Source: Winogradskyella haliclonae
Lineage (GTDB): Bacteria; Bacteroidota; Bacteroidia; Flavobacteriales; Flavobacteriaceae
Direction of reading: 5' to 3'
Assembly: GCF_014635865.1 (NCBI RefSeq)
Contig: NZ_BMDQ01000001.1
Coordinates: 372,001-436,000 of the forward strand
Length of the DNA: 64,000 bases
Shown here: positions 1-64,000 of the stretch, piece after piece
How the letters are laid out: each line of letters starts with the position of its first letter
Numbering within the stretch: the first letter of the stretch is position 1
Position numbers and translations under genes: made by a program
The notes under the pieces: generated by a model
Databases searched by the model: none
Told to the model about the DNA's origin: nothing
Seen by the model: the letters and a program-made list of their open reading frames with translations, nothing else

Positions 1-941
1 AAATTAACTTCTCCATCTTCAACTCTAGAAATATTAGTAGAATAAATATCCAAATCTCCATCATTATCATAATCTCCAAGCGTCATACCCATTTCGTTAA
101 ATGAACTATCCGCTCCAACAGATGCAGCAATATTTGTAAAAGTATTATCTCCATTGTTACTCCATAATTCATTTGCATCAAAATCAACATTAATATAAAC
201 ATCTATATAACCATCTCTATTAAAATCATGAAAAACCGGTTGCCATCTGAACATAGATTCTTGACCTAAATCACTAGAAATACTAATATCTGAAAAAGTT
301 CCATTCCCATTATTAATAAACAAAGTAGCTTCAGCTCCCCAAACAGTAACCAACACATCTAACCAACCATCGTTATTAATATCTGCTGAGGCTATTCCTC
401 CTACAACTCTTTCTCGAAGTGTAACACCATTGTATTTACCATTAAAATCTAATCCTGAGTTATTTATCTCAGTAAACATGCCACTTTCTGTTTGTTTATA
501 AAGAAATATATCTACTTTGTCTACACATCCTGAAGACACTTTAAAACAATCTCCTACTAGAACTAAATCAAGTAATTCATCTCCATCATAATCAAACCAT
601 AAACCAACTCTGACTCTATTTGAATTAGTAATTCCTAGTGTACTTGCTACTTCTTGAAATTGCCCATTCCCATTATTACGATAAAGCTGGCTAGGCTTAC
701 CAAAATTAGTACCCACAAAAAAGTCTAAATCACCATCTTTATCGAAGTCAACAACTGATGCGCCTCCTCCATACACACGTGCAATGATTGGATCACTTAC
801 GGTATCTATTAAATCGACTATACCGCTCGATGATGTAACATCGGTGAAAGTTTGAGAATTTGAATAATGAACTAAACAAAAGAATAAAAAAAGTAAGCTT
901 ACTTTTTTATTAATCAAAGCCTTATAAATACTAATTTTCAT
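1..941 (-). CDS. Secreted FG-GAP/VCBS repeat protein, 5' part only
   Basis: The reading frame opens at ATG 941 on the minus strand and stays open to the window edge, giving 313 codons, so the C-terminus is missing. The N-terminus (MKISIYKALINKKVSLLFLF) is a signal peptide ending near CLVHYSNSQ. The rest consists of repeats of the form DFDKDGDLDFFVG, DINNDGWLDVLV, DFNRDGYIDVYI and DYDNDGDLDIY, the calcium-binding FG-GAP/VCBS signature that folds as beta-propeller blades, each followed by an LYRNNGNGQF-type segment as in the ASPIC/UnbV family. It is presumably exported and probably a type IX secretion substrate, but the sorting domain would lie outside the window. Function is unknown; the fold assignment is firm. 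Confidence 0.85.
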   Translation of the reverse strand, partial: MKISIYKALINKKVSLLFLFFCLVHYSNSQTFTDVTSSSGIVDLIDTVSDPIIARVYGGGASVVDFDKDGDLDFFVGTNFGKPSQLYRNNGNGQFQEVASTLGITNSNRVRVGLWFDYDGDELLDLVLVGDCFKVSSGCVDKVDIFLYKQTESGMFTEINNSGLDFNGKYNGVTLRERVVGGIASADINNDGWLDVLVTVWGAEATLFINNGNGTFSDISISSDLGQESMFRWQPVFHDFNRDGYIDVYINVDFDANELWSNNGDNTFTNIAASVGADSSFNEMGMTLGDYDNDGDLDIYSTNISRVEDGEVN

Positions 942-1013
942 TTCTAAAATAATATTCACTAAAGTAAATAATTATATATGCTTTTTCAATTAAAGTTCGT
1001 TAAATGATATAAT

Positions 1014-1053
1014 AAAAAAGGTCAAATCACTTTATTTATGATTTAACCTTTTT
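1014..1053 (-). terminator. Rho-independent terminator of tRNA-Leu
   Basis: Read on the minus strand, AAGGTTAAATCA and TGATTTGACCTT form a 12-bp stem with one G-T pair around a 9-base loop and run into a T tract. It starts three bases after the tRNA-Leu 3' end and separates the tRNA from the FG-GAP gene. Confidence 0.8.
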
Positions 1054-1055
1054 AG

Positions 1056-1137
1056 TACTCAAGGTGGGAATCGAACCCACACTTCCGAAGAAATCGGATT
1101 TTGAATCCGACGCGTCTACCAATTCCGCCACTTGAGC
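1056..1137 (-). tRNA. tRNA-Leu (anticodon CAA)
   Basis: The minus strand folds as an 82-nt class II tRNA. The acceptor stem pairs GCTCAAG with CTTGAGT (one G-U), with A as the discriminator base. The D arm contains GGCGGAATTGGTAGACGC, the anticodon stem is TCGGA/TCCGA around loop TTCAAAA (anticodon at 1101-1103, reading UUG), there is a long variable arm, and the T arm is GTGGGTTCGATTCCCAC. The CCA end is not encoded. Confidence 0.97.
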
Positions 1138-1147
1138 ATTGAATTTG

Positions 1148-1184
1148 GATTGGCAAAAATAAAAAATTATTTCTGCCAATCAAT
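1148..1184 (-). promoter_or_regulatory. Promoter of tRNA-Leu inside a long inverted repeat
   Basis: On the minus strand TATTTTTG (1154-1161) matches the Bacteroidota -7 consensus TAnnTTTG, and ATTG (1181-1184) sits 19 bases upstream as a three-of-four match to the -33 box. Positions 1148-1181 form an inverted repeat in which 14 of 15 base pairs match (outer arms GATTGGCA/TGCCAATC), covering the -7 box and the whole spacer. Confidence 0.6.
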
Positions 1185-1207
1185 TAAAAATACTAGGTTT
1201 TATGTTT

Positions 1208-1236
1208 TTTGCTAGGTAAATATTTTTCTAACTTTG
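1208..1236 (+). promoter_or_regulatory. Promoter upstream of prs
   Basis: TAACTTTG at 1229-1236 fits the TAnnTTTG -7 box; TTTG at 1208-1211 is a -33 candidate at 17-base spacing. The prs start lies 48 bases downstream. Confidence 0.5.
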
Positions 1237-1283
1237 AGCATATTTTTACAACTACAACTAACTAACATAATACAACACTAAAA

Positions 1284-2225
1284 ATGCCTTACGACTCAAC
1301 CGAAGCTAAGATTTTTACTTGTTCTCAAAGCAAATATCTAGCTGAAAAAATTGCTAACGCCTATGGCGTAAAACTTGGCAACGTCATCACATCAAGATAT
1401 AGCGATGGAGAATTTCAGCCATCTTATGAAGAATCAATAAGAGGTACTCGAATTTTCATAATAGGTTCAACAAATCCTGGACCAGAGAATTTAATGGAAA
1501 TGTTACTGATGATTGACGCAGCTAAACGTGCTTCGGCAAGACATATTACTGCGGTATTACCATATTTTGGTTGGGCTAGACAAGACAGAAAAGACAAACC
1601 TAGGGTTCCGATTGCAGCAAAATTAGTTGCAAAAATGCTGGAAGCTGCTGGAGCTACTAGAATTATAACCATGGATCTTCATGCAGATCAAATACAAGGA
1701 TTCTTTGAAAAACCTGTAGATCATCTTTTTGCCTCTACTATATTTTTGCCTTATTTAAAGTCGTTGAATCTAGATAATTTAACCATTGCTTCTCCTGACA
1801 TGGGAGGTTCTAAACGTGCCTATGCGTACTCAAAAGCCTTAGAAAGCGATGTTGTTATTTGCTACAAACAACGGGCTAAGGCTAACGTTATTTCGCATAT
1901 GGAATTAATAGGTGATGTTACTGGGAAGAATGTAGTTTTAGTTGATGATATGGTTGATACTGCTGGCACCTTAACCAAAGCTGCAGATTTAATGATGGAG
2001 CGTGGTGCGTTAAGTGTAAGAGCTATTTGTACACATCCAATATTATCTGGAAGTGCTTATGAAAAATTAGCAAACTCCAAATTAGAAGAATTAATAGTTA
2101 CAGATTCGATTGCTCTTACTAAAGAAAGCAGTAAAATTCGTGTTTTAAGTTGCGCAGACTTGTTTGCTGAAGTCATGCAAAATGTGCATCAGAATAAGTC
2201 TATTAGTTCTAAATTTGTAATGTAA
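1284..2225 (+). CDS. prs: Ribose-phosphate pyrophosphokinase (PRPP synthase)
   Basis: Cytosolic enzyme making phosphoribosyl pyrophosphate from ribose 5-phosphate and ATP for nucleotide, histidine, tryptophan and NAD synthesis. The 313-residue length is typical. Visible motifs are RYSDGE (38-43, ribose-phosphate side), YFGWARQDRK (94-103, ATP binding), the flexible-loop/PRPP synthetase signature DLHADQIQGFF (131-141, with the catalytic-region His133) and the phosphoribosyl-binding loop VVLVDDMVDTAGTL (217-230). The first gene of a codirectional group with rplY and pth, an order commonly seen in flavobacteria; rplY has its own -7 box, so it is probably not only cotranscribed. Confidence 0.98.
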   Translation: MPYDSTEAKIFTCSQSKYLAEKIANAYGVKLGNVITSRYSDGEFQPSYEESIRGTRIFIIGSTNPGPENLMEMLLMIDAAKRASARHITAVLPYFGWARQDRKDKPRVPIAAKLVAKMLEAAGATRIITMDLHADQIQGFFEKPVDHLFASTIFLPYLKSLNLDNLTIASPDMGGSKRAYAYSKALESDVVICYKQRAKANVISHMELIGDVTGKNVVLVDDMVDTAGTLTKAADLMMERGALSVRAICTHPILSGSAYEKLANSKLEELIVTDSIALTKESSKIRVLSCADLFAEVMQNVHQNKSISSKFVM

Positions 2226-2314
2226 TCGTATTCCTTTTTTAGTGTATTTGTTTCCAATAGATAAGGTGTATTAAAAAAGAACGCTAGGTCTATAGAATTT
2301 TAATTTAATATTAC

Positions 2315-2322
2315 TACATTTG
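2315..2322 (+). promoter_or_regulatory. -7 promoter box upstream of rplY
   Basis: TACATTTG fits the Bacteroidota TAnnTTTG -7 consensus and lies 48 bases before the rplY ATG. No good TTTG is seen at the -33 position. Confidence 0.5.
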
Positions 2323-2370
2323 CAGCCCTCAAAATGAGGTAATTAATAATTATTAAATTAAACTTTTAAA

Positions 2371-3009
2371 ATGAAATCAATTACAATTAATGGATCTCAA
2401 AGAGAAAGCGTAGGCAAAAAGTCAACTAAAGCCTTACGTAATGCTGGTCAGGTTCCTTGCGTAGTATACGGAGGAGATAAGCCATTGCATTTCTCTGCAC
2501 CAGAATTGGCATTCTCTAAACTTGTATACACTCCAGACGCGCATACAGTTGTGATTGCCTTAGATAACGGTGAAACAGTTAACGCAATCATGCAAGACAT
2601 TCAATTTCACCCTGTGACAGATAGAATTATTCACGTAGATTTCTATCAAATCTTTGATGATAAAGAAATCACCATGAACATTCCTGTACGTATTACAGGT
2701 ACTTCTAAAGGTGTTTTAAATGGTGGTAACTTAAGAAGACCTTACCGTAAATTAAGAGTAAAAGCAATCCCTTCAAATCTTCCAGATTTTATTGAGGTTG
2801 ATATTACTCCTCTTAAAATAGGAAGCAAATTATACATCACTGAGCTTCAAAATGACGCTTACAAATTTTTACACCCAGATAATACAGTAGTATGTCAAGT
2901 AAGGCGTAGTAGACTAGCTGTTGTTGATGAGGAAGAAGAGGAAGAAGAAGGAGCAGAAGCAGCAGAAGCAGCAGCAGATGCACCAGCAACGGAAGCAGCA
3001 CAAGAATAA
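2371..3009 (+). CDS. rplY: 50S ribosomal protein L25/general stress protein Ctc
   Basis: 5S rRNA-binding ribosomal protein of the long (TL5/Ctc) class. Residues 1-95 are the L25 beta-barrel ([20 protein letters not shown], then the QVPCVVYGG and HVDFYQI stretches) and residues 96-185 are the C-terminal beta domain of TL5. The last roughly 25 residues are a Glu/Ala-rich acidic tail, a usual feature of Bacteroidota L25. It is followed by a strong terminator and then pth, the classical pairing of translation genes. Confidence 0.96.
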
Positions 3010-3034
3010 GCAAAACTATTTCTTCATATAAGCT

Positions 3035-3066
3035 AAAAGCATTCTGTATTTCAGAATGCTTTTTTA
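3035..3066 (+). terminator. Terminator after rplY
   Basis: AGCATTCTG and CAGAATGCT form a 9-bp perfect stem around TATTT, followed by a run of T. It lies 25 bases after the rplY stop. Confidence 0.85.
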
Positions 3067-3087
3067 TTTTTGAGAAAATATAAATCT

Positions 3088-3705
3088 ATGATTAAATGCT
3101 TAATACGCTTATTTAAATCTAAAGAAAACATTGACCCCATGAAAAAATTTTTGATTGTCGGCTTAGGTAATATTGGTGACAAGTACGAAAATACAAGACA
3201 CAATATTGGTTTTAAAATATTAGATTATTATTCTGCTTCTCATGATTTTGAGTTTAAGACAGATAAATTAGGCGATTTGGCTTATTATAAAATAAAAGGG
3301 CGTACTCTAATTTTTTTGAAACCTAGTACCTACATGAATTTAAGTGGTAAGGCTATTAAATATTGGATGGCAAAAGAAAAAATTCCATTAGAAAATTTAT
3401 TAGTTATAACAGATGATCTTAATTTACCATTTGGTACTTTAAGGTTAAAGGGAAAAGGAAGCGACGGTGGTCATAATGGATTAAAAGACACCCAAGACAA
3501 ATTACAAACTACAAAGTATAGTAGGTTTAGATTTGGAATTAGTAATGATTTCTCAAAAGGAAGACAAGTTGATTATGTGTTAGCTAATTGGACAGATGAA
3601 GAAAATAATCAGCTAAAAGAAAGGTTAGAATTAAGTACTAAGATTATAGATTCTTTTGTTCTCTCGGGATTAAAAATTACAATGAATAATTATAATGGAA
3701 AATAA
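3088..3705 (+). CDS. pth: Peptidyl-tRNA hydrolase
   Basis: Releases tRNA from peptidyl-tRNAs that fall off the ribosome. The catalytic core starts with KKFLIVGLGNIGDKYENTRHN; the His of TRHN is the general base, and the GGHNGLKD and KPSTYMNLSG motifs of the family are present. I chose ATG 3088 (205 residues), which gives a 17-residue basic extension before the core; flavobacterial homologues often carry such an extension. The open frame extends to a TTG at 3070, and ATG 3139 would give only the core. The rplY terminator ends just before it, so it probably has its own weak promoter or relies on read-through. Confidence 0.95.
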   Translation: MIKCLIRLFKSKENIDPMKKFLIVGLGNIGDKYENTRHNIGFKILDYYSASHDFEFKTDKLGDLAYYKIKGRTLIFLKPSTYMNLSGKAIKYWMAKEKIPLENLLVITDDLNLPFGTLRLKGKGSDGGHNGLKDTQDKLQTTKYSRFRFGISNDFSKGRQVDYVLANWTDEENNQLKERLELSTKIIDSFVLSGLKITMNNYNGK

Positions 3706-3735
3706 AAAACCTCTCAAAAATTGAGAGGTTTTTTT
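3704..3735. terminator. Bidirectional terminator between pth and the PorP-like gene
   Basis: CCTCTCAA and TTGAGAGG form a perfect stem around AAA, with an A tract on the left and a T tract on the right, so it can end transcription from both convergent genes. Confidence 0.88.
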
Positions 3736-3753
3736 ATGTAAATAAATTACTTT

Positions 3754-4668
3754 TTACTCGTCAGAATTATTTTTCTTAGGAAAATTAAAACGTACTAGGA
3801 TTTCATGAGTACCATCATTGATATCATTCAAATCGCTTCTAGATGAACCTCCATAAGCATAACCAAAATCCATCCAATCAGCAAGATTAAACATTAAAGT
3901 ACCTGCCCATGCACCATCTGTTGTGTAAACACCTGCAAGTTCAAAACGTTTGTTGTATCTGAATGCCGCGGTAAAGTCTGCAGATAATGGTGAACCATTG
4001 ACATATCTTATCATAGTAGATGGTCTAAATTCAAACTTATCCGATAAGTCAAAATTATAACCTCCTGAAAGATACCAATGAGAATTATTATTAGATGTTG
4101 TAACTCTACCATCGTCAACATTAACACGCTCTCCTTGTAATAGCCCATTAATTGAGAAAGACACAAAATACTTTTCATTAAATAAATGTGCTCCAACTCC
4201 AAGATTAGGTCTAAAACCTTCGTCAATATTTTGAATCGCACTATCTCCGTTATTAAAACCAAACCTACCAAAGCCATCCTCATCAATATTATAAGTACTT
4301 GCTCCAGCTTTTAACCCTAAGAATAAATCTGTGGTTTCACTGAACTTTAACTTATACGAAAAGTCGACATTGAAACTTGTTCTATTCTCAACAAACACTT
4401 TATCATTAATAATTGACAAGCCTATTCCAAATTTTTCAGTAAGTGGTGTGGCAAAAAAGAAAGTTTGAGTTTCAGGTGCATCTTGAACGTTAACCCATTG
4501 ACTTCTAAAGCTTGATGTCAAGCTTGTTTCACCATCTGCGGCAGCATAAGCAGGGTTAATTGCATTCATAGTATATCTATACAAGGCATAGTTAGGTTCT
4601 TGTTGTGCATATATAGTTCCAAACAATAACAATGCTACTACCTTTAAAATGTTTTTATAAAATTTCAT
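3754..4668 (-). CDS. Type IX secretion membrane protein, PorP/SprF family
   Basis: A 304-residue outer-membrane beta-barrel protein. Residues 1-21 are a signal peptide (MKFYKNILKVVALLLFGTIYAQ), then QEPNYALYRYTMNAINPAYAAADG, the conserved opening of the PorP/SprF family, with repeated amphipathic strands and glycines to the end. Family members assist the type IX system; SprF-type copies are encoded next to the large adhesin or enzyme they help to export (as sprF is next to sprB). Here the gene lies 32 bases downstream of the metalloprotease with a type B sorting domain, which suggests that this copy is dedicated to that cargo. Confidence 0.9.
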   Translation of the reverse strand: MKFYKNILKVVALLLFGTIYAQQEPNYALYRYTMNAINPAYAAADGETSLTSSFRSQWVNVQDAPETQTFFFATPLTEKFGIGLSIINDKVFVENRTSFNVDFSYKLKFSETTDLFLGLKAGASTYNIDEDGFGRFGFNNGDSAIQNIDEGFRPNLGVGAHLFNEKYFVSFSINGLLQGERVNVDDGRVTTSNNNSHWYLSGGYNFDLSDKFEFRPSTMIRYVNGSPLSADFTAAFRYNKRFELAGVYTTDGAWAGTLMFNLADWMDFGYAYGGSSRSDLNDINDGTHEILVRFNFPKKNNSDE

Positions 4669-4700
4669 TGAATTAATTGATTTAAAATTTATCTACTTTT

Positions 4701-7700
4701 TTAGTATGTAACAAATAACCATCCGTTAACAACTATGTTTCCTTCTCCTGATTGATTCACTACATAGTAATAAGAACCTGATGGCAGTGCTTTACCACTC
4801 TGGTTAGTTGCTCCCCAATCATTTCTGTATGAATTAGATGCGAAAACCTCATTTCCAGTTCTGTCATAGACTCTTACAGTAGTGCCTGGATAAAGCTCAA
4901 TACTCTGAATCTGCCAAGTATCATTAACATTATCCCCATTAGGAGTAACAATATCATTAACAGTTATGTCATCACAAACATCTCCAAGACCGTCACCATC
5001 AACATCTGATTGATCTGCATTTGCAGTTAGAGGACAGTTGTCGTTTATATCTAACTCACCATCATTATCATCATCATCATCACAAACATCTCCAAGACCA
5101 TCACCATCATTATCAGCTTGATCTGTATTAGCAGTAAACTGGCAATTATCATTAACATCTAATACCCCATCATTATCATCATCATCGTCACACTCATCTC
5201 CAATACCATCTCCATCATTATCAGCTTGATCTGTATTATCTACAATTACACAATTATCATCATCATTTAGAATTCCATCAGAATCAAAATCTTCTGAATC
5301 TCTAATACCACAAATTTCTAAGCTAAATCCATCCAGAGAACCTCCATCTAAACTTGGGTCTTGGTCAACAACAACTAAGAACCAAGTACCTATTGATTGT
5401 TGGCCATTAAAAAATGATAAAGGCTCTTCTGGAGCAAAAACTCCTGTAAATGGAGCTACACCATCATTAATTGAAACCGGTTGTATATCAACAATTCCAT
5501 CTCCGTCTGTATCAATTCCATCATCATCAAAAACTGTGTTGGTGAAATTTTCACTACCTCCTCCAGCACCATCTGCCAAAACAACAAATTCTGTGGCTGT
5601 AGGATTGAATAAAGCTATTAATAAATCTCCAGTCCAAGTATGCTGAATATCAACAGTAACGTTAACATCTGTTATTGTCAAATCTTCTTCTATATCTACA
5701 GATATAACATATTGTTGACTAGGTAAAGCAGAGTCATCGTCAATTACTAATGACTCACCTGCATATGTTGCTATTGTACATGTAACATCACATACATCTC
5801 CAATTCCATTACCATCTAAATCTTCTTGATCTGCATTGGCTGTGCTCGGACAATTATCATCATCATTAAGCAATCCATCATTATCTATATCGTCATCACA
5901 GACGTCTCCTAATCCATCACCATCAACATCTGATTGGTCAGTATTAGCTGTCAAAGGACAATTATCTAATGAATCAGGAACCAAATCATCGTCTGAATCT
6001 GGCAGAGGTACACCACATATTTCTAAAGACCAATTTTCTATATTACCTGTATCACCAGAAACAAAATCTTGAACAGTTAAAAGCCAATCTCCACTAGCAA
6101 TTTCTCCGTTCAATGTAGATAAATCACCATCTGGCGTAAATGTCCCTGTAAAGTCTCCAGAACCAGAACTTATAGGGTCAGTAGCATCACTGTCAAATAC
6201 AGTATCAACATACTGTGTTCCATTTCCTCCATTACGGTTAGAAAGAATAACATCAGTACCTGAAGGGCTCGTTAAAGTTATAAGTAAATCATCACCCCAT
6301 GTATGAGATACATTAATAGTTACATTTACATCTGTAATTTCAGAGACATCAGTAACTTGAAGAGTTGAACTTACAGGGTCTCCAGGACCAACAAAGAATA
6401 TTCCATCTGGTATGGCTATTGGAGTATCAGTTGCTGTTGAAACATTACATTCAATAGTACCAGTTTGAAAACTAGTAGAAGCATATGCTCCTTCTCCACA
6501 ATTATTCACAGCTCTAACTCTCCAAAAATAAGAAGTATCAGTAGCAAGCCCCATAGGTACAAATAAAGCCTCTGTAACAACTCCACTAGATACTATATTA
6601 GTAAAACCTGCATCAGACGCTACATCAACTTCATAGGCAGCAGCATTAGAATCTTCACTCCAAGTAAATTCAGCCATTGGAGGAACTCCAGTAATTCCTC
6701 CGTTAGGATAACCCTGAGTAATTGTTCCAAATGTATCGTCAAATACATTTAAAGTAGCATTAGTTGGAGCCGTATCTGTACCATCAGTAGTTTCTATTTG
6801 AAAATCATAAGTCCCTACATCTACAGAAGCTAAACCACTAACCGTCATTGTAACAGGAGTCGCATCAGCTGTAACTGTACTTGGACTAAAACTAGCTGTA
6901 GCACCCATTGGCAAGCCATTAGTTGCAAAAGTCACTGAACCTGTAAAAGTCGGATCTATAAGATTATATGTAAAATTATATGTTGCATCAGCTGGTTTAC
7001 AAACTTCTACATTTGAAGCATTAGAATCTGCAAAAGTTATCTCAAAAGGAAAAGGGGATTGATTAAGAACTTCCCTTGGCCCACCAGGTTCAAAAACTGC
7101 ACGCATTCTGTCAATTTGCCCTTGAGTAAAAAGTCCCATGCATGCATCATCACTGTAATCCATATAGTTTTCGAACATATCATCAGTACCACATTTAACT
7201 GGCCTAGCTCCAGCACAAGGGTAGTTAGGACTATCAGAACTCGGTGTGTCATCTACAAAATCATCAACACCACAGCCACCATCACCCCAGATGTGACGAA
7301 GATTAAAATAATGACCTATCTCATGAGTAGTAGTACGACCTAAATCATAAGTATCATCTAAGAAAAAAGTTTCACCTGCAGCAGCTTCATAATCTGAAGA
7401 TCCAAAAAACTGCGGGCTCATTACAATACCATCGTCAGGGTCACCTGCACTTGCTGGGAATGTTGCATATCCAAGGATTCCACCTCCGATATTACCTACC
7501 CAAAAATTAAAATAACGTAATGGATCCCATGCATCAGTTCCTCCTTGGGCTGAGAACTTAATAGAATCGTCAGTTCCCCATGCCGCAACATTAGTTTCTT
7601 TTCTTGTGATACCGTTTGTAGGGTTACCATCTGGATCTATTTGAGCTAAGTAATATTCTATTTTAGTATCCCCAGCTTGAGGCCATATGTTTGCTTGTAT

Positions 7701-8036
7701 ATCAGCAAACTCATCATTCAAGGCTCTAAAATCCTTATAGATAACATCTATTTGAGATTCTATTTGAGCGTCGCTAATGTTTTCTACTGGGTTAGCAGAA
7801 TTCCAAACCACGTGTACTACAACTGGGACATATATAATATCATCCATCATTCGGAAGCTATTATTTGCAATACCTTGTTGAGTAAAGTTTTCTAGCTGAT
7901 TCATTCTTTCCTGATATGCAGGATCTTGCATCTTCTGTTCTAATAAGTCATTAGAATAACAGTTCCTCTCTTGAGCAATTAAAGAAGATGAAATCAAGAA
8001 AAAAGCAGCTACTAAAAAGTAAAGATTTTTTTTCAT
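4701..8036 (-). CDS. Secreted M43 metalloprotease with P-domains, TSP3 repeats and type IX sorting domain
   Basis: A 1111-residue multidomain export protein. Signal peptide 1-22; pappalysin-type M43 zincin about 65-325 with zinc motif HEIGHYFNLRH (238-248) and Met-turn NYMDY (290-294); Ig-like region about 340-430; fibronectin III about 445-525; P-domain 1 about 530-675; thrombospondin type 3 repeats 680-750; P-domain 2 about 752-911; a second TSP3 block 915-1022 (units such as DNDGDGIGDECDDD bind calcium); and a gliding-type (type B, SprB-like) C-terminal sorting domain 1025-1111 starting TPNGDNVNDTW. All catalytic residues are present, so it is likely an active secreted or surface-attached protease. 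The downstream PorP/SprF gene supports type IX export. The substrate is unknown. The two P-domains look like an internal duplication. Confidence 0.95.
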   Translation of the reverse strand: MKKNLYFLVAAFFLISSSLIAQERNCYSNDLLEQKMQDPAYQERMNQLENFTQQGIANNSFRMMDDIIYVPVVVHVVWNSANPVENISDAQIESQIDVIYKDFRALNDEFADIQANIWPQAGDTKIEYYLAQIDPDGNPTNGITRKETNVAAWGTDDSIKFSAQGGTDAWDPLRYFNFWVGNIGGGILGYATFPASAGDPDDGIVMSPQFFGSSDYEAAAGETFFLDDTYDLGRTTTHEIGHYFNLRHIWGDGGCGVDDFVDDTPSSDSPNYPCAGARPVKCGTDDMFENYMDYSDDACMGLFTQGQIDRMRAVFEPGGPREVLNQSPFPFEITFADSNASNVEVCKPADATYNFTYNLIDPTFTGSVTFATNGLPMGATASFSPSTVTADATPVTMTVSGLASVDVGTYDFQIETTDGTDTAPTNATLNVFDDTFGTITQGYPNGGITGVPPMAEFTWSEDSNAAAYEVDVASDAGFTNIVSSGVVTEALFVPMGLATDTSYFWRVRAVNNCGEGAYASTSFQTGTIECNVSTATDTPIAIPDGIFFVGPGDPVSSTLQVTDVSEITDVNVTINVSHTWGDDLLITLTSPSGTDVILSNRNGGNGTQYVDTVFDSDATDPISSGSGDFTGTFTPDGDLSTLNGEIASGDWLLTVQDFVSGDTGNIENWSLEICGVPLPDSDDDLVPDSLDNCPLTANTDQSDVDGDGLGDVCDDDIDNDGLLNDDDNCPSTANADQEDLDGNGIGDVCDVTCTIATYAGESLVIDDDSALPSQQYVISVDIEEDLTITDVNVTVDIQHTWTGDLLIALFNPTATEFVVLADGAGGGSENFTNTVFDDDGIDTDGDGIVDIQPVSINDGVAPFTGVFAPEEPLSFFNGQQSIGTWFLVVVDQDPSLDGGSLDGFSLEICGIRDSEDFDSDGILNDDDNCVIVDNTDQADNDGDGIGDECDDDDDNDGVLDVNDNCQFTANTDQADNDGDGLGDVCDDDDDNDGELDINDNCPLTANADQSDVDGDGLGDVCDDITVNDIVTPNGDNVNDTWQIQSIELYPGTTVRVYDRTGNEVFASNSYRNDWGATNQSGKALPSGSYYYVVNQSGEGNIVVNGWLFVTY

Positions 8037-8263
8037 TTGAAGTGAGTTTAATTAATGTAATATAAAAGTCTTTCAATAATCACAATCACAGTGCTTAATG
8101 AAAGACAAAACCTTAAAGGTTAGTTAAAAAAGAATTTAAATATTTAGTTATGAGTTTTAAATGTAGTTTTTTTGCCATATGGATTAGTATAGGATTATTA
8201 AATTAGCATCAAATTTATACTTTTTTTTCACATATCCTTAACAAAATCAGAATATTTCGTACA
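8037..8263. other. Divergent intergenic region between the metalloprotease and ribF
   Basis: 227 AT-rich bases that must hold the promoters for both divergent genes. I see no consensus -33/-7 pair in either direction. A short palindrome AACCTTAAAGGTT lies at 8109-8121, too small to assign. No reading frame or RNA gene is seen. Confidence 0.5.
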
Positions 8264-9178
8264 ATGTCATCAAATCACCGACGTTTTTCAAAAATTTTAA
8301 CAATTGGAACCTTTGATGGCGTTCACATTGGCCATCAAAAAATACTAAAACGAATAGTAAACCTCTCAAAAGAGAAAGACTTGATACCTAGCGTATTGAC
8401 TTTTTTCCCTCATCCCAGGATGGTACTCCAACAAAATCACTCTATAAAACTATTAAACACTATTGCAGAACGAAGAATGTTGCTAGAAAAATTTGGTATT
8501 GAATTAATATGCGTAAAAACATTTACAAGAGAGTTTGCCAACTTATCCGCTAGAGCTTATATAAAAGATATTTTAATAAATGAATTAAATACCAAACAGG
8601 TTCTCATTGGATATGATCATCATTTTGGAAAAAACAGAAGTGCTAACATTAATGATTTAAAACAATTTTCTGAAGAGTTTGATTTTGAAATTGAAGAAAT
8701 CTCTGCAGAAGATATTGCAGAAGTAACTATAAGCTCCACTAAAATACGAAATGCCCTCAATAATGGAAATATATCTCTTGCTAATACGTATTTAGGTTAT
8801 AATTATTTTTTAACCGGAAAAGTCGTTAGTGGCCAAAGCATTGGGCGCACTATTGATTTCCCTACAGCTAATATATTTATAGAAGAAGATTACAAACTCA
8901 TCCCAAAAGATGGCGTATATGTTGTAAAATCTATAATTAATGACACCCAATATTACGGCATGATGAATATTGGCTCAAACCCTACTATAAAAAACAAGCC
9001 AAGATCTATAGAAGTCCATTTCTTTAATTTTGAAAACGATATTTATGGTAACCAAATTGTAATAGAACTATTAAGTAGATTAAGAGATGAACATAAGTTT
9101 GAAACCTTAGAAGCGTTGCAAGAACAACTTAGACTAGATAGAGAGAGTGCATTAGTATATATTAAATCAGTAGAATGA
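8264..9178 (+). CDS. ribF: Bifunctional riboflavin kinase/FAD synthetase
   Basis: Converts riboflavin to FMN and FMN to FAD. The N-terminal FMN adenylyltransferase (about 1-180) carries the nucleotidyl-transferase motif TIGTFDGVHIGHQ with HIGH at 21-24 and later the ISSTKIR motif. The C-terminal riboflavin kinase (about 185-304) has GRTIDFPTANI and the NIGSNPTI stretch with the catalytic-region PTI. Length 304 is usual. Its stop overlaps the start of the next gene in ATGA, implying translational coupling with the HTTM protein. Confidence 0.97.
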   Translation: MSSNHRRFSKILTIGTFDGVHIGHQKILKRIVNLSKEKDLIPSVLTFFPHPRMVLQQNHSIKLLNTIAERRMLLEKFGIELICVKTFTREFANLSARAYIKDILINELNTKQVLIGYDHHFGKNRSANINDLKQFSEEFDFEIEEISAEDIAEVTISSTKIRNALNNGNISLANTYLGYNYFLTGKVVSGQSIGRTIDFPTANIFIEEDYKLIPKDGVYVVKSIINDTQYYGMMNIGSNPTIKNKPRSIEVHFFNFENDIYGNQIVIELLSRLRDEHKFETLEALQEQLRLDRESALVYIKSVE

Positions 9179-10482
9179 ATACATTTTTATTTAAACATAT
9201 AGATAATTCTTCTCTAATCGTTTTTAGAATTTTCTTTGGACTACTTTGTTTTTTAGAATCTGTTGGCGCCATATTTACAGGTTGGATAAAAAAAACACTA
9301 ATTGAACCCGAATTTACTTTTAGTTTTATAGACTTTAGTTGGTTGCAACCATTATCAGGAAACTGGATGTATGCGTATTACATTGTAATGGGTGTTTTTG
9401 GGCTACTTATAATGGTAGGCTATAAATATAGGTATAGTGCTTTTGCTTTTGCAATGATGTGGGCTGGCACATATTTTATGCAGAAATCATCATACAATAA
9501 TCATTATTATTTATTGTTCTTGCTAAGCTTTATTATGGCTATTCTACCTGCCAATCGCTATGCAAGTTTTGATGTAAAACGCAACCCTAAACTCAAAAGC
9601 ATATCCATGCCCAATTGGTGTCGATGGGTGTTTATTTTACAACTCTTTATTGTATATACTTATGCTTCAATTGCAAAAATATACCCAGATTGGCTAGATG
9701 CCTCAGTAATCAAGCTATTAATGCAGGGTAAATCTCACTTTCCTATAGTTGGTGAGCTACTTCAAAATGAAAGTGTACATTATTTTATTGCATACTCTGG
9801 AATAGTATTCGACGGGTTAATTATCCCACTATTGCTTTTTAAGCCAACTCGTAAATATGCATTTTTCGCTTCTATATTTTTTCATCTTTTTAATTCCTTT
9901 GTATTTCATATTGGTATATTCCCCTACTTATCCTTAGCATTCTGCTTATTCTTTTTTGAACCAAAAACAATTAGAAATATCTTTTTAAAAAAGAAAGAAC
10001 TCTACTCTGGTAATGCTATAAAAATACCTAGTTATCAAACTATTTTTAAAATTGCTTTTGCAACATACTTTATAATTCAGGTAGCACTCCCATTACGTCA
10101 TTACTTTATAGAAGACAATGTGCTTTGGACTGAAGAAGGGCATCGACTCTCATGGCGTATGATGTTACGTGCTAAAAATGGAAGCATTAATTTTAGGGTA
10201 ATTGATAATGCTACAAATAAGATTATCCCTATTAAACTCAACGATTACCTTACTAAAAAACAACAGCGAGGCTTAAAAACTAAGCCCGATTTTATATGGC
10301 AATTTGCTCAAATGCTTGATAAAAAATTTAAAATTGAAGGTAAATCTGTTTCAATATTTGTCACTTCGTATGTGAGTGTAAATGGTAAACCTTCAAAACG
10401 TTTTATAGACCCAGAAGTAGACCTTACTAAAGTAGAGTGGAATTACTTTAAACACAACAAGTGGATTTTACCTTCAAAATAG
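9175..10482 (+). CDS. HTTM family membrane protein, vitamin K-dependent gamma-carboxylase-like
   Basis: A 435-residue polytopic membrane protein with several hydrophobic helices between residues 15 and 305 and a soluble C-terminal part. Compared from memory with human GGCX, it matches over the whole core: SSYNNHYYL (105-113), the ANRYASFD segment (126-133), IVYTYASIAKIYPDWL (159-174), SWRMML, and RFIDPEVDLTKVEW (409-422). His110 corresponds to GGCX His160 and Lys168 to the catalytic Lys218, with the same 58-residue spacing. The vertebrate C-terminal tail and much of the lumenal domain are absent. The true reaction in bacteria of this group is unknown; gamma-glutamyl carboxylation is inference. 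Four-base overlap with ribF. Confidence 0.85.
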   Translation: MNTFLFKHIDNSSLIVFRIFFGLLCFLESVGAIFTGWIKKTLIEPEFTFSFIDFSWLQPLSGNWMYAYYIVMGVFGLLIMVGYKYRYSAFAFAMMWAGTYFMQKSSYNNHYYLLFLLSFIMAILPANRYASFDVKRNPKLKSISMPNWCRWVFILQLFIVYTYASIAKIYPDWLDASVIKLLMQGKSHFPIVGELLQNESVHYFIAYSGIVFDGLIIPLLLFKPTRKYAFFASIFFHLFNSFVFHIGIFPYLSLAFCLFFFEPKTIRNIFLKKKELYSGNAIKIPSYQTIFKIAFATYFIIQVALPLRHYFIEDNVLWTEEGHRLSWRMMLRAKNGSINFRVIDNATNKIIPIKLNDYLTKKQQRGLKTKPDFIWQFAQMLDKKFKIEGKSVSIFVTSYVSVNGKPSKRFIDPEVDLTKVEWNYFKHNKWILPSK

Positions 10483-10516
10483 ACTTCTTTTTGTTTCACT
10501 AGCCATAAAATCTTTT

Positions 10517-10524
10517 TACTTTTG
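10517..10524 (+). promoter_or_regulatory. -7 promoter box upstream of serS
   Basis: TACTTTTG matches TAnnTTTG. The -33 position holds TTTC (10494-10497) at exactly 19-base spacing, a three-of-four match. The ATG of serS follows 57 bases later. Confidence 0.55.
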
Positions 10525-10581
10525 CCCTTTGCTAATTAGCGTTATGGCTCAAATTTAGAGCGACACAAAAACCAAGCAACT

Positions 10582-11853
10582 ATGTTACAAGTTTCGCATA
10601 TAAGAGAACACAGCGAAGAGATTATAAAATTGTTGGCCATCAGAAATATTGATGCAAAGCCAATGATTGACGATGTCTTAAATTTTGATGAAGAACGCCG
10701 TCAGTTACAGACTATGTTAGATACCACAAAAGCTGAAATGAATGCTATTTCAAAAGAAATAGGAAGTTTATTTAAATCTGGCCAAGCAGAAAAAGCTAAC
10801 GCACTTAAATCAAAAACATCTGAGCTCAAAGAAACTATAAAAACGGTTGAGCAGGAGTTAAATGAAAAAGCTGAAGCTTTAAATAACGTATTGTACAAAA
10901 TACCTAATGTTCCTAACCCAATTGTCCCTAACGGAAATTCTGATGAAGATAATTTAGAAACACTCCGTGATGGCGAAATACCTAGTTTACATGATGGTGC
11001 ACTTCCGCATTGGGAATTGGCAAAAAAATACGACATCATAGATTTTGAATTAGGTAATAAAATAGCTGGTGCAGGCTTTCCTGTTTATAAAGGAAAAGGT
11101 GCTCGTTTGCAACGTGCATTAATAACCTACTTTTTAGATAAAAATACTGAAGTAGGCTATACAGAATATCAATTACCGCACCTGGTTAACGAAGCTTCTG
11201 GTTTTGGCACAGGTCAATTACCAGATAAAGAAGGTCAGATGTATCATGTTACAGAAGATAACCTATATCTAATTCCTACTGCAGAAGTTCCTGGAACTAA
11301 TATTTTTAGAGATGTTATTCTTAGTGAAAGTGAATTACCAATAGGTATTACCGGTTATACGCCTTGCTTTAGACGTGAAGCTGGAAGTTACGGTGCTCAT
11401 GTCCGTGGCCTTAACCGTTTACACCAGTTCGATAAGGTAGAAATTATCCGTGTAGAACATCCATCAAAGTCTTATAAAGCTTTAGATAATATGGTGTCTC
11501 ATGTCCAAGATATTTTAAAAGAGCTAAAATTACCATATCGTATTTTACGTCTATGTGGTGGAGATTTAACTTTTGCTTCTGCACTAACGTATGATTTTGA
11601 AGTTTTTTCTGCGGCTCAAGAACGTTGGCTAGAAGTATCTTCTGTTTCTAATTTTGAAACCTACCAGTCTAACCGATTAAAGTTACGTTTTAAAAATAGT
11701 GATGGTAAAAATGAATTGGCACATACATTAAACGGGAGTTCATTAGCTTTGCCGCGCATTCTTGCTAGTATTCTTGAAAATTACCAAACGGAAAATGGCA
11801 TCAAAATTCCTGAAGCCTTAATCCCGTATACTGGTTTTGATATTATAGATTAA
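10582..11853 (+). CDS. serS: Seryl-tRNA synthetase
   Basis: Class II aminoacyl-tRNA synthetase charging tRNA-Ser. Residues 1-105 form the tRNA-binding antiparallel coiled coil (LLAIRNIDAKPMIDDVLNFD and following Lys/Glu-rich helices). The catalytic domain shows the TAEVPGTN serine-binding motif, motif 2 CFRREAGSYGAHVRGLNRLH and motif 3 NGSSLALPRILASILENYQ near the C-terminus. The 423-residue length is standard. It has its own promoter and terminator and so forms a single-gene unit. Confidence 0.98.
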   Translation: MLQVSHIREHSEEIIKLLAIRNIDAKPMIDDVLNFDEERRQLQTMLDTTKAEMNAISKEIGSLFKSGQAEKANALKSKTSELKETIKTVEQELNEKAEALNNVLYKIPNVPNPIVPNGNSDEDNLETLRDGEIPSLHDGALPHWELAKKYDIIDFELGNKIAGAGFPVYKGKGARLQRALITYFLDKNTEVGYTEYQLPHLVNEASGFGTGQLPDKEGQMYHVTEDNLYLIPTAEVPGTNIFRDVILSESELPIGITGYTPCFRREAGSYGAHVRGLNRLHQFDKVEIIRVEHPSKSYKALDNMVSHVQDILKELKLPYRILRLCGGDLTFASALTYDFEVFSAAQERWLEVSSVSNFETYQSNRLKLRFKNSDGKNELAHTLNGSSLALPRILASILENYQTENGIKIPEALIPYTGFDIID

Positions 11854-11875
11854 AACATAAGAAGTTATAAAAATT

Positions 11876-11906
11876 AATGCCCAAGTTTCCTTGGGCATTT
11901 TTTTAT
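11876..11906 (+). terminator. Terminator after serS
   Basis: AATGCCCAAG and CTTGGGCATT form a perfect 10-bp stem around TTTC, followed by seven T. Confidence 0.9.
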
Positions 11907-11954
11907 GATACCATTTGCAATATCTAAATGCCTCATTTGTTATATTTACAACTT

Positions 11955-13760
11955 ATGATGTTAAGAAAACACATACTATTAGTCTTTATTACACTATTCT
12001 CTGTTGCAATAGTTGTTGCGCAAGGCGCTGACAAAAAACAACTTAATTTAGGTGATGATTATTATAAGCGCGGAGAGTTTAAGAAAGCATTACTCATTTA
12101 CAGTAAACTATACGAAGCTAAACCCTATTCTTACACGTATGTTTATAAAATGGTAGATACTTATCAGCAATTAGAAGAGTATGATAAAGCACAAGAGGTT
12201 TTAGAAAAACGAATTGTCAAAAATAGAGCTCCAATAATGCTTGTAGAATTGGGCTATAACTACCAACTCAAAGACAGTATTGTAAAAGCAGAGGCATTAT
12301 ATAATGAGGCTATTGATGCATTAGAGGAAAGACCTACATATATTTATGGTATTGGGCAACGCTTTGAAAAACATTCACTTTTACATCAAGCCATAAAAGG
12401 CTATAAAAAAGCGACACAACTATTACCAGAAAAGAATTTTAGTGTCCAGTTAGCACGCATTTATGGAGATTTAGGCGATATTAAAAATATGTTTTCTAGC
12501 TATATAGATTATGTGGCGTATAAGCCAAATACATTGAATAATATAAAACGAAATTTTAGCCAATTTGTTTCTGAAAATAAGGATAACGAAAACAATAAAA
12601 TCTTAAGAACCCTTTTGCTCAAACGCTTACAAACTAATCCTGATGCATATTGGTATGAGTTATTAAGCTGGCTTTATGTTCAAGAACGTCAATACAGTAA
12701 ATCTTTTGTACAAGAAAAAGCCTTATACAAGAGAAATCCTGAAAGCTTAGAACGAATTATAGATTTGGCGATAACAGCCTCAGATGATGCTGATGAAGAA
12801 ATAGCAATCAATATTTTTAACTACATATTGGAGACATCTCAAGAAAGAGATGTTATTTTACTCGCGCATCAATCTATATTAGAAATCAAAACCGAAAATG
12901 CTTCAAAAAAAGAACTTGAAGCTATAAATAACAAATACTTGTCGCTGTTTGAAACTTATGGTAAGTTTGAATCTACATTAGCACTTCAGTTATCCTATGG
13001 GCAGTTTTTGGCATTTAGTTTCGAGCAACCTAAACAAGCTTCAGAATTTCTAAAAGCCTCATACAAATTAGATATTTCGCCTTATCAAGAAGCCTTAGTA
13101 AAACTAAAATTGGCAGATATTTTAGTGCTTCAGGAAAAGTTTAATGAGGCACTTATCTTTTACACTCAAATAAAAGCTAATCTAAAAAACAGTACTATTG
13201 CTCAGGAGGCCGCTTATAAAATTGCAAAAACAAGTTATTATAAAGGTGATTTTGATTGGGCAGAATCTCAGCTTAAAGTCTTAAAAGCATCGACCTCTCA
13301 ACTTATTGCTAATGATGCCTTGGATTTAAAATTATTAATCTCCGACAACAAATGGGACGATACGACACAAACAGCTCTAAAATATTACGCTAAAGCAGAT
13401 TTATTAGCATTTCAGAATAAAACTGAAGACGCCATTAAACTTTTAGATAAGGTTTTAACTGAGCATAATGGTGAAAGTATTATTGATCAAGCTTTATTTA
13501 CCCAAGCAAAACTTCATGAAAAGCAAAACCAATACGAAAAAGCAGAAGCCAACTATCAAAAAATCATAGCAGACTATCGTGAGGATATTTTTATCGATGA
13601 TGCTTATTACTATCTGGCTGAGCTTTATAATTTGCATTTAGCAAGACCTGAAGAAGCAAAATCACTTTATGAAAAAATAATCTTCAATCACGAAGACAGT
13701 ATCTATTTTGTTGAAGCTCGAAAGAAATTTAGAATGCTTCGAGGCGATACGATAAATTAA
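11955..13760 (+). CDS. Secreted tetratricopeptide repeat protein
   Basis: About 601 residues. I chose ATG 11955 (or the adjacent 11958) because MMLRKHILLVFITLFSVAIV is a clear signal peptide ending at VAQ; the frame also has an upstream ATG at 11928 that would put nine residues before it. The mature protein is helical TPR from the GDDYYKRGEFKKALLIYSKLYE unit to the C-terminal ANYQKIIADYREDIFIDDAYYYLAELY units, which resemble the BamD/CpoB-type TPRs. Such proteins are periplasmic scaffolds. It is probably the first gene of the run to mgtE. The specific partner is unknown. Confidence 0.85.
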   Translation: MMLRKHILLVFITLFSVAIVVAQGADKKQLNLGDDYYKRGEFKKALLIYSKLYEAKPYSYTYVYKMVDTYQQLEEYDKAQEVLEKRIVKNRAPIMLVELGYNYQLKDSIVKAEALYNEAIDALEERPTYIYGIGQRFEKHSLLHQAIKGYKKATQLLPEKNFSVQLARIYGDLGDIKNMFSSYIDYVAYKPNTLNNIKRNFSQFVSENKDNENNKILRTLLLKRLQTNPDAYWYELLSWLYVQERQYSKSFVQEKALYKRNPESLERIIDLAITASDDADEEIAINIFNYILETSQERDVILLAHQSILEIKTENASKKELEAINNKYLSLFETYGKFESTLALQLSYGQFLAFSFEQPKQASEFLKASYKLDISPYQEALVKLKLADILVLQEKFNEALIFYTQIKANLKNSTIAQEAAYKIAKTSYYKGDFDWAESQLKVLKASTSQLIANDALDLKLLISDNKWDDTTQTALKYYAKADLLAFQNKTEDAIKLLDKVLTEHNGESIIDQALFTQAKLHEKQNQYEKAEANYQKIIADYREDIFIDDAYYYLAELYNLHLARPEEAKSLYEKIIFNHEDSIYFVEARKKFRMLRGDTIN

Positions 13761-13768
13761 ATTCTAGA

Positions 13769-14281
13769 ATGAAAATAGCCGAAACCGAAAGATTAATTCT
13801 TTCAAAAATTACCGTGGAAGATGCGCCCTTTATTTTAGAATTGATGAACACACCTGGTTGGTTAAAATTTATTGGTGATAGAAATGTAAGAACTGTAGCT
13901 GATACAGAGGATTACATAAAAAATAATCAGCTAAAATGTTACGAAAAACATGACTTTGGTTACTACAAAATGTGTCTAAAATCTGACAACCTTAAGCCTA
14001 TCGGTACAGCTGGTTTACTAAAACGTGACACTTTAGAGCATGTGGATATAGGTTTCTCTATCTTACCAAAGTTTCATGGAAAAGGCTATGGTTTTGAAAC
14101 ATCATCAGAGTTACTCAATTTAGCTAAGCACACATTTCATATTAAAACAGTTTGCGCAATAACATTACCTACCAATAAGGTCTCCATTGGACTTATTGAA
14201 AAATTAGGTTTCAAGTATAAAAAAACAGTTAATCCTTTTGAGGAAGATAAAAATCTTCTCTTATTCGAAAAACAATTATAA
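13769..14281 (+). CDS. GNAT family N-acetyltransferase (RimJ/RimL type)
   Basis: 170 residues of the ETERLILSKITVEDAPFILELMN type that opens RimJ/RimL-like acetyltransferases. The acetyl-CoA loop is about LPKFHGKGYGFETSSELL, followed by the T-I-x-L-P-T-N-K-V-S segment (ITLPTNKVSIGLIEKLGFK) typical of the family. It probably acetylates an amine of a small molecule or protein N-terminus; the substrate cannot be told. The stop codon directly abuts the ATG of the DUF4286 gene. Confidence 0.88.
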   Translation: MKIAETERLILSKITVEDAPFILELMNTPGWLKFIGDRNVRTVADTEDYIKNNQLKCYEKHDFGYYKMCLKSDNLKPIGTAGLLKRDTLEHVDIGFSILPKFHGKGYGFETSSELLNLAKHTFHIKTVCAITLPTNKVSIGLIEKLGFKYKKTVNPFEEDKNLLLFEKQL

Positions 14282-14605
14282 ATGATAATATATAACGTCA
14301 CAGTAAACATAGACGATTCCGTTCATGACGAATGGCTCATCTGGATAAAAGAACATATTCCTAAAGTTTTAGCAACTGGAAAATTTGACGGTGCAACATT
14401 TTCAAAAGTTTTAGTTGAAGAAGAAATGGGTGGTCAAACCTATTCTATTCAATACCGTTCTTATTCGCGCGAAGCTTTAGATAAATATTACCAGGAAGAT
14501 GCCGATAAATTAAGGCAAGAAGGCTTAAAAAAGTTTGCCGATAAAATGTTAGCTTTCAGGACAGAACTTGAAGTTATAGATACTTATGCTGTAAATTTTA
14601 AGTAA
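14282..14605 (+). CDS. DUF4286 family protein
   Basis: A 107-residue soluble alpha/beta protein beginning MIIYNVTVNIDDSVHDEWLI, the signature of the DUF4286 family, with the QTYSIQYRSYSREALDKYYQ segment and a C-terminal RTELEVI strand, a ferredoxin-like (dimeric alpha-beta barrel) pattern. Function is unknown. It starts immediately after the GNAT stop and precedes a small membrane protein and rsmA; this placement next to rsmA is common in Bacteroidota and suggests cotranscription. Confidence 0.9.
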   Translation: MIIYNVTVNIDDSVHDEWLIWIKEHIPKVLATGKFDGATFSKVLVEEEMGGQTYSIQYRSYSREALDKYYQEDADKLRQEGLKKFADKMLAFRTELEVIDTYAVNFK

Positions 14606-14607
14606 TC

Positions 14608-14796
14608 ATGAATCATTTTCTATACAATAACAAAACATTACTAATTGCTGTTTGCATCCTAATTATAGTATCTGGGGTAATCCTAGCATATGTACAATAT
14701 AACATTGAGCCTTGGGAAACCATTGGGGGATTCTTATGTGGAATTGGTTTAGGGTTATTACTTATTTTTATCTCACTAAAGAAGCCTTTAGATTAA
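14608..14796 (+). CDS. Small membrane protein
   Basis: A 62-residue protein with two hydrophobic helices (about 9-30, [20 protein letters not shown], and 38-56, [18 protein letters not shown]) joined by a short loop containing NIEPWET. It sits two bases after the DUF4286 stop and four before rsmA, so it is translated from the same message. No family recognised. Confidence 0.75.
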
Positions 14797-14800
14797 TCGT

Positions 14801-15577
14801 ATGAGTGTAAAAGCAAAAAAACACCTTGGACAACATTTTTTAAAAGACGAGAATATTGCTAAAAAAATAGCAGACACCTTGTCTTTAAAAGGCTATGATG
14901 ACGTATTAGAAATTGGTCCAGGAATGGGGGTTTTGACCAAATATTTGTTAGAGAAAGATACCATAACCCATGTTGTAGAAATTGATACAGAATCGGTTGA
15001 GTATCTAAAAAACAACTATCTTAATCTTTCTGGTAGAATCTACGAAAAAGACTTTTTACGTTACGACCTTAACCTAGTATTTAATGGAAAACCCTTCGCA
15101 ATTATTGGCAATTTCCCTTACAACATCTCTTCCCAAATAGTTTTTAAAACTTTAGAGATGCGTGAACAAATTCCAGAATTTTCAGGAATGTTTCAAAAAG
15201 AAGTTGCTAAACGCATTTGTTCTAAAGAAGGCAGTAAAGCATATGGCATTCTTTCTGTCTTAACACAAGCTTTTTATGATGCGGAGTATTTATTTACAGT
15301 ACCACCTAGTGTTTTTAATCCACCACCTAAAGTAGATTCGGGTGTATTATTATTAACCCGAAAAGAAAACTACAATCTGCCTTGTGACGAGAAGCTATTC
15401 TTCCGTGTGGTAAAAACAAGTTTCCAACAACGACGAAAAACACTTCGCAATAGTTTAAAAGTTTTTAATCTTTCCTATAATTTAAAAGCAAATACTATCT
15501 TTGGGCAGCGTCCAGAACAATTAAGTGTTGCTCAATTTATAGAATTAACCTTATTAATTGAAAAGGACGAAAAGTAG
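14801..15577 (+). CDS. rsmA: 16S rRNA (adenine1518/1519-N6)-dimethyltransferase
   Basis: KsgA-type enzyme that dimethylates two adjacent adenines in helix 45 of 16S rRNA late in 30S assembly. Motifs: [18 protein letters not shown] (N-terminal), SAM-binding [15 protein letters not shown] (about 36-50), [10 protein letters not shown], and the catalytic [10 protein letters not shown] (about 104-113), where Phe replaces the Leu of E. coli NLPYN, usual in this phylum. The C-terminal helical part has [13 protein letters not shown]. The 258-residue length is usual. Confidence 0.97.
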
Positions 15578-15615
15578 ACATTAGGCATAAAAACCTTAAT
15601 TGCTGATTTTTCGCT

Positions 15616-16989
15616 TTGGAAGAAACTCAAGAAAACATACAATTTCAACTCACAAATGAGCTGATAGAAAATGTAAAAGCACTTATCATTAATAATGATG
15701 ACGAGGCGCTAAAACGTCTTCTTAATGAGTTTCACTACGCCGATATTGCCGAGATTTTAGACGAACTTAACTTCGAAGATGCCATATACATTATAAAGCT
15801 CCTCGATAGCGAAACCACATCAGATATTCTTACTGAGCTAGATGAAGATGTACGAGAAAAAATTCTTGACAATCTATCGGCTAAAGAAATCGCAGAAGAA
15901 GTTGAAGAATTAGATACGGATGATGCTGCAGATATAATTGCCGAGCTTCCTGAAGAACGTCAAGAAGCGGTAATATCGCAAATTGAAGACGAAGAACACA
16001 AAGCAGAAATCCAAGAGCTTTTAACTTATGATGAGGACACTGCTGGTGGACTTATGGCAAAAGAGCTTGTTAAAGTCTATGGCACATGGACAGTTGCAGG
16101 ATGTATACGTCGTATTCGTGGACAAGCAAAAGATGTCTCTCGTGTGCATTCTATTTATGTGGTTAGTAAAGAAGAAAAATTGATTGGTAGATTATCTTTA
16201 AAAGATTTAATCACTGCAAAGAGTGACCAAAGAATCACTGATATAGCCAAAGAAAATGTAGATTTTGTTAATGTAAATGACGATGCCGAAGATGTTGCAA
16301 AAGTAATGGCTAAGTACGATTTAGAAGCCATTCCTGTTGTTGATGATGAGCAAACACTTTTAGGCCGAATTACTATTGATGATATTGTAGATGTCCTTAA
16401 AGAAGAGGCCGAAAAAGATTACCAACTTGCTGCTGGTATTACACAAGATGTAGACTCAGACGATAGTATTATAGAATTGACAAGAGCACGCTTACCTTGG
16501 TTGTTCTTAGGCTTAATTGGTGGTGTTGGCGCGTTTATTATTATGCATTATTTTGAAGGAAGCTTACCAAAAGAAGCTTTTGTTTTGTTTTTGTTTACGC
16601 CACTCATAGCTGCAATGGCAGGAAATGTTGGTGTACAATCTAGTGCTATTATAGTACAAGGTTTAGCAAATGATGATGTAAAAGGCAGTATAAATAATAG
16701 ACTAATCAAAGAAATGTTATTAGCGACATTAAACGGGATTATTTTATCAGTTTTTCTGTTTCTATTTGTATTTGCTTGGGAGCAAAGGTTTGAATTAGCT
16801 TTAGCCATATCTATATCACTAGTTGCAGTTATAATTATTGCAGGTTTAATTGGTACATTTATTCCGCTTTTTCTTCATAAACGAGGTATTGACCCAGCTA
16901 TAGCTACAGGTCCGTTTATTACAACAAGTAATGATATTTTTGGGATTGTGATTTACTTAATTATCTCAAAACTTATTTTAGGCATTTAA
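15616..16989 (+). CDS. mgtE: Magnesium transporter MgtE
   Basis: Homodimeric Mg2+ channel. The N-terminal superhelical domain (about 10-130) has repeated ADIAEILDELNFEDA and DTDDAADIIAELPEE units, followed by two CBS domains (about 140-265) and five transmembrane helices (about 285-455) with the pore-helix motif MAGNVGVQSSAI. The start is TTG 15616 (MEETQENIQFQL), the only start that gives a full N-terminus; there is no upstream ATG in frame. Mg2+ binding to the acidic N and CBS domains closes the channel in the family. It is the last gene of the TPR-rsmA run. Confidence 0.95.
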   Translation: MEETQENIQFQLTNELIENVKALIINNDDEALKRLLNEFHYADIAEILDELNFEDAIYIIKLLDSETTSDILTELDEDVREKILDNLSAKEIAEEVEELDTDDAADIIAELPEERQEAVISQIEDEEHKAEIQELLTYDEDTAGGLMAKELVKVYGTWTVAGCIRRIRGQAKDVSRVHSIYVVSKEEKLIGRLSLKDLITAKSDQRITDIAKENVDFVNVNDDAEDVAKVMAKYDLEAIPVVDDEQTLLGRITIDDIVDVLKEEAEKDYQLAAGITQDVDSDDSIIELTRARLPWLFLGLIGGVGAFIIMHYFEGSLPKEAFVLFLFTPLIAAMAGNVGVQSSAIIVQGLANDDVKGSINNRLIKEMLLATLNGIILSVFLFLFVFAWEQRFELALAISISLVAVIIIAGLIGTFIPLFLHKRGIDPAIATGPFITTSNDIFGIVIYLIISKLILGI

Positions 16990-17003
16990 TCATTTAGTCA
17001 TTG

Positions 17004-17027
17004 TCATGCTGAACTTGTTCAGCATCT
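17004..17027. repeat. Palindromic intergenic repeat after mgtE
   Basis: ATGCTGAAC-TT-GTTCAGCAT (17006-17025) is a perfect 9-bp inverted repeat. Its sequence context (CATGCTGAACTTGTTCAGCATCTC) recalls a short dispersed intergenic element seen in many Bacteroidota genomes. It lacks a T tract, so it is not a canonical terminator, though it could still act as an RNA hairpin. Confidence 0.6.
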
Positions 17028-17048
17028 CATTATTAATATCTTTATATC

Positions 17049-17414
17049 ATGAAAGCAATAAATATTAAAGACAAGCACGCACTTTTTTCAAAACAATGGC
17101 ATCCACATCGCATTGCTACAGTAGATAACATGCAAGTGATTCTAGCTAAAATTCAAGGTGAATTTGTTTGGCATAGCCATGATAACGAAGATGAATTATT
17201 TCAAGTGATTAAAGGCACTTTGTACATGCAATTTAGAGACAGGACAGAAATCGTTAAAGAAGGCGAAATGATAGTTGTCCCAAAAGGTGTTGAACATAAT
17301 CCTTCGACTAAAAATGGCGAGGAAGTCCATCTCCTTTTATTTGAAAAACTTGATACAGCGCATACAGGTAATGTGCAAGACGAAATGACGCAAACTGAAT
17401 ATCCTTGGATTTGA
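17049..17414 (+). CDS. Cupin domain protein
   Basis: A 121-residue single-domain cupin. Cupin motif 1 is WHSHDNEDELFQVIKG (metal ligands His, His, Glu) and motif 2 is VPKGVEHNPS with the fourth ligand His. The family binds a metal and acts in many small-molecule reactions or sensing; no specific role can be assigned. Its stop overlaps the TTG start of the next gene (TTGA), so the two are coupled. Confidence 0.88.
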   Translation: MKAINIKDKHALFSKQWHPHRIATVDNMQVILAKIQGEFVWHSHDNEDELFQVIKGTLYMQFRDRTEIVKEGEMIVVPKGVEHNPSTKNGEEVHLLLFEKLDTAHTGNVQDEMTQTEYPWI

Positions 17415-18349
17415 AAATACTCCATATAGACAGCAATCATGAGCTTCTCATAAATCAACTCAACGATTTAGGTTTTACTAACCATAAAGATTATACCTCT
17501 TCAAAAACAGACATTGAAGCTAAAATTTCGGATTATGATGGCATCATTATCCGTAGTCGCTTTACTATTGATAAACATTTTATAGATGCTGCTAAAAATC
17601 TAAAATTTATTGGTCGCGTTGGTGCAGGGTTAGAAAATATTGATTGCAGTTATGCTGAAGAAAAAGGCATTTCATTATTCAATGCACCAGAAGGCAATAG
17701 AAATGCCGTTGGTGAGCACAGTTTAGCAATGTTATTGTCTCTTTTTAATAAACTAAATAAAGCCGATAAAGAAGTAAGACAAGGTAAATGGCAGAGAGAA
17801 GACAATAGAGGTATTGAGCTAGATGGTAAAACGGTAGGTTTAATTGGGTATGGTAATATGGGCAAAGCCTTTGCAAAAAAGCTTCGCGGTTTTGATGTTG
17901 ATGTCTTATGTTATGACATTAAAACTAATGTTGGTGATGCTAATTGCAAGCAGGTTTCACTTGAAGAATTGCAGAATAAAGCGGATGTATTAAGTCTACA
18001 CACACCACAAACACCAATAACATTAAACATGGTGAATTCAGATTTTATTAATGGTTTTCAAAAACCATTTTGGCTAATTAATACTGCTCGCGGAAAAAGT
18101 GTCGTAACTTCAGATTTGGTTAAAGCGCTTAAGTCTGGTAAAGTATTAGGTGCAGGTTTAGATGTTTTAGAATACGAAAAGTCTTCTTTTGAAAACCTTT
18201 TTACTTCAGAGAACATGCCAGAAGCATTTAAGTATTTAATCCATTCTGAAAACGTATTACTCTCTCCACATGTTGCTGGTTGGACTATTGAAAGTAAAGA
18301 AAAGTTAGCCCAAACCATCGTAGATAAAATCAAAGCAAAATTTTGCTAA
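17411..18349 (+). CDS. D-isomer specific 2-hydroxyacid dehydrogenase
   Basis: 312 residues from TTG 17411 (MKILHIDSNHELL), which overlaps the cupin stop as TTGA; another in-frame TTG lies at 17405. The catalytic domain opens with the DYDGIIIRSRFTID segment of the phosphoglycerate-dehydrogenase branch, the NAD fold has GLIGYGNMGKAFAKKL, and the catalytic residues are the Arg of INTARGKSV, a Glu in the GLDVLEYE segment and the His of SPHVAGWT. It lacks the C-terminal ACT domain of SerA, so it could be a phosphoglycerate dehydrogenase or a general D-2-hydroxyacid dehydrogenase. Confidence 0.9.
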   Translation: MKILHIDSNHELLINQLNDLGFTNHKDYTSSKTDIEAKISDYDGIIIRSRFTIDKHFIDAAKNLKFIGRVGAGLENIDCSYAEEKGISLFNAPEGNRNAVGEHSLAMLLSLFNKLNKADKEVRQGKWQREDNRGIELDGKTVGLIGYGNMGKAFAKKLRGFDVDVLCYDIKTNVGDANCKQVSLEELQNKADVLSLHTPQTPITLNMVNSDFINGFQKPFWLINTARGKSVVTSDLVKALKSGKVLGAGLDVLEYEKSSFENLFTSENMPEAFKYLIHSENVLLSPHVAGWTIESKEKLAQTIVDKIKAKFC

Positions 18350-18358
18350 TTTTATAAA

Positions 18359-18769
18359 ATGAAGAAAACTATTTTTGTTTTTGGAATGCTCATTTTAGCA
18401 TTGCTCTTGCTATTTCAACTTAGCAAATATGCTGTAATAAGTGGTGATTTTCAAGTTGAATATATTATGGCTATTATCGCCGTTATCTTTTTACTTATTG
18501 GCCTGTTCATTAATAAAAGAGCACAAAAATCTTCTCCTGCCCCTAAGCAAGAAATAGACTTTAAAAAAATTGAAGAACTAGGACTGAGTAAACGTGAATA
18601 TGAAGTCTTAAAAGAAATTGCGCTTGGTTTATCAAATCAAGAAATCGCAGAAAAGCTTTTTGTTTCGGAAAGTACCATAAAAACGCATGTCTCTAACCTT
18701 CTTGTAAAACTAGATGCAAAACGCCGAACCCAAGCTATTCAAGTTTCAAAAAGTCTAAATATTATATAA
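18359..18769 (+). CDS. Membrane-tethered LuxR-type transcriptional regulator
   Basis: A 136-residue protein with two N-terminal transmembrane helices (about 4-24 and 35-53) and a cytoplasmic LuxR/FixJ HTH (about 75-136): LGLSKREYEVLKEIALGLSN, QEIAEKLFVSESTIKTHVSN and the LLVKLDAKRRTQAI end. There is no receiver or ligand domain, so it is not a classical response regulator; sensing, if any, must involve the membrane part. It starts 9 bases after the dehydrogenase. The next gene encodes a DUF4199 membrane protein, a frequent partner of such regulators in flavobacteria. Confidence 0.88.
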   Translation: MKKTIFVFGMLILALLLLFQLSKYAVISGDFQVEYIMAIIAVIFLLIGLFINKRAQKSSPAPKQEIDFKKIEELGLSKREYEVLKEIALGLSNQEIAEKLFVSESTIKTHVSNLLVKLDAKRRTQAIQVSKSLNII

Positions 18770-18784
18770 TTTACTAGCTTTAAC

Positions 18785-18848
18785 ACTAAAGTATGAGTAA
18801 AATAGTACTTTAGTATGAGCCTCCTAAATCTTCCTATTTCTACTTTTG
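18785..18848 (+). promoter_or_regulatory. Operator-like dyad plus -7 box upstream of the DUF4199 gene
   Basis: ACTAAAGTA (18785-18793) and TACTTTAGT (18806-18814) are perfect inverted arms 12 bases apart, and each is followed by TGAG in the same direction. A perfect -7 box TACTTTTG lies at 18841-18848, but the -33 position (18818-18821) reads AGCC, not TTTG. A weak -33 with a dyad just upstream is the layout of an activated promoter. ACT-N2-AGT elements resemble those bound by LiaR/VraR-type LuxR regulators, making the neighbouring regulator the obvious candidate. Confidence 0.55.
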
Positions 18849-18873
18849 GCTAACTAATCAAAACCTAATAATT

Positions 18874-19380
18874 ATGAAAAAAACAGTAATAAGATATGGG
18901 CTATATGCGCTCATAAGTGGATTTGTTCTATTTGGATTGCCTTTCTTTTTAGGGATGGGCGTTGACTATGACTATGGAGAACTCATTGGATATACGTCAA
19001 TGATAATTTCTTTATTGTTTGTATTCTTTGGCATTAAACATTATCGTGATAAGGTTAATAATGGTAAAATCTCTTTAGGAAAAGCGCTTGCAATAGGTAT
19101 GCTTATAGCTTTATTTTCTGCAATTGGTGTAGCTGTTATGGATTATTTATATACAACACAAATTAATCCTGATTTTGCTTCGGATTATTTAGAGTATAAA
19201 TTAAGTGGTATGGAAGCAGCATTATCACCAGAAGAATTCAAAGTAGAAAGTGCTAAGCTCACCAAACAAATGGAAGACTATGGTAGTCCCAGTTTTATGG
19301 CTTTTATGATGTTAGCTTCTGTTCTTGTATTAGGGTTTATTATATCTTTAATATCTGGCTTAATTTTACAACGTAAATAA
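18874..19380 (+). CDS. DUF4199 family membrane protein
   Basis: 168 residues with four transmembrane helices (about 8-28, 38-53, 70-92, 142-165) and a Glu/Lys-rich stretch between helices 3 and 4 (EAALSPEEFKVESAKLTKQM). It belongs to DUF4199, a Bacteroidota family of unknown function. It has its own promoter region with the dyad described at 18785 and probably starts a unit that includes the DUF1801 and VOC genes. Confidence 0.88.
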   Translation: MKKTVIRYGLYALISGFVLFGLPFFLGMGVDYDYGELIGYTSMIISLLFVFFGIKHYRDKVNNGKISLGKALAIGMLIALFSAIGVAVMDYLYTTQINPDFASDYLEYKLSGMEAALSPEEFKVESAKLTKQMEDYGSPSFMAFMMLASVLVLGFIISLISGLILQRK

Positions 19381-19397
19381 ACTAAATCAATACTATT

Positions 19398-19856
19398 ATG
19401 CAATACAAAGCAGATTCACCAGAAGACTATATAAGTCAATTGCCTGAGGAGCGCAAAGCCCCAATGACAAAACTTCATAAGCTTATAAAAGAACATATGC
19501 CTAAAGGTTTAGAATCGGGAATGGGCTATAATATGCCGGCCTATTTTGTGCCTAAATCAATTTATCCTCCGGGATATCATTGCAAACCTTTTCCGCCTTT
19601 ACCATTTATTAATATAGCGTCACAAAAGAACTTTATTGCATTATACCATTCAGGTTTGTATGCAAAAAAAGAATTATACGATTGGTTTGTTGCAGAATAT
19701 CCAAAACATGCCAAGTACAAATTAGACATGGGTAAGAGTTGTGTCCGCTTTAAAAAAGTTGACGATATTCCTTATGATTTGATTAAAGAACTTTTAGGAA
19801 AAATGACTGTTGAAGAATGGATAACTATTTATGAAACTGCCTTAAAAAATAAATAA
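19398..19856 (+). CDS. DUF1801 family protein
   Basis: A 152-residue soluble protein of the YdhG/DUF1801 fold, seen in YISQLPEERKAPMTKLHKLIKEHM, the GMGYNMPAYF stretch and KSCVRFKKVDDIP. The domain is also the core of bacterial frataxin-like and iron-handling-associated proteins, but the role is unknown. Its stop is followed by the VOC start one base later, so the two are cotranslated. Confidence 0.88.
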   Translation: MQYKADSPEDYISQLPEERKAPMTKLHKLIKEHMPKGLESGMGYNMPAYFVPKSIYPPGYHCKPFPPLPFINIASQKNFIALYHSGLYAKKELYDWFVAEYPKHAKYKLDMGKSCVRFKKVDDIPYDLIKELLGKMTVEEWITIYETALKNK

Positions 19857-19857
19857 T

Positions 19858-20244
19858 ATGAAAAAACGTGTCACAGGGATAGGCGGTCTATTCTTTAAAT
19901 CTAAAGACCCAAAAGCCTCAAAAGATTGGTATAAAAAACATCTCGATTTTAATACCGATGATTACGGTTGTACTTTTTGGTGGAAAGACAAAAACGGTAA
20001 TGATTGCTCAACACAATGGAGTCCTTTTAAGGATGATACCACTTATTTTGAGCCTTCAAAAAAAGACTTTATGTTTAATTACAGAGTCGAGGATTTAGAA
20101 ACTCTTATAAAAACTTTAAGAGAAGAAGGTGTAACAATTGTTGGTGATATACAGACATATGAGTACGGAAAGTTTGCTTGGATACTTGATAATGAAAACA
20201 ATAAGATAGAATTATGGGAGCCTATTGATGCTGCCTTTAAATAA
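19858..20244 (+). CDS. VOC/glyoxalase-bleomycin resistance-like protein
   Basis: 128 residues forming two beta-alpha-beta-beta-beta modules. GGLFFKSKDPKASKDWYKKHL is the first VOC module and the C-terminal NNKIELWEPID contains the metal-binding Glu of the second. It may bind a metal and a small substrate; no specific reaction can be assigned. Not to be read as a bleomycin resistance gene without further evidence. Confidence 0.87.
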   Translation: MKKRVTGIGGLFFKSKDPKASKDWYKKHLDFNTDDYGCTFWWKDKNGNDCSTQWSPFKDDTTYFEPSKKDFMFNYRVEDLETLIKTLREEGVTIVGDIQTYEYGKFAWILDNENNKIELWEPIDAAFK

Positions 20245-20307
20245 TCTCATTGGTTTTTTTAGTAATTTTAAAAGCTAACTAATTTTTAACTTAAAAAACC
20301 GAATACT

Positions 20308-20817
20308 ATGTCTGACGATAATAAAAATTTAAGTGACGACCTTGATGATATGATAGGTGATGCTAAAGAAAGTGCAAAAAGAGCTGGAGAAAAAATAAGT
20401 CAAAAAGCTAGTGAACTAGCCGATGATGCTAAAGAACTTGGTAAGGAAGCTAAAGAAAAAGCGTCAGAATTTGCTAGTGAAGCAAAGGAAAAAGCGTCAG
20501 AATTTGCTGACGAGGCCAAAGAAATATTAAGTGATGGAAAAAATATTGGTATTATTTCTCATGTCTATTGGATTGGTTGGATAATTGCTGTGATTATGAA
20601 TAATAGTAACAAAACAGAATTAGGTTCTTTTTATATAAGACAAAATTTAGGCTTGTTTTTATTAAGCTTTTTTGCTTTGATTCCGTTTTTAGGCTGGGTA
20701 TTAGGAATTGCTATTATTATAGCTTGGATTATGAGTTTAATTAGCTCTTTAAGTGGCGAAAAGAAGCCTACTTTTTTATTAGGAAATCAATTCCAAGAAT
20801 GGTTTAAGGGCTTATAA
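20308..20817 (+). CDS. LEA-like amphipathic repeat protein with DUF4870-type membrane domain
   Basis: 169 residues in two parts. Residues 1-72 are Ala/Lys/Glu/Asp-rich with 11-residue periodicity (units AKEKASEFASE and AKEKASEFADE), forming an amphipathic helix like LEA or apolipoprotein proteins. The DNA of these two units is nearly identical, a recent internal duplication. Residues 75-165 hold hydrophobic helices around HVYWIGWIIAVIM and FIRQNLGLFLL-like membrane sequence (the Y-I-R-Q-N-L pattern of DUF4870/YtjA-type domains). Perhaps a membrane-surface or stress protein; function unknown. Confidence 0.8.
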   Translation: MSDDNKNLSDDLDDMIGDAKESAKRAGEKISQKASELADDAKELGKEAKEKASEFASEAKEKASEFADEAKEILSDGKNIGIISHVYWIGWIIAVIMNNSNKTELGSFYIRQNLGLFLLSFFALIPFLGWVLGIAIIIAWIMSLISSLSGEKKPTFLLGNQFQEWFKGL

Positions 20818-20833
20818 AGTTTAAAACTACAGT

Positions 20834-20868
20834 AAAAAAAGCTCAGAGATTTTGCTCTGGGCTTTTTT
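20834..20868 (+). terminator. Terminator after the LEA-like gene
   Basis: AGCTCAGAG and CTCTGGGCT pair over nine positions (one G-U) with A and T tracts on the two sides. It can also serve the convergent gene on the minus strand. Confidence 0.8.
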
Positions 20869-20914
20869 AATTATTCATCTATTCGACTAAAAGCTACATA
20901 TACAGACTTTTAAT

Positions 20915-22318
20915 TTATTCCTTAACAACTCTTAGTACAAAATAAGATGGTTCTCTTTCTTTTCCTATAGTAAAATAAATATCTTTTCCTTCAGTAGTAA
21001 CAAGTAACTCCATTTGGGTTTTTCCATTATTTACAATATTGATAAATGAATTATTATCGAGTTCGTAAATATCCCAAGTAGATTGATTTATAACAGAAGT
21101 CATCAATGAAAAATAACCTTTATCTACAGTGGTTTCCAACTTACAAGTTCTATTTGAATTAAAAGTAAACTTAGCCTCTTTAAAGCTATCCACCATTAAA
21201 CTAAAAGGGGCTTCTTTTGGAGATTTGTCTACATTAACAACTTGCCAACTGCCTTCTAAAAATTCTTCGTTTATAATTTGGGAACTATTTTCTGAATTTT
21301 GAGAATTATTATCTAAACCATAATCCAAAGGCAAAGTATCACCTATGCGTTGATTGCCCATAGCTCCATTAAAAAACAGTGCTTGAGCTGGAACAAAATT
21401 TCCAAATTCATCAATGTAAAATTTATCTGTTTCTGGTATCAAATCCGATTGTGATTTTCCCTTATGAGTAATGGTTAATTTTCCAGATAATTTTACTTCT
21501 TTAAAATTGGTGCTATCTAAGTCTTTAACAAAAATATGTTCGGTGATTTTAACTCCAAAACCTCGCTTAAAGATTCTATACTTTTCTTTCTTTAAATCAC
21601 CCCGAAAAATTGAACGCATAAAATGTTGTATAGAACCTATATATACTTTTCTTCTTTGTCTAAGAATAGACTCTTTATTCTCAATGTTTTTATCTTTATA
21701 TAATGATGAGCCTGAATAATATGTAGAATATACATTAAAGTCGTTTCTAAAAAGATCTATGTAATTAAAAACAACTTCAAAGTCCACAAGTTCGTATGTG
21801 ATATGATATTTTAAAGCTCTATTTTCAATCTCAAGAGGCGCTTTTGCACTTACGCTAAGCTGTTTCCCTTTTTTATCATATCGCAAAATTAAATCATCTT
21901 CATTAAGAATTTTACAGGTTTTTCCATACTTTGAAGTACCTAAAAATTGGTCTCTAAAAATTCTTAATTTTTGCTTTCGTGTTAAACCATCGTCTGCATT
22001 AATTACGACTTCATCCAGTTGGTTGGAAGCCTCCTTTAATTCGACATTTAAAAATAAGAGGTTTCTATAATCAGAAATAACGACTTTATCATACCCAAGG
22101 TAAGAAATGATTAGTGGAGATTGCACTGCGCCATTATAATCTATAGAAAATTCGCCTTTAGTATTAGTAGTTGTTCCAATGGTTGTATTATTAAAATATA
22201 CCGAAACCATTTCTAGAGGTTCTTTGGTAGTGACATCAATAACTTTTCCCTTTAAAGTTTGGGCATAAGTAACTAGGCAAGAAAAAAGAAGTAAAACAAA
22301 CGTAATTCTACTTATCAT
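20915..22318 (-). CDS. Carboxypeptidase-regulatory-like domain protein
   Basis: 467 residues with a signal peptide (MISRITFVLLLFSCLVTYAQ). The CarboxypepD_reg-like domain (about 21-95) shows LKGKVIDVTTKEPLEMVSVYF and the FSIDYNG strand, typical of outer-membrane TonB-dependent receptors, but no plug or barrel follows. The middle (about 100-340) is a Lys-rich beta region of unknown fold and the last 110 residues contain a lipocalin-like stretch beginning EEFLEGSWQVVNVDKS. Such proteins are found in the periplasm or outer membrane of Bacteroidota. Its start overlaps the end of the acyltransferase gene by 11 bases. Confidence 0.82.
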   Translation of the reverse strand: MISRITFVLLLFSCLVTYAQTLKGKVIDVTTKEPLEMVSVYFNNTTIGTTTNTKGEFSIDYNGAVQSPLIISYLGYDKVVISDYRNLLFLNVELKEASNQLDEVVINADDGLTRKQKLRIFRDQFLGTSKYGKTCKILNEDDLILRYDKKGKQLSVSAKAPLEIENRALKYHITYELVDFEVVFNYIDLFRNDFNVYSTYYSGSSLYKDKNIENKESILRQRRKVYIGSIQHFMRSIFRGDLKKEKYRIFKRGFGVKITEHIFVKDLDSTNFKEVKLSGKLTITHKGKSQSDLIPETDKFYIDEFGNFVPAQALFFNGAMGNQRIGDTLPLDYGLDNNSQNSENSSQIINEEFLEGSWQVVNVDKSPKEAPFSLMVDSFKEAKFTFNSNRTCKLETTVDKGYFSLMTSVINQSTWDIYELDNNSFINIVNNGKTQMELLVTTEGKDIYFTIGKEREPSYFVLRVVKE

Positions 22319-24137
22319 TGTTATCCATAAATTTACGTTCTAACTCTGCTTGGAATTCTTCCATCACAGGTCTAACAGTACTTTCTGGCAAGTCCGCAAT
22401 CTTAATATACATCAACCCATCAACCGCATTATTAAACAAAGGATCTACATTAAAACCTATAAGCTTGCAATTTTGCTTAATGTATTTTTTTAGCAATACA
22501 GGTAGTCTTAATGCACCTGGCTCGACCTCATCAATAATCTTATCAAATTTATTTAAGTCGGCTTCCGTGGCATCAAAAACAAAATCTTTGTCTGCATCTT
22601 TAAGTTTTACTTTAAATTCTTTTTTGGGGTGAACATATTGAGCTACATAAGGATCATAGTAATGCGATTTCATAAACTCAATCATCAAACTCTTAGAGAA
22701 GTTAGAAAACTGATTACTAATACTTACACCTCCAATTAAATATTTGTGTTCAGGATAGCGTAATGTGGTATGCACAATGCCTTTCCAAAGTAAAAACAAA
22801 GGCATTGGTTTTTGCTGATACTCTTTAATGATAAATGCCCTTCCTAATTCTAATGCCTGGCTCATCATTTTATACAACTCTGGCTCAAAACGAAACAGGT
22901 CCTGAAGATAAAATCCATCAATGCCATACGCTTCAAAAATCTTCGAGCCTAAACCCATTCTATATGCTCCAGCAACTTTTTTAGTATTATTATCCCAAAG
23001 AAACATATGGTGATAATAGGTATCAAAATTGTCTAAATCTATAGATTCATTAGTTCCTTCTCCAACTTCTCTAAAGGTAATCTCCCTTAGCCTTCCTAGT
23101 TCTCTTAAAATATTTGGGATATCTACTGCTGAAGCTAAATAAACTTCATAATTTTTACTCGTTAACAGTCTACAGTCTTTGCCCTTTAAAAGCTCAACCT
23201 CATTAATCATAACCTCAGAATCTACAGGTGTTACTATACGCTTAGCAGGTTTTGGAACTTTTAACTGTGACTGAATATTATCTAAAATTTTTGGCTTATC
23301 CTCAAAAGCACGAGATAACATGTATGTTTTTTGACGGATAAAATCAGAAAAATCTTTTAGTGTACTATGCTCTTTTTGAGCTTTTACAGAAATCTGCCTA
23401 CCTATTCTTACTTTAATTACACGACGTTTTTGGGTTAACAATTCAGAAGGCAATTTTGCCGTGCGTAGTGTATCACTGATTTTAGAGAGTCTATAAAATA
23501 ATCTACTGTTTTTAGCATGAAAATAAATAGGTACAACTGGCACTTCTGCTTTTTGTATAAGCTTCATTGCTGCATCTTCCCAAGGTTTATCCACAACAAG
23601 CTTACCATCTTTATATGTTGATACTTCTCCTGCAGGGAAGACACCTAGAGGATGACCATTTCTTAAATGCATTATTGCATTTTTAAAACCTGTAATACTA
23701 CTAGCAGCATCCTTTCTGTCCTCAAACGGATTGACAGGCATGATATAAGGTTTTAATGGCTCAATACGATGCAATAGAAAATTAGCGATGATTTTAAAAT
23801 CGCTTCGCTGTTCTAGCATCAATTTTAATAATAAAATACCATCAATTCCACCAAGTGGATGATTAGAAACTGTAATGTATGGTCCTTCTTTTGGTAAGCG
23901 TTTAAGGTCTTCCTCAGGGATTTCGAACTTAATCTGAAAATCATCCAAAAGGCCATCTAAAAATTCAAGATCTGTTAAATGCTTGTTACGATTATAAATA
24001 CGATTTAATGAAGATATTTTTAAGACTTTCATCAAAATCCAACCCGCAAAGGTTCCTAGGAAGCCATATTTATCTGCATTGATAGCTTTTGCAACTTCTT
24101 TGGCGGACACAAGTCCTGTATTTGATGATTTACTCAT
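22308..24137 (-). CDS. Bifunctional acyltransferase (PlsC domain plus OlsB-like GNAT domain), OlsF type
   Basis: 609 residues. The N-terminal half (about 60-280) is a lysophospholipid acyltransferase domain with the catalytic SNHPLGGIDG (His93, Asp99) and GVFPAGEVSTYKDG (about 165-178) motifs. The C-terminal half (about 325-500) is an N-acyltransferase/hemolysin-like GNAT domain with REVGEGTNESIDLDNFDTYY and GAYRMGLG, the OlsB pattern. Such fusions are the OlsF type that makes ornithine lipids by N- then O-acylation, also found in Flavobacterium. The amino acid acceptor (ornithine or glycine) cannot be told from sequence. Confidence 0.82.
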   Translation of the reverse strand: MSKSSNTGLVSAKEVAKAINADKYGFLGTFAGWILMKVLKISSLNRIYNRNKHLTDLEFLDGLLDDFQIKFEIPEEDLKRLPKEGPYITVSNHPLGGIDGILLLKLMLEQRSDFKIIANFLLHRIEPLKPYIMPVNPFEDRKDAASSITGFKNAIMHLRNGHPLGVFPAGEVSTYKDGKLVVDKPWEDAAMKLIQKAEVPVVPIYFHAKNSRLFYRLSKISDTLRTAKLPSELLTQKRRVIKVRIGRQISVKAQKEHSTLKDFSDFIRQKTYMLSRAFEDKPKILDNIQSQLKVPKPAKRIVTPVDSEVMINEVELLKGKDCRLLTSKNYEVYLASAVDIPNILRELGRLREITFREVGEGTNESIDLDNFDTYYHHMFLWDNNTKKVAGAYRMGLGSKIFEAYGIDGFYLQDLFRFEPELYKMMSQALELGRAFIIKEYQQKPMPLFLLWKGIVHTTLRYPEHKYLIGGVSISNQFSNFSKSLMIEFMKSHYYDPYVAQYVHPKKEFKVKLKDADKDFVFDATEADLNKFDKIIDEVEPGALRLPVLLKKYIKQNCKLIGFNVDPLFNNAVDGLMYIKIADLPESTVRPVMEEFQAELERKFMDNNDK

Positions 24138-24158
24138 ATAAACAAATGTAATAAATGT

Positions 24159-25409
24159 TTAGGTAGTTACTATTTGAACGGTTTCCTGGGTTAATTGTTT
24201 CAGCAACACAGCTTTATCTTCTTCAAGAGAAGATATAGCATCCTCTGTAAAATGCCTAATAGTATATAGACTCACATTTTTATAATATGTTACATTGAAT
24301 TTTGCCTTTAAATGCTGTAATAGCTTTTCGAGATTATCATAGGTATTCTCTAAACATACTGAAAAGCTAATAGCAGAATTCTGAATCACATCTACTTTCA
24401 TTTTATACAAATGCAACAAACTAAAAATTTCACTAATATTTTCTTCTACGATGTATGAAAAGTCTAATGACGATAACGAAATTAAAACTTGATTTTTCTT
24501 AACTATAAAACAGGGGATTTCCGGTTCTAATGTTTTGCCTTTGCTCACACTAGTTCCTGGAGCTTTTGGGTTTAAAAATGATTTGACATACAACGGAATT
24601 TCCTTGCGTTGTAATGGCTGAAGTGTTTTTGGATGAATCACCGATGCACCATAAAAAGCCAACTCAATAGCTTCTCTATAAGATATTTGATTAAGCAGCT
24701 TAGCGTTTTCAAAATAACGTGGGTCCGCATTTAAAACACCAGGCACATCCTTCCATATAGTAACACCTGTTGCATTGAGACAATAGGCAAAAATTGCTGC
24801 CGAATAATCGCTTCCTTCACGGCCCAACGTAGTTGTAAAATTATTAGCATCACTGGCTAAAAAGCCTTGCGTGATATTTAATATACTTCTATCAAAATTT
24901 TCAGATATCTGGTCTTGGGTAGCATCCCAGTCTACATTAGCTCTTCGATAATAGCTATCCGTTTTAATAAATGACCGCACATCTAGCCAATTATTTTTCA
25001 ATCCAATGTCATTAAGATAATAGCTAATTATAGTTGTTGATATCAGCTCTCCAAAACCAATAGTCTGGTCATAAACAAAGTTATAGTCTGGAGATTTGTT
25101 GATTTTAAAGAAACCATCTAATTCGGAAAATAGTGACTTTATTTTATCAAAAACAGGGTGTCTTTCATTATCAAAAAGGTCGAGGAGAATCTGGTTATGA
25201 AACTTTTTCACGTCTTGTAAAGCACTCTGCAATTCGGGTTTGTTTTCAAAATAGTTTTTAACAACTAACTCCATAGCATTAGTCGTTTTCCCCATTGCAG
25301 AAACTATGACAAGTGTATTCTCGTAACCAACTGTTTTTAATACAGTAGCTACATTTTTTACACCTTCTGCATCTTTTACAGATGCACCACCAAACTTGAA
25401 AATTTTCAT
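24159..25409 (-). CDS. lysC: Aspartate kinase
   Basis: Monofunctional aspartate kinase, the first step toward lysine, methionine and threonine. The N-terminal KFGGASVKD (4-12) is the ATP/substrate motif; TTLGREGSDYSAAIFA (about 193-208) is the aspartate/phosphate region. The C-terminal third carries ACT-like regulatory sequence (about 305-400). The length of 416 is slightly short for the family and there is no fused homoserine dehydrogenase. It abuts the GNAT gene by one base and sits 21 bases from the acyltransferase. Confidence 0.93.
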   Translation of the reverse strand: MKIFKFGGASVKDAEGVKNVATVLKTVGYENTLVIVSAMGKTTNAMELVVKNYFENKPELQSALQDVKKFHNQILLDLFDNERHPVFDKIKSLFSELDGFFKINKSPDYNFVYDQTIGFGELISTTIISYYLNDIGLKNNWLDVRSFIKTDSYYRRANVDWDATQDQISENFDRSILNITQGFLASDANNFTTTLGREGSDYSAAIFAYCLNATGVTIWKDVPGVLNADPRYFENAKLLNQISYREAIELAFYGASVIHPKTLQPLQRKEIPLYVKSFLNPKAPGTSVSKGKTLEPEIPCFIVKKNQVLISLSSLDFSYIVEENISEIFSLLHLYKMKVDVIQNSAISFSVCLENTYDNLEKLLQHLKAKFNVTYYKNVSLYTIRHFTEDAISSLEEDKAVLLKQLTQETVQIVTT

Positions 25410-25886
25410 TTATAATTTATTGATATAATTATCAATTGCTTGTTCATCCATTTGCACAATGTCCCAATCTCTCATCACATTTGCACCTTTTTTCTCATAA
25501 AACTTTATAGCTGGCTCATTCCAATCTAATACATCCCAAGAGATGCGTTTTACACCTTTTTGTTTTCCGTATTTGACAACTTCATCAAGCAAAATCGTTC
25601 CTAAGCCTTTTCCACGTAAAGCCTGACTGACAATTAAATCTTCAAGGTGAATCACCTCACCTTTCCACGACGAATACCGTGGATATATCATTGCAATGCC
25701 TTCTACTTTATCGTTAACATCAACGACAAAACAGACAAATTTTGGTTGTTCTCCATAACCGTCTTCTACTAGCTGTTCAACGGTAACCTCAACAGCATCT
25801 GGTTCTTTTTCAAATTCAGCCAATTCCTTAATAAGTTCGTAAACTCTTGGCATATCCTCTTGAGTGGCTAATCTTGGTTGATACAT
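25410..25886 (-). CDS. GNAT family N-acetyltransferase
   Basis: 158 residues with a full GNAT fold: LATQEDMPRVYELIKELAEFE (alpha 1-2), IYPRYSSWKGEVIHLEDLIVS (core strands), acetyl-CoA loop QALRGKGLGTILLDEV (about 89-104) and DWNEPAIKFYEKKGA. This pattern is shared with diamine/spermidine acetyltransferase-like (SSAT) enzymes, so a polyamine or amine substrate is possible but not shown. The stop is directly adjacent to the aspartate kinase start, so the two form one unit. Confidence 0.9.
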   Translation of the reverse strand: MYQPRLATQEDMPRVYELIKELAEFEKEPDAVEVTVEQLVEDGYGEQPKFVCFVVDVNDKVEGIAMIYPRYSSWKGEVIHLEDLIVSQALRGKGLGTILLDEVVKYGKQKGVKRISWDVLDWNEPAIKFYEKKGANVMRDWDIVQMDEQAIDNYINKL

Positions 25887-26014
25887 ATACGTTTTGAATA
25901 GGTTTCCAAATATAACTGAAAGTCTGTAGAATTTTCAATTTATTTACCCTACGAAAACGTTATAGTTAGTTAAAAAATCCGATATTTGCGGCAAATAAAT
26001 CAATTTTCTAGTTC

Positions 26015-27019
26015 ATGTCGCAACGTAACCAGACCTTAGGTGAGTTTATTATTGAGAATCAATCCTCTTTTAAGTACACCTCAGGAGAATTATCCCGTCT
26101 AATTAACTCTATTAGATTAGCCGCAAAAGTTGTAAACCATGAAGTAAATAAAGCTGGGTTAGTAGATATTATTGGTGCTGCCGGTGACACAAACATCCAA
26201 GGTGAAGATCAACAAAAACTTGATGTTTATGCTAACGACACCTTTATAAAAACAATGACCAAGCGTAATATTGTATGTGGCATTGCTAGTGAAGAAGAAG
26301 ACGATTTTGTTGCTATTAATAGTCAAGATGAAAATCACCAGAATAAATACGTTGTTTTAATAGATCCACTTGATGGTTCATCAAATATTGATGTTAATGT
26401 TTCTGTAGGTACCATATTTTCGATTTATAGACGTGTAACTCCGGTTGGGACACCAGTTACTATTGATGACTTTTTACAAAAAGGAAACCAACAAGTTGCT
26501 GCAGGTTATGTGGTTTATGGGACTTCAACGATGCTAGTATATACAACTGGCCATGGTGTTAATGGCTTTACTTTAAATCCTGCTATTGGTACATTTTACC
26601 TATCTCATCCTAATATGCAATTTCCTGAAAACGGCAATATATATTCTGTAAATGAGGGTAATTATATTCATTTCCCAAAGGGCATAAAAGATTACATCAA
26701 ATACTGTCAAATGGAAGAAGGTGACAGACCATATACCTCTAGATATATTGGATCATTGGTTTCTGACTTTCATAGAAATATGATAAAAGGCGGTATCTAT
26801 ATGTATCCAAAAAGCTCTAAAAACGCAAAAGGAAAATTACGTTTGTTATACGAATGTAATCCTATGGCATTTTTAGCAGAACAAGCCAATGGTAAAGCCA
26901 GTGACGGTTTTACAAGAATTATGGATATTGCCCCAACGGAGCTTCATGAACGTGTGCCTTTTATCTGTGGGAGCAAAAACATGGTAGAAAAGGCAGAAGA
27001 ATTTATGCGTAATGCATAA
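26015..27019 (+). CDS. fbp: Class I fructose-1,6-bisphosphatase
   Basis: Gluconeogenic enzyme splitting fructose 1,6-bisphosphate. The Mg2+-binding motif [14 protein letters not shown] (about 113-126) and the EEED acidic cluster (residues near 90-94) are present; the substrate loop has [16 protein letters not shown] and the C-terminal [21 protein letters not shown] stretch is typical. The 334-residue length is standard. A GATATTTG box at 25981-25988, near the TAnnTTTG consensus, lies about 27 bases before the ATG. A monocistronic gene. Confidence 0.97.
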
Positions 27020-27066
27020 AAAAAAGCGAACATTTCTGTTCGATTTATCTATCTTTTTAGAATCAG

Positions 27067-27498
27067 TTACTGATTCATGTTTTTCATTTTTTCAATAAAA
27101 TCTTCTAAGTCTACTTCGTAGTGTACAAGTGTTAACGCCTTATCTGCAATATACTTTACATTATCTTGATTAAACCCTAACCCAATACATAGTTTTTCTA
27201 GCAAAGACACTTGATCTGCCCCTTCAATATGGTCTGCCCAAACCATACGCGCTAAATCATACAAACGTTCTAAACGTGTTTTATATGAATGTGGTGCATT
27301 TATTGGATGCGAATTATAGTCTTTAAGGATATCTTTATAATCGTGTTCTGTAATATCTAAGCGCGTAGCTAATCTATCTAAGAAAGCTTTTTCTGCATCA
27401 TTGATAACACCATCACTCATTGCGACTCTAACTATGGCTGCAAAATGATCTTGGTTACGTTTTTGGAATCCGCTTTCGAATAAATCTGAAAATGACAT
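27067..27498 (-). CDS. TerB-like (tellurite resistance protein B fold) protein
   Basis: 143 residues from ATG 27498 (MSFSDLFESGFQKRNQDHF). The open frame runs upstream to 27693 but that part overlaps mfd in reverse and lacks similarity to the family. The core FAAIVRVAMSDGVINDAEKAF and LARMVWADHIEGADQVSLLEKL are the DGxI-x2-E-E-type helices of the TerB/Mg-chelatase-like helical bundle that can bind metal. Despite the name, a role in tellurite resistance is not implied: the rest of a ter cluster is absent. Divergent from mfd. Confidence 0.83.
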   Translation of the reverse strand: MSFSDLFESGFQKRNQDHFAAIVRVAMSDGVINDAEKAFLDRLATRLDITEHDYKDILKDYNSHPINAPHSYKTRLERLYDLARMVWADHIEGADQVSLLEKLCIGLGFNQDNVKYIADKALTLVHYEVDLEDFIEKMKNMNQ

Positions 27499-27573
27499 AT
27501 ATCTTGTTTTTTTAAGTCGATGCAAATATAATTCTAATAAAAGATTTTCAATATAGATAGGCTTAAAAAATTT

Positions 27574-27581
27574 TATATTTG
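27574..27581 (+). promoter_or_regulatory. -7 promoter box upstream of mfd
   Basis: TATATTTG is an exact TAnnTTTG match, 19 bases before the TTG start of mfd. No TTTG is seen at -33. The short leader means that mfd would be translated close to the transcript's 5' end. Confidence 0.5.
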
Positions 27582-27600
27582 CACACTCAAAATAAGGCCA

Positions 27601-30600
27601 TTGAGTAAAGCAACAATTACCCAAACCTATGCACAGGCTTTGCAAACGCAAAATCTGCAAAATGCTATTGCCAATTCTGAAGGGAATACGCACTTAAAAG
27701 GCTTAGTTGGCTCTTCGTTATCTCTACTAATTTCTGAAGCTTTTAAAACTGCTGAAAAGCCTTTTTTACTAGTCTTTGATGATAAAGAAGAGGCTGCTTA
27801 TTACTTAAATGACTTAGAGCAGTTAGTTAATGGTAAAGATGTATTATTCTATCCTGGCAGTTATCGCCGACCTTATCAAATAGAAGAAACTAACAACGCC
27901 AATGTGTTATTACGTGCTGAGGTTTTAAACCGAATAAATTCAAGAAAAAAACCTGCGTTAATTGTTACTTATCCTGATGCCCTATTTGAAAAAGTAGTCA
28001 CAAAAAAGGAGCTTGAAAAAAACACACTAAAGATTGCTGTTGGTAATGAGTTAAGTATCGATTTTGTAAATGAAGTCTTGTTCGAATACCAATTTAAGCG
28101 TGTAGATTTTGTAACAGAACCTGGCGATTTTTCTGTTCGTGGCGGTATTGTTGATGTCTTTTCTTTTTCTCATGACGAGCCTTATCGCATTGAGTTTTTT
28201 GGAGATGAAGTAGATAGTATCAGAACCTTTGATGTAGAAACCCAATTATCTACGGAGCGTATTAAAAAAGTGAGTATTATTCCTAATGTTGCTAATAAGT
28301 TTATAGAAGAAAAGCGCGAAAGTTTTCTAAAGTATATTTCTTCTAAAACAGTGGTTTTCTCTAAAAATTCGTCTTTATTATTCTCAAGAATTGATAGTTT
28401 TTACGAAAAAGCAATTGAAGCATTTAATGCACTTTCAGAAGATATAAAACATGCTTCTCCTGATGAGTTATTTTGTAATTCAGAACTACTAAAGCGTCAA
28501 TTTTTGGATTATAATTTAGTGGAGTTTGGCAACTCGGCTGTTTTTAGTAGTGAAACCATTCAATGCAATACAAAACCTCAACCCTCATTTAATAAGCAAT
28601 TCAATCTATTAATTGATGACTTAAACAAAAACCACAGTAATGGTCTAACCAACTACATTGCATGTGTCAGTGAGCAGCAAGCAAAGCGTTTTCATGACAT
28701 TTTTGAAGATTCTGAAAGAGACGTTAATTATAAAACTGTCGTGCTATCCCTATATCAAGGGTTTATAGATTTAGATCATAAAATTGCTGTCTATACCGAT
28801 CATCAGATTTTTGACCGCTATCATAAATTTCATTTAAAGAATGGTTATGCTAAAAAGCAAGCGATTACTTTAAAAGAATTGACAAATCTCGAAATTGGTG
28901 ATTATGTCACACACATTGACCATGGTATTGGTAAGTTTGGTGGACTTCAGAAAATAGATGTCGAAGGCAAAAAGCAAGAAGCTATAAAGTTGGTCTATTG
29001 TGAGCGAGATGTATTATACTTAAGTATCCATTCACTTCATAAGATTACCAAGTTTAATGGTAAAGATGGTAAGCCTCCAAAGGTTTATAAGCTAGGTAGC
29101 AAAGCTTGGAAAACACTTAAGCAAAAGACGAAGTCTCGAGTTAAGGAAATAGCGTTTAACCTTATAAAACTCTATGCAAAACGCAAACTAAGAAAAGGCT
29201 TTCAATATGCGCCAGACAGCCATATGCAACATGAGTTAGAAGCGTCTTTTATCTATGAAGATACACCCGACCAAATGAGTTCTACGGCAGATATCAAAGC
29301 TGATATGGAAAGTGAACGCCCAATGGATCGCTTGGTTTGTGGTGATGTTGGCTTTGGTAAGACTGAAGTTGCTATTAGAGCTGCTTTTAAAGCCGTAGAT
29401 AATGGAAAACAGGTTGCTGTTTTAGTCCCTACAACAATTTTGGCTTATCAGCACTTTAGAACATTCAAAGAACGCTTAAAAGATTTTCCTGTTACTGTAG
29501 ATTACGTTAATCGTTTTAGAACCGCAAAACAAAAACGCGAAACCCTTGAAGGTCTTGAAAGGGGAAGTGTTGATATTATAATAGGGACACATCAACTCGC
29601 TAATAAAAACGTAAAATTTAAAAATCTAGGTCTTCTTATTGTTGACGAAGAGCAGAAGTTTGGTGTCGCTGTAAAAGAAAGACTTAAAACGATAAAAGAA
29701 AACGTTGATGTATTGACATTAACAGCAACACCAATACCAAGAACACTTCAGTTTAGTTTAATGGCGGCACGTGATTTATCCGTAATTACCACGCCACCAC
29801 CAAACCGTTATCCTATAGAAAGTCATGTCATTAGGTTTAATGAAGAAACTATACGTGATGCTGTGAGTTACGAGATTCAACGTGGCGGACAAATATTCTT
29901 TATTCATAACCGAATCGAAAATATAAAAGAAGTTGCCGGAATGATTCAACGTTTAGTTCCAGACGCTAAAATTGGCATTGGTCATGGACAGCTAGATGGG
30001 AAAAAGTTAGAAGAATTAATGCTGGCTTTTATGAATGGTGAATTTGATGTATTAGTCAGCACAACCATTGTCGAAAGTGGTTTGGATGTCCCAAATGCAA
30101 ACACCATTTTTATAAACAACGCTAATAATTTTGGTCTTAGCGACTTGCACCAAATGCGTGGCCGTGTAGGTCGAAGCAACAAAAAAGCATTCTGCTATTT
30201 TATTACACCCGAATATTCTGCAATGACAACAGATGCCAGAAAACGCATCACAGCTCTAGAGCAATTCACAGAACTAGGAAGTGGATTTAACATTGCTATG
30301 AAAGACTTAGAAATACGCGGAGCAGGTGATTTATTAGGTGGTGAACAAAGTGGATTTATTAATGATATTGGTTTTGATACCTACCAAAAAATCCTAAACG
30401 AAGCTATTGAAGAACTTAAAGAATCTGAATTTGTAGATTTATACAAGGACGATGGTAAGCCCAAAACTTACGTAAAAGATGTTACTATTGACACTGATTT
30501 TGAACTGCTTTTCCCAGATGATTACGTCAATAATATCACAGAACGTCTTAACCTTTATACCAAACTCAACGAGATTAAAACTGAAGAAGCCTTACAAAAA

Positions 30601-30930
30601 TTTGAATCTGAAATTATTGACCGTTTTGGAGAAATGCCGACTCAAGTCTCTGATTTGTTAGATAGCGTAAGATTAAAATGGACAGCCACAGAAATAGGCT
30701 TAGAAAAACTGATTATAAAACAAGGGAAACTTATTGGTTATTTTATCCAAGATCAGCAAAGTGCCTTTTATCAAAGTGATGGTTTTACCAGAGTGTTACA
30801 ATTTGTACAGCAAAATGCGCGCAATTGTAAAATGAAAGAAAAACAAACCCGTAATGGCTTGCGACTACTCTTAACTTTTGAGAATATTAAGTCAACATCT
30901 CAAGCGTTAAAAGTGCTTTCAGAAATATGA
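27601..30930 (+). CDS. mfd: Transcription-repair coupling factor
   Basis: Removes RNA polymerase stalled at lesions and recruits UvrA. The 1109-residue protein has the UvrB-homology region (about 20-340), the RNA polymerase-interacting CarD-like domain starting IGDYVTHIDHGIGKFGG (about 431-448), the translocase motor with Walker A GDVGFGKTEVA (581-591), Walker B VDEEQKFGV (681-689) and LTATPIPRTL, helicase lobe 2 with TTIVESGLDVPNANT and QMRGRVGRS, and the C-terminal TRCF domain. The start is TTG 27601 (MSKATITQTY); no in-frame ATG lies upstream. The last four bases overlap the EamA transporter start. Confidence 0.97.
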   Translation: MSKATITQTYAQALQTQNLQNAIANSEGNTHLKGLVGSSLSLLISEAFKTAEKPFLLVFDDKEEAAYYLNDLEQLVNGKDVLFYPGSYRRPYQIEETNNANVLLRAEVLNRINSRKKPALIVTYPDALFEKVVTKKELEKNTLKIAVGNELSIDFVNEVLFEYQFKRVDFVTEPGDFSVRGGIVDVFSFSHDEPYRIEFFGDEVDSIRTFDVETQLSTERIKKVSIIPNVANKFIEEKRESFLKYISSKTVVFSKNSSLLFSRIDSFYEKAIEAFNALSEDIKHASPDELFCNSELLKRQFLDYNLVEFGNSAVFSSETIQCNTKPQPSFNKQFNLLIDDLNKNHSNGLTNYIACVSEQQAKRFHDIFEDSERDVNYKTVVLSLYQGFIDLDHKIAVYTDHQIFDRYHKFHLKNGYAKKQAITLKELTNLEIGDYVTHIDHGIGKFGGLQKIDVEGKKQEAIKLVYCERDVLYLSIHSLHKITKFNGKDGKPPKVYKLGSKAWKTLKQKTKSRVKEIAFNLIKLYAKRKLRKGFQYAPDSHMQHELEASFIYEDTPDQMSSTADIKADMESERPMDRLVCGDVGFGKTEVAIRAAFKAVDNGKQVAVLVPTTILAYQHFRTFKERLKDFPVTVDYVNRFRTAKQKRETLEGLERGSVDIIIGTHQLANKNVKFKNLGLLIVDEEQKFGVAVKERLKTIKENVDVLTLTATPIPRTLQFSLMAARDLSVITTPPPNRYPIESHVIRFNEETIRDAVSYEIQRGGQIFFIHNRIENIKEVAGMIQRLVPDAKIGIGHGQLDGKKLEELMLAFMNGEFDVLVSTTIVESGLDVPNANTIFINNANNFGLSDLHQMRGRVGRSNKKAFCYFITPEYSAMTTDARKRITALEQFTELGSGFNIAMKDLEIRGAGDLLGGEQSGFINDIGFDTYQKILNEAIEELKESEFVDLYKDDGKPKTYVKDVTIDTDFELLFPDDYVNNITERLNLYTKLNEIKTEEALQKFESEIIDRFGEMPTQVSDLLDSVRLKWTATEIGLEKLIIKQGKLIGYFIQDQQSAFYQSDGFTRVLQFVQQNARNCKMKEKQTRNGLRLLLTFENIKSTSQALKVLSEI

Positions 30931-31790
30931 AACAAAACTCCCATATAAACCATTTGCTCTGGCTCACTATAGCCACAATTTTTATAAGTACATCTGGTAG
31001 TTTGGGTAAATTTATAGACATGCCAACTCCAGTACTTGTCTGGTGGCGTTCTGCTCTAGCAGCAGTTTTTTTGTTTTTATTCTGTAAATACAAAAAGATA
31101 TCCTTAAAAATTGAATCCAAGAAAGACTCGTGGACCTTTCTATTTGCTGCTTTATTTATGGCAGCACATTGGATTACCTATTTCTATGCCTTAAAATTAT
31201 CTAATGTAGCTATTGGTATGTTAACGCTATTTACATTTCCGGTAATTACTGCATTATTAGAACCTATTTTTATTAAGGTTAAATTAGACCCTATTCATAT
31301 TTTATTAGGCGTTCTCGTGCTTATTGGTATTTATATTTTAGCACCAGAATTCAATCTAGAAAACTCTCAATTACAAGGTGCTTTACTAGGCTTACTATCT
31401 GCTTTATGCTATGCTATAAGACTCTTTTTATTAAAGAATGAGGTCAAAAAATACAATGGCACGATGCTTATGTTTTATCAAGTTGCTATTATGACCTTTA
31501 TATTGGTACCTGCTTTATTGTTTATGGATACATCCAATATCAGTTCGCAATATCCTTATGTATTAGTATTGGCATTATTAACTACAGCTATTGGGCATAC
31601 CATGTTTATTAATAGCCTAAAATATTTTAAAGTAAGTACAGCTAGTATTATAGCAAGCACGCAACCTGTTTTTGGAATCATCATTGCATTCTTCTTTCTG
31701 AATGAGATTCCTACTTCTAACACATATATTGGCGGAAGCCTCATCTTAGCAACTGTAATTATTGAAAGTATTCGTTCTAAGAAAACATAA
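30927..31790 (+). CDS. EamA (DMT) family transporter
   Basis: 287 residues with ten hydrophobic helices in two EamA halves (1-140 and 150-285). The first half opens NHLLWLTIATIFISTSGSLGKF and the repeat contains ALLTTAIGHTMFINSLKYFK and TQPVFGIIIAFFFLNEIPT, typical of drug/metabolite exporters. The substrate is not predictable. It overlaps mfd by four bases (ATGA), so it depends on mfd transcription or its internal promoter. Confidence 0.9.
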   Translation: MKQNSHINHLLWLTIATIFISTSGSLGKFIDMPTPVLVWWRSALAAVFLFLFCKYKKISLKIESKKDSWTFLFAALFMAAHWITYFYALKLSNVAIGMLTLFTFPVITALLEPIFIKVKLDPIHILLGVLVLIGIYILAPEFNLENSQLQGALLGLLSALCYAIRLFLLKNEVKKYNGTMLMFYQVAIMTFILVPALLFMDTSNISSQYPYVLVLALLTTAIGHTMFINSLKYFKVSTASIIASTQPVFGIIIAFFFLNEIPTSNTYIGGSLILATVIIESIRSKKT

Positions 31791-31809
31791 AATGTTATAA
31801 CTTGGCGTG

Positions 31810-31829
31810 ATAGTTGCGCATGCAACTAT
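31810..31829. promoter_or_regulatory. Candidate operator: perfect 8-bp palindrome before the TlpA-like gene
   Basis: ATAGTTGC-GCAT-GCAACTAT lies 17 bases before the ATG at 31847. There is no T run after it, so it is unlikely to be a terminator. The TAGTTGC half-sites recall MarR-type operators in Bacteroidota; no MarR gene is in the window. Confidence 0.45.
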
Positions 31830-31846
31830 AATCAAAAAAGAGTTTC

Positions 31847-33145
31847 ATGAAAAAATTAATAGTCGCTTTTATACTACTCCCAACCTTACTCATTGCACAG
31901 CATAAAATTAGCGGTACATTTTCTCCTGCAGAAGATTATACCTATGCTTTTTTATATGAAGCTACACCAGATGGGGCTAATTATGTAAATCGTGCGCAAT
32001 TAGATAGTTTAGGGAATTTTTCGCTGTCCTTAGATGAAACTGCAAAAGCAGGAATCTACAAAATAGTATACGCGATTCCGCCAGAGGAAAATAATTTTGA
32101 TTTAGTCTATAACGGTAAGGAAGATGTCCACTTTACCTTTAGTCTTGATGAGGGTGTAAATTTTACCGAGTCTTCTGAAAACAAATTATGGGATTCTTAC
32201 CTTAATAGTATGGATGTCGTCAACCAAACTATTAGTAATTTTTACACCAAAGGCGGTACAGATAAAACGGCATTTGTTTCTATTTTTAAAACCTTAAAAG
32301 ACACACAGCAATCTTATGAAGATTTAGCAAAAGGCAAACTTGTAGAAGCTTTTATAAAAGCTAATAAACCCTATATTCCTGAGGCTTATGAAGACTTGTC
32401 AGCCTATTCTAAAAGCTTAAAGGCAAACTTCTTTAAAAACATAGATTTTAATGATACTTTTTTACAAAGTTCTAGTTTAATTACTGATCGTATTACTGGT
32501 TTTGTTTTTGGGATGTCTGCTAAAACAGATAACAAAACGTATATATCTCATGTTGATATTGTAGCCGATGCTATAAAAGATAACGATGCAAAAGTACAAT
32601 CGCCATTATTAGAGTTATTATGGCAAGAGTTTAAGCGTCGCGAAAATCATGATATGGCCAATTACATATCTGACAAGTATTTATTGGCTATCGCTAAAGT
32701 CACAGGAAATAAAATTTTAGAACAGCAATTAACCAGTTATAAAAACACATCTATTGGTGCTATTGCTCCAGATTTTGAGATCAAATCTAACTTAAAACTC
32801 TCTGAGCTAAAAGGTGATAATTTTTATGTGCTTATTTTTTGGAGTAGCGGTTGCGGACATTGCCTTAACGAGTTGCCAAAAGTAAAAACATTGTTCGACA
32901 ATGTATCTGACACAAAAGTGATTGCCTATGGTTTGGAAAATGACAGTGTAAATTGGTCTGAAGAAATTAAAAAGTATCCTGATTTTGTACATGGTATTGG
33001 TTTGGGTAAGTGGGAAAACCCTTTAGTACAAACGTTTGCCATAGTGGCAACTCCAACGTATTTTGTGTTAGATGCTAGTAAAAAGATTATTGCTAAGCCT
33101 TATGACTTTGAAGGTTTGGAAGCGTTTTTTAAAGAAGAGAAGTAA
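31847..33145 (+). CDS. TlpA-like thioredoxin-fold periplasmic protein
   Basis: 432 residues. Residues 1-17 are a signal peptide (MKKLIVAFILLPTLLIAQ). Residues 18-110 resemble the DUF4369-like N-terminal beta domain of Bacteroidota TlpA proteins, followed by a helical region. The thioredoxin fold (about 300-425) begins IGAIAPDFEIKSNLKLSELKG and carries the redox pair CGHC (Cys336, Cys339) in FWSSGCGHCLNELP, with a cis-Pro in VATPTYFVLD. It probably acts in periplasmic thiol-disulfide exchange, perhaps in cytochrome c maturation or stress. Confidence 0.9.
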   Translation: MKKLIVAFILLPTLLIAQHKISGTFSPAEDYTYAFLYEATPDGANYVNRAQLDSLGNFSLSLDETAKAGIYKIVYAIPPEENNFDLVYNGKEDVHFTFSLDEGVNFTESSENKLWDSYLNSMDVVNQTISNFYTKGGTDKTAFVSIFKTLKDTQQSYEDLAKGKLVEAFIKANKPYIPEAYEDLSAYSKSLKANFFKNIDFNDTFLQSSSLITDRITGFVFGMSAKTDNKTYISHVDIVADAIKDNDAKVQSPLLELLWQEFKRRENHDMANYISDKYLLAIAKVTGNKILEQQLTSYKNTSIGAIAPDFEIKSNLKLSELKGDNFYVLIFWSSGCGHCLNELPKVKTLFDNVSDTKVIAYGLENDSVNWSEEIKKYPDFVHGIGLGKWENPLVQTFAIVATPTYFVLDASKKIIAKPYDFEGLEAFFKEEK

Positions 33146-33146
33146 T

Positions 33147-33665
33147 ATGTTTAACTATAAATTAGTCAAAACCCTATTAACTCAATTAATCTCTCTTAAT
33201 TTTCTTTTACTATATGGGCAAAATGATAAGCCAGAAAGAAATGCTTTTCTTCTAAGAGTAGAAATTGACAGTGTTAATTATTATCAACAAGAGGTAATTA
33301 AATCACCTTATTTTGTTAAGGAAAAGATCCTTCAAATTTACCCTTCAGAAAAACTATATATAGAAACTGAAATTAAATCTGATTCCATTTTTTCAATGAA
33401 AACGGTAAATGAAAATTTGAATCCAGAGAAAACCATCATAATAAAGTTCAATCAAAATACAAAAGGAAGATTACATGATGGAATGATGTTATCGGTCAAA
33501 AATCCTTTTAATAAAACGTTGAAGTATGAAGCTCTAATGTATTTAAATGGAGGAACTGAATGGATTCCAACTAGTATAATTCCTATTAGACCAAATTTGG
33601 AAAATTATGAATTATGGAATGATATTATTCTTTCTATAGTGCTAGTTGAATGGAGGATTGAATAG
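33147..33665 (+). CDS. Hypothetical secreted protein
   Basis: 172 residues from ATG 33147 (MFNYKLVKTLLTQLISLNFL), which gives a signal peptide ending LLYGQ; the frame is open further upstream into the TlpA gene. It starts two bases after the TlpA stop and so is likely cotranslated. The mature part is a charged beta-rich sequence with no motif I recognise (RLHDGMMLSVKNPFNKTLKYEA, a strand-turn-strand region, is the most distinct). Confidence 0.7.
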   Translation: MFNYKLVKTLLTQLISLNFLLLYGQNDKPERNAFLLRVEIDSVNYYQQEVIKSPYFVKEKILQIYPSEKLYIETEIKSDSIFSMKTVNENLNPEKTIIIKFNQNTKGRLHDGMMLSVKNPFNKTLKYEALMYLNGGTEWIPTSIIPIRPNLENYELWNDIILSIVLVEWRIE

Positions 33666-33696
33666 TTAACTTTTTAACGAGCTAAGCTTAAAAAAG

Positions 33697-33734
33697 AAAA
33701 ACGCCCAGTCAACAGATGTCGACTGAGCGTTTTG
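33697..33734. terminator. Bidirectional terminator
   Basis: ACGCCCAGTC and GACTGAGCGT pair with one mismatch around a 10-base loop, flanked by A and T runs. It ends both the plus-strand secreted protein and the minus-strand lipoprotein. Confidence 0.8.
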
Positions 33735-33756
33735 AAACTAAATAACCAACCAAAAT

Positions 33757-34710
33757 TTAGCTTCGTGTATTTGTTCTTGGGTTATCTTTCTTAACCGTTT
33801 TTTGCTTACGTTTTTTCAGCTTATTTTCTTGCTGTATCATTCGGCCTTCGACATTTTCAGTTCTTAAGAACTCTATATAACCTCGACCTTTAAACTCATA
33901 TACTGTACCTGAGTCTGCATGAAGCAACTCTATAGTTCCGTCATCTATAACGCTTAAATTGAAGAATTCATTGCTGAAAAAGTCATAATCAAGTGTTAAA
34001 GTTTTATCGTACAATGTCCCTGGAACATCATTGACATTATACACACCTGTATAATCCCAAAATATGTTATTAGGGTTTGAGACATTTGCATCTTGAGAAC
34101 TTCTAAACTCAGAATCATTGTTTGCAGACAAAAACTGTAAATAGTTTTCGTTATCAAATTCATTTAAGGCACCAAATTCACTTGTGTAAGTCTTTTCCCA
34201 AGCTTCGTATTCCTGTAAGAAATAATGAATATTATCATAGAATACAAAGTCATAATCAAAATTAGATCTTTGGTAACCGTCCAAAAAATATGAGGTATCC
34301 GTAAAAGGATTGTACAACTCAATGGTGTTGTTATCTATCTGAAACACATCAAAAGAATCATAACCATCCAAATCATGGTTAACATCTAATACCATATCGT
34401 ATGTATTATAATCTCCAATTGGTATTCCAAATCCGCTACCTTGACTACCTATACCAACTAAATTATTATTGGCATATAATGTCCCATTTCTAAACGATAA
34501 TGTAAATGCAATTTGCATAAACGGTACTTCTCCAAATCCTTGTGTTGCATTAACATCTACATACCATAACTCATAAGAGTTAAGTAACTGATTTAAAGAT
34601 ATTGTTTGCGGGTTATTATCTGTAATAATGACCTCATCTACAACACAAGATGTTAATAGTGTTGCACTTAGCACAAATCCTAAAAGTAGTTTTACTGTCT
34701 TCATAATCAC
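33757..34710 (-). CDS. Hypothetical lipoprotein
   Basis: 317 residues. The signal peptide ends in the lipobox LLTSC (Cys22). The mature part is rich in Asp, Asn, Tyr and aromatic residues with predicted beta strands, and ends in a basic tail (KLKKRKQKTVKKD). It has no catalytic motif I recognise. It probably sits in the outer membrane of a Bacteroidota cell. It diverges from gpsA with about 127 bases between them. Confidence 0.75.
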   Translation of the reverse strand: MIMKTVKLLLGFVLSATLLTSCVVDEVIITDNNPQTISLNQLLNSYELWYVDVNATQGFGEVPFMQIAFTLSFRNGTLYANNNLVGIGSQGSGFGIPIGDYNTYDMVLDVNHDLDGYDSFDVFQIDNNTIELYNPFTDTSYFLDGYQRSNFDYDFVFYDNIHYFLQEYEAWEKTYTSEFGALNEFDNENYLQFLSANNDSEFRSSQDANVSNPNNIFWDYTGVYNVNDVPGTLYDKTLTLDYDFFSNEFFNLSVIDDGTIELLHADSGTVYEFKGRGYIEFLRTENVEGRMIQQENKLKKRKQKTVKKDNPRTNTRS

Positions 34711-34781
34711 AGGGTTTTAAAGTTTATAGTAAAAGAATTTCAAAACGCGTGCCAAACTCTGTATCCTAGAACTAGCCTAGG

Positions 34782-34812
34782 TTTGAAAGCCATATTATTT
34801 TATGTACTTTTG
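34782..34812 (+). promoter_or_regulatory. Complete Bacteroidota promoter of gpsA
   Basis: TTTG (34782-34785) and TACTTTTG (34805-34812) match the TTTG-N19-TAnnTTTG consensus exactly with 19 bases between them. The gpsA ATG is at 34838, leaving a leader of about 20 bases. Confidence 0.85.
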
Positions 34813-34837
34813 AAATAATAAGATGAATTGATTGTCC

Positions 34838-35839
34838 ATGAATAAAACCACAAAATATGCCGTATTTGGTGCTGGAAGCTGGGCTACAGCCATTGTAAAA
34901 ATGCTTTGCGAAAACCTTGATGAAGTAGGTTGGTATATGCGAAGTGTTTATGCCAAAGAGCATATTTTAAAAGAAAAACACAACCCCAGTTATTTAAGCT
35001 CTGTTGAGTTTCATACAGAGCAATTAAAACTAAGTAACGATATCAATGAAATCGCAGATTGGGCAGATGTGCTCATTTTTGTTATTCCATCAGCCTTTAT
35101 CCACTCCGAATTACAAAAATTAACTTCTGATATTAGCGATAAAGTTGTGGTCTCAGCTGTAAAAGGGATTATTCCAGAAACTGGATTATTAGTAGGTGAG
35201 CATTTTCATGATATTTATAATATTTCTTTTGAAAATATTGGAGTTATCGCTGGACCTTGTCATGCCGAAGAAGTTGCTCTAGAGCGTCTGTCTTACCTAA
35301 CCATTTCTTGTGCAGATGCAAATAAAGCGCAACATATTGCCAATGCCTTATCCAGTAGGTATATAAAAACTAAAATTAGTGACGATATTATTGGTACTGA
35401 ATATGCTGTAATGTTAAAAAATATCTATGCTATTGCCGCTGGTATTGCGCATGGTTTGGGCTATGGTGATAATTTTCAAAGTGTATTAATGAGTAATGCC
35501 ATCCGTGAGATGAAACGTTTCATTAAAAAAATGCATAAGATGAAGCGAAACATTAATAACTCAGCGTATTTGGGCGATTTACTAGTAACTGGTTACTCTG
35601 TGTTTTCTAGAAATAGAATGTTTGGAAATATGATTGGCAAAGGCTACACTGTAAAGTCTGCACAACTAGAAATGAATATGGTTGCTGAAGGTTACTACGC
35701 TACAAAAAGCGCCTATTTATTAAACGAAAAGAATGTAAAGAAAACGCGTTTACCTATAATTAATGCTGTATACGCTATACTCTACGAAAATAAAAACCCT
35801 AAGAAAGTGTTTAAGAAACTAACGGATAAGTTGGATTAG
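34838..35839 (+). CDS. gpsA: Glycerol-3-phosphate dehydrogenase [NAD(P)+]
   Basis: Makes sn-glycerol 3-phosphate from dihydroxyacetone phosphate for phospholipid synthesis. From ATG 34838 (MNKTTKYAVFGAGSWATAIV) it is 333 residues; an in-frame TTG lies at 34832. The NAD motif is GAGSWATA; the substrate-binding stretch AGPCHAEEVALERLSY and the helix KNIYAIAAGIAHGLGYGDNF with the catalytic Lys are present. The promoter above it is one of the best in the window. Confidence 0.96.
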   Translation: MNKTTKYAVFGAGSWATAIVKMLCENLDEVGWYMRSVYAKEHILKEKHNPSYLSSVEFHTEQLKLSNDINEIADWADVLIFVIPSAFIHSELQKLTSDISDKVVVSAVKGIIPETGLLVGEHFHDIYNISFENIGVIAGPCHAEEVALERLSYLTISCADANKAQHIANALSSRYIKTKISDDIIGTEYAVMLKNIYAIAAGIAHGLGYGDNFQSVLMSNAIREMKRFIKKMHKMKRNINNSAYLGDLLVTGYSVFSRNRMFGNMIGKGYTVKSAQLEMNMVAEGYYATKSAYLLNEKNVKKTRLPIINAVYAILYENKNPKKVFKKLTDKLD

Positions 35840-35859
35840 CTCGTCTAATAGCTTTACTG

Positions 35860-36255
35860 TTATTTCACCAAAACCCCTTTTAGTTGCATTAAAGGTAATT
35901 TCTGAAGTGCTTTTGGATTGATTGTATTTTTTCTGAACGTATAGGTCTTATCAAACATTTGATTGCCTTCAAAAAAAGTGACTTTAAACACATTGTTAAG
36001 TGCTAAAACTTGTTCTTGTAAATATTCAATCTTAGCGTAACTCCTTGCTGGTAGTTTTGTAATAGTATGACGCATTGGTGGTGTCATTTTATCATCATTA
36101 TAGCCTTGAGATACAATAAGTACAGTTTCTAAATCTTTGTCCGTATTATTAATGATGTAGGCATTCCAATCCAAAGTTTTGTATTCTAAATGTTGCTCTT
36201 GCACAACAGCAATGTGCACATCTTTAACTTCAGGTATTTGGATGTCTTTTTTCAT
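35860..36255 (-). CDS. Hypothetical protein
   Basis: 131 residues, no signal peptide. The sequence (MKKDIQIPEVKDVHIAVVQE, then DWNAYIINNTDKDLETVLIV) is predicted to be a beta-sandwich of about seven strands, with a basic C-terminus. No family recognised. It lies convergent with gpsA and diverges from the next lipoprotein. Confidence 0.72.
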   Translation of the reverse strand: MKKDIQIPEVKDVHIAVVQEQHLEYKTLDWNAYIINNTDKDLETVLIVSQGYNDDKMTPPMRHTITKLPARSYAKIEYLQEQVLALNNVFKVTFFEGNQMFDKTYTFRKNTINPKALQKLPLMQLKGVLVK

Positions 36256-36382
36256 AATTCAGAGATGACAATCGTTTATATTTAATACTGCAAAACTAAA
36301 AAACAGAACGTTAATTATACTATAAATAGATTTTTAGAAAAATCATAATCACTAATTTAGAATCTCAATCAAATCAATCTTT

Positions 36383-36781
36383 ATGAGACGCTTTTTTATT
36401 TTTTCCTTTTTTATGCTTACCCTTTTTAGTTGTAATACTAAAATAGAAACCATAACCACGACAGAAACCGTAGAAATTCTCAACAACTATAAAGCCGAAA
36501 CGCTTTTCTATTTTGAAAACAATTGGAAAGTCTTAAGAGAAAAAGCAATAATCAAAGATTATATCCTAAACTTCGACATTGTTGAAACTGAATTTTCTGA
36601 AACTAATCCCTATCATATTAAGCTCGTTACTATTTACAAAAACAAAGCACAATACGATGAGCGAGAAGCGCACTTTCAGGAACTTATTAAAGAAAGTGGT
36701 CCTCTAAAATTACTAAACGATAAAAAACCGGCTGAATTTAGAAAATCAGTATCTAGTTTTACTGAGCCTAAACAGAACTAA
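36383..36781 (+). CDS. Hypothetical lipoprotein
   Basis: 132 residues with a signal peptide and lipobox LFSC (Cys17). The mature part is a small alpha/beta domain with FYFENNWKVLREKAIIKDYIL, NPYHIKLVTIYKNKAQYDERE and a Lys-rich C-terminus; the alternation suggests a dimeric alpha-beta-barrel. Function unknown. It converges with pheS: the two stop codons are directly adjacent. Confidence 0.75.
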   Translation: MRRFFIFSFFMLTLFSCNTKIETITTTETVEILNNYKAETLFYFENNWKVLREKAIIKDYILNFDIVETEFSETNPYHIKLVTIYKNKAQYDEREAHFQELIKESGPLKLLNDKKPAEFRKSVSSFTEPKQN

Positions 36782-37801
36782 TTATAACGCTGACTTAAAC
36801 TGCTCTAAGAAACGCACATCATTTTCGCTTAGTAAACGAATATCACTTATTTGGTGCAACAATAAGGCAATACGATCAATACCCATACCAAATGCAAAGC
36901 CTGAATATTCTTTAGAGTCAATGCCGCAATTGTCTAGTACATTTGGATCTACCATACCGCAACCCATAATTTCTAACCAACCCGTACCTTTAGTCATTTT
37001 ATAATCCGTCTCAGTTTCTAATCCCCAGTAGACATCTACCTCGGCGCTTGGCTCTGTAAATGGGAAATACGATGGTCGCAATCTGATTTTAGATTTCCCA
37101 AACATCTCCGTCGTGAAATATTGAAGTGTTTGCTTTAAATCTGCAAAGCTTACATCCTTATCTATATACAAACCTTCAACTTGATGGAAAAAACAATGCG
37201 AGCGTGCCGAAATAGCTTCGTTACGGTATACACGTCCTGGAGAAATTGTTCTGATTGGTGGTTTATTCTCTTCCATGTAACGTACTTGCACAGAACTTGT
37301 ATGAGTTCGTAACAAAATATCTGGATTGGTTTGCACAAAAAACGTATCCTGCATATCACGTGCTGGATGGTATTCTGGTAAATTTAATGCTGTAAAATTA
37401 TGCCAATCGTCTTCAATCTCTGGCCCTTCACTAACATTAAAGCCAATACGTGAAAAGATATCTATAATCTGATTTTTAACAATAGATATAGGATGACGAG
37501 CACCAAGAGCTATAGGTTCTCCTGGGCGAGACAAATCGCCATAAAGTCCATTATCTTCTTCCTGATTTTCAAGAGCCTCCTTGAGAGCATTAACTTTATC
37601 TTCAGCCGTTTTCTTTAACTGATTAATCGTTTGTCCAAACTCTTTCTTTTGCTCGTTAGCTACATTTTTGAACTCTGCAAAGTACTCTTTCAATAAGCCT
37701 TTAGAGCCTAAATATTTGATACGAAACTGCTCTACTTCGTCTTTTGACTGTGCTGTAAATGCCTCAGCTTCTGCAATGAGTTCTTTTAACTTATCTATCA
37801 T
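36782..37801 (-). CDS. pheS: Phenylalanyl-tRNA synthetase alpha subunit
   Basis: Catalytic subunit of the (alpha-beta)2 enzyme. It has the N-terminal coiled coil (1-85), motif 2 RTHTSSVQVRYM and the aminoacylation-site block ARSHCFFHQVEGLYIDKDVS (about 196-215), the SYFPFTEPSAEVDVY segment and motif 3 GFAFGMGIDRIALLLH near the C-terminus. The 339-residue length is typical. The beta subunit (pheT) is not in this window, as is common in Bacteroidota where the two are unlinked. Confidence 0.97.
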   Translation of the reverse strand: MIDKLKELIAEAEAFTAQSKDEVEQFRIKYLGSKGLLKEYFAEFKNVANEQKKEFGQTINQLKKTAEDKVNALKEALENQEEDNGLYGDLSRPGEPIALGARHPISIVKNQIIDIFSRIGFNVSEGPEIEDDWHNFTALNLPEYHPARDMQDTFFVQTNPDILLRTHTSSVQVRYMEENKPPIRTISPGRVYRNEAISARSHCFFHQVEGLYIDKDVSFADLKQTLQYFTTEMFGKSKIRLRPSYFPFTEPSAEVDVYWGLETETDYKMTKGTGWLEIMGCGMVDPNVLDNCGIDSKEYSGFAFGMGIDRIALLLHQISDIRLLSENDVRFLEQFKSAL

Positions 37802-37836
37802 AGTTCCATCAATTGAATCCGCAAATTTAAAAAATC

Positions 37837-38193
37837 TTATTCGATATAATCAGTTTCTACAAAATAGTTGACAATAGCTTCTTTCATTAACACACTTTGC
37901 TCACCAGCCTTAAGGTAGGGCAGTTGCGCTTTTACCTTATAATGTGGCCAACCTTCATCATCTACAAAATCAAATTCATAAAACCCATAAGGCTCTAAAA
38001 GCTTGCATATAGCAATGTGCATGAGATCTAACTTATGGTCTTTTTTATAGTCCCGATGAATCTGACCAAGTTCTTGAACACCTATAAGGTATATTATAGA
38101 ATCGAGGTCTAAAGCATCACCATCTGCAAATTGGGTAGAGAGTTTTTCTACCACTAAATCCCATCGTTCTTTTAATTGTTCGTCTCTTGCCAT
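37837..38193 (-). CDS. Hypothetical protein upstream of pheS
   Basis: A 118-residue acidic soluble protein (MARDEQLKERWDLVVEKLST, then AGEQSVLMKEAIVNYFVETD). No catalytic motif or membrane helix is seen; its sequence is mostly helical. It lies 35 bases upstream of pheS in the same direction and is likely cotranscribed. A conserved flavobacterial family of unknown function; confidence is in the gene, not the role. Confidence 0.8.
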   Translation of the reverse strand: MARDEQLKERWDLVVEKLSTQFADGDALDLDSIIYLIGVQELGQIHRDYKKDHKLDLMHIAICKLLEPYGFYEFDFVDDEGWPHYKVKAQLPYLKAGEQSVLMKEAIVNYFVETDYIE

Positions 38194-38238
38194 AATTTAC
38201 TAACCTATAATAGCGTTATAGAATTGACAAAGTTAATT

Positions 38239-38246
38239 TATATTTG
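38239..38246 (+). promoter_or_regulatory. -7 promoter box upstream of the CvpA-like gene
   Basis: TATATTTG matches TAnnTTTG exactly and lies 17 bases before the ATG at 38264. No TTTG is present at -33 (GTTA is seen instead). Confidence 0.5.
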
Positions 38247-38263
38247 CTTAAACCGCTAGTATT

Positions 38264-38779
38264 ATGAGTATCATTGATATTGTTTTAGGAGCCCTTTTAT
38301 TGTTTGGATTAATTAGAGGTGCCATGAAAGGCCTTTTTGTAGAAATTGCATCACTTTGTGCTTTAGTTCTAGGTGTTTGGGGCGCTATACATTTTAGTTA
38401 TTTTGCTGCCGATGTATTAGAACCCAAAGTAGATTGGGATGAAAAAACTATGAACATAGTCGCTTTTGCAATCACGTTTGTTATTATCGTTTTGGCCATA
38501 AGTTTGGCAGGAAAAGCATTAACCAAACTTGCTGATTTTGCAGCTCTAGGTGTACTTAACAAATTACTTGGCGGTGTTTTTGGCGCTCTAAAAATAGGGC
38601 TAATACTAAGTGTTTTACTTATTGTTTTTAATAAGTTGAATAACACATTGCCGTTTATGGAAGAGGAAGACTTAGAAGAAAGTATACTTTATGAGCCTGT
38701 AAAATCTTTAGCACCAATGATTTTTCCAACCCTTATTAAAAGTGGGGAAGATGCTTTAGAAACAGTACTGTTATATTAA
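38264..38779 (+). CDS. CvpA family membrane protein
   Basis: 171 residues with four transmembrane helices. The N-terminal IDIVLGALLLFGLIRGAMKG segment is the CvpA signature, and a Gly-rich helix (LADFAALGVLNKLLGGVFGA) follows. CvpA was linked to colicin V production in E. coli but is a general inner-membrane protein of unclear role, often affecting envelope stress tolerance. It diverges from the pheS unit. Confidence 0.92.
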   Translation: MSIIDIVLGALLLFGLIRGAMKGLFVEIASLCALVLGVWGAIHFSYFAADVLEPKVDWDEKTMNIVAFAITFVIIVLAISLAGKALTKLADFAALGVLNKLLGGVFGALKIGLILSVLLIVFNKLNNTLPFMEEEDLEESILYEPVKSLAPMIFPTLIKSGEDALETVLLY

Positions 38780-38802
38780 GTTTACAGAAAACTAATGAGT
38801 CT

Positions 38803-40467
38803 TTATAAACGGTTATTTTTCAATTTATTTCTCAGATAAATAAAGCCATCTTCAATATCATCAAAAACATCTTCTTTGGGCACAAGGTCGGAGATAATAT
38901 CAACTGCTCCTAGCATGTCCATTGGCTGTTCTTTAAGTCCTATCAATAAGACTTCAATATTCTGCTCCCGAAGGTCAAATATAATATCCTCTAAAGTATA
39001 CAAACCTGATTGGTCTATGTATGGCACACGGTCCATTCTAAGGATTACTGCCTCTACTTCACTTGACAATTCCTTTATCTGATCTTTAAAATAGGACGTG
39101 AAACCAAAGAATAAAGGACCATATAAGTGTTTAATAATGACTTTGTCTTTATATTCTTCATAAAATTCTTTTTCGTCTTGCCATGGCTTTGAACCATCAA
39201 TATCTGAAAGGGCACCAACTTCCATTCCTTTTTCACTAATATCTCCCGATTTTTTCATGAAAAGAAGACAAGCCAACGCAACACCAATTCCTACAGCCTG
39301 AATTAAGCTACCAAATGTGGTAATTGCTAAAACTAAAATTAAGACTACTGCATCTGCTCTAGGGACTTTTGCAAGATGCTTTAAGCCCTTAAAGTCTACA
39401 ATTTTAAATCCTATAGGGATTAATAAACCAGCTAATACACACAAAGGAATATGACCTGCTAATTGCCCAAGACCTAATAGAACAGTCAATAGAAAAATTC
39501 CATGAAGTATGCCTGAAAGTCGCGTTCTTCCACCTGCATTAATATTAACAACTGTTCCTTTTGTCGCTCCGGCACCAGGAATTCCTCCTATTGCTGCTGC
39601 TAACATATTACCAATACCTTGTCCTATAAGTTCTCGATTACTATTATGCTTGGTCTTAGTCATGTTGTCTGCAATAACAGAAGTCAATAATGAATCTATA
39701 CTTCCTAACACAGCTAATACAATGGCATACTCTAAAATAATACCCCAAGCACTAGCATCAACCTCTAGAATCCCTCCTAGCTGAAAAGACGGTAATCCAG
39801 AAGGAATCTCGCCAATCAAAGGCACATCCATTTTAAAGAAATAGGCTATTAAAGTGGCAACAATTAAAGCAAAAAGTGCACTTGGTATAGCTTTAGTTAT
39901 TTTTGGAAACACAAAATAAATGATAATGGTAATAGATCCTAAAAGCAAGGCGGATAAATTAAATTCTGCAAACAATCTAGGAAAATCTTTAATCACAGTA
40001 AGTGTAGATTTTGCCGAATCCAGACCTGCAAAAGGAAACAATTGTAATATTACAATAATGAGACCTACGCCACTCATAAAGCCTGATACTACAGGATAAG
40101 GAAAGTATTTTACGTAACCTGCAATATTCAAAAACCCAAAAATCACTTGGAAAAGCCCGCCCAACAAAAAACTAAGCAGAATAATACTCATGGCACTTTC
40201 TAAACTTCCTGTAATTTCTATTGCGGCAGCTACCAAAGCCGCAGAAACCACTGTCATAGGTCCAGTAGGTCCACTAGCTTGTGTTTGTGTGCCACCAAAC
40301 ATTGCGGCAAAAATACCAACAGCAATGGCACCATATAATCCCGCAGTAGCACCCATACCAGATTGCACTCCAAAAGCTAAAGCTAATGGTAAAGCTACAA
40401 CTCCAGCAACAAGTCCGCCAGTAAAATCACCTTTAAAGTTTTTAAAATCATAAAATTTAGATAGCAT
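38803..40467 (-). CDS. SulP family anion transporter with STAS domain (second copy)
   Basis: 554 residues. Transmembrane part about 1-420 with the SulP signature sequence near LALAFGVQSGMGATAGLYGA and the STAS domain about 440-545 containing VILRMDRVPYIDQSGLYTLED. Family members carry sulfate, bicarbonate or other anions; the neighbouring carbonic anhydrase argues for bicarbonate. It shares the general plan with the copy at 41203-42792, but they are clearly divergent sequences, not a recent tandem duplicate. Located downstream of the carbonic anhydrase by 73 bases. Confidence 0.93.
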   Translation of the reverse strand: MLSKFYDFKNFKGDFTGGLVAGVVALPLALAFGVQSGMGATAGLYGAIAVGIFAAMFGGTQTQASGPTGPMTVVSAALVAAAIEITGSLESAMSIILLSFLLGGLFQVIFGFLNIAGYVKYFPYPVVSGFMSGVGLIIVILQLFPFAGLDSAKSTLTVIKDFPRLFAEFNLSALLLGSITIIIYFVFPKITKAIPSALFALIVATLIAYFFKMDVPLIGEIPSGLPSFQLGGILEVDASAWGIILEYAIVLAVLGSIDSLLTSVIADNMTKTKHNSNRELIGQGIGNMLAAAIGGIPGAGATKGTVVNINAGGRTRLSGILHGIFLLTVLLGLGQLAGHIPLCVLAGLLIPIGFKIVDFKGLKHLAKVPRADAVVLILVLAITTFGSLIQAVGIGVALACLLFMKKSGDISEKGMEVGALSDIDGSKPWQDEKEFYEEYKDKVIIKHLYGPLFFGFTSYFKDQIKELSSEVEAVILRMDRVPYIDQSGLYTLEDIIFDLREQNIEVLLIGLKEQPMDMLGAVDIISDLVPKEDVFDDIEDGFIYLRNKLKNNRL

Positions 40468-40540
40468 AAAAAAAGGGTTTAGTTACTGAAAAATTGTTAT
40501 TTGTACTAAGGAAGACGTTTTAAATAAGTTTCAATATTTA

Positions 40541-41170
40541 TTATAGCATTTCTACCTTACCAGTATGCAAACTATAAACGCCGCCTACAATAGCAATTTC
40601 GCCGTTGTCTTCCATATCCTTTAAAATTGGACTTTTCTCACGAATGCGGTCCATTGTAAGTTTTACGTTATTCTCTACAGTCTTTGCAACAAATTCTTTA
40701 TTAGAAGAATTGGCTTCGCCTTCAACCTCATCTGCAGACAGGTGAACTGCTGGCAAGATATTACTTAATAAATGTGTTATATTTCCTAGTTCTACACCAT
40801 CACAAGCTGCTTTTACAGCGCCACATGCTTCGTGACCAAGTACCAAAACTAATTTACTTCCTGCCACTTTACAGGAGTATTCCAAGCTTCCTAAAATATC
40901 AGCATTCTCAAAGTTACCAGCTACTCTAGCTACAAAAATGTCACCTATAGCTTGATCTAAAACTGTCTCTACAGGAACTCGAGAATCTATACAAGACAAC
41001 ACTACTGCTTTAGGAAATTGACCTCCAGTCGTTTGGCTAACTAATGCTGCATTATCTGCTCCTTCTAAATTTCCATTAATAAAACGGTTATTGCCTTCTA
41101 ATAAATCTTGTAGCACACCGTTAGGGGTAAGCGCACTTTGAACTTCTTTTGTTATTGCTATACTTTTCAT
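40541..41170 (-). CDS. Beta-carbonic anhydrase
   Basis: 209 residues. Zinc ligands Cys60, His113 and Cys116 are in SCIDSRVPVE (59-68) and GHEACGAVKAACDG (112-125), with the Asp62-Arg64 dyad, all as in type I/II beta-enzymes. It interconverts CO2 and bicarbonate. Lying between two SulP genes on the same strand, it probably equilibrates imported bicarbonate or feeds anaplerotic carboxylases. Confidence 0.96.
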   Translation of the reverse strand: MKSIAITKEVQSALTPNGVLQDLLEGNNRFINGNLEGADNAALVSQTTGGQFPKAVVLSCIDSRVPVETVLDQAIGDIFVARVAGNFENADILGSLEYSCKVAGSKLVLVLGHEACGAVKAACDGVELGNITHLLSNILPAVHLSADEVEGEANSSNKEFVAKTVENNVKLTMDRIREKSPILKDMEDNGEIAIVGGVYSLHTGKVEML

Positions 41171-41202
41171 TTTATTTTTATATTAAATATTTACTTTTAA
41201 GA

Positions 41203-42792
41203 CTATTCGCCTTTCTTTTTTAGTTTAAAAAACTCGATAAAACTATCTGGATTTTCCACTATTCCTCTTTCAGAAATTATTTTAATATCTATATTTCGCT
41301 CTCTTGCTTTAAAAGCAAAATCTTCTAAAATTTCAATAATATCATTATCTAAATACCTAGTCTTCATAACATCAAGTTCTAGATACGAGTTTTCTGGTAT
41401 ACGATCTAATTCTTTTAAAATTGCACCTTTATTAAAGAATGTTACTTCTTCAGCTAAAGTCATTTTAATTCTACCATCATCAACATCTTCTCCTTCTTTA
41501 TGAAGAAAATGAGAATTTTGAAAACTCCTATAAAGCACCACAAAAATACCTACCGCGAGACCTAGACCAATACCTTTTAATAGATCAAGAAAAACAATAC
41601 CTAGAACTGTTATGATAAATGGTACAAATTGCATCCAACCGCCTTTGTACATCGCTCTAAACGTAGATGGCTTAGCAAGTTTATATCCTACTATAAAAAG
41701 TATGGCAGCAAGAACAGAAAGCGGAATTAAATTGAGTATATGAGGAATGGCTATTATAGATATCAAAAGTAAAAACCCATGAATAATTGCAGAAGCCTTA
41801 CTTCTACCTCCAGATTGAATGTTTGCAGAACTACGTACTATCACCTGAGTAACAGGCAACCCTCCTATAAGTCCAGAAACTATATTACCCGAGCCTTGAG
41901 CAAACAACTCTCTATTGGTTGGTGTCACATTTTTATTAGGGTCTAGCTTGTCTGTAGCTTCTACACAAAGTAGCGTTTCTAATGAGGCAACTAAGCCTAT
42001 AGTAAATGCCGCAATTAAAACCTCAGGGTTTGTTATCGCAGAAAAATTTGGAAACGTTAGTAAATCTTTTAATCCAGATAAATCATCAGGTACAGGTACT
42101 GCCACTAAGTGGTCTTTTGTTAACTCTAAGTTTGTGTCTATAGTTAACAAATAGAATATTATCCCTAGAACTACAACTACCAAAGGTCCTTGTATTAATT
42201 GAAATATCTTCCCTTTTTTACTCAATACATTACTCCACAAAAGGAGTATTGCCATGGCAACTATAGCTATTAATGTGGCACCATGATCAAAGTTTCCACT
42301 TATTATGGCATTAATTGTTTTTAATAATTCAGTAAGTGTATTTTCACCATCTACTTGCAGAAAAGCAAAATCACCTTCAGGATTTTTATCCAATCCAAAA
42401 AAGTAAGGAATCTCTTTGAGAATAATTACTACACCTATACCGGTTAGCATACCTTTAATTACTGAAGACGGGAAATAATACCCAATAATTCCTAACTTAA
42501 ATACACCAAAAAGAATTTGTAAAACACCTCCAAGTACAACAGCTACAAGAAAATTTTCGTACCCTAAACTTGCTATTGCTGTTGCTACAATAACTGCTAA
42601 TCCAGCTGCAGGTCCACTTACACCTATATTAGAGCCTGATGCGGCTCCCACAACTATACCACCAACAATACCGGCTATTAAACCTGTTATTGGCTCTGCT
42701 CCAGAGGCGACTGATATCCCCAAACATAAGGGTAATGCTACAAAGAATACGACAATACTAGCTGGTATGTCATTTTTTAATGTTTTAAACAT
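41203..42792 (-). CDS. SulP family anion transporter with STAS domain (first copy)
   Basis: 529 residues. The transmembrane part (about 1-415) starts with LKNDIPASIVVFFVALPLCL and contains the conserved stretch GAASGSNIGVSGPAAGLAVIV; the STAS domain (about 430-520) is short. This branch with an N-terminal IPASIVVFFVALPLCLG motif is the one most often found next to carbonic anhydrase in marine Bacteroidota and is related to the BicA bicarbonate transporter. It is first in the SulP-CA-SulP group. Confidence 0.92.
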   Translation of the reverse strand: MFKTLKNDIPASIVVFFVALPLCLGISVASGAEPITGLIAGIVGGIVVGAASGSNIGVSGPAAGLAVIVATAIASLGYENFLVAVVLGGVLQILFGVFKLGIIGYYFPSSVIKGMLTGIGVVIILKEIPYFFGLDKNPEGDFAFLQVDGENTLTELLKTINAIISGNFDHGATLIAIVAMAILLLWSNVLSKKGKIFQLIQGPLVVVVLGIIFYLLTIDTNLELTKDHLVAVPVPDDLSGLKDLLTFPNFSAITNPEVLIAAFTIGLVASLETLLCVEATDKLDPNKNVTPTNRELFAQGSGNIVSGLIGGLPVTQVIVRSSANIQSGGRSKASAIIHGFLLLISIIAIPHILNLIPLSVLAAILFIVGYKLAKPSTFRAMYKGGWMQFVPFIITVLGIVFLDLLKGIGLGLAVGIFVVLYRSFQNSHFLHKEGEDVDDGRIKMTLAEEVTFFNKGAILKELDRIPENSYLELDVMKTRYLDNDIIEILEDFAFKARERNIDIKIISERGIVENPDSFIEFFKLKKKGE

Positions 42793-42810
42793 AAATATAA
42801 AGTATGATTA

Positions 42811-42834
42811 GTCTTAGACAATGACATCTAAGAC
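42811..42834. promoter_or_regulatory. Perfect inverted repeat in the leader of the SulP-CA-SulP unit
   Basis: GTCTTAGA-CAATGACA-TCTAAGAC is a perfect 8-bp inverted repeat 19 bases upstream of the SulP ATG (42792). A TATATTTT box (minus strand) slightly further upstream resembles a -7 element, which would put the repeat in the 5' leader, so it could be an operator or RNA hairpin. It has no T tract. Confidence 0.45.
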
Positions 42835-42882
42835 CGAGTTAAAAAATATAGATTATTGTTTTTTAGTTGAATTGAATGTAGA

Positions 42883-43173
42883 TTATCCTATCTCAGGTGG
42901 AGGAGAGATAAAATCTAAATACGGTTTTGGATAGCTTTTAAATGTATATCTATCCTTTTTTTTGTTACTCTTTGCTAAATCCTGATTCTCTGTATCAGCC
43001 TCAGAAATCTTAAAAACAAGTGTAAAGTCTTTTTCCTCCTCTTCATTTTCACCAAAGAAAAACGTGACATCCACATTATCATCCATAGATATAATTACTG
43101 TAGGCGCAGCAATTATTGCAATAAAAAATACTGCAAAAAACATGGCAATCTTATGGTTGGTGGGTTTAATCAT
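42883..43173 (-). CDS. Small membrane protein at the end of the Bat operon
   Basis: 96 residues with one N-terminal transmembrane helix (about 9-29), a charged tail with an acidic cluster (ENEEEEKDF), a Lys-rich segment and a Pro-rich end (PYLDFISPPPEIG). It lies 36 bases after batE on the same strand. No family recognised; the Pro-rich C-terminus and acidic patch could be protein-binding sites. Confidence 0.72.
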   Translation of the reverse strand: MIKPTNHKIAMFFAVFFIAIIAAPTVIISMDDNVDVTFFFGENEEEEKDFTLVFKISEADTENQDLAKSNKKKDRYTFKSYPKPYLDFISPPPEIG

Positions 43174-43209
43174 AAAAAACTAATATAAGATTTTGGTAAG
43201 ATAATTCTG

Positions 43210-43977
43210 TTAATTTTTGTTAAAATTGTTTAAGAGTTTTATTTCCTCAGAGAGAATCCAACCCGAAGTTTTATCAGCAATCTCAATTTTATACCAATCT
43301 TCATAGTTTTCTAAAACCTGAACCTTAGTGCCCTCGTGAAGCCTAAATACTTCTTCACTAGATTTATTTGGATCTGCTTTTATACGACTTTCAGATACAA
43401 AAACAATAGCTGGATTATCTTTACTTTCTATGGTGCTTTTCTGAAATGCCATCACAACAGAAAATCCTGTGATAAAAAGCCCTAAAACGCTAACTATAAA
43501 AGCCATACGCTTTTGACTTGTAGCATAGGTAAAATGATATAATAAAAACAATAGCACAAAAATAAAGACGCCGCAAACAGCAATTACAGACCATACGTCG
43601 GCAGAAAAGGTATTAACTATATTCTTAAAAATCCTTGAGAAACCGACTGTAGGTACTTTATCAATAGCATCAATAGTCATGTTCTGAGCAAAACCTAGAT
43701 TATTTTTTATGTCTTGGTCATTAGGTCTGAGTTGCAATGCTTTCTCAAAATAAAAAATACTCGGTGCTACATTATTAAGCTTATAATGTGCGTTTCCTAA
43801 ATTAAAATACAAATCTGCTGAATGCTCATCTGTTTTTAAAATAGTTTCATATTTCTTTATCGCCTCAGCATATTTCCCTTTATTATATAAAGCATTTCCT
43901 TCACTAAAAAGTGTATCATTCTGAGCATTAATAAAAACACTAAGGCAACATAATAATAGAACTAAAGTTACTCTCAT
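43210..43977 (-). CDS. batE: BatE: TPR and SH3-domain membrane protein
   Basis: 255 residues. Signal peptide, then two or three TPRs (KYETILKTDEHSADLYFNLG, HYKLNNVAPSIFYFEKALQL), two transmembrane helices (about 135-155 and 160-180) and a C-terminal SH3-like domain (RLHEGTKVQVLENYEDWYKI and GWILSEEIKLL). Last member of the Bat proteins, whose exact role (aerotolerance, envelope stress or motility in various Bacteroidota and Leptospira) is unsettled. One base separates it from batD. Confidence 0.92.
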   Translation of the reverse strand: MRVTLVLLLCCLSVFINAQNDTLFSEGNALYNKGKYAEAIKKYETILKTDEHSADLYFNLGNAHYKLNNVAPSIFYFEKALQLRPNDQDIKNNLGFAQNMTIDAIDKVPTVGFSRIFKNIVNTFSADVWSVIAVCGVFIFVLLFLLYHFTYATSQKRMAFIVSVLGLFITGFSVVMAFQKSTIESKDNPAIVFVSESRIKADPNKSSEEVFRLHEGTKVQVLENYEDWYKIEIADKTSGWILSEEIKLLNNFNKN

Positions 43978-43978
43978 A

Positions 43979-45748
43979 CTATCTTATTTGCTTGTCTATT
44001 GCTCCAATGGTCTTGACCGATTTATCATAATCGTTTTGCATTGTAACCTGTGTTATTGGTGTATATCTTGCCAATTCGCAGTTTTCTAATATGGAAATAA
44101 ATTCTGAAACAACAGATTGTTCGACATTACGTTCTAACAGTAAATCTTGAATTTTTTCCTTATTAAAATCACTTGTTTCAATATGCAATTTTGCTTTTAA
44201 GTAATTATGAAATGCTTTTTCTAAAGCAATATAAAAAGCCTCTTTTTGTCCTAGCGCTTTTTTTGCTTCACTCAAATATTTCTTAGCTAATCGGTCTGCT
44301 TTTCTTCTTTTGTTACCAACAACATCTGCATTACGTTTTTCTCTAGTATTCCTCAATAAAATAGCAATAGGAATTAACAAAAGAGGTAGTAATAATAGAG
44401 ACCAAAATAGGTTAGATTTAAAAAACGGCTTTTTATTAGTAGCTACCCAATCAGAATTTGTTTTAATAAAAGCAAATGTATTAGAATTTGTAGTTACGGT
44501 TTGTTTAATACTATTATCTGTTGAACTCTCTGATGTTGTTACAGATGAAGGCCCATTAACCACATCTATAATTATCTCGTTTGAGGTTAATCTTTTATAG
44601 GTTTTGGAGTTGACATCAAAATATGAAAATGAAACTTCTGGTATCGGATATTTACCTTTATACTGAGGAACAATAGTATATATGTCAGAAATACGGCCTT
44701 GCATTCCACCTAAATTTGTTCTTACATTTTCAGCATGTTCTGGCTCATAGACTTCAAGAGAGCTAGGTACAGATAATTTTGGTAATTCGAATAACTTAAG
44801 ATTTCCTTTGCCAGAAACTTCAACTTTAGCCTGAAGCGACTCTCCAGCATCGAGGCTCATTTTTGTAGAAGACACATTTAATGTAAAATTACCGACGGCC
44901 CCATTAAAGTCAGCTGGTTTACCCTGCTCTGGTAAGGGCTTTACATTTATAGTTCTGCTCCCAGATGTAATACTTTGCGGTACTTTTCTAACTATTCTGT
45001 TACCAAAAATATCATACCGACTTGTAGGCACTTCTACATTTAAGTCTAGTACATATGGCTCTAACTTAAGCTTACCTGTTTTTTGAGGGTATAACACCAC
45101 TTTTTTAAGAATGACATATCTATAATCTTCATCATTATACTTTCCATTTTCAGGCCTAAAGGCTTTTACTTCAATATTTTGATTCCAAAAATCTTTGTAT
45201 TGTGGTGTTTGCTTGTCGCCAACAATATTAGCCGCAACAGTTGGCGCAACATAGAGTTTATAGATTACCGTAATTGCTTCATTAAGATAAGGGTTAGACT
45301 TAGATACCTCAGCCACTAAATGAATATTTTTAGAAGCAATATACACTGGGTCATTAGGGTTTTTTGGCTTATCTATTGCTTTGGTGACCTTAATCGTTAC
45401 TGGAAACGTTTTGTAAACCTGACCATCAATTTCTATTTGAGCCTGTTTTATTGTAAAGCTACCTTGCTTTTTTGGTGCTAAAAAATAGCTATAGGTTTTT
45501 GTATAAGAGCGTTTACCGTTTGACCAAAAATTACTTACTGATGTATTAGGCCCGCCAACTACCTGAAAGTCTTTAAAATCTGGTGGTACAAAATTATCGC
45601 CATCCTTATTCATCTCAAAGTCAATCCTTAAACGCTCATTGACGCCAAGCTTTTTCTTGCTTACCTTGGCCTCGAACTTTACTTGTGCCATAGATAAACT
45701 TGACACTAGTAAAAGAATTAATATAGATATGTTTTTGATAAGTTTCAT
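43979..45748 (-). CDS. batD: BatD: Ig-like outer-facing membrane protein
   Basis: 589 residues. Signal peptide to about 21; repeated immunoglobulin-like beta domains with the BatD signature (KVSKKKLGVNERLRIDFEMN, then GSFTIKQAQIEIDGQVYKTF); a single transmembrane helix about 452-470 followed by a helical cytoplasmic tail of about 120 residues. It probably anchors the Bat complex across the periplasm. Fifteen bases separate it from batC. Confidence 0.92.
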   Translation of the reverse strand: MKLIKNISILILLLVSSLSMAQVKFEAKVSKKKLGVNERLRIDFEMNKDGDNFVPPDFKDFQVVGGPNTSVSNFWSNGKRSYTKTYSYFLAPKKQGSFTIKQAQIEIDGQVYKTFPVTIKVTKAIDKPKNPNDPVYIASKNIHLVAEVSKSNPYLNEAITVIYKLYVAPTVAANIVGDKQTPQYKDFWNQNIEVKAFRPENGKYNDEDYRYVILKKVVLYPQKTGKLKLEPYVLDLNVEVPTSRYDIFGNRIVRKVPQSITSGSRTINVKPLPEQGKPADFNGAVGNFTLNVSSTKMSLDAGESLQAKVEVSGKGNLKLFELPKLSVPSSLEVYEPEHAENVRTNLGGMQGRISDIYTIVPQYKGKYPIPEVSFSYFDVNSKTYKRLTSNEIIIDVVNGPSSVTTSESSTDNSIKQTVTTNSNTFAFIKTNSDWVATNKKPFFKSNLFWSLLLLPLLLIPIAILLRNTREKRNADVVGNKRRKADRLAKKYLSEAKKALGQKEAFYIALEKAFHNYLKAKLHIETSDFNKEKIQDLLLERNVEQSVVSEFISILENCELARYTPITQVTMQNDYDKSVKTIGAIDKQIR

Positions 45749-45762
45749 TAAACCAAACTAAA

Positions 45763-46593
45763 CTACCAGTCTTTTTCTGTTTTTACTCTAGCGCCTTTTT
45801 GCTTTCTCGCATTTATTTTCTCTTGAACTTTCTGTTCTTGATTATTCATGGCTTCTAGAATGTTTTTTATCTGCTGAGGAGACATTTTTCCTGGTTGAGG
45901 TTTTGGTTTGTTTTGTTTGTTTTTTTCCTTATCTCCTTTTCCTTCATCTTTTTTATCTTCTTTGGGCTTTCCGTCTTCATCTTTTTCATCATCACCTTTC
46001 TTTTTGTCTTTATCGCCTTCCTCTTCTTTCTTATCTTTTTCTTTTTGTTCGTCGTCTTTCTTTTTCTCTTTGTCCTTTTCTTTGTCTTCTTTCTTATCCT
46101 TTTTTTCATCATCGCCGCCACCATCTTGATCTTGCTGCTGTTTTGCGCAATCTTGTGCTAGGGCAAAATTATAGCGGGTTTCTTCGTCAGTAGGATTATT
46201 TCTAAGTGCATTTTTAAAAGCTTCAACAGCTTCTTTACATTTTTTGTTTTGCATTAAAATATTACCAATATTATGGTAAGCTCTATGCTTTTCTTCTTTG
46301 GTAGTTGCGTTATTAGCTGCTTCTTGATTTCTATATAAAGCTTCTCCAAAATTTCCTTTTTTGTAATACGAATGCGCTAAATTATAAGCGCCGGCAACAT
46401 TCTTTTCTTGCTCAGAAATAGCCTTACGATACTCCATTTCCGCAGCAATAAAATCATCTTTTTCTATTAAAGAATTAGCCTCGTAAACCAAATCTTTTGC
46501 TTTACGCTCTGCCTTTTGTCTTTGCTTTTCGAAATCCTGTGAGAATCCAAAAAACGAAACTAACATCGCAAAAATTAGACTGTATGTTTTCAT
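45763..46593 (-). CDS. batC: BatC: TPR protein with charged low-complexity region
   Basis: 276 residues from ATG 46593 (MKTYSLIFAMLVSFFGFSQ, signal peptide); an ATG at 46665 would overlap batB by 14 bases and add 24 residues before the signal. Two or three TPRs (about 40-130: EYRKAISEQEKNVAGAYNLA, KEAVEAFKNALRNNPTDEET) are followed by a Lys/Asp/Glu-rich stretch (about 140-225) and a Pro/Gln end. Binds other Bat proteins through the TPRs in the family. The low-complexity part generates long spurious open frames on the other strand. Confidence 0.9.
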   Translation of the reverse strand: MKTYSLIFAMLVSFFGFSQDFEKQRQKAERKAKDLVYEANSLIEKDDFIAAEMEYRKAISEQEKNVAGAYNLAHSYYKKGNFGEALYRNQEAANNATTKEEKHRAYHNIGNILMQNKKCKEAVEAFKNALRNNPTDEETRYNFALAQDCAKQQQDQDGGGDDEKKDKKEDKEKDKEKKKDDEQKEKDKKEEEGDKDKKKGDDEKDEDGKPKEDKKDEGKGDKEKNKQNKPKPQPGKMSPQQIKNILEAMNNQEQKVQEKINARKQKGARVKTEKDW

Positions 46594-46651
46594 TTTATCA
46601 TTCATTAATCCTAAATTACTAAAGCTCTTTTTTGATTGCGTTAAAATAGTA

Positions 46652-47689
46652 CTAAAACTGCTCATTAAATAAATTGAGCTTTTTTAGCCATTCTGTTTTT
46701 CGTTCTAATAAAAATATGTCTACAAATAAAAAGAAAAAACCGAATCCTAAAAACCATTGAAACTGATCCTTAAAATCAGCAATCTGTTTAGATTCAAATT
46801 CTTTTTTATCCATTTTATCAAGCAAATCTTTAATAGTATCTACTACTTTTTCGGTATTAGATCCGTTAATATAAACACCATTTGCTTCGTTCGCAATATC
46901 TTTTAGAGTCTCTTCATTAAGCTTAGTAATAACGGTTTCTCCGTTTTTATCTTTCTTATAATTTAGTACTATACCATTTCTCTTAATTGGTATTGGTCCG
47001 CCTTTTTCATTGCCAACTCCTATAGTTAAAATACGAATGCCTTGCTCGTTGGCTTCTTCGGCAATATCAGCTGCATCACCTTCATGGTCTTCGCCATCTG
47101 AAATGATTACCAAAACACGATTAGTCTGTTCTTCATCATCGTAATACGTTTTCGCAAGTTCAATGGCTTCTCTTATGGCAGTTCCTTGAGAAGTCATCAT
47201 GTCTGTATTCATGTTTTGCAAAAACATCTTTGAAGCTGCATAATCTGTTGTTATTGGCAACTGCGGAAATGCTTTACCTGCATAAGCAATTATACCAACA
47301 CGATCACTACCTAAACTATTAATAATCTGTGTTACCAATTGCTTAGATTTTTCTATACGGTTTGGTGCAATATCCTCGGCTAACATACTTTTAGAAACAT
47401 CAACTGCAAACACAATATCGACGCCTTGACTACGAACAGTTTCCATTTTAGTCCCGATTTTCGGATTCACTAATGCTAATGAGAGACAAGCAAAAGCTGT
47501 ACAAAGTATAACTAGTTTTAAAACACTTTTAAATAAAGACTGGTTAGGACTTAAGCGCTTCAATAATTTAGACTCGGCAAACTTACGTTGTGCTGATTTT
47601 TTCCATAATTGTACGCCTATAAATAATAGTACAAGTACTGGTATTATCAGCAAAGTCCAAAACCATATTTTCTCATCTAATCTAAACAA
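46652..47689 (-). CDS. batB: BatB: membrane von Willebrand A protein
   Basis: 345 residues: two N-terminal helices (about 12-28, 55-75), a VWA domain with MIDAS DVSKSMLAEDIAPNRIEKSK (about 95-115) and ISDGEDHEG, and a C-terminal helix (WFLGFGFFFLFVDIFLL). It overlaps batA by 8 bases. With BatA it forms the core pair of VWA proteins of the Bat complex, which works with MoxR. Confidence 0.95.
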   Translation of the reverse strand: MFRLDEKIWFWTLLIIPVLVLLFIGVQLWKKSAQRKFAESKLLKRLSPNQSLFKSVLKLVILCTAFACLSLALVNPKIGTKMETVRSQGVDIVFAVDVSKSMLAEDIAPNRIEKSKQLVTQIINSLGSDRVGIIAYAGKAFPQLPITTDYAASKMFLQNMNTDMMTSQGTAIREAIELAKTYYDDEEQTNRVLVIISDGEDHEGDAADIAEEANEQGIRILTIGVGNEKGGPIPIKRNGIVLNYKKDKNGETVITKLNEETLKDIANEANGVYINGSNTEKVVDTIKDLLDKMDKKEFESKQIADFKDQFQWFLGFGFFFLFVDIFLLERKTEWLKKLNLFNEQF

Positions 47690-48686
47690 AGCTTCTAAAA
47701 ATTGTGTGTTTTAAAATCAATTCTAACAGCAATAAAAATGCTGCTAATAATACAATTGGTCTATATTTTTCTTCGTAATTATAATACTTTCGTTCTTCTA
47801 CTTCGGTAGTTTCTAGTTTGTTAATTTCTGAATAAATTTCAGCTAATTTTTTATTATTAGTCGCCCTAAAATATTTTCCGCCTGTTGCATCAGCAATTTC
47901 TTTGAGTAATTTTTCATCTATCTCCACAGGAGCTCTACCATATCTAAATGATCTGTCTGGATTAATACTTATTGGAGATAATGCCATGCCATTTGTACCT
48001 AAACCAATAGTATATGTTTTAATTCCATATTCTACAGCTAACTCGCTTGCAGTTTTAGGGTCTATAAATCCGCCGTTATTTACACCATCCGTCAACAAAA
48101 TAATAACTTTACTCTTAGCCTTACTATCTTTTAATCGATTTACAGAGGTTGCTAAACCCATACCAATAGCTGTCCCTTGCTGTATAATAGTATTGTATTT
48201 TATATCTCTTAAAGATCGTAACACAATATTTTTATCGCTTGTAATTGGTGTTTTGGTAAATGCTTCGCCAGCATATTCTACTAAACCGATGCGATCATTA
48301 GGTCTCCCGTTTATAAAATCAGCAGCTACTTTTTTAAGTGCCTCTAAACGATCTGGGATTAAATCTTTTGCTAACATACTTGCCGAAACATCAATAGCCA
48401 TAACAATATCTATACCTCGTGTAGTTTTTGTTTTAGTTGATACATCAACAGTTCTTGGTCTAGCTAAAGCTGAGATTAATAGTCCTAATACTATTAGACG
48501 TAATGCAAATAATACATGCTTAAATTTTGTCCAAAACGAACCTGGTGTTTTAAAGCCTTGTACTGAAGATATTTTTAATTCGGCTGTTTGTCTTTTAGAT
48601 TTTAAAATGTACCAAACTGATGCTAATGGCAAAAGTAGTAGCAACCAAAAAAACTCTTTATTTAAAAATTCTATATTCTCTAACAT
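47682..48686 (-). CDS. batA: BatA: membrane von Willebrand A protein
   Basis: 334 residues with N-terminal helices (about 10-27, 58-75), VWA domain with MIDAS DVSASMLAKDLIPDRLEALK (about 95-115) and LTDGVNNGG, and a C-terminal helix. The start overlaps the stop of the previous gene by one base and its end overlaps batB, so the set is translationally coupled. Confidence 0.95.
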   Translation of the reverse strand: MLENIEFLNKEFFWLLLLLPLASVWYILKSKRQTAELKISSVQGFKTPGSFWTKFKHVLFALRLIVLGLLISALARPRTVDVSTKTKTTRGIDIVMAIDVSASMLAKDLIPDRLEALKKVAADFINGRPNDRIGLVEYAGEAFTKTPITSDKNIVLRSLRDIKYNTIIQQGTAIGMGLATSVNRLKDSKAKSKVIILLTDGVNNGGFIDPKTASELAVEYGIKTYTIGLGTNGMALSPISINPDRSFRYGRAPVEIDEKLLKEIADATGGKYFRATNNKKLAEIYSEINKLETTEVEERKYYNYEEKYRPIVLLAAFLLLLELILKHTIFRSFV

Positions 48687-50392
48687 TACTTGGTTTCTTC
48701 TTCGCGGTTAACATTTGGGTTTAATTCTATAGAATCAACCACTCTTTTCACTATATCATCTGCATAACTATCATTAACTCTCCAAACAATTGTAATTTGT
48801 TGCACAACTTGTTCTGTTGTAAAACTCAAAAGCATATACTCCGCTTCGTAGAACTCATCCTCTTCGCTTGTTGGGAATTCAGCAGTACCAAATGTCTTTA
48901 TCCCTTGTGCTTCATTAGGTGTTAAAAACTCTTCGTTTTTTGTAATGATATTACGTACACCGCTATCTTCCCATTTTTTGAGATTTTGCTCAATGATATT
49001 ATTTAAATTAATCGCTTTCTGTACATCTGCATCTTCTTCCTTTTGCTTGCCAATTATTGTTGTTTGCGTTGCAATATTAAATTCATCATTTTCACCTGTG
49101 TAATTAAAAATTAAGGTTTTTACTTTACCTTCAGCTTCTTCTGGTAATTCAACCTCAACACGCTTTAAAACTTTAGGTGTTTCGATATAAATTGGCGGGA
49201 AACCATAAGCACTTTTCACCCAATTACCTTCTAATAATTCTATACTATTATGGCCAAGTATCTTATCTTTTACGTATCCAAAACCATAGGTTGTACCAAA
49301 GCCTACAAAAGTTGCAATAAGAATAAATAATGAGATTGCAGTAGTTAACAAAATCTTCTTACGCTTCTCCTTTCGTTCTTGAGCTTCTTTGTATTGCAGG
49401 TTTAGTAATTTTTCTTCTTCGCTTGGTTCAGGAAGTATTGCTTTTACAGCATCTAACTCATTACTTATTGTTTGCTTATCCAATTCTGCTAATGCAATGT
49501 CTGGTTGAGATTTTGCAAACTTTACTAAATCAGCACGTTTAAAAATGGTGTCGATATTAGAAATGGTATCCTTTTGAAAGTTAAATTGATTACCATCTTT
49601 TAAAAGCTGAAGGCGTTCTATTAACTGATCTGTTGTACTTTCCAAAGAACGATCATAGACTTTTTCGTCTAGAAATTTTCTGATGATAAACGTTAATTCT
49701 GAATAAAAGCCTTTTAGATCAGAACGTTCTAAATAGTTCTGATTTTCTAATTTTGATATTGCCAATTTGGCACGATCATATGGTGGCAACAATGCAATTT
49801 CTTCTTCCTCAGTTAATGGCTTTTTTCGCCATATAAACCAATACAAAAGAAATCCTATTAAAGCGATTGCTGCTAGTACAATAAGCAAATACAACCACCA
49901 TTTGCTTGCACTTTTATCTACTTCTATAATAGGTTTTATATCGTAGAGTCCTTGCTTTGTGGTATCAATCTCTATAGTATTAACATCTACTTTAAGTGAA
50001 TCTGTAAAAAATGGTGTATCACCTACAATAATTTTTTGCCTTGGAATATAATATGAGCCAGAATCAAATTGAGTGAGTTTATACTCGCGAAGTAATTGAA
50101 ATTTCGAAGCTTTTTTAGTCGTATCAATTTTTAATGCCTCCACAACTTCTAGAGGCATAAACGTTTGACCTTCCGGAAAAACAACCAATTTAGTTGAGTC
50201 TGTTTCGACTTTTATTTTATATGAAATTTGTTCCCCAATTCTGATATTCGTAGTATCAACCTCGGTCGTAACTTGAGAAAAAGAAAAGAAAGAATATAAA
50301 AGGAAGGCTATAGATAATAGCTTTGGCTTAGCACTTACTAATGCGCCAAACCATAGACTTTTAACTTTACATTTTATACGTTTAACTTTCAT
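48686..50392 (-). CDS. BatD-like membrane protein between DUF58 and BatA
   Basis: 568 residues. Signal anchor (about 25-40), beta-rich periplasmic N-domain with TEVDTTNIRIGEQISYKIKV resembling the Ig-like BatD repeat, a transmembrane helix (about 168-190: WWLYLLIVLAAIALIGFLLY), a cytoplasmic helical domain (to about 335), a second transmembrane helix (about 345-365) and a C-terminal extracytoplasmic domain. It has no counterpart in the minimal Bat set and is probably an additional Bat component. It is one base from batA and four from DUF58. Confidence 0.85.
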   Translation of the reverse strand: MKVKRIKCKVKSLWFGALVSAKPKLLSIAFLLYSFFSFSQVTTEVDTTNIRIGEQISYKIKVETDSTKLVVFPEGQTFMPLEVVEALKIDTTKKASKFQLLREYKLTQFDSGSYYIPRQKIIVGDTPFFTDSLKVDVNTIEIDTTKQGLYDIKPIIEVDKSASKWWLYLLIVLAAIALIGFLLYWFIWRKKPLTEEEEIALLPPYDRAKLAISKLENQNYLERSDLKGFYSELTFIIRKFLDEKVYDRSLESTTDQLIERLQLLKDGNQFNFQKDTISNIDTIFKRADLVKFAKSQPDIALAELDKQTISNELDAVKAILPEPSEEEKLLNLQYKEAQERKEKRKKILLTTAISLFILIATFVGFGTTYGFGYVKDKILGHNSIELLEGNWVKSAYGFPPIYIETPKVLKRVEVELPEEAEGKVKTLIFNYTGENDEFNIATQTTIIGKQKEEDADVQKAINLNNIIEQNLKKWEDSGVRNIITKNEEFLTPNEAQGIKTFGTAEFPTSEEDEFYEAEYMLLSFTTEQVVQQITIVWRVNDSYADDIVKRVVDSIELNPNVNREEETK

Positions 50393-50395
50393 TGT

Positions 50396-51262
50396 TTATC
50401 CTCTTCGTTTAAAGTAACCTAACAGCTTTTTTACATAGCTTTCATCCACACGACAATCTATGGTTCCTGCACCAGACTTGGTAAAAGCGTCTTTGTAATA
50501 TTCTACTTTATCGTTATAAAATTTACCATAATCCGTTCTCACTTTTTTAGATGCCGTATTGACAAGTAGCAATTCGCCAGTTTCTTCGTCTTGCATTTGC
50601 ACCATTCCAATATTAGGGATTTCAGCTTCATGTTTATCAAAAATCCTGATACCCGTAATATCATGTTTCCCAGCAGAAATCTTAAGCGTTTGCTTATAAT
50701 CGTCTGCCACAAAATCTGAAAGCATAAAAACAATGGCTTTTTTCTTCATCACATTAGACAAAAACTTTAGAGCTTCAGAAATGTTTGTTTTTTTACTTTT
50801 TGGTTGAAATTCTAATAGCTCACGAATGATCCTTAATACGTGAGAACGTCCCTTTTTAGGCGGAATAAATAATTCTATTTCATCTGAAAATAGAATTAAG
50901 CCTATTTTATCATTGTTCTGAGTGGCAGAAAAGGCTAAGGTTGCAGCAATCTCTGTTACAATTTCATCTTTAAATTGATTTTGCGTCCCAAATAACTTAC
51001 TCCCTGAAACATCCGCCATAAGCATCATAGTAAGCTCGCGTTCTTCTTCAAAAACCTTCACATGTGGCTCATTTGTTCTGGCAGTAACATTCCAATCTAT
51101 ATTACGAACATCATCTCCAAATTGATATTGGCGTACTTCTGAAAACGTCATACCGCGACCTTTGAAAGTCGAGTGGTATTCGCCTCCAAAAATATGATCA
51201 GACAGTCGGCGTGTCTTAATCTCTATTTTTCGTACTTTTTTAAGAAGTTCTTTGGTATCCAT
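50396..51262 (-). CDS. DUF58 domain protein (MoxR-associated)
   Basis: 288 residues: the DUF58 signature GRGMTFSEVRQYQFGDDVRN, then IDWNVTARTNEPHVKVFEEE, followed by a degenerate VWA fold with MLMADVSGSKLFG. These cytoplasmic proteins are partners of MoxR AAA+ ATPases and may be an adaptor to the BatA/B VWA proteins. It is four bases upstream of the BatD-like gene. Confidence 0.95.
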   Translation of the reverse strand: MDTKELLKKVRKIEIKTRRLSDHIFGGEYHSTFKGRGMTFSEVRQYQFGDDVRNIDWNVTARTNEPHVKVFEEERELTMMLMADVSGSKLFGTQNQFKDEIVTEIAATLAFSATQNNDKIGLILFSDEIELFIPPKKGRSHVLRIIRELLEFQPKSKKTNISEALKFLSNVMKKKAIVFMLSDFVADDYKQTLKISAGKHDITGIRIFDKHEAEIPNIGMVQMQDEETGELLLVNTASKKVRTDYGKFYNDKVEYYKDAFTKSGAGTIDCRVDESYVKKLLGYFKRRG

Positions 51263-51336
51263 TTTTCAATTTACGATTGAAGATTGTTGATTTACGATTT
51301 CTAAAATCGCTATTCGTAATTCTAAAATCTAAAATT

Positions 51337-52338
51337 CTATGGTACTTCGATTTGATTTACAATCTTATTGATAATATCTTCTGACGTTACATTTTCTGCC
51401 TCAGCTTCGTATGTGATACCAATTCTGTGACGTAACACATCATGGACTACAGCTCTAACATCTTCTGGGATGACATAACCGCGACGCTTAATAAAAGCAT
51501 AACATTTTGCCGCAACGGCAAGATTAATACTTCCACGAGGCGAAGCTCCAAAAGAAATCAATGCTTTTAAGTCAGAAAGATTATAATTTTCTGGATAACG
51601 TGTCGCAAAAATGATATCCAGAATATATTTTTCAATTTTCTCATCCATATACACCTCGCGAACAGCTTCCTGAGCTTTTAAAATTTGCGCAACAGAAACC
51701 ACAGGGTTTACTTTATCCCATGTTCCTTTTAAATTGGCACGCATGATTAATTGTTCTTCTGCTTGCTTTGGATAATCAATCACCGTTTTTAACATGAAAC
51801 GGTCAACTTGTGCTTCTGGTAGAGGGTACGTTCCTTCTTGTTCTACTGGATTTTGCGTTGCCATTACTAAAAATGGTTTATCTAAAACAAATGTTTCATC
51901 ACCAATGGTCACTTGCTTTTCTTGCATGGCTTCTAACAAAGCCGATTGCACTTTTGCTGGTGCTCTATTGATTTCATCTGCTAATACAAAATTGGCAAAT
52001 ATTGGCCCTTTTTTAATGGAGAAATCATTCTCTTTGATATTGTAAATTAAGGTTCCAACCACATCTGCTGGCAATAAATCTGGCGTAAACTGAATACGAC
52101 TAAAACTCCCAGAAACCGCTCTAGACAGTGTGTTAATAGCTAAAGTTTTTGCCAATCCAGGAACACCTTCTAACAAAATGTGCCCTTGACCTAAAAGACC
52201 AATCAGCAATCGTTCTACCATGTGTTTTTGCCCGACAATAACCTTGTTCATTTCTAAAGTTAGTAAGTCTACAAATGCACTTTCTTTTTCTATCTTTTCG
52301 TTAATTGATTTTATATCAATTGTATTGGTTTCTTCCAT
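51337..52338 (-). CDS. MoxR family AAA+ ATPase
   Basis: 333 residues. Walker A GVPGLAKT (about 58-65), Walker B LADEINRAPAKVQSALLEAM (about 119-138), sensor ATQNPVEQEGTYPLPEAQ and the C-terminal lid helices. MoxR ATPases act as chaperones for VWA-protein complexes; the downstream DUF58, BatA and BatB genes fit this. It is the first gene of the minus-strand Bat operon (52338 to about 42883). Confidence 0.96.
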   Translation of the reverse strand: MEETNTIDIKSINEKIEKESAFVDLLTLEMNKVIVGQKHMVERLLIGLLGQGHILLEGVPGLAKTLAINTLSRAVSGSFSRIQFTPDLLPADVVGTLIYNIKENDFSIKKGPIFANFVLADEINRAPAKVQSALLEAMQEKQVTIGDETFVLDKPFLVMATQNPVEQEGTYPLPEAQVDRFMLKTVIDYPKQAEEQLIMRANLKGTWDKVNPVVSVAQILKAQEAVREVYMDEKIEKYILDIIFATRYPENYNLSDLKALISFGASPRGSINLAVAAKCYAFIKRRGYVIPEDVRAVVHDVLRHRIGITYEAEAENVTSEDIINKIVNQIEVP

Positions 52339-52534
52339 GTTTTATAAGTTTTTCAACCGTTTAATCCGTCTTGTAATATCAGTTTCGCAAATTGTTAAAA
52401 TTATTCTACCTATGCTGTTAACGATTGGTTAAAAATACTACGCTTTTTTATAATTAGTGTTAAGCTGATTCAGAAGGTTATTTTTACATATAAATTAGAT
52501 ATTTTTACTGTAACTAAAAACTAACTTTATTAGA

Positions 52535-53401
52535 GTGTCAAACTATTCTAAAATAATTAGCGGAACCATGACTTGGGGCGCTTGGGGAAAACAATTCTCA
52601 ACTGCTGAAATGGAGGCTATGATACAACATTGTCTTTCTATTGGGATAACCACCTTTGATCATGCCGATATTTATGGCGGCTATACCACCGAAGCCGATT
52701 TTGGAAAAGCATTTACTGCTTCTGGAGTGAAACGAGAAGCTATTCAGCTGATTTCGAAATGTGGTATTAAGTACATAAGTGATAATCGAAATTATAAAGT
52801 AAAACACTACGATTACAGTAAAGACTACATCATATGGTCTGTTGAAGAGTCTCTGAAACATCTACAAACAGACTATGTCGACTTACTTTTATTACATCGC
52901 CCTAGCCCTTTAATGCATCCTAACGAAATTGCTGAAGCTATTACAATTTTAAAAAAGCAAGGAAAAATTAGAGACTTTGGTGTTTCAAATTTTACAACAT
53001 CACAAATGGATATGGTTGGTTTACGAATGGATATCGATGTGAACCAGATAGAATTTTCATTAACTGCGCACCAAGCGATGCATGATGGTACTTTAGATTA
53101 TATGTTTACTAATGGCATACGACCTATGGCATGGTCTCCTTTGGGTTCTGTTTTTAGAGAAGATACTGAGCAAACTAGACGCATTCACAAACAGCTGGGT
53201 GTTTTAATGGATAAATATAATGCAACTGAAGATCAGCTTTTACTGGCATGGTTACTAAAGCATCCTTCTAGCATTACACCAGTTGTTGGCACGACAAACA
53301 AAATAAGATTACAACAAGCTATGGAAGCGACTAAAATAAATTTAGAACTAGAAGATTGGTTCTTGATTTTAGTTGCAGCTCAAGGGCATAAAGTGCCATG
53401 A
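52535..53401 (+). CDS. Aldo/keto reductase
   Basis: 288 residues from GTG 52535 (MSNYSKIISGTMTWGAWGKQ), the family's usual N-terminus; no nearby ATG fits. The AKR pattern is complete: FDHADIYGGYTTE with the catalytic Asp-Tyr, LISKCGI (Lys), and LLLHRPSPLMHP with His in the D-L-L-L-L-H-R-P block. It belongs to the YdhF-like group. The substrate (aldehyde or ketone) is not predictable. It forms a unit with the SDR gene behind it. Confidence 0.93.
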   Translation: MSNYSKIISGTMTWGAWGKQFSTAEMEAMIQHCLSIGITTFDHADIYGGYTTEADFGKAFTASGVKREAIQLISKCGIKYISDNRNYKVKHYDYSKDYIIWSVEESLKHLQTDYVDLLLLHRPSPLMHPNEIAEAITILKKQGKIRDFGVSNFTTSQMDMVGLRMDIDVNQIEFSLTAHQAMHDGTLDYMFTNGIRPMAWSPLGSVFREDTEQTRRIHKQLGVLMDKYNATEDQLLLAWLLKHPSSITPVVGTTNKIRLQQAMEATKINLELEDWFLILVAAQGHKVP

Positions 53402-53432
53402 TAAGTGATAAGTGATAAGTGATAAGTGATAG
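53400..53432 (+). repeat. Tandem heptamer repeat between the aldo/keto reductase and SDR genes
   Basis: The unit GATAAGT/ATAAGTG is repeated four times without a gap between the TGA stop of the reductase and the ATG (53436) of the SDR gene. A 7-base unit shifts the frame by one base per copy. It carries several stop codons in each frame. Confidence 0.8.
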
Positions 53433-53435
53433 AAT

Positions 53436-54188
53436 ATGAAAAAAACAGCATTAATTACAGGTGCTACTAGCGGTATAGGTAGAGCAACTGCTCATGAATT
53501 TGCCAAACATGGTATTGATTTAATATTATGTGGAAGGCGTCAAGAACGTTTAGATATTGTACAAAAAGCTTTATCTCGAGAAACTGATGTGCATACTTTA
53601 AATTTTGATGTCCGTGATAAAGACAACACTTTTGAAGCCATAAACTCACTACCTGATAAGTTTAAAAACATTGATATTTTAATCAACAACGCAGGTAATG
53701 CTCATGGCCTTGACCCAATAGAAACTGGAAGTACTGACGATTGGGATGCTATGATGGACATTAATGTCAAAGGGCTACTTTATGTAAGCAAGGCCATTAT
53801 TCCTGGAATGACAGAACGAAAGTCTGGACATATCATTAACATTGGCTCTTCAGCTGGGAAAGAAGTCTACCCAAAAGGCAATGTCTATTGTGCAAGTAAG
53901 CATGCTGTTTTAGCCATTACCGAAGGCATGCGCATAGACCTTAATCCTTATGGCATAAAAGTAAGTGCCGTTAATCCTGGCTTAGTAGAAACTGAATTTT
54001 CTCAAGTGCGTTTTAAAGGTGGGCAACAAGCCGATAATGTTTACAAAGGTTACAAAGCATTACAACCAGAAGATGTTGCAGAGGTTATCCATTTTGCAAT
54101 TAGCAGACCATCTCATGTTAATCTTGCTGATATTTTAATGTTTTGTACTGCGCAAGCGAGTTCTACTATTGTGAAAAAAGAAATCTAA
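53436..54188 (+). CDS. SDR family NAD(P)-dependent oxidoreductase
   Basis: 250 residues, classical SDR: NADP-binding TGATSGIGRATA (about 7-18), NNAGNAHG, catalytic Ser in NIGSSAG and YCASKHA (YxxxK). The pattern is that of YdfG/serine 3-dehydrogenase-type enzymes that oxidise 3-hydroxy acids or reduce malonic semialdehyde. It may be coupled to the aldo/keto reductase upstream; it ends 5 bases before the TTG start of the AlbA_2 gene. Confidence 0.93.
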   Translation: MKKTALITGATSGIGRATAHEFAKHGIDLILCGRRQERLDIVQKALSRETDVHTLNFDVRDKDNTFEAINSLPDKFKNIDILINNAGNAHGLDPIETGSTDDWDAMMDINVKGLLYVSKAIIPGMTERKSGHIINIGSSAGKEVYPKGNVYCASKHAVLAITEGMRIDLNPYGIKVSAVNPGLVETEFSQVRFKGGQQADNVYKGYKALQPEDVAEVIHFAISRPSHVNLADILMFCTAQASSTIVKKEI

Positions 54189-54193
54189 ATAAC

Positions 54194-55327
54194 TTGATTA
54201 ACAAACGCCTTTTAATTAAAAACTTACTCGCTCATAACGACGAGAACAGTTTTTATGACAAAAAGCGAAAATTGAATCTTAGTTATAAAGAAGGGAAAGC
54301 AAAATTTCTAAAACACATTTGCGCACTTTCTAATAGTAACCCAAAAAACAACTCGTATATCGTCATTGGTGTCGATGATACTGACAACAAAATTATTGGC
54401 GTGGATTTTTTTGATGATAGTAAAATTCAAAACCTAATAAATGCCTATCTCACACATCCACCAATTGTACAATACGAGAATATTCCATTTCCGCATTTAG
54501 CGGACGACAAAGTTGTTGGTTTAGTAACCATAAGACCAAACGACCAGATTACGTCTCTTAGAAAAAACATCTGGAAATACTATGGTGGCGCCGTCTTTTT
54601 TAGAGATGGTAGCATGAGTATGCCCAAGGTCTTTGATATTGAAATTAAAGATGCGAATTCTGAGATTGTTTCAGCAATAGAAAATCACGCTTTAAATAAT
54701 ATTGAGCTCACTCTAGATGGCGTCTTTGACTTCATGAAAAAGCGAGAAGATTTTAATCCAAATTATAAAGTCTTTAAAGAATATTTTGTGTTGTGTTGGG
54801 CTGGGCAAAAAAAGGAAGTCAAAGATGAAGTTTTCTTCTCTCGTGTAGATATCGAATTAATAAATGAGCAAAAGCGCCTCTTTTATTCTGCCTTAGACGA
54901 GGTTTCTATTTCTTATACAGATAATTATTTTACTATTATTGAATATGTAAAGTTAGGGCTTCATAATAACGATAAGTATTATAAGTTAGAAGAGACTGTG
55001 ATAGATTTTGGGCATAATGGCAACTATTCGATTGAAACCAATTTACTATTCGAGCCTCCACAATTTGATAAAAAAGTACTGCATCATATTTACAACTCTA
55101 ATAACGCATTAGTTGAAAAACTAAAAAAAGGATTACCATTACATCCTAATGAAACTGAAGATTTAAAAAACCTATCTGCAACCTATCTTATTTGTTTTCT
55201 CAATAATTTTGAAAATGCTATAGATAAGTTAGAAGAAGCTAAACCTCTTTTAAAGTCTTACAGCAAGACAATTTATGAAGGTTATAAGCTAACTATGCGA
55301 ATTTTAAGAAAAGTAAAATACAGCTAG
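54194..55327 (+). CDS. AlbA_2 (Schlafen-like) domain protein
   Basis: 377 residues from TTG 54194 (MINKRLLIKNLLAHNDENSF), chosen because the upstream open frame runs through the SDR gene and lacks a conserved start. The AlbA_2 domain (about 25-160) has the divergent KEGKAKFLKHICALSNSNPK motif where the family usually shows E-x-L-E-F-K, then SYIVIGVDD and LTHPPIVQYENIPF. The remainder is helical and unidentified. AlbA_2 is a nucleic-acid-binding or ATPase-associated domain found in many regulators, so this could be a transcriptional or RNA-related protein. Confidence 0.75.
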   Translation: MINKRLLIKNLLAHNDENSFYDKKRKLNLSYKEGKAKFLKHICALSNSNPKNNSYIVIGVDDTDNKIIGVDFFDDSKIQNLINAYLTHPPIVQYENIPFPHLADDKVVGLVTIRPNDQITSLRKNIWKYYGGAVFFRDGSMSMPKVFDIEIKDANSEIVSAIENHALNNIELTLDGVFDFMKKREDFNPNYKVFKEYFVLCWAGQKKEVKDEVFFSRVDIELINEQKRLFYSALDEVSISYTDNYFTIIEYVKLGLHNNDKYYKLEETVIDFGHNGNYSIETNLLFEPPQFDKKVLHHIYNSNNALVEKLKKGLPLHPNETEDLKNLSATYLICFLNNFENAIDKLEEAKPLLKSYSKTIYEGYKLTMRILRKVKYS

Positions 55328-55469
55328 AGCTCTACTTAACAGATACTTTCGTCGATTATTTTTACCAACAAAAACTAATCCTCTAATTTTCTCGTAATTA
55401 ATCTATAATAATCTGAATTTCAGATATGTGTTATTAACTTTACTTAGCTATTAAAGCAACAACATATAT

Positions 55470-55516
55470 AACCTTACTTCTCCCAACAACGCTTTGGCAT
55501 TGAAGTAAGGTTTTTT
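55470..55516 (+). terminator. Long-stem terminator in the intergenic region before dodecin
   Basis: AACCTTACTTC and GAAGTAAGGTT form an 11-bp perfect stem with a 21-base loop, followed by six T. It lies about 140 bases after the AlbA_2 stop, so it may end a longer 3' tail or be an attenuator or a small RNA terminator. The rest of the 55328-55595 gap is AT-rich and shows no other feature. Confidence 0.75.
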
Positions 55517-55595
55517 ATTATAATCATTTTTATCACCTTATAATTTTTATTATTAGTCTTATCACTATCTTTATTTAAACTTAAATTTTAAAAAG

Positions 55596-55796
55596 ATGGC
55601 AGTATTAAAAGTTATTGAAGTATTATCAAACTCTAACAAAAGTTGGGAAGACGCTACTAAAAAAGCAGTGAAGGAAGCATCTAAAAGTGTGAAGAATATA
55701 CGTTCTGTTTATGTACAGGACCAAAGCGCAATAGTAAATGATGGTGAAGTCACTGAATTTAGAGTTAATGTGAAATTGACTTTTGAAGTAAAATAA
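55596..55796 (+). CDS. Dodecin family flavin-binding protein
   Basis: 66 residues matching dodecin: MAVLKVIEVLSNSNKSWEDA, then KEASKSVKNIRSVYVQDQSA and a final FRVNVKLTFEV strand. Dodecins form hollow 12-mers that store or buffer FMN/FAD (or CoA). The tryptophan that stacks with flavin (Trp17 of SNKSWEDA) is present. Independent unit flanked by terminators. Confidence 0.95.
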   Translation: MAVLKVIEVLSNSNKSWEDATKKAVKEASKSVKNIRSVYVQDQSAIVNDGEVTEFRVNVKLTFEVK

Positions 55797-55819
55797 TCGT
55801 TCAAGCTTAAAAAAAATAG

Positions 55820-55853
55820 AGCTCATAAAACATTATGTTTTTATGAGCTTTCT
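55820..55853. terminator. Terminator after dodecin
   Basis: AGCTCATAAAA and TTTTATGAGCT form an 11-bp perfect stem with a 7-base loop; an A-rich run precedes and TTTC follows. It ends dodecin and could serve the convergent DUF1501 gene. Confidence 0.8.
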
Positions 55854-55873
55854 TTGGATATTATAAGGCTATA

Positions 55874-57061
55874 TTAAATAAAATTCAACGTCTCTTGTGG
55901 CGCACCAATAATACCTTCTGTAGATGTTCCTAACCAGTTTTCGATAATAGTAGCATAGACTTGTCTAAAATCTATGGTGAATTTTAAATCGCCATTGTCA
56001 TCTAAATCAGATAATGATGATAACTTATTATAAATCCCTGCTGTTTTCAGATTTTTACCAATGACAAAAACATTATTTGCTGAGCCGTGATCAGTACCAT
56101 TGGCTGCATTCTGTTTTACACGTCTTCCAAATTCAGAAAATGTAAGAATTAACGTGTCTTCAAAAGTACCATTACGTTTTAAGTCTTTAATAAAAGCAGA
56201 TAAAGATTCTGCATATACAGATAATAATCTTTTTTGTGGGTTTTGCTGATTCGCATGGGTGTCAAATCCACCTAGGGCATTATAAAACACCTTTGTCTCT
56301 AAACCAGAATTGATAAATCGAGCTATATTTTTTAACTGCTTTGCAAACTTATTTTGCGGGTATTCTTCTTGAGATAATTTCACTTTAGTTTTCTCATAAA
56401 TATATGTTGCAGATGACTTAGCATCAATCATATTTTTATACAAATACCCTAAGTTGTGCTCCGATAAATGCTGGTCATTGTAATGATTTAATACCTTCTG
56501 AAAATACGGGTCTCTTGCCGTTTTATATAGTGTTTGGTAATCGTTTGTGGCTATACCATTAAAATGTTCTCCTTTTAATGCCAAACTCAATGTTTCATCA
56601 AGTTCAATAGCATTATAGGGTTGCTTTCCGTGTTTATCTAAGAAACGACCAATCCAGCCACTTTGTAAATATTCATCACTAGAACTTCCAGATTGCCAAA
56701 TATCCATTGATCTAAAGTGAGAACGAACAGGATTTGGATAGCCAACATTATTGATAATAGATAATTCGCCATTGTCATAAAGATTCTGCAATGGTTTTAG
56801 ACTAGGATGAAGTGCTAAGTCATCATTTAATCTTACAACATCATTTTTAATAGCTAAAGTCGGTCTAGCCTTGTAATACAAATCGTTGTTGTAAGGAATA
56901 ATAGTATTTAAGCCATCATTTCCTCCAGACAATTGAATAATAACTAAACGTTTATAACCCATTGATTGGGCATCAAAAGTCTCAAATGCTCTCACAAAAT
57001 TAGGAACAAAAAAGAGGCTACTTGCCAATGCCGAATTTTTTAAAAAATCTCTTCTTTCCAT
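55874..57061 (-). CDS. DUF1501 family Tat-exported protein
   Basis: 395 residues from ATG 57061 (MERRDFLKNSALASSLFFVP), a twin-arginine signal peptide; the open frame has an earlier ATG at 57106 inside the DUF1800 gene. DUF1501 is a sulfatase/alkaline phosphatase-like fold; IIQLSGGNDGLNTIIPYNND and GTDHGSANNVFV are its hallmark motifs. Export to the periplasm and pairing with a DUF1800 protein are usual; the enzyme's function is not established. Two bases separate it from the DUF1800 stop. Confidence 0.93.
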   Translation of the reverse strand: MERRDFLKNSALASSLFFVPNFVRAFETFDAQSMGYKRLVIIQLSGGNDGLNTIIPYNNDLYYKARPTLAIKNDVVRLNDDLALHPSLKPLQNLYDNGELSIINNVGYPNPVRSHFRSMDIWQSGSSSDEYLQSGWIGRFLDKHGKQPYNAIELDETLSLALKGEHFNGIATNDYQTLYKTARDPYFQKVLNHYNDQHLSEHNLGYLYKNMIDAKSSATYIYEKTKVKLSQEEYPQNKFAKQLKNIARFINSGLETKVFYNALGGFDTHANQQNPQKRLLSVYAESLSAFIKDLKRNGTFEDTLILTFSEFGRRVKQNAANGTDHGSANNVFVIGKNLKTAGIYNKLSSLSDLDDNGDLKFTIDFRQVYATIIENWLGTSTEGIIGAPQETLNFI

Positions 57062-57063
57062 AA

Positions 57064-58431
57064 CTAGCACATTTGATATTCTGGTAAAGACATTAACTGA
57101 ACACAAAAGGTTTGCTTTGAATCTTTGTCCATAGATGCTATATAAGACATCGTCCCTTTATTAATCTTTCCATTAATTAAAATAGAGCTTAAATCTTCAC
57201 TAGCTGCACTTTTAAAGTTCTTTTGAAATCTATCCCAATTCGGCGAAGTCTTCATTGGTAATTGCCCTTTGTTTTTATTAAAAAATTGACGCCGCATATG
57301 GTCTCTCTCATCATCTAATGCTATCATTCCGTCATTTAATAAAATTGACGCTAGTTTTAGCCTAACCATAATTGTATTGGCATCTACCCATGCTTTATGC
57401 CCTTTCCAACCAGCAACATTTGGCGGGTCTAACAAGGTTTGGCCTAATAATTTTTGTAGCTTAATTAACCTTTTTTTATTCTTGTAATTTACAGGTACAG
57501 TTCTAGATAAACCGACCAAGAAATCTACTGGTGATTTTATTTTGGCCCCAATATTTCTATCCTCATAGAACCAATCTTGAGTAAACACAAAGTGCATTAG
57601 TTTTTTGATGTTGTAATCCTTGTAGAATACATCGGTCATTCCCTCTACATGAAGCTCACTAATCGTTTCATTAACAAAATAGCGATAGATTTTTTTACAG
57701 ATAAACTTAGCGCATTGACGTTTTTTTAGAATAATGTCAATGATGTCATCCCCATCAAAATTTCCTGTTTCTCCAAAAAAGGTTTTTAAACCATAGTCAT
57801 GTTGAAATTTTCTTAGCCTAAAACTACCATCAAAACGATTAAAATATCCTGTAAATGCTCTTGCACTTTCTTTAATATCTTTTTCTGTATAATTACCTGC
57901 GCCTAAAGTAAAAAGCTCCATCAATTCTCGAGCAAAGTTTTCATTAGGTTCAGCCTTCTTGTTTTGCTTTAGATTAAGGTATTTTATCATGGCAGCTTCT
58001 TTAGAGATGGCTTTTACAAAATCTCTAAAATTACCAAGAGCATGTCTCCGAAGGGTGTTATTATATTGCTGTAAATGTACGACACTTTTATCTCCACAAA
58101 CAAAATGGTTTGACCAAAATAAGGTCATTCGTTCTCGTAATACCTCCTCTGAAGAAACCAATTTATCAATCCAAGCTGTATTTAAATCTAGAATACGTTT
58201 TCTACTTTTTACGGCCAGTTCTTTAAGTAATTTTGGCTTAGACTTTAGAGTCATTACATCCAAATTCTTAAACTCTGAAAGGTCAATTTTTAGCGAATTA
58301 ATGCTTTCAGAAGTCCGAAACAAAGTATCCACAACTTCAGCTCTGGATTTATTTGAATGTTCCATTAACTGTTTTGGAGTTATCCCAAAGCCTGCACGCC
58401 AATAGAGATGTTTTATGTGCTCATGTTTCAT
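57064..58431 (-). CDS. DUF1800 family protein
   Basis: 455 residues with the family's hallmark NENFARELMELFTLGAGNYT, then DIKESARAFTGY and the C-terminal PPNVAGWKGHKAWV. Unlike the DUF1501 partner no signal peptide is obvious, so the two may be exported together through the Tat system, as suggested for such pairs. It is the first gene of the pair. Confidence 0.93.
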   Translation of the reverse strand: MKHEHIKHLYWRAGFGITPKQLMEHSNKSRAEVVDTLFRTSESINSLKIDLSEFKNLDVMTLKSKPKLLKELAVKSRKRILDLNTAWIDKLVSSEEVLRERMTLFWSNHFVCGDKSVVHLQQYNNTLRRHALGNFRDFVKAISKEAAMIKYLNLKQNKKAEPNENFARELMELFTLGAGNYTEKDIKESARAFTGYFNRFDGSFRLRKFQHDYGLKTFFGETGNFDGDDIIDIILKKRQCAKFICKKIYRYFVNETISELHVEGMTDVFYKDYNIKKLMHFVFTQDWFYEDRNIGAKIKSPVDFLVGLSRTVPVNYKNKKRLIKLQKLLGQTLLDPPNVAGWKGHKAWVDANTIMVRLKLASILLNDGMIALDDERDHMRRQFFNKNKGQLPMKTSPNWDRFQKNFKSAASEDLSSILINGKINKGTMSYIASMDKDSKQTFCVQLMSLPEYQMC

Positions 58432-58484
58432 GCTATTAGGACTTGATGAATGGCTGAAGGTTTAATTTCAAAACTATGAAGCCT

Positions 58485-58515
58485 AAAAAAACCGTTTCAT
58501 TTCTGAAACGGTTTT
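58485..58515 (-). terminator. Terminator of the aldehyde dehydrogenase gene
   Basis: AACCGTTTCA and TGAAACGGTT form a 10-bp perfect stem around TTTC with a T run on the minus-strand exit side. It lies between the ALDH stop and the next gene in the same direction (DUF1800). Confidence 0.85.
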
Positions 58516-58539
58516 ACAAAATTATACTTTGACTGTTTT

Positions 58540-60093
58540 TTACAAATCAAACTTAATACCTTGAGCTAAAGGCAATTGATCCGAATAATTAATTGTATTC
58601 GTTTGTCTGCGCATATAGACTTTCCATGCGTCAGAGCCAGACTCACGTCCACCACCAGTTTCTTTTTCTCCACCAAATGCACCTCCGATTTCAGCACCAG
58701 AAGTTCCTATGTTTACGTTTGCAATACCACAATCAGAACCTGCATATGATAAGAATTTTTCGGCTTCCTTCATTTCGTTAGTCATTATTGCTGAAGATAA
58801 TCCTTGAGCCACACCATTTTGTTTTTCAATGGCATTCTCAATCTCACCTGAATATTTCATTAAATATAATATTGGTGCAAAAGTTTCGTGTTGTACAATT
58901 TCAAAATGATTCTCAGCTTCAATAATTGCTGGCTTTACATAGCATCCAGACTCATAACCTTCACCTTCTAAAACGCCACCTTCTACTAACACATTTCCGC
59001 CTTCAGCTTTTGCTTTTTCAATAGCATATAAATAGGTGTTTACTGCATCTTTATCTATTAACGGCCCTATATGATTGGTTTCATCTAAAGGATTACCAAT
59101 TGTCAACTGCCCATAAGCACCAACAATGGCATCACGTACTTTGTCATAAACAGATTCGTGAATAATTAAACGACGTGTGCTTGTACAACGCTGACCACAA
59201 GTACCTACAGCTCCAAATACAGCACCAGGAACAACCACTTTTAAATCTGCAGATGGTGTAATGATAATTGCATTGTTTCCACCTAATTCTAACAAGGATT
59301 TTCCAAAACGCTCTGCAACTGTTGCACCAACAATACGTCCCATTCTAGTAGAACCTGTGGCAGAAACTAAAGGAATTCTAGCATCAGTAGTTAAAAACTC
59401 TCCTACTTTATAGTCTCCATTAATAATACAAGAAATCCCTTCTGGATAATTATTTTCTTTTAAGATATCGGCAATAATATTTTGACAAGCCACTGAACAT
59501 AAAGGTGCTTTTTCTGAAGCTTTCCAAACACATACATCACCACAAATCCAAGCCAAAGCTGTGTTCCAAGCCCAAACAGCAACAGGGAAATTAAATGCAG
59601 AAATAATCCCAACAACACCTATTGGATGCCATTGTTCTCTCATAACATGTCCTGGACGCTCAGATGGAATAGTCTGTCCATTTAATTGTCTAGACAAGCC
59701 CACTGCAAAATCACAGATATCAATCATTTCTTGCACTTCGCCATAACCTTCTTGTAATGATTTGCCCATTTCATAAGAAACTAATTTACCTAAAGGTTCT
59801 TTTAATTCTCTTAGTTTATTTCCAAACTGTCGCACCACTTCTCCACGAACAGGTGCTGGTACATCTCTCCAAGACTTAAAAGCTTTTGTTGCAGCATCCA
59901 TAACGCGATTATAATCTGCTCTCGTTGTCGTTTTAACTTTTCCGATTAACTCGCCATCTACTGGTGAGTATGATTCAATTATGTCGCCATTAGAAAAATT
60001 TTCAGAACCCGTAGAAGTTCCATAGTTTATAGCTTTAACACCCAATTTCTCGAGGGCATCTTTTATTCCGAAATCAGTAGCTACTGTTCCCAT
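58540..60093 (-). CDS. ALDH7-type aldehyde dehydrogenase (aminoadipate-semialdehyde/piperideine-6-carboxylate type)
   Basis: 517 residues from ATG 60093 (MGTVATDFGIKDALEKLGVK); the open frame begins at 60186 but that extension has no family character. Catalytic Cys lies in GTCGQRCTSTRRLIIH and the glutamate in LLELGGNNAII; GGAFGGEKETGGGRESGSDA is the C-terminal ALDH7A1-like signature. Likely oxidises alpha-aminoadipic semialdehyde in lysine breakdown, but a wider substrate range is possible. Confidence 0.93.
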   Translation of the reverse strand: MGTVATDFGIKDALEKLGVKAINYGTSTGSENFSNGDIIESYSPVDGELIGKVKTTTRADYNRVMDAATKAFKSWRDVPAPVRGEVVRQFGNKLRELKEPLGKLVSYEMGKSLQEGYGEVQEMIDICDFAVGLSRQLNGQTIPSERPGHVMREQWHPIGVVGIISAFNFPVAVWAWNTALAWICGDVCVWKASEKAPLCSVACQNIIADILKENNYPEGISCIINGDYKVGEFLTTDARIPLVSATGSTRMGRIVGATVAERFGKSLLELGGNNAIIITPSADLKVVVPGAVFGAVGTCGQRCTSTRRLIIHESVYDKVRDAIVGAYGQLTIGNPLDETNHIGPLIDKDAVNTYLYAIEKAKAEGGNVLVEGGVLEGEGYESGCYVKPAIIEAENHFEIVQHETFAPILYLMKYSGEIENAIEKQNGVAQGLSSAIMTNEMKEAEKFLSYAGSDCGIANVNIGTSGAEIGGAFGGEKETGGGRESGSDAWKVYMRRQTNTINYSDQLPLAQGIKFDL

Positions 60094-60282
60094 ATTATAT
60101 TGATTTTTTTGTCTAATTATTTTCGGCGAAGATAACAATAAATTGTTGCTTTTAAAGTTGTCTTTTGCTTTGATAAAGCCCAACAAAATTTAAGAACAGT
60201 TTAACAAGAGGCTAAAATCTAAATGTTAAAATAGCAACGTAACTATATTAACAAGAATAGGCCTACATCTTGATTTTAAGGA

Positions 60283-60303
60283 ATTCTCATATACGATGAG
60301 AAT
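60283..60303. promoter_or_regulatory. Perfect inverted repeat upstream of the SH3-like gene
   Basis: ATTCTCAT-ATACG-ATGAGAAT forms a perfect 8-bp stem with a 5-base loop 27 bases before the ATG at 60330. No T run follows, so it is a candidate operator or 5' hairpin, not a terminator. Confidence 0.45.
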
Positions 60304-60329
60304 CAGTATTAATTAAAATCCAAAATATT

Positions 60330-61160
60330 ATGCATTTAAGAATTTTAGCAGTGGTTTGCTTTGCGGTTAGCATAGCACAAGCCCAAGACATCCAGTACGT
60401 TTCAGCGGAAAATGGATTAGTAATTAGAGAACAACCTAATCAAGGTGCCACTAAAATAGGTATATTAGATTATGGTACAGCAGTAGAAGTTATCGAACAG
60501 ACCAATTTACACATGGATGTAAAGGATAGCAATAAAAAAGTATCTGGTAAATGGGTTAAAATAAAAGGACCTGCGGTAGGTGAATACTTTGAAGGAGGTT
60601 ATGTTTTTAATGGTTTCTTAACCGATGAAAAAATAGAGCAACCTCTAAAAATAACTGGCGATGCATTTACCATTTATATTGATAAATTACACGCCAATGT
60701 GAAAGTGCAATTGCCAGTTGTAGAAAATGAAACTGTGATGCCTGTATTCAAAATTAATACTAATGCATCTTTAGAAAACAGGTATCTTAAAATAAAACAT
60801 CATCAAAATTACAGAACCATAGAAGTATTACAACGCCACAGAAATAGTATTGTAGTAAAGTCAAAAGAGGGCGATGTGTCGCTTACAGATTATCAACATT
60901 ACACATCAAGTTGGAAACCCTTGCAACTAGAATTTGCTAAAGGCAACATCTTTAAAACAGCGACCTTATCTAAAAAAGACTCTAAACGTTTCGGAGCTAT
61001 TGATGAAGCAAAATTATATTCAACTTTAAACCTTGAAAAAACGTCATCCTACACTATTGTTCCTAGCCAAATTGAGCTTAAAGTTATCATGACGGATATT
61101 GATGGTTATAAAACTGAAAAAATTATAATCTTTGAATTACCTTTAAGCAAAGCGTCGTAA
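60330..61160 (+). CDS. Secreted SH3-like domain protein
   Basis: 276 residues: signal peptide (MHLRILAVVCFAVSIAQAQD), then a bacterial SH3 domain (about 22-95: VSAENGLVIREQPNQGATKI and KWVKIKGPAVGEYFEGGYVF), followed by a beta-rich domain of unknown type to the end. SH3 domains of this kind bind peptidoglycan or proteins in the periplasm. It lies 29 bases upstream of the alpha-2-macroglobulin gene in the same direction, and they are probably cotranscribed. Confidence 0.82.
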   Translation: MHLRILAVVCFAVSIAQAQDIQYVSAENGLVIREQPNQGATKIGILDYGTAVEVIEQTNLHMDVKDSNKKVSGKWVKIKGPAVGEYFEGGYVFNGFLTDEKIEQPLKITGDAFTIYIDKLHANVKVQLPVVENETVMPVFKINTNASLENRYLKIKHHQNYRTIEVLQRHRNSIVVKSKEGDVSLTDYQHYTSSWKPLQLEFAKGNIFKTATLSKKDSKRFGAIDEAKLYSTLNLEKTSSYTIVPSQIELKVIMTDIDGYKTEKIIIFELPLSKAS

Positions 61161-61189
61161 GTTATAGTAACATAGAAATCCATTGAATC

Positions 61190-64000
61190 ATGAAAATCAA
61201 CAAAGTCTTCGCCCTTATAATCTTCGCATTCTTAGCTGTTTCTTGTAAAGACAAATCAACAGAAACCAATAATATCTTTAAGTTTAAAGACTATATAAGT
61301 TACACAACTTCTGGTCGTGTATCGGTAATTGAACCCATAAAGATTTTCTTGGCAGATGAAGTTAGCGACTGGGACATAGGGCAAGACTTAGATGTTGATT
61401 TGATAAAATTAAAGCCATTTGTTCAAGGTAAATTACAAGCCCTCAATAAAACGACCTTATTATTTACGCCTGATGAACCTTTAGAGCCAGACACAGAGTA
61501 TACCGTAACGGTGAATTTGGACAACATTTTCAAAAAAATTCCTAAAGAATTTAATTCATACAAATTTCAGTTTAAAACTATAACGCCTGGCTTTGCGATT
61601 ACGACTTCAGATTTACAATCATACAGTAAAGAGTGGCAGTACGTCTCAGCGTATTTACGCTCTGCAGATGTCATTAATTTAAACGATGCTAAAAAGCTGG
61701 TTTCTGCTTCTCAAAATGGAAATGATTTAAAACTAGTATGGAATGAAGCTTCTGAGAATTCAAAATATTTTGAATTTAAAATTGACAGTATAAGGCGTTT
61801 AGTAGAAGATAGTAAGATAGATGTAAAATGGGATGGAGATGCTATAGATGCAGAAAATGAAGGTGAAAATTCTATTGCAATTCCTGGAAAAAATAACTTC
61901 ACAATTATTAATACCGAAGTATTTCAATCTCCTGAACAATACTTGTCCATCAATTTTTCTGATCCTTTAAAAAAGCAGCAAAATTTTTCAGGATTAGTTA
62001 GTATACAAAATGTGAAAAACCCAAAATATGTAGTTAATGGTAATGTTTTAAAAGTTTATCCAGACACAAAATTGGTTGGTGACATTCAGGTCGATGTCTA
62101 TACTGGAATAACAAATACGGATGATTTTAAATTAAAAAACAGTTTCTCAGAGCGTCTTACTTTTGAATCTCTAAAACCTGAGGTTCGTTTATTAAGTAAC
62201 GGCACTATTCTTCCGAATTCTAAAGAGCTAAAATTTAATTTCGAGGCTGTTAATTTGAGCAAAGTTGATGTAAGAATTATAAAGATTTATGAAGACAACG
62301 TGCTTCAATTTCTACAAACCAATAACATAAATAGCAACAACAAATATGGCATAAGAAATGTCGGTCGACGCATTGCAAAACAAACCATTACACTAATTGA
62401 AGAAGAAGCTCAAAACACAGGGAAATGGAGCGCATACAGCATCGATTTATCAAACTATTTTACGGCTGACGTTGGTGCCATTTATCGTGTTGAGTTAAGC
62501 TTTAAAAAAGAGTATTCACTATACGATTGTGAAGCAAATTCGCCATCAGAATCATCCGATGAAGAGGACTACTATGACGATTATTATGAAGACGATTACT
62601 ACGCCTCAGAGGATATTTCCGAAGAAGATCAAAACCGCTTAGAAGAAGAGTATTGGGATAATATCACCTACAATTACAGAAGTAATAATTACCGTTGGCG
62701 AGATAAAGATAATCCATGTACTGACTCGTATTACAATTATTCAAATCGTGTGGTTGCGCAAAATTTAATAGGCTCTAATTTAGGTGTTATTGCTAAAAAA
62801 GGAAATGCTAATAATTATTTGCTTGCCGTTACTAATATTTTAAATACTAAGCCGGAAGCAGGTGTTAATGTTAGCCTATATAATTTTCAACAACAATTGC
62901 TTGTAAAAGGGATTACAAACCTTGATGGCGTTGCAGAACTTAAAACTGAAAAGCGTGCTGCATTTGCTATAATTTCTAAAGGCACAAGTACGAGTTACGT
63001 AAAGCTTTTAGACGGAAATTCTTTATCTCTTAGTAAGTTTGATGTCTCTGGTAAACGCTTGCAACGGGGACTCAAAGGTTATATTTATGGCGAGCGTGGT
63101 GTTTGGCGTCCGGGAGATAGTTTGTTTCTAACTTTTGTACTAAATGATAATGCCAACAAACTCCCAAAACGTCACCCGGTAAAACTAGAAATCACAGATC
63201 CAGTTGGCAAATTAGTACATCGTCACGTGTCAATAGATAACGTGAATCATTTCTACAATTTTACTGTACCTACGTCAACAGGTTACAAAACCGGAAACTA
63301 TTATGCCAAAGTATCTGTTGGTGGTGCTACATTTACTAAAACATTAAAAATTGAAACTGTAAAACCTAATCGTCTAAAGATTAAAATAGATTTTGAAGAT
63401 GAAATTCTAACTAACAATACACCACTTAAAGGCGATTTAAATGTAGCATGGCTTCACGGAGCACCAGCAAAAAATATCAAAGCTGAAGTAAAAGCAAAAT
63501 TTACAACGAAAAGAACAAGTTTTAATGGGTATAAAAATTATGTTTTTAATGACCCCACTCGAAATTTCACTAGTGAGGAAACTATAGTCTTTGAGGGTAA
63601 TCTCGATGCAAAAGGCAACACAGAAATTAATAGTAAACTTAATATTGGCAAGAATGCACCAGGCATGCTTAATGCACAATTTCTTGTAAGAGCTTTTGAA
63701 AATGGTGGTGATTTTTCACTTGATTCATTTACAATGCCTTATGCGCCTTATGAAAGTTTTGTAGGGCTTCAATCTCCAGAAGGTAATAATTACGGATCCT
63801 ATTTTACGGATGAAAATCATACGTTTGATATTGCAACTGTCAATTCAGATGGGAAACCTATTGAACGTAAAAATCTTGAAGTGAAGGTTTATAAAGTTGA
63901 ATGGCGTTGGTGGTGGAACTCTTCTTACGATAATCTATCGAGTTATGTGTCTAGTAATTATCATAGACCAATTCAGCAATTTACTATCAACACAGATAAA
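61190..64000 (+). CDS. Lipoprotein alpha-2-macroglobulin family protein, 5' part
   Basis: The reading frame is open from ATG 61190 to the window end, 937 codons. The signal peptide ends at the lipobox LAVSC (Cys19). An N-terminal Ig-like region (about 30-130: LQALNKTTLLFTPDEPLEPD) is followed by MG-type domains; an acidic Asp/Tyr-rich insert lies at about 445-475 (YYDDYYEDDYYASEDISEED); GYIYGERGVWRPGDSLFLTF (about 626-645) is the typical MG3-like motif of bacterial A2Ms. The thioester and receptor region lies outside. These are periplasmic protease-trapping proteins, often next to pbpC. Confidence 0.92.
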   Translation, partial: MKINKVFALIIFAFLAVSCKDKSTETNNIFKFKDYISYTTSGRVSVIEPIKIFLADEVSDWDIGQDLDVDLIKLKPFVQGKLQALNKTTLLFTPDEPLEPDTEYTVTVNLDNIFKKIPKEFNSYKFQFKTITPGFAITTSDLQSYSKEWQYVSAYLRSADVINLNDAKKLVSASQNGNDLKLVWNEASENSKYFEFKIDSIRRLVEDSKIDVKWDGDAIDAENEGENSIAIPGKNNFTIINTEVFQSPEQYLSINFSDPLKKQQNFSGLVSIQNVKNPKYVVNGNVLKVYPDTKLVGDIQVDVYTGITNTDDFKLKNSFSERLTFESLKPEVRLLSNGTILPNSKELKFNFEAVNLSKVDVRIIKIYEDNVLQFLQTNNINSNNKYGIRNVGRRIAKQTITLIEEEAQNTGKWSAYSIDLSNYFTADVGAIYRVELSFKKEYSLYDCEANSPSESSDEEDYYDDYYEDDYYASEDISEEDQNRLEEEYWDNITYNYRSNNYRWRDKDNPCTDSYYNYSNRVVAQNLIGSNLGVIAKKGNANNYLLAVTNILNTKPEAGVNVSLYNFQQQLLVKGITNLDGVAELKTEKRAAFAIISKGTSTSYVKLLDGNSLSLSKFDVSGKRLQRGLKGYIYGERGVWRPGDSLFLTFVLNDNANKLPKRHPVKLEITDPVGKLVHRHVSIDNVNHFYNFTVPTSTGYKTGNYYAKVSVGGATFTKTLKIETVKPNRLKIKIDFEDEILTNNTPLKGDLNVAWLHGAPAKNIKAEVKAKFTTKRTSFNGYKNYVFNDPTRNFTSEETIVFEGNLDAKGNTEINSKLNIGKNAPGMLNAQFLVRAFENGGDFSLDSFTMPYAPYESFVGLQSPEGNNYGSYFTDENHTFDIATVNSDGKPIERKNLEVKVYKVEWRWWWNSSYDNLSSYVSSNYHRPIQQFTINTDK

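Follow-up and report, generated by a model that had tools for sequence, protein, structure and literature searches.

A ribF-linked VKGC-family membrane protein of Winogradskyella haliclonae with a predicted GGCX-like active site

The window analysed here is a stretch of 64,000 nt of the Winogradskyella haliclonae genome (contig NZ_BMDQ01000001.1, positions 372,001 to 436,000). Between the housekeeping genes ribF and serS it carries a gene for a membrane protein of the VKGC family (Table 1). The ORF is intact and opens with an ATG inside the ATGA overlap with ribF to which a preceding sequence-only reading had drawn attention, and which is indeed there. Co-transcription of ribF and the VKGC gene is likely. 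A promoter scan gave 17 sites, where shuffled sequences averaged 19.9. The gene is under strong purifying selection, with dN/dS values of 0.06 and 0.12 against two close relatives (for a third pair no value could be obtained, its silent sites being saturated).

Table 1. Features of the ribF-VKGC-serS locus (positions in the window) and the second VKGC gene of the same genome
Feature	Position	Strand	Evidence
VKGC-family membrane protein, 435 aa	9175..10482	+	Pfam PF05090 and PF22777; PDB matches to GGCX only; AlphaFold2 overlay on GGCX, Z 29.9
HTTM transmembrane domain, residues 6-263, eight of the nine predicted membrane helices	9190..9963	+	Pfam, model
VKGC lumenal domain match, residues 288-434, ninth helix included	10036..10476	+	Pfam, model
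Codons of Asn108-Asn109-His110, corresponding to human N158-N159-H160 (Glu pocket)	9496..9504	+	Alignment; roles from the accessible part of PMC12589487
Codon of Lys168, corresponding to human Lys218 (catalytic base)	9676..9678	+	Alignment; role from the accessible part of PMC12589487
ATGA, overlap of ribF stop and VKGC start	9175..9178	+	
ribF (FAD synthetase/riboflavin kinase), upstream neighbour, FAD_syn and Flavokinase domains	8264..9178	+	Pfam
serS (seryl-tRNA synthetase), downstream neighbour	10582..11853	+	Pfam
Hairpin resembling a terminator downstream of serS, where a ribF-VKGC-serS transcript may end	11876..11899	+	Consensus match only
Second VKGC of the same genome, imelysin-linked type	L116 5474-6856		

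Both Pfam domains of the vitamin-K-dependent γ-carboxylase are present at full length and above the curated cut-offs: HTTM (PF05090; E = 6.5e-77, 259.1 bits against a cut-off of 27.7, profile positions 1-257 of 259) and VKGC_lumenal_dom (PF22777; E = 1.5e-54, 184.5 bits against a cut-off of 27.7, profile positions 2-149 of 152). The protein is thus a member of this superfamily. No NCBIfam entry matched it at E 0.001. Its residues 312-435 carry a net charge of +10.

Human GGCX is the vitamin-K-dependent enzyme by which clotting proteins become functional. A phmmer search of PDB chains (E up to 1) with the window protein matched eight distinct sequences, all of them GGCX. The best match (E = 2.3e-36) aligned residues 3-433 to GGCX 53-504 in full-length numbering, with 125 identities in 427 aligned columns. 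We built an AlphaFold2 model on an alignment of 68 rows, the window protein plus 67 orthologues with identities to it of 55 to 73%; the model reached a pLDDT of 88.7 and a pTM of 0.87. Compared by VIA-align 2 with residues 51-506 of the GGCX chain 9wfc, residues 1-435 of the model gave Z 29.9 over 422 residues at 3.2 Å; the top 16 entries were all GGCX (Z ≥ 20.3), and the next entry had Z 5.6. Foldseek gave TMq values up to 0.85 against GGCX. Both the alignment and the overlay stop at the C terminus of the bacterial protein, which ends near human position 504-506.

The homology over nearly the full GGCX core that the sequence-only reading had proposed is therefore confirmed by the end-to-end alignment, by both Pfam domains and by the predicted fold, and the motifs that it had quoted (NNHYYL, IAKIYPDWL and RFIDPEVDLTKVEW) are all found in the protein. 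The structural overlay that it had called for agrees at the level of the fold only. The model has nine predicted helices and K/R-rich loops at 124-147 and 261-287; from the helices and the positively charged loops we infer a cytoplasmic N terminus, with the active site and the lumenal-type domain in the periplasm.

Human residue numbers were mapped via the phmmer alignment, and residue roles were taken from the accessible part of a cryo-EM paper (PMC12589487), according to which N158, N159, H160, K218, W223, G259, F286, N290, F299, M401 and M402 make contact with vitamin K or Glu in human GGCX. N158, N159 and H160 map to N108, N109 and H110, and K218 maps to K168; as had been proposed, His110 and Lys168 take the positions of GGCX His160 and Lys218, with a spacing of 58 residues in both proteins. 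Identical to human are N158, N159, H160, V210, A214, K218, D222, W223, G259, F286, N290, F294, F299, H381, T391, S398, M401 and M402. Non-human residues stand at K217 (Ala167), Y395 (His323), D220 (Tyr), Y379 (Leu), Y425 (Pro), R436 (Gly), C99 (Phe49) and C450 (Met380).

The 68-row alignment includes 67 of the 80 named loci; the other 13, omitted for size, had the same residues on a later check. N158, N159, H160, K218, W223, G259, F286, N290, F299, T391, M401 and M402 are unchanged in all 68 rows, and the same contact residues from N158 to M402 are present in all 80 named loci. Ala at 217 and His at 395 are likewise invariant, both in 68/68 rows and throughout the 80 named loci. H381 is His in 74 of the 80; V210, A214 and F294 are replaced by Leu, Gly and Leu in 10, 8 and 6 of the 68 rows, and the positions of Y425, R436 and C450 are variable among these rows. 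Invariance is concentrated in the pocket: it was found at 14 of 19 pocket-associated positions, chosen from the accessible part of PMC12589487, vs 68 of 435 positions overall (hypergeometric P = 9e-9), two of the 14 (K217 and Y395) being the non-human Ala and His. In a wider set of 165 rows (158 distinct; two fragments, L253 and L267, omitted) N159, H160, K218 and W223 are kept throughout. Conservation of the His/Lys pair across homologues, fixed beforehand as a refutation test, is thus complete (68/68, 80/80 and 165/165). Judging from the alignment and the model, the window protein should work like GGCX at its active site.

The tree and the residues split VKGC proteins into two types, ribF-linked and imelysin-linked. 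The ribF-linked type has NNH, N290, M401 and W493 as in human, with H381 in most members; the imelysin-linked type has LNH, T290 and V401. The W. haliclonae genome encodes one VKGC of each type. With ribF and serS adjoining, and with NNH, N290 and M401, the window VKGC is not of the imelysin-linked type. The second VKGC gene belongs to a DUF4856-imelysin-VKGC-TonB receptor cluster (2963-9266 of L116, a stretch of the same genome, G000:C1, from position 1681086). Imelysin could be the substrate of this second VKGC, or its partner in iron uptake; in Riemerella a gene named vitamin K-dependent γ-carboxylase, with imelysin and a TonB receptor next to it, is tabulated among Fur-regulated genes, according to the accessible part of PMC5609570.

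Scored against the human protein, the second type (159 bits) is nearer overall than the window type (129 bits), whereas by pocket residues the ribF-linked type is the nearer one; human GGCX itself forms a long branch in the tree, beside another long branch. The lumenal part has a mean charge of +6.5 in the ribF-linked type (range 0 to +13, n = 68; +6.3 and +7.1 in other sets) and means of -2.7 (n = 23) and -4.8 (n = 29) in the imelysin-linked type; the human fragment has a charge of +4, and 10 rows found in neither context average +2.4. The opposite mean charges suggest that the two types may act on different substrates.

A VKGC match was found in 37/37 genomes of the host genus (one split over two contigs) and in 192 of 249 sampled Flavobacteriaceae genomes; for 15 of these, by hand count, the match does no better than E 6e-71 to 1e-83, where the second type scores. 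Within this family, one large genus (g21) has a patchy distribution of PF22777: 3 members match and at least 14 do not. A mobile origin of the gene was considered and rejected: there were two matches to viral contigs, one a fragment and the other (L252) a ribF-VKGC-serS locus that is probably bacterial DNA filed as viral, and four plasmid records.

The W. haliclonae genome contains menA; VKOR (PF07884) gave no match in it at E 0.001 and, at the same threshold, is present in only 36 of 249 Flavobacteriaceae genomes, which would leave an epoxide product without a known route back. VKOR was rejected as a VKGC partner, as a hand comparison revealed no association (a VKGC match in 30 of 36 genomes with VKOR and in 162 of 213 without it).

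DCC1-like (PF04134-type) genes occur near VKGC in 6 of 186 stretches (L109, L110, L112, L256, L269 and L272), as counted with a profile that is biased by having been built from three of these six, first spotted by eye or annotation; Paracoccus albus, outside Bacteroidota, is among the sources. No DCC1-like gene was found in the 128 ribF-linked VKGC loci (0/128). PF04134 is near-universal in Flavobacteriaceae (235 of 249 genomes), so its presence cannot discriminate; the best PF04134 gene of the host lies on another contig, beside a putative mutS2. In three stretches, from two families of the order and a Paracoccus plasmid, the DCC1-like gene is divergent from the VKGC gene and adjoins it (L109 4546-6362, L110 2074-3850 and L256 5473-7341). 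A 444-residue fusion of HTTM with a DCC1-like thiol-disulfide oxidoreductase is encoded at L280 522-1856, a single case picked for its long frame. A DCC1-like thiol oxidoreductase as a substitute for VKOR is a weak lead. It is improbable that a VKOR-less menaquinone-epoxide cycle, with a DCC1-like oxidoreductase in the place of VKOR, makes Gla-type residues on exported proteins across Flavobacteriaceae.

We propose, with about an even chance of being right, that the window protein is a periplasm-facing, menaquinol-driven GGCX-like enzyme of the inner membrane that acts on an acidic exported substrate and carboxylates it to a Gla-type residue. Menaquinol, the cell's own vitamin K2, would occupy the conserved pocket, be deprotonated by Lys168 and, on addition of O2, become a strong base. 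This base would deprotonate an acidic side chain that Asn109/His110 and a basic groove hold in place; addition of CO2 would then yield the Gla-type residue on the exported acidic substrate, and menaquinol would leave as an epoxide. The parts of this scheme differ in strength. What the data show directly is the homology, the predicted fold, the identity and conservation of the residues, the purifying selection and the menA gene. We infer quinone binding and menaquinol epoxidation; the substrate is probably acidic and exported; that carboxylation follows proton abstraction, and that the substrate is a protein, we would only guess.

The GGCX-like reading is favoured by the whole-length match to GGCX in both sequence and predicted fold, by retention of the residues that contact vitamin K or Glu (as described in the accessible part of PMC12589487), by the presence of menA and by the low dN/dS (0.06-0.12). 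An acidic substrate fits the lumenal part, whose mean charge is positive in the ribF-linked type and negative in the second type. The same reading is weakened by the absence of VKOR, by the missing PBD-2 and arch, by the variable Y425 and R436 and by the replacement of Lys217 by Ala and of Tyr395 by His, as well as by a Leptospira homologue that reportedly epoxidises without carboxylating. Among the conserved neighbours none looks like a substrate specific to the VKGC gene.

The strongest of the other explanations, unlikely but deserving serious weight, is a menaquinol epoxidase or oxygenase that does not carboxylate, the base serving some other proton abstraction, O2 scavenging or quinone modification. 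His at 395 and Ala at 217 throughout the ribF-linked type, together with the lack of PBD-2 and of VKOR, would suit such an enzyme, and the behaviour ascribed to the Leptospira orthologue would be its precedent. Yet N158, N159 and H160, which it would not need, are as strictly kept as the quinone pocket (68/68), and the lumenal domain is basic.

It is distinctly unlikely that the same proton abstraction and carboxylation are directed at a small molecule, a lipid or a non-Glu residue, as in antibiotic biosynthesis. For this speak the title of Law 2018, which names a VKGC orthologue in antibiotic biosynthesis (the VKDC orthologue of the malonomycin cluster), and an HTTM protein within a linaridin cluster, mentioned in the accessible part of PMC9927463; the VKGC gene, however, occurs widely across the family and is flanked by housekeeping genes, outside biosynthetic clusters. 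A non-catalytic quinone-binding protein or structural relic is very hard to credit given the strong enrichment of pocket positions among the invariant ones and the strong purifying selection.

The sequence-only reading had also called the gene coupled to ribF, and a role for flavin, suggested by this neighbour, was considered. Of the 166 examined VKGC loci, 128 have ribF immediately upstream in the same orientation, the gap being at most 11 bases in 125 of these 128, often with an overlap (gene starts were set mechanically at the first ATG, GTG or TTG). In Flavobacteriaceae the linkage is tight: among the 80 named loci, 79 have ribF in this position, and 76 have serS within the fetched stretch. 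Against an enzyme that needs or modifies flavin or flavoproteins stand 10 loci of the same type, as judged by tree or by residues, from outside Flavobacteriaceae (L109, L110, L254 and L260-L266), none of which has ribF within the fetched stretch, some of these contigs being short (L263 4.3 kb, L266 6.9 kb, L110 7.4 kb). Moreover, of 14 Flavobacteriaceae genomes that lack the VKGC gene, seven have serS following ribF at a distance of no more than 0.6 kb and the other seven have no serS within 1.5 kb of ribF, and a reprolysin protease upstream of ribF is kept in 10 of these 14 loci, which indicates that the neighbourhood is stable by itself. The linkage of ribF and VKGC looks positional, an inherited arrangement; functional coupling is highly improbable, and we rejected the flavin role.

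The reprolysin/T9SS protease was likewise rejected as a candidate substrate. Homologues of the L101 protein are present in 81 of the 166 loci but also in the 10 of 14 ribF loci that lack VKGC, so the protease marks the neighbourhood and not the enzyme. In the window, the slot upstream of ribF where many relatives have the reprolysin protease is occupied by an M43 metalloprotease (4701-8036, minus strand), which carries TSP3 repeats, P-domains and a type IX secretion signal. Further along the window, a β-type carbonic anhydrase gene lies between two genes for SulP-type permeases (38803-42792, minus strand), possibly a bicarbonate uptake set.

The sequence-only reading had held that a bacterial oxygenation of the γ-carboxylase type, acting on peptides or small molecules, would be a real novelty. 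Novelty of the protein is not supported: bacterial relatives of the VKGC family are already known and are common in Bacteroidota, as seen from PF22777 matches in 69 of 296 sampled Bacteroidota genomes, from RefSeq annotation (such proteins are labelled 'HTTM domain-containing protein', and one bears the GO term peptidyl-glutamic acid carboxylation) and from the title of Law 2018. No study of the ribF-linked type was found among the matches listed in one open-access literature collection. If the GGCX-like enzyme is active, epoxidation or carboxylation of the vitamin K type would occur widely across a large bacterial family (192 of 249 Flavobacteriaceae genomes), in organisms that make their own cofactor and mostly lack VKOR. 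Experiments could then address the targets that bacterial VKGC proteins modify and the route by which quinone epoxide is reduced in the absence of VKOR, and mechanistic work would gain a short core that lacks the second propeptide lobe.

With human GGCX the window protein has in common the predicted nine-helix fold. It differs in lacking the arch, PBD-2 (the second propeptide-binding lobe) and the C99-C450 disulfide (Phe49 and Met380 here), and in having no VKOR partner in the W. haliclonae genome; Lys217 and Tyr395 have given way to invariant Ala and His, and Y425 and R436 are not kept. Because several defining features of GGCX fail, the protein should be named a VKGC-family protein, not a γ-glutamyl carboxylase. 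The imelysin-linked VKGC shares with it both Pfam domains and N159, H160, K218 and W223, but forms a separate clade, lies in an imelysin cluster, has LNH, T290 and V401 and carries a lumenal part that is on average acidic. A Leptospira VKGC orthologue, mentioned in the accessible part of PMC4555120, and the VKDC orthologue of the malonomycin cluster are bacterial members of the same superfamily.
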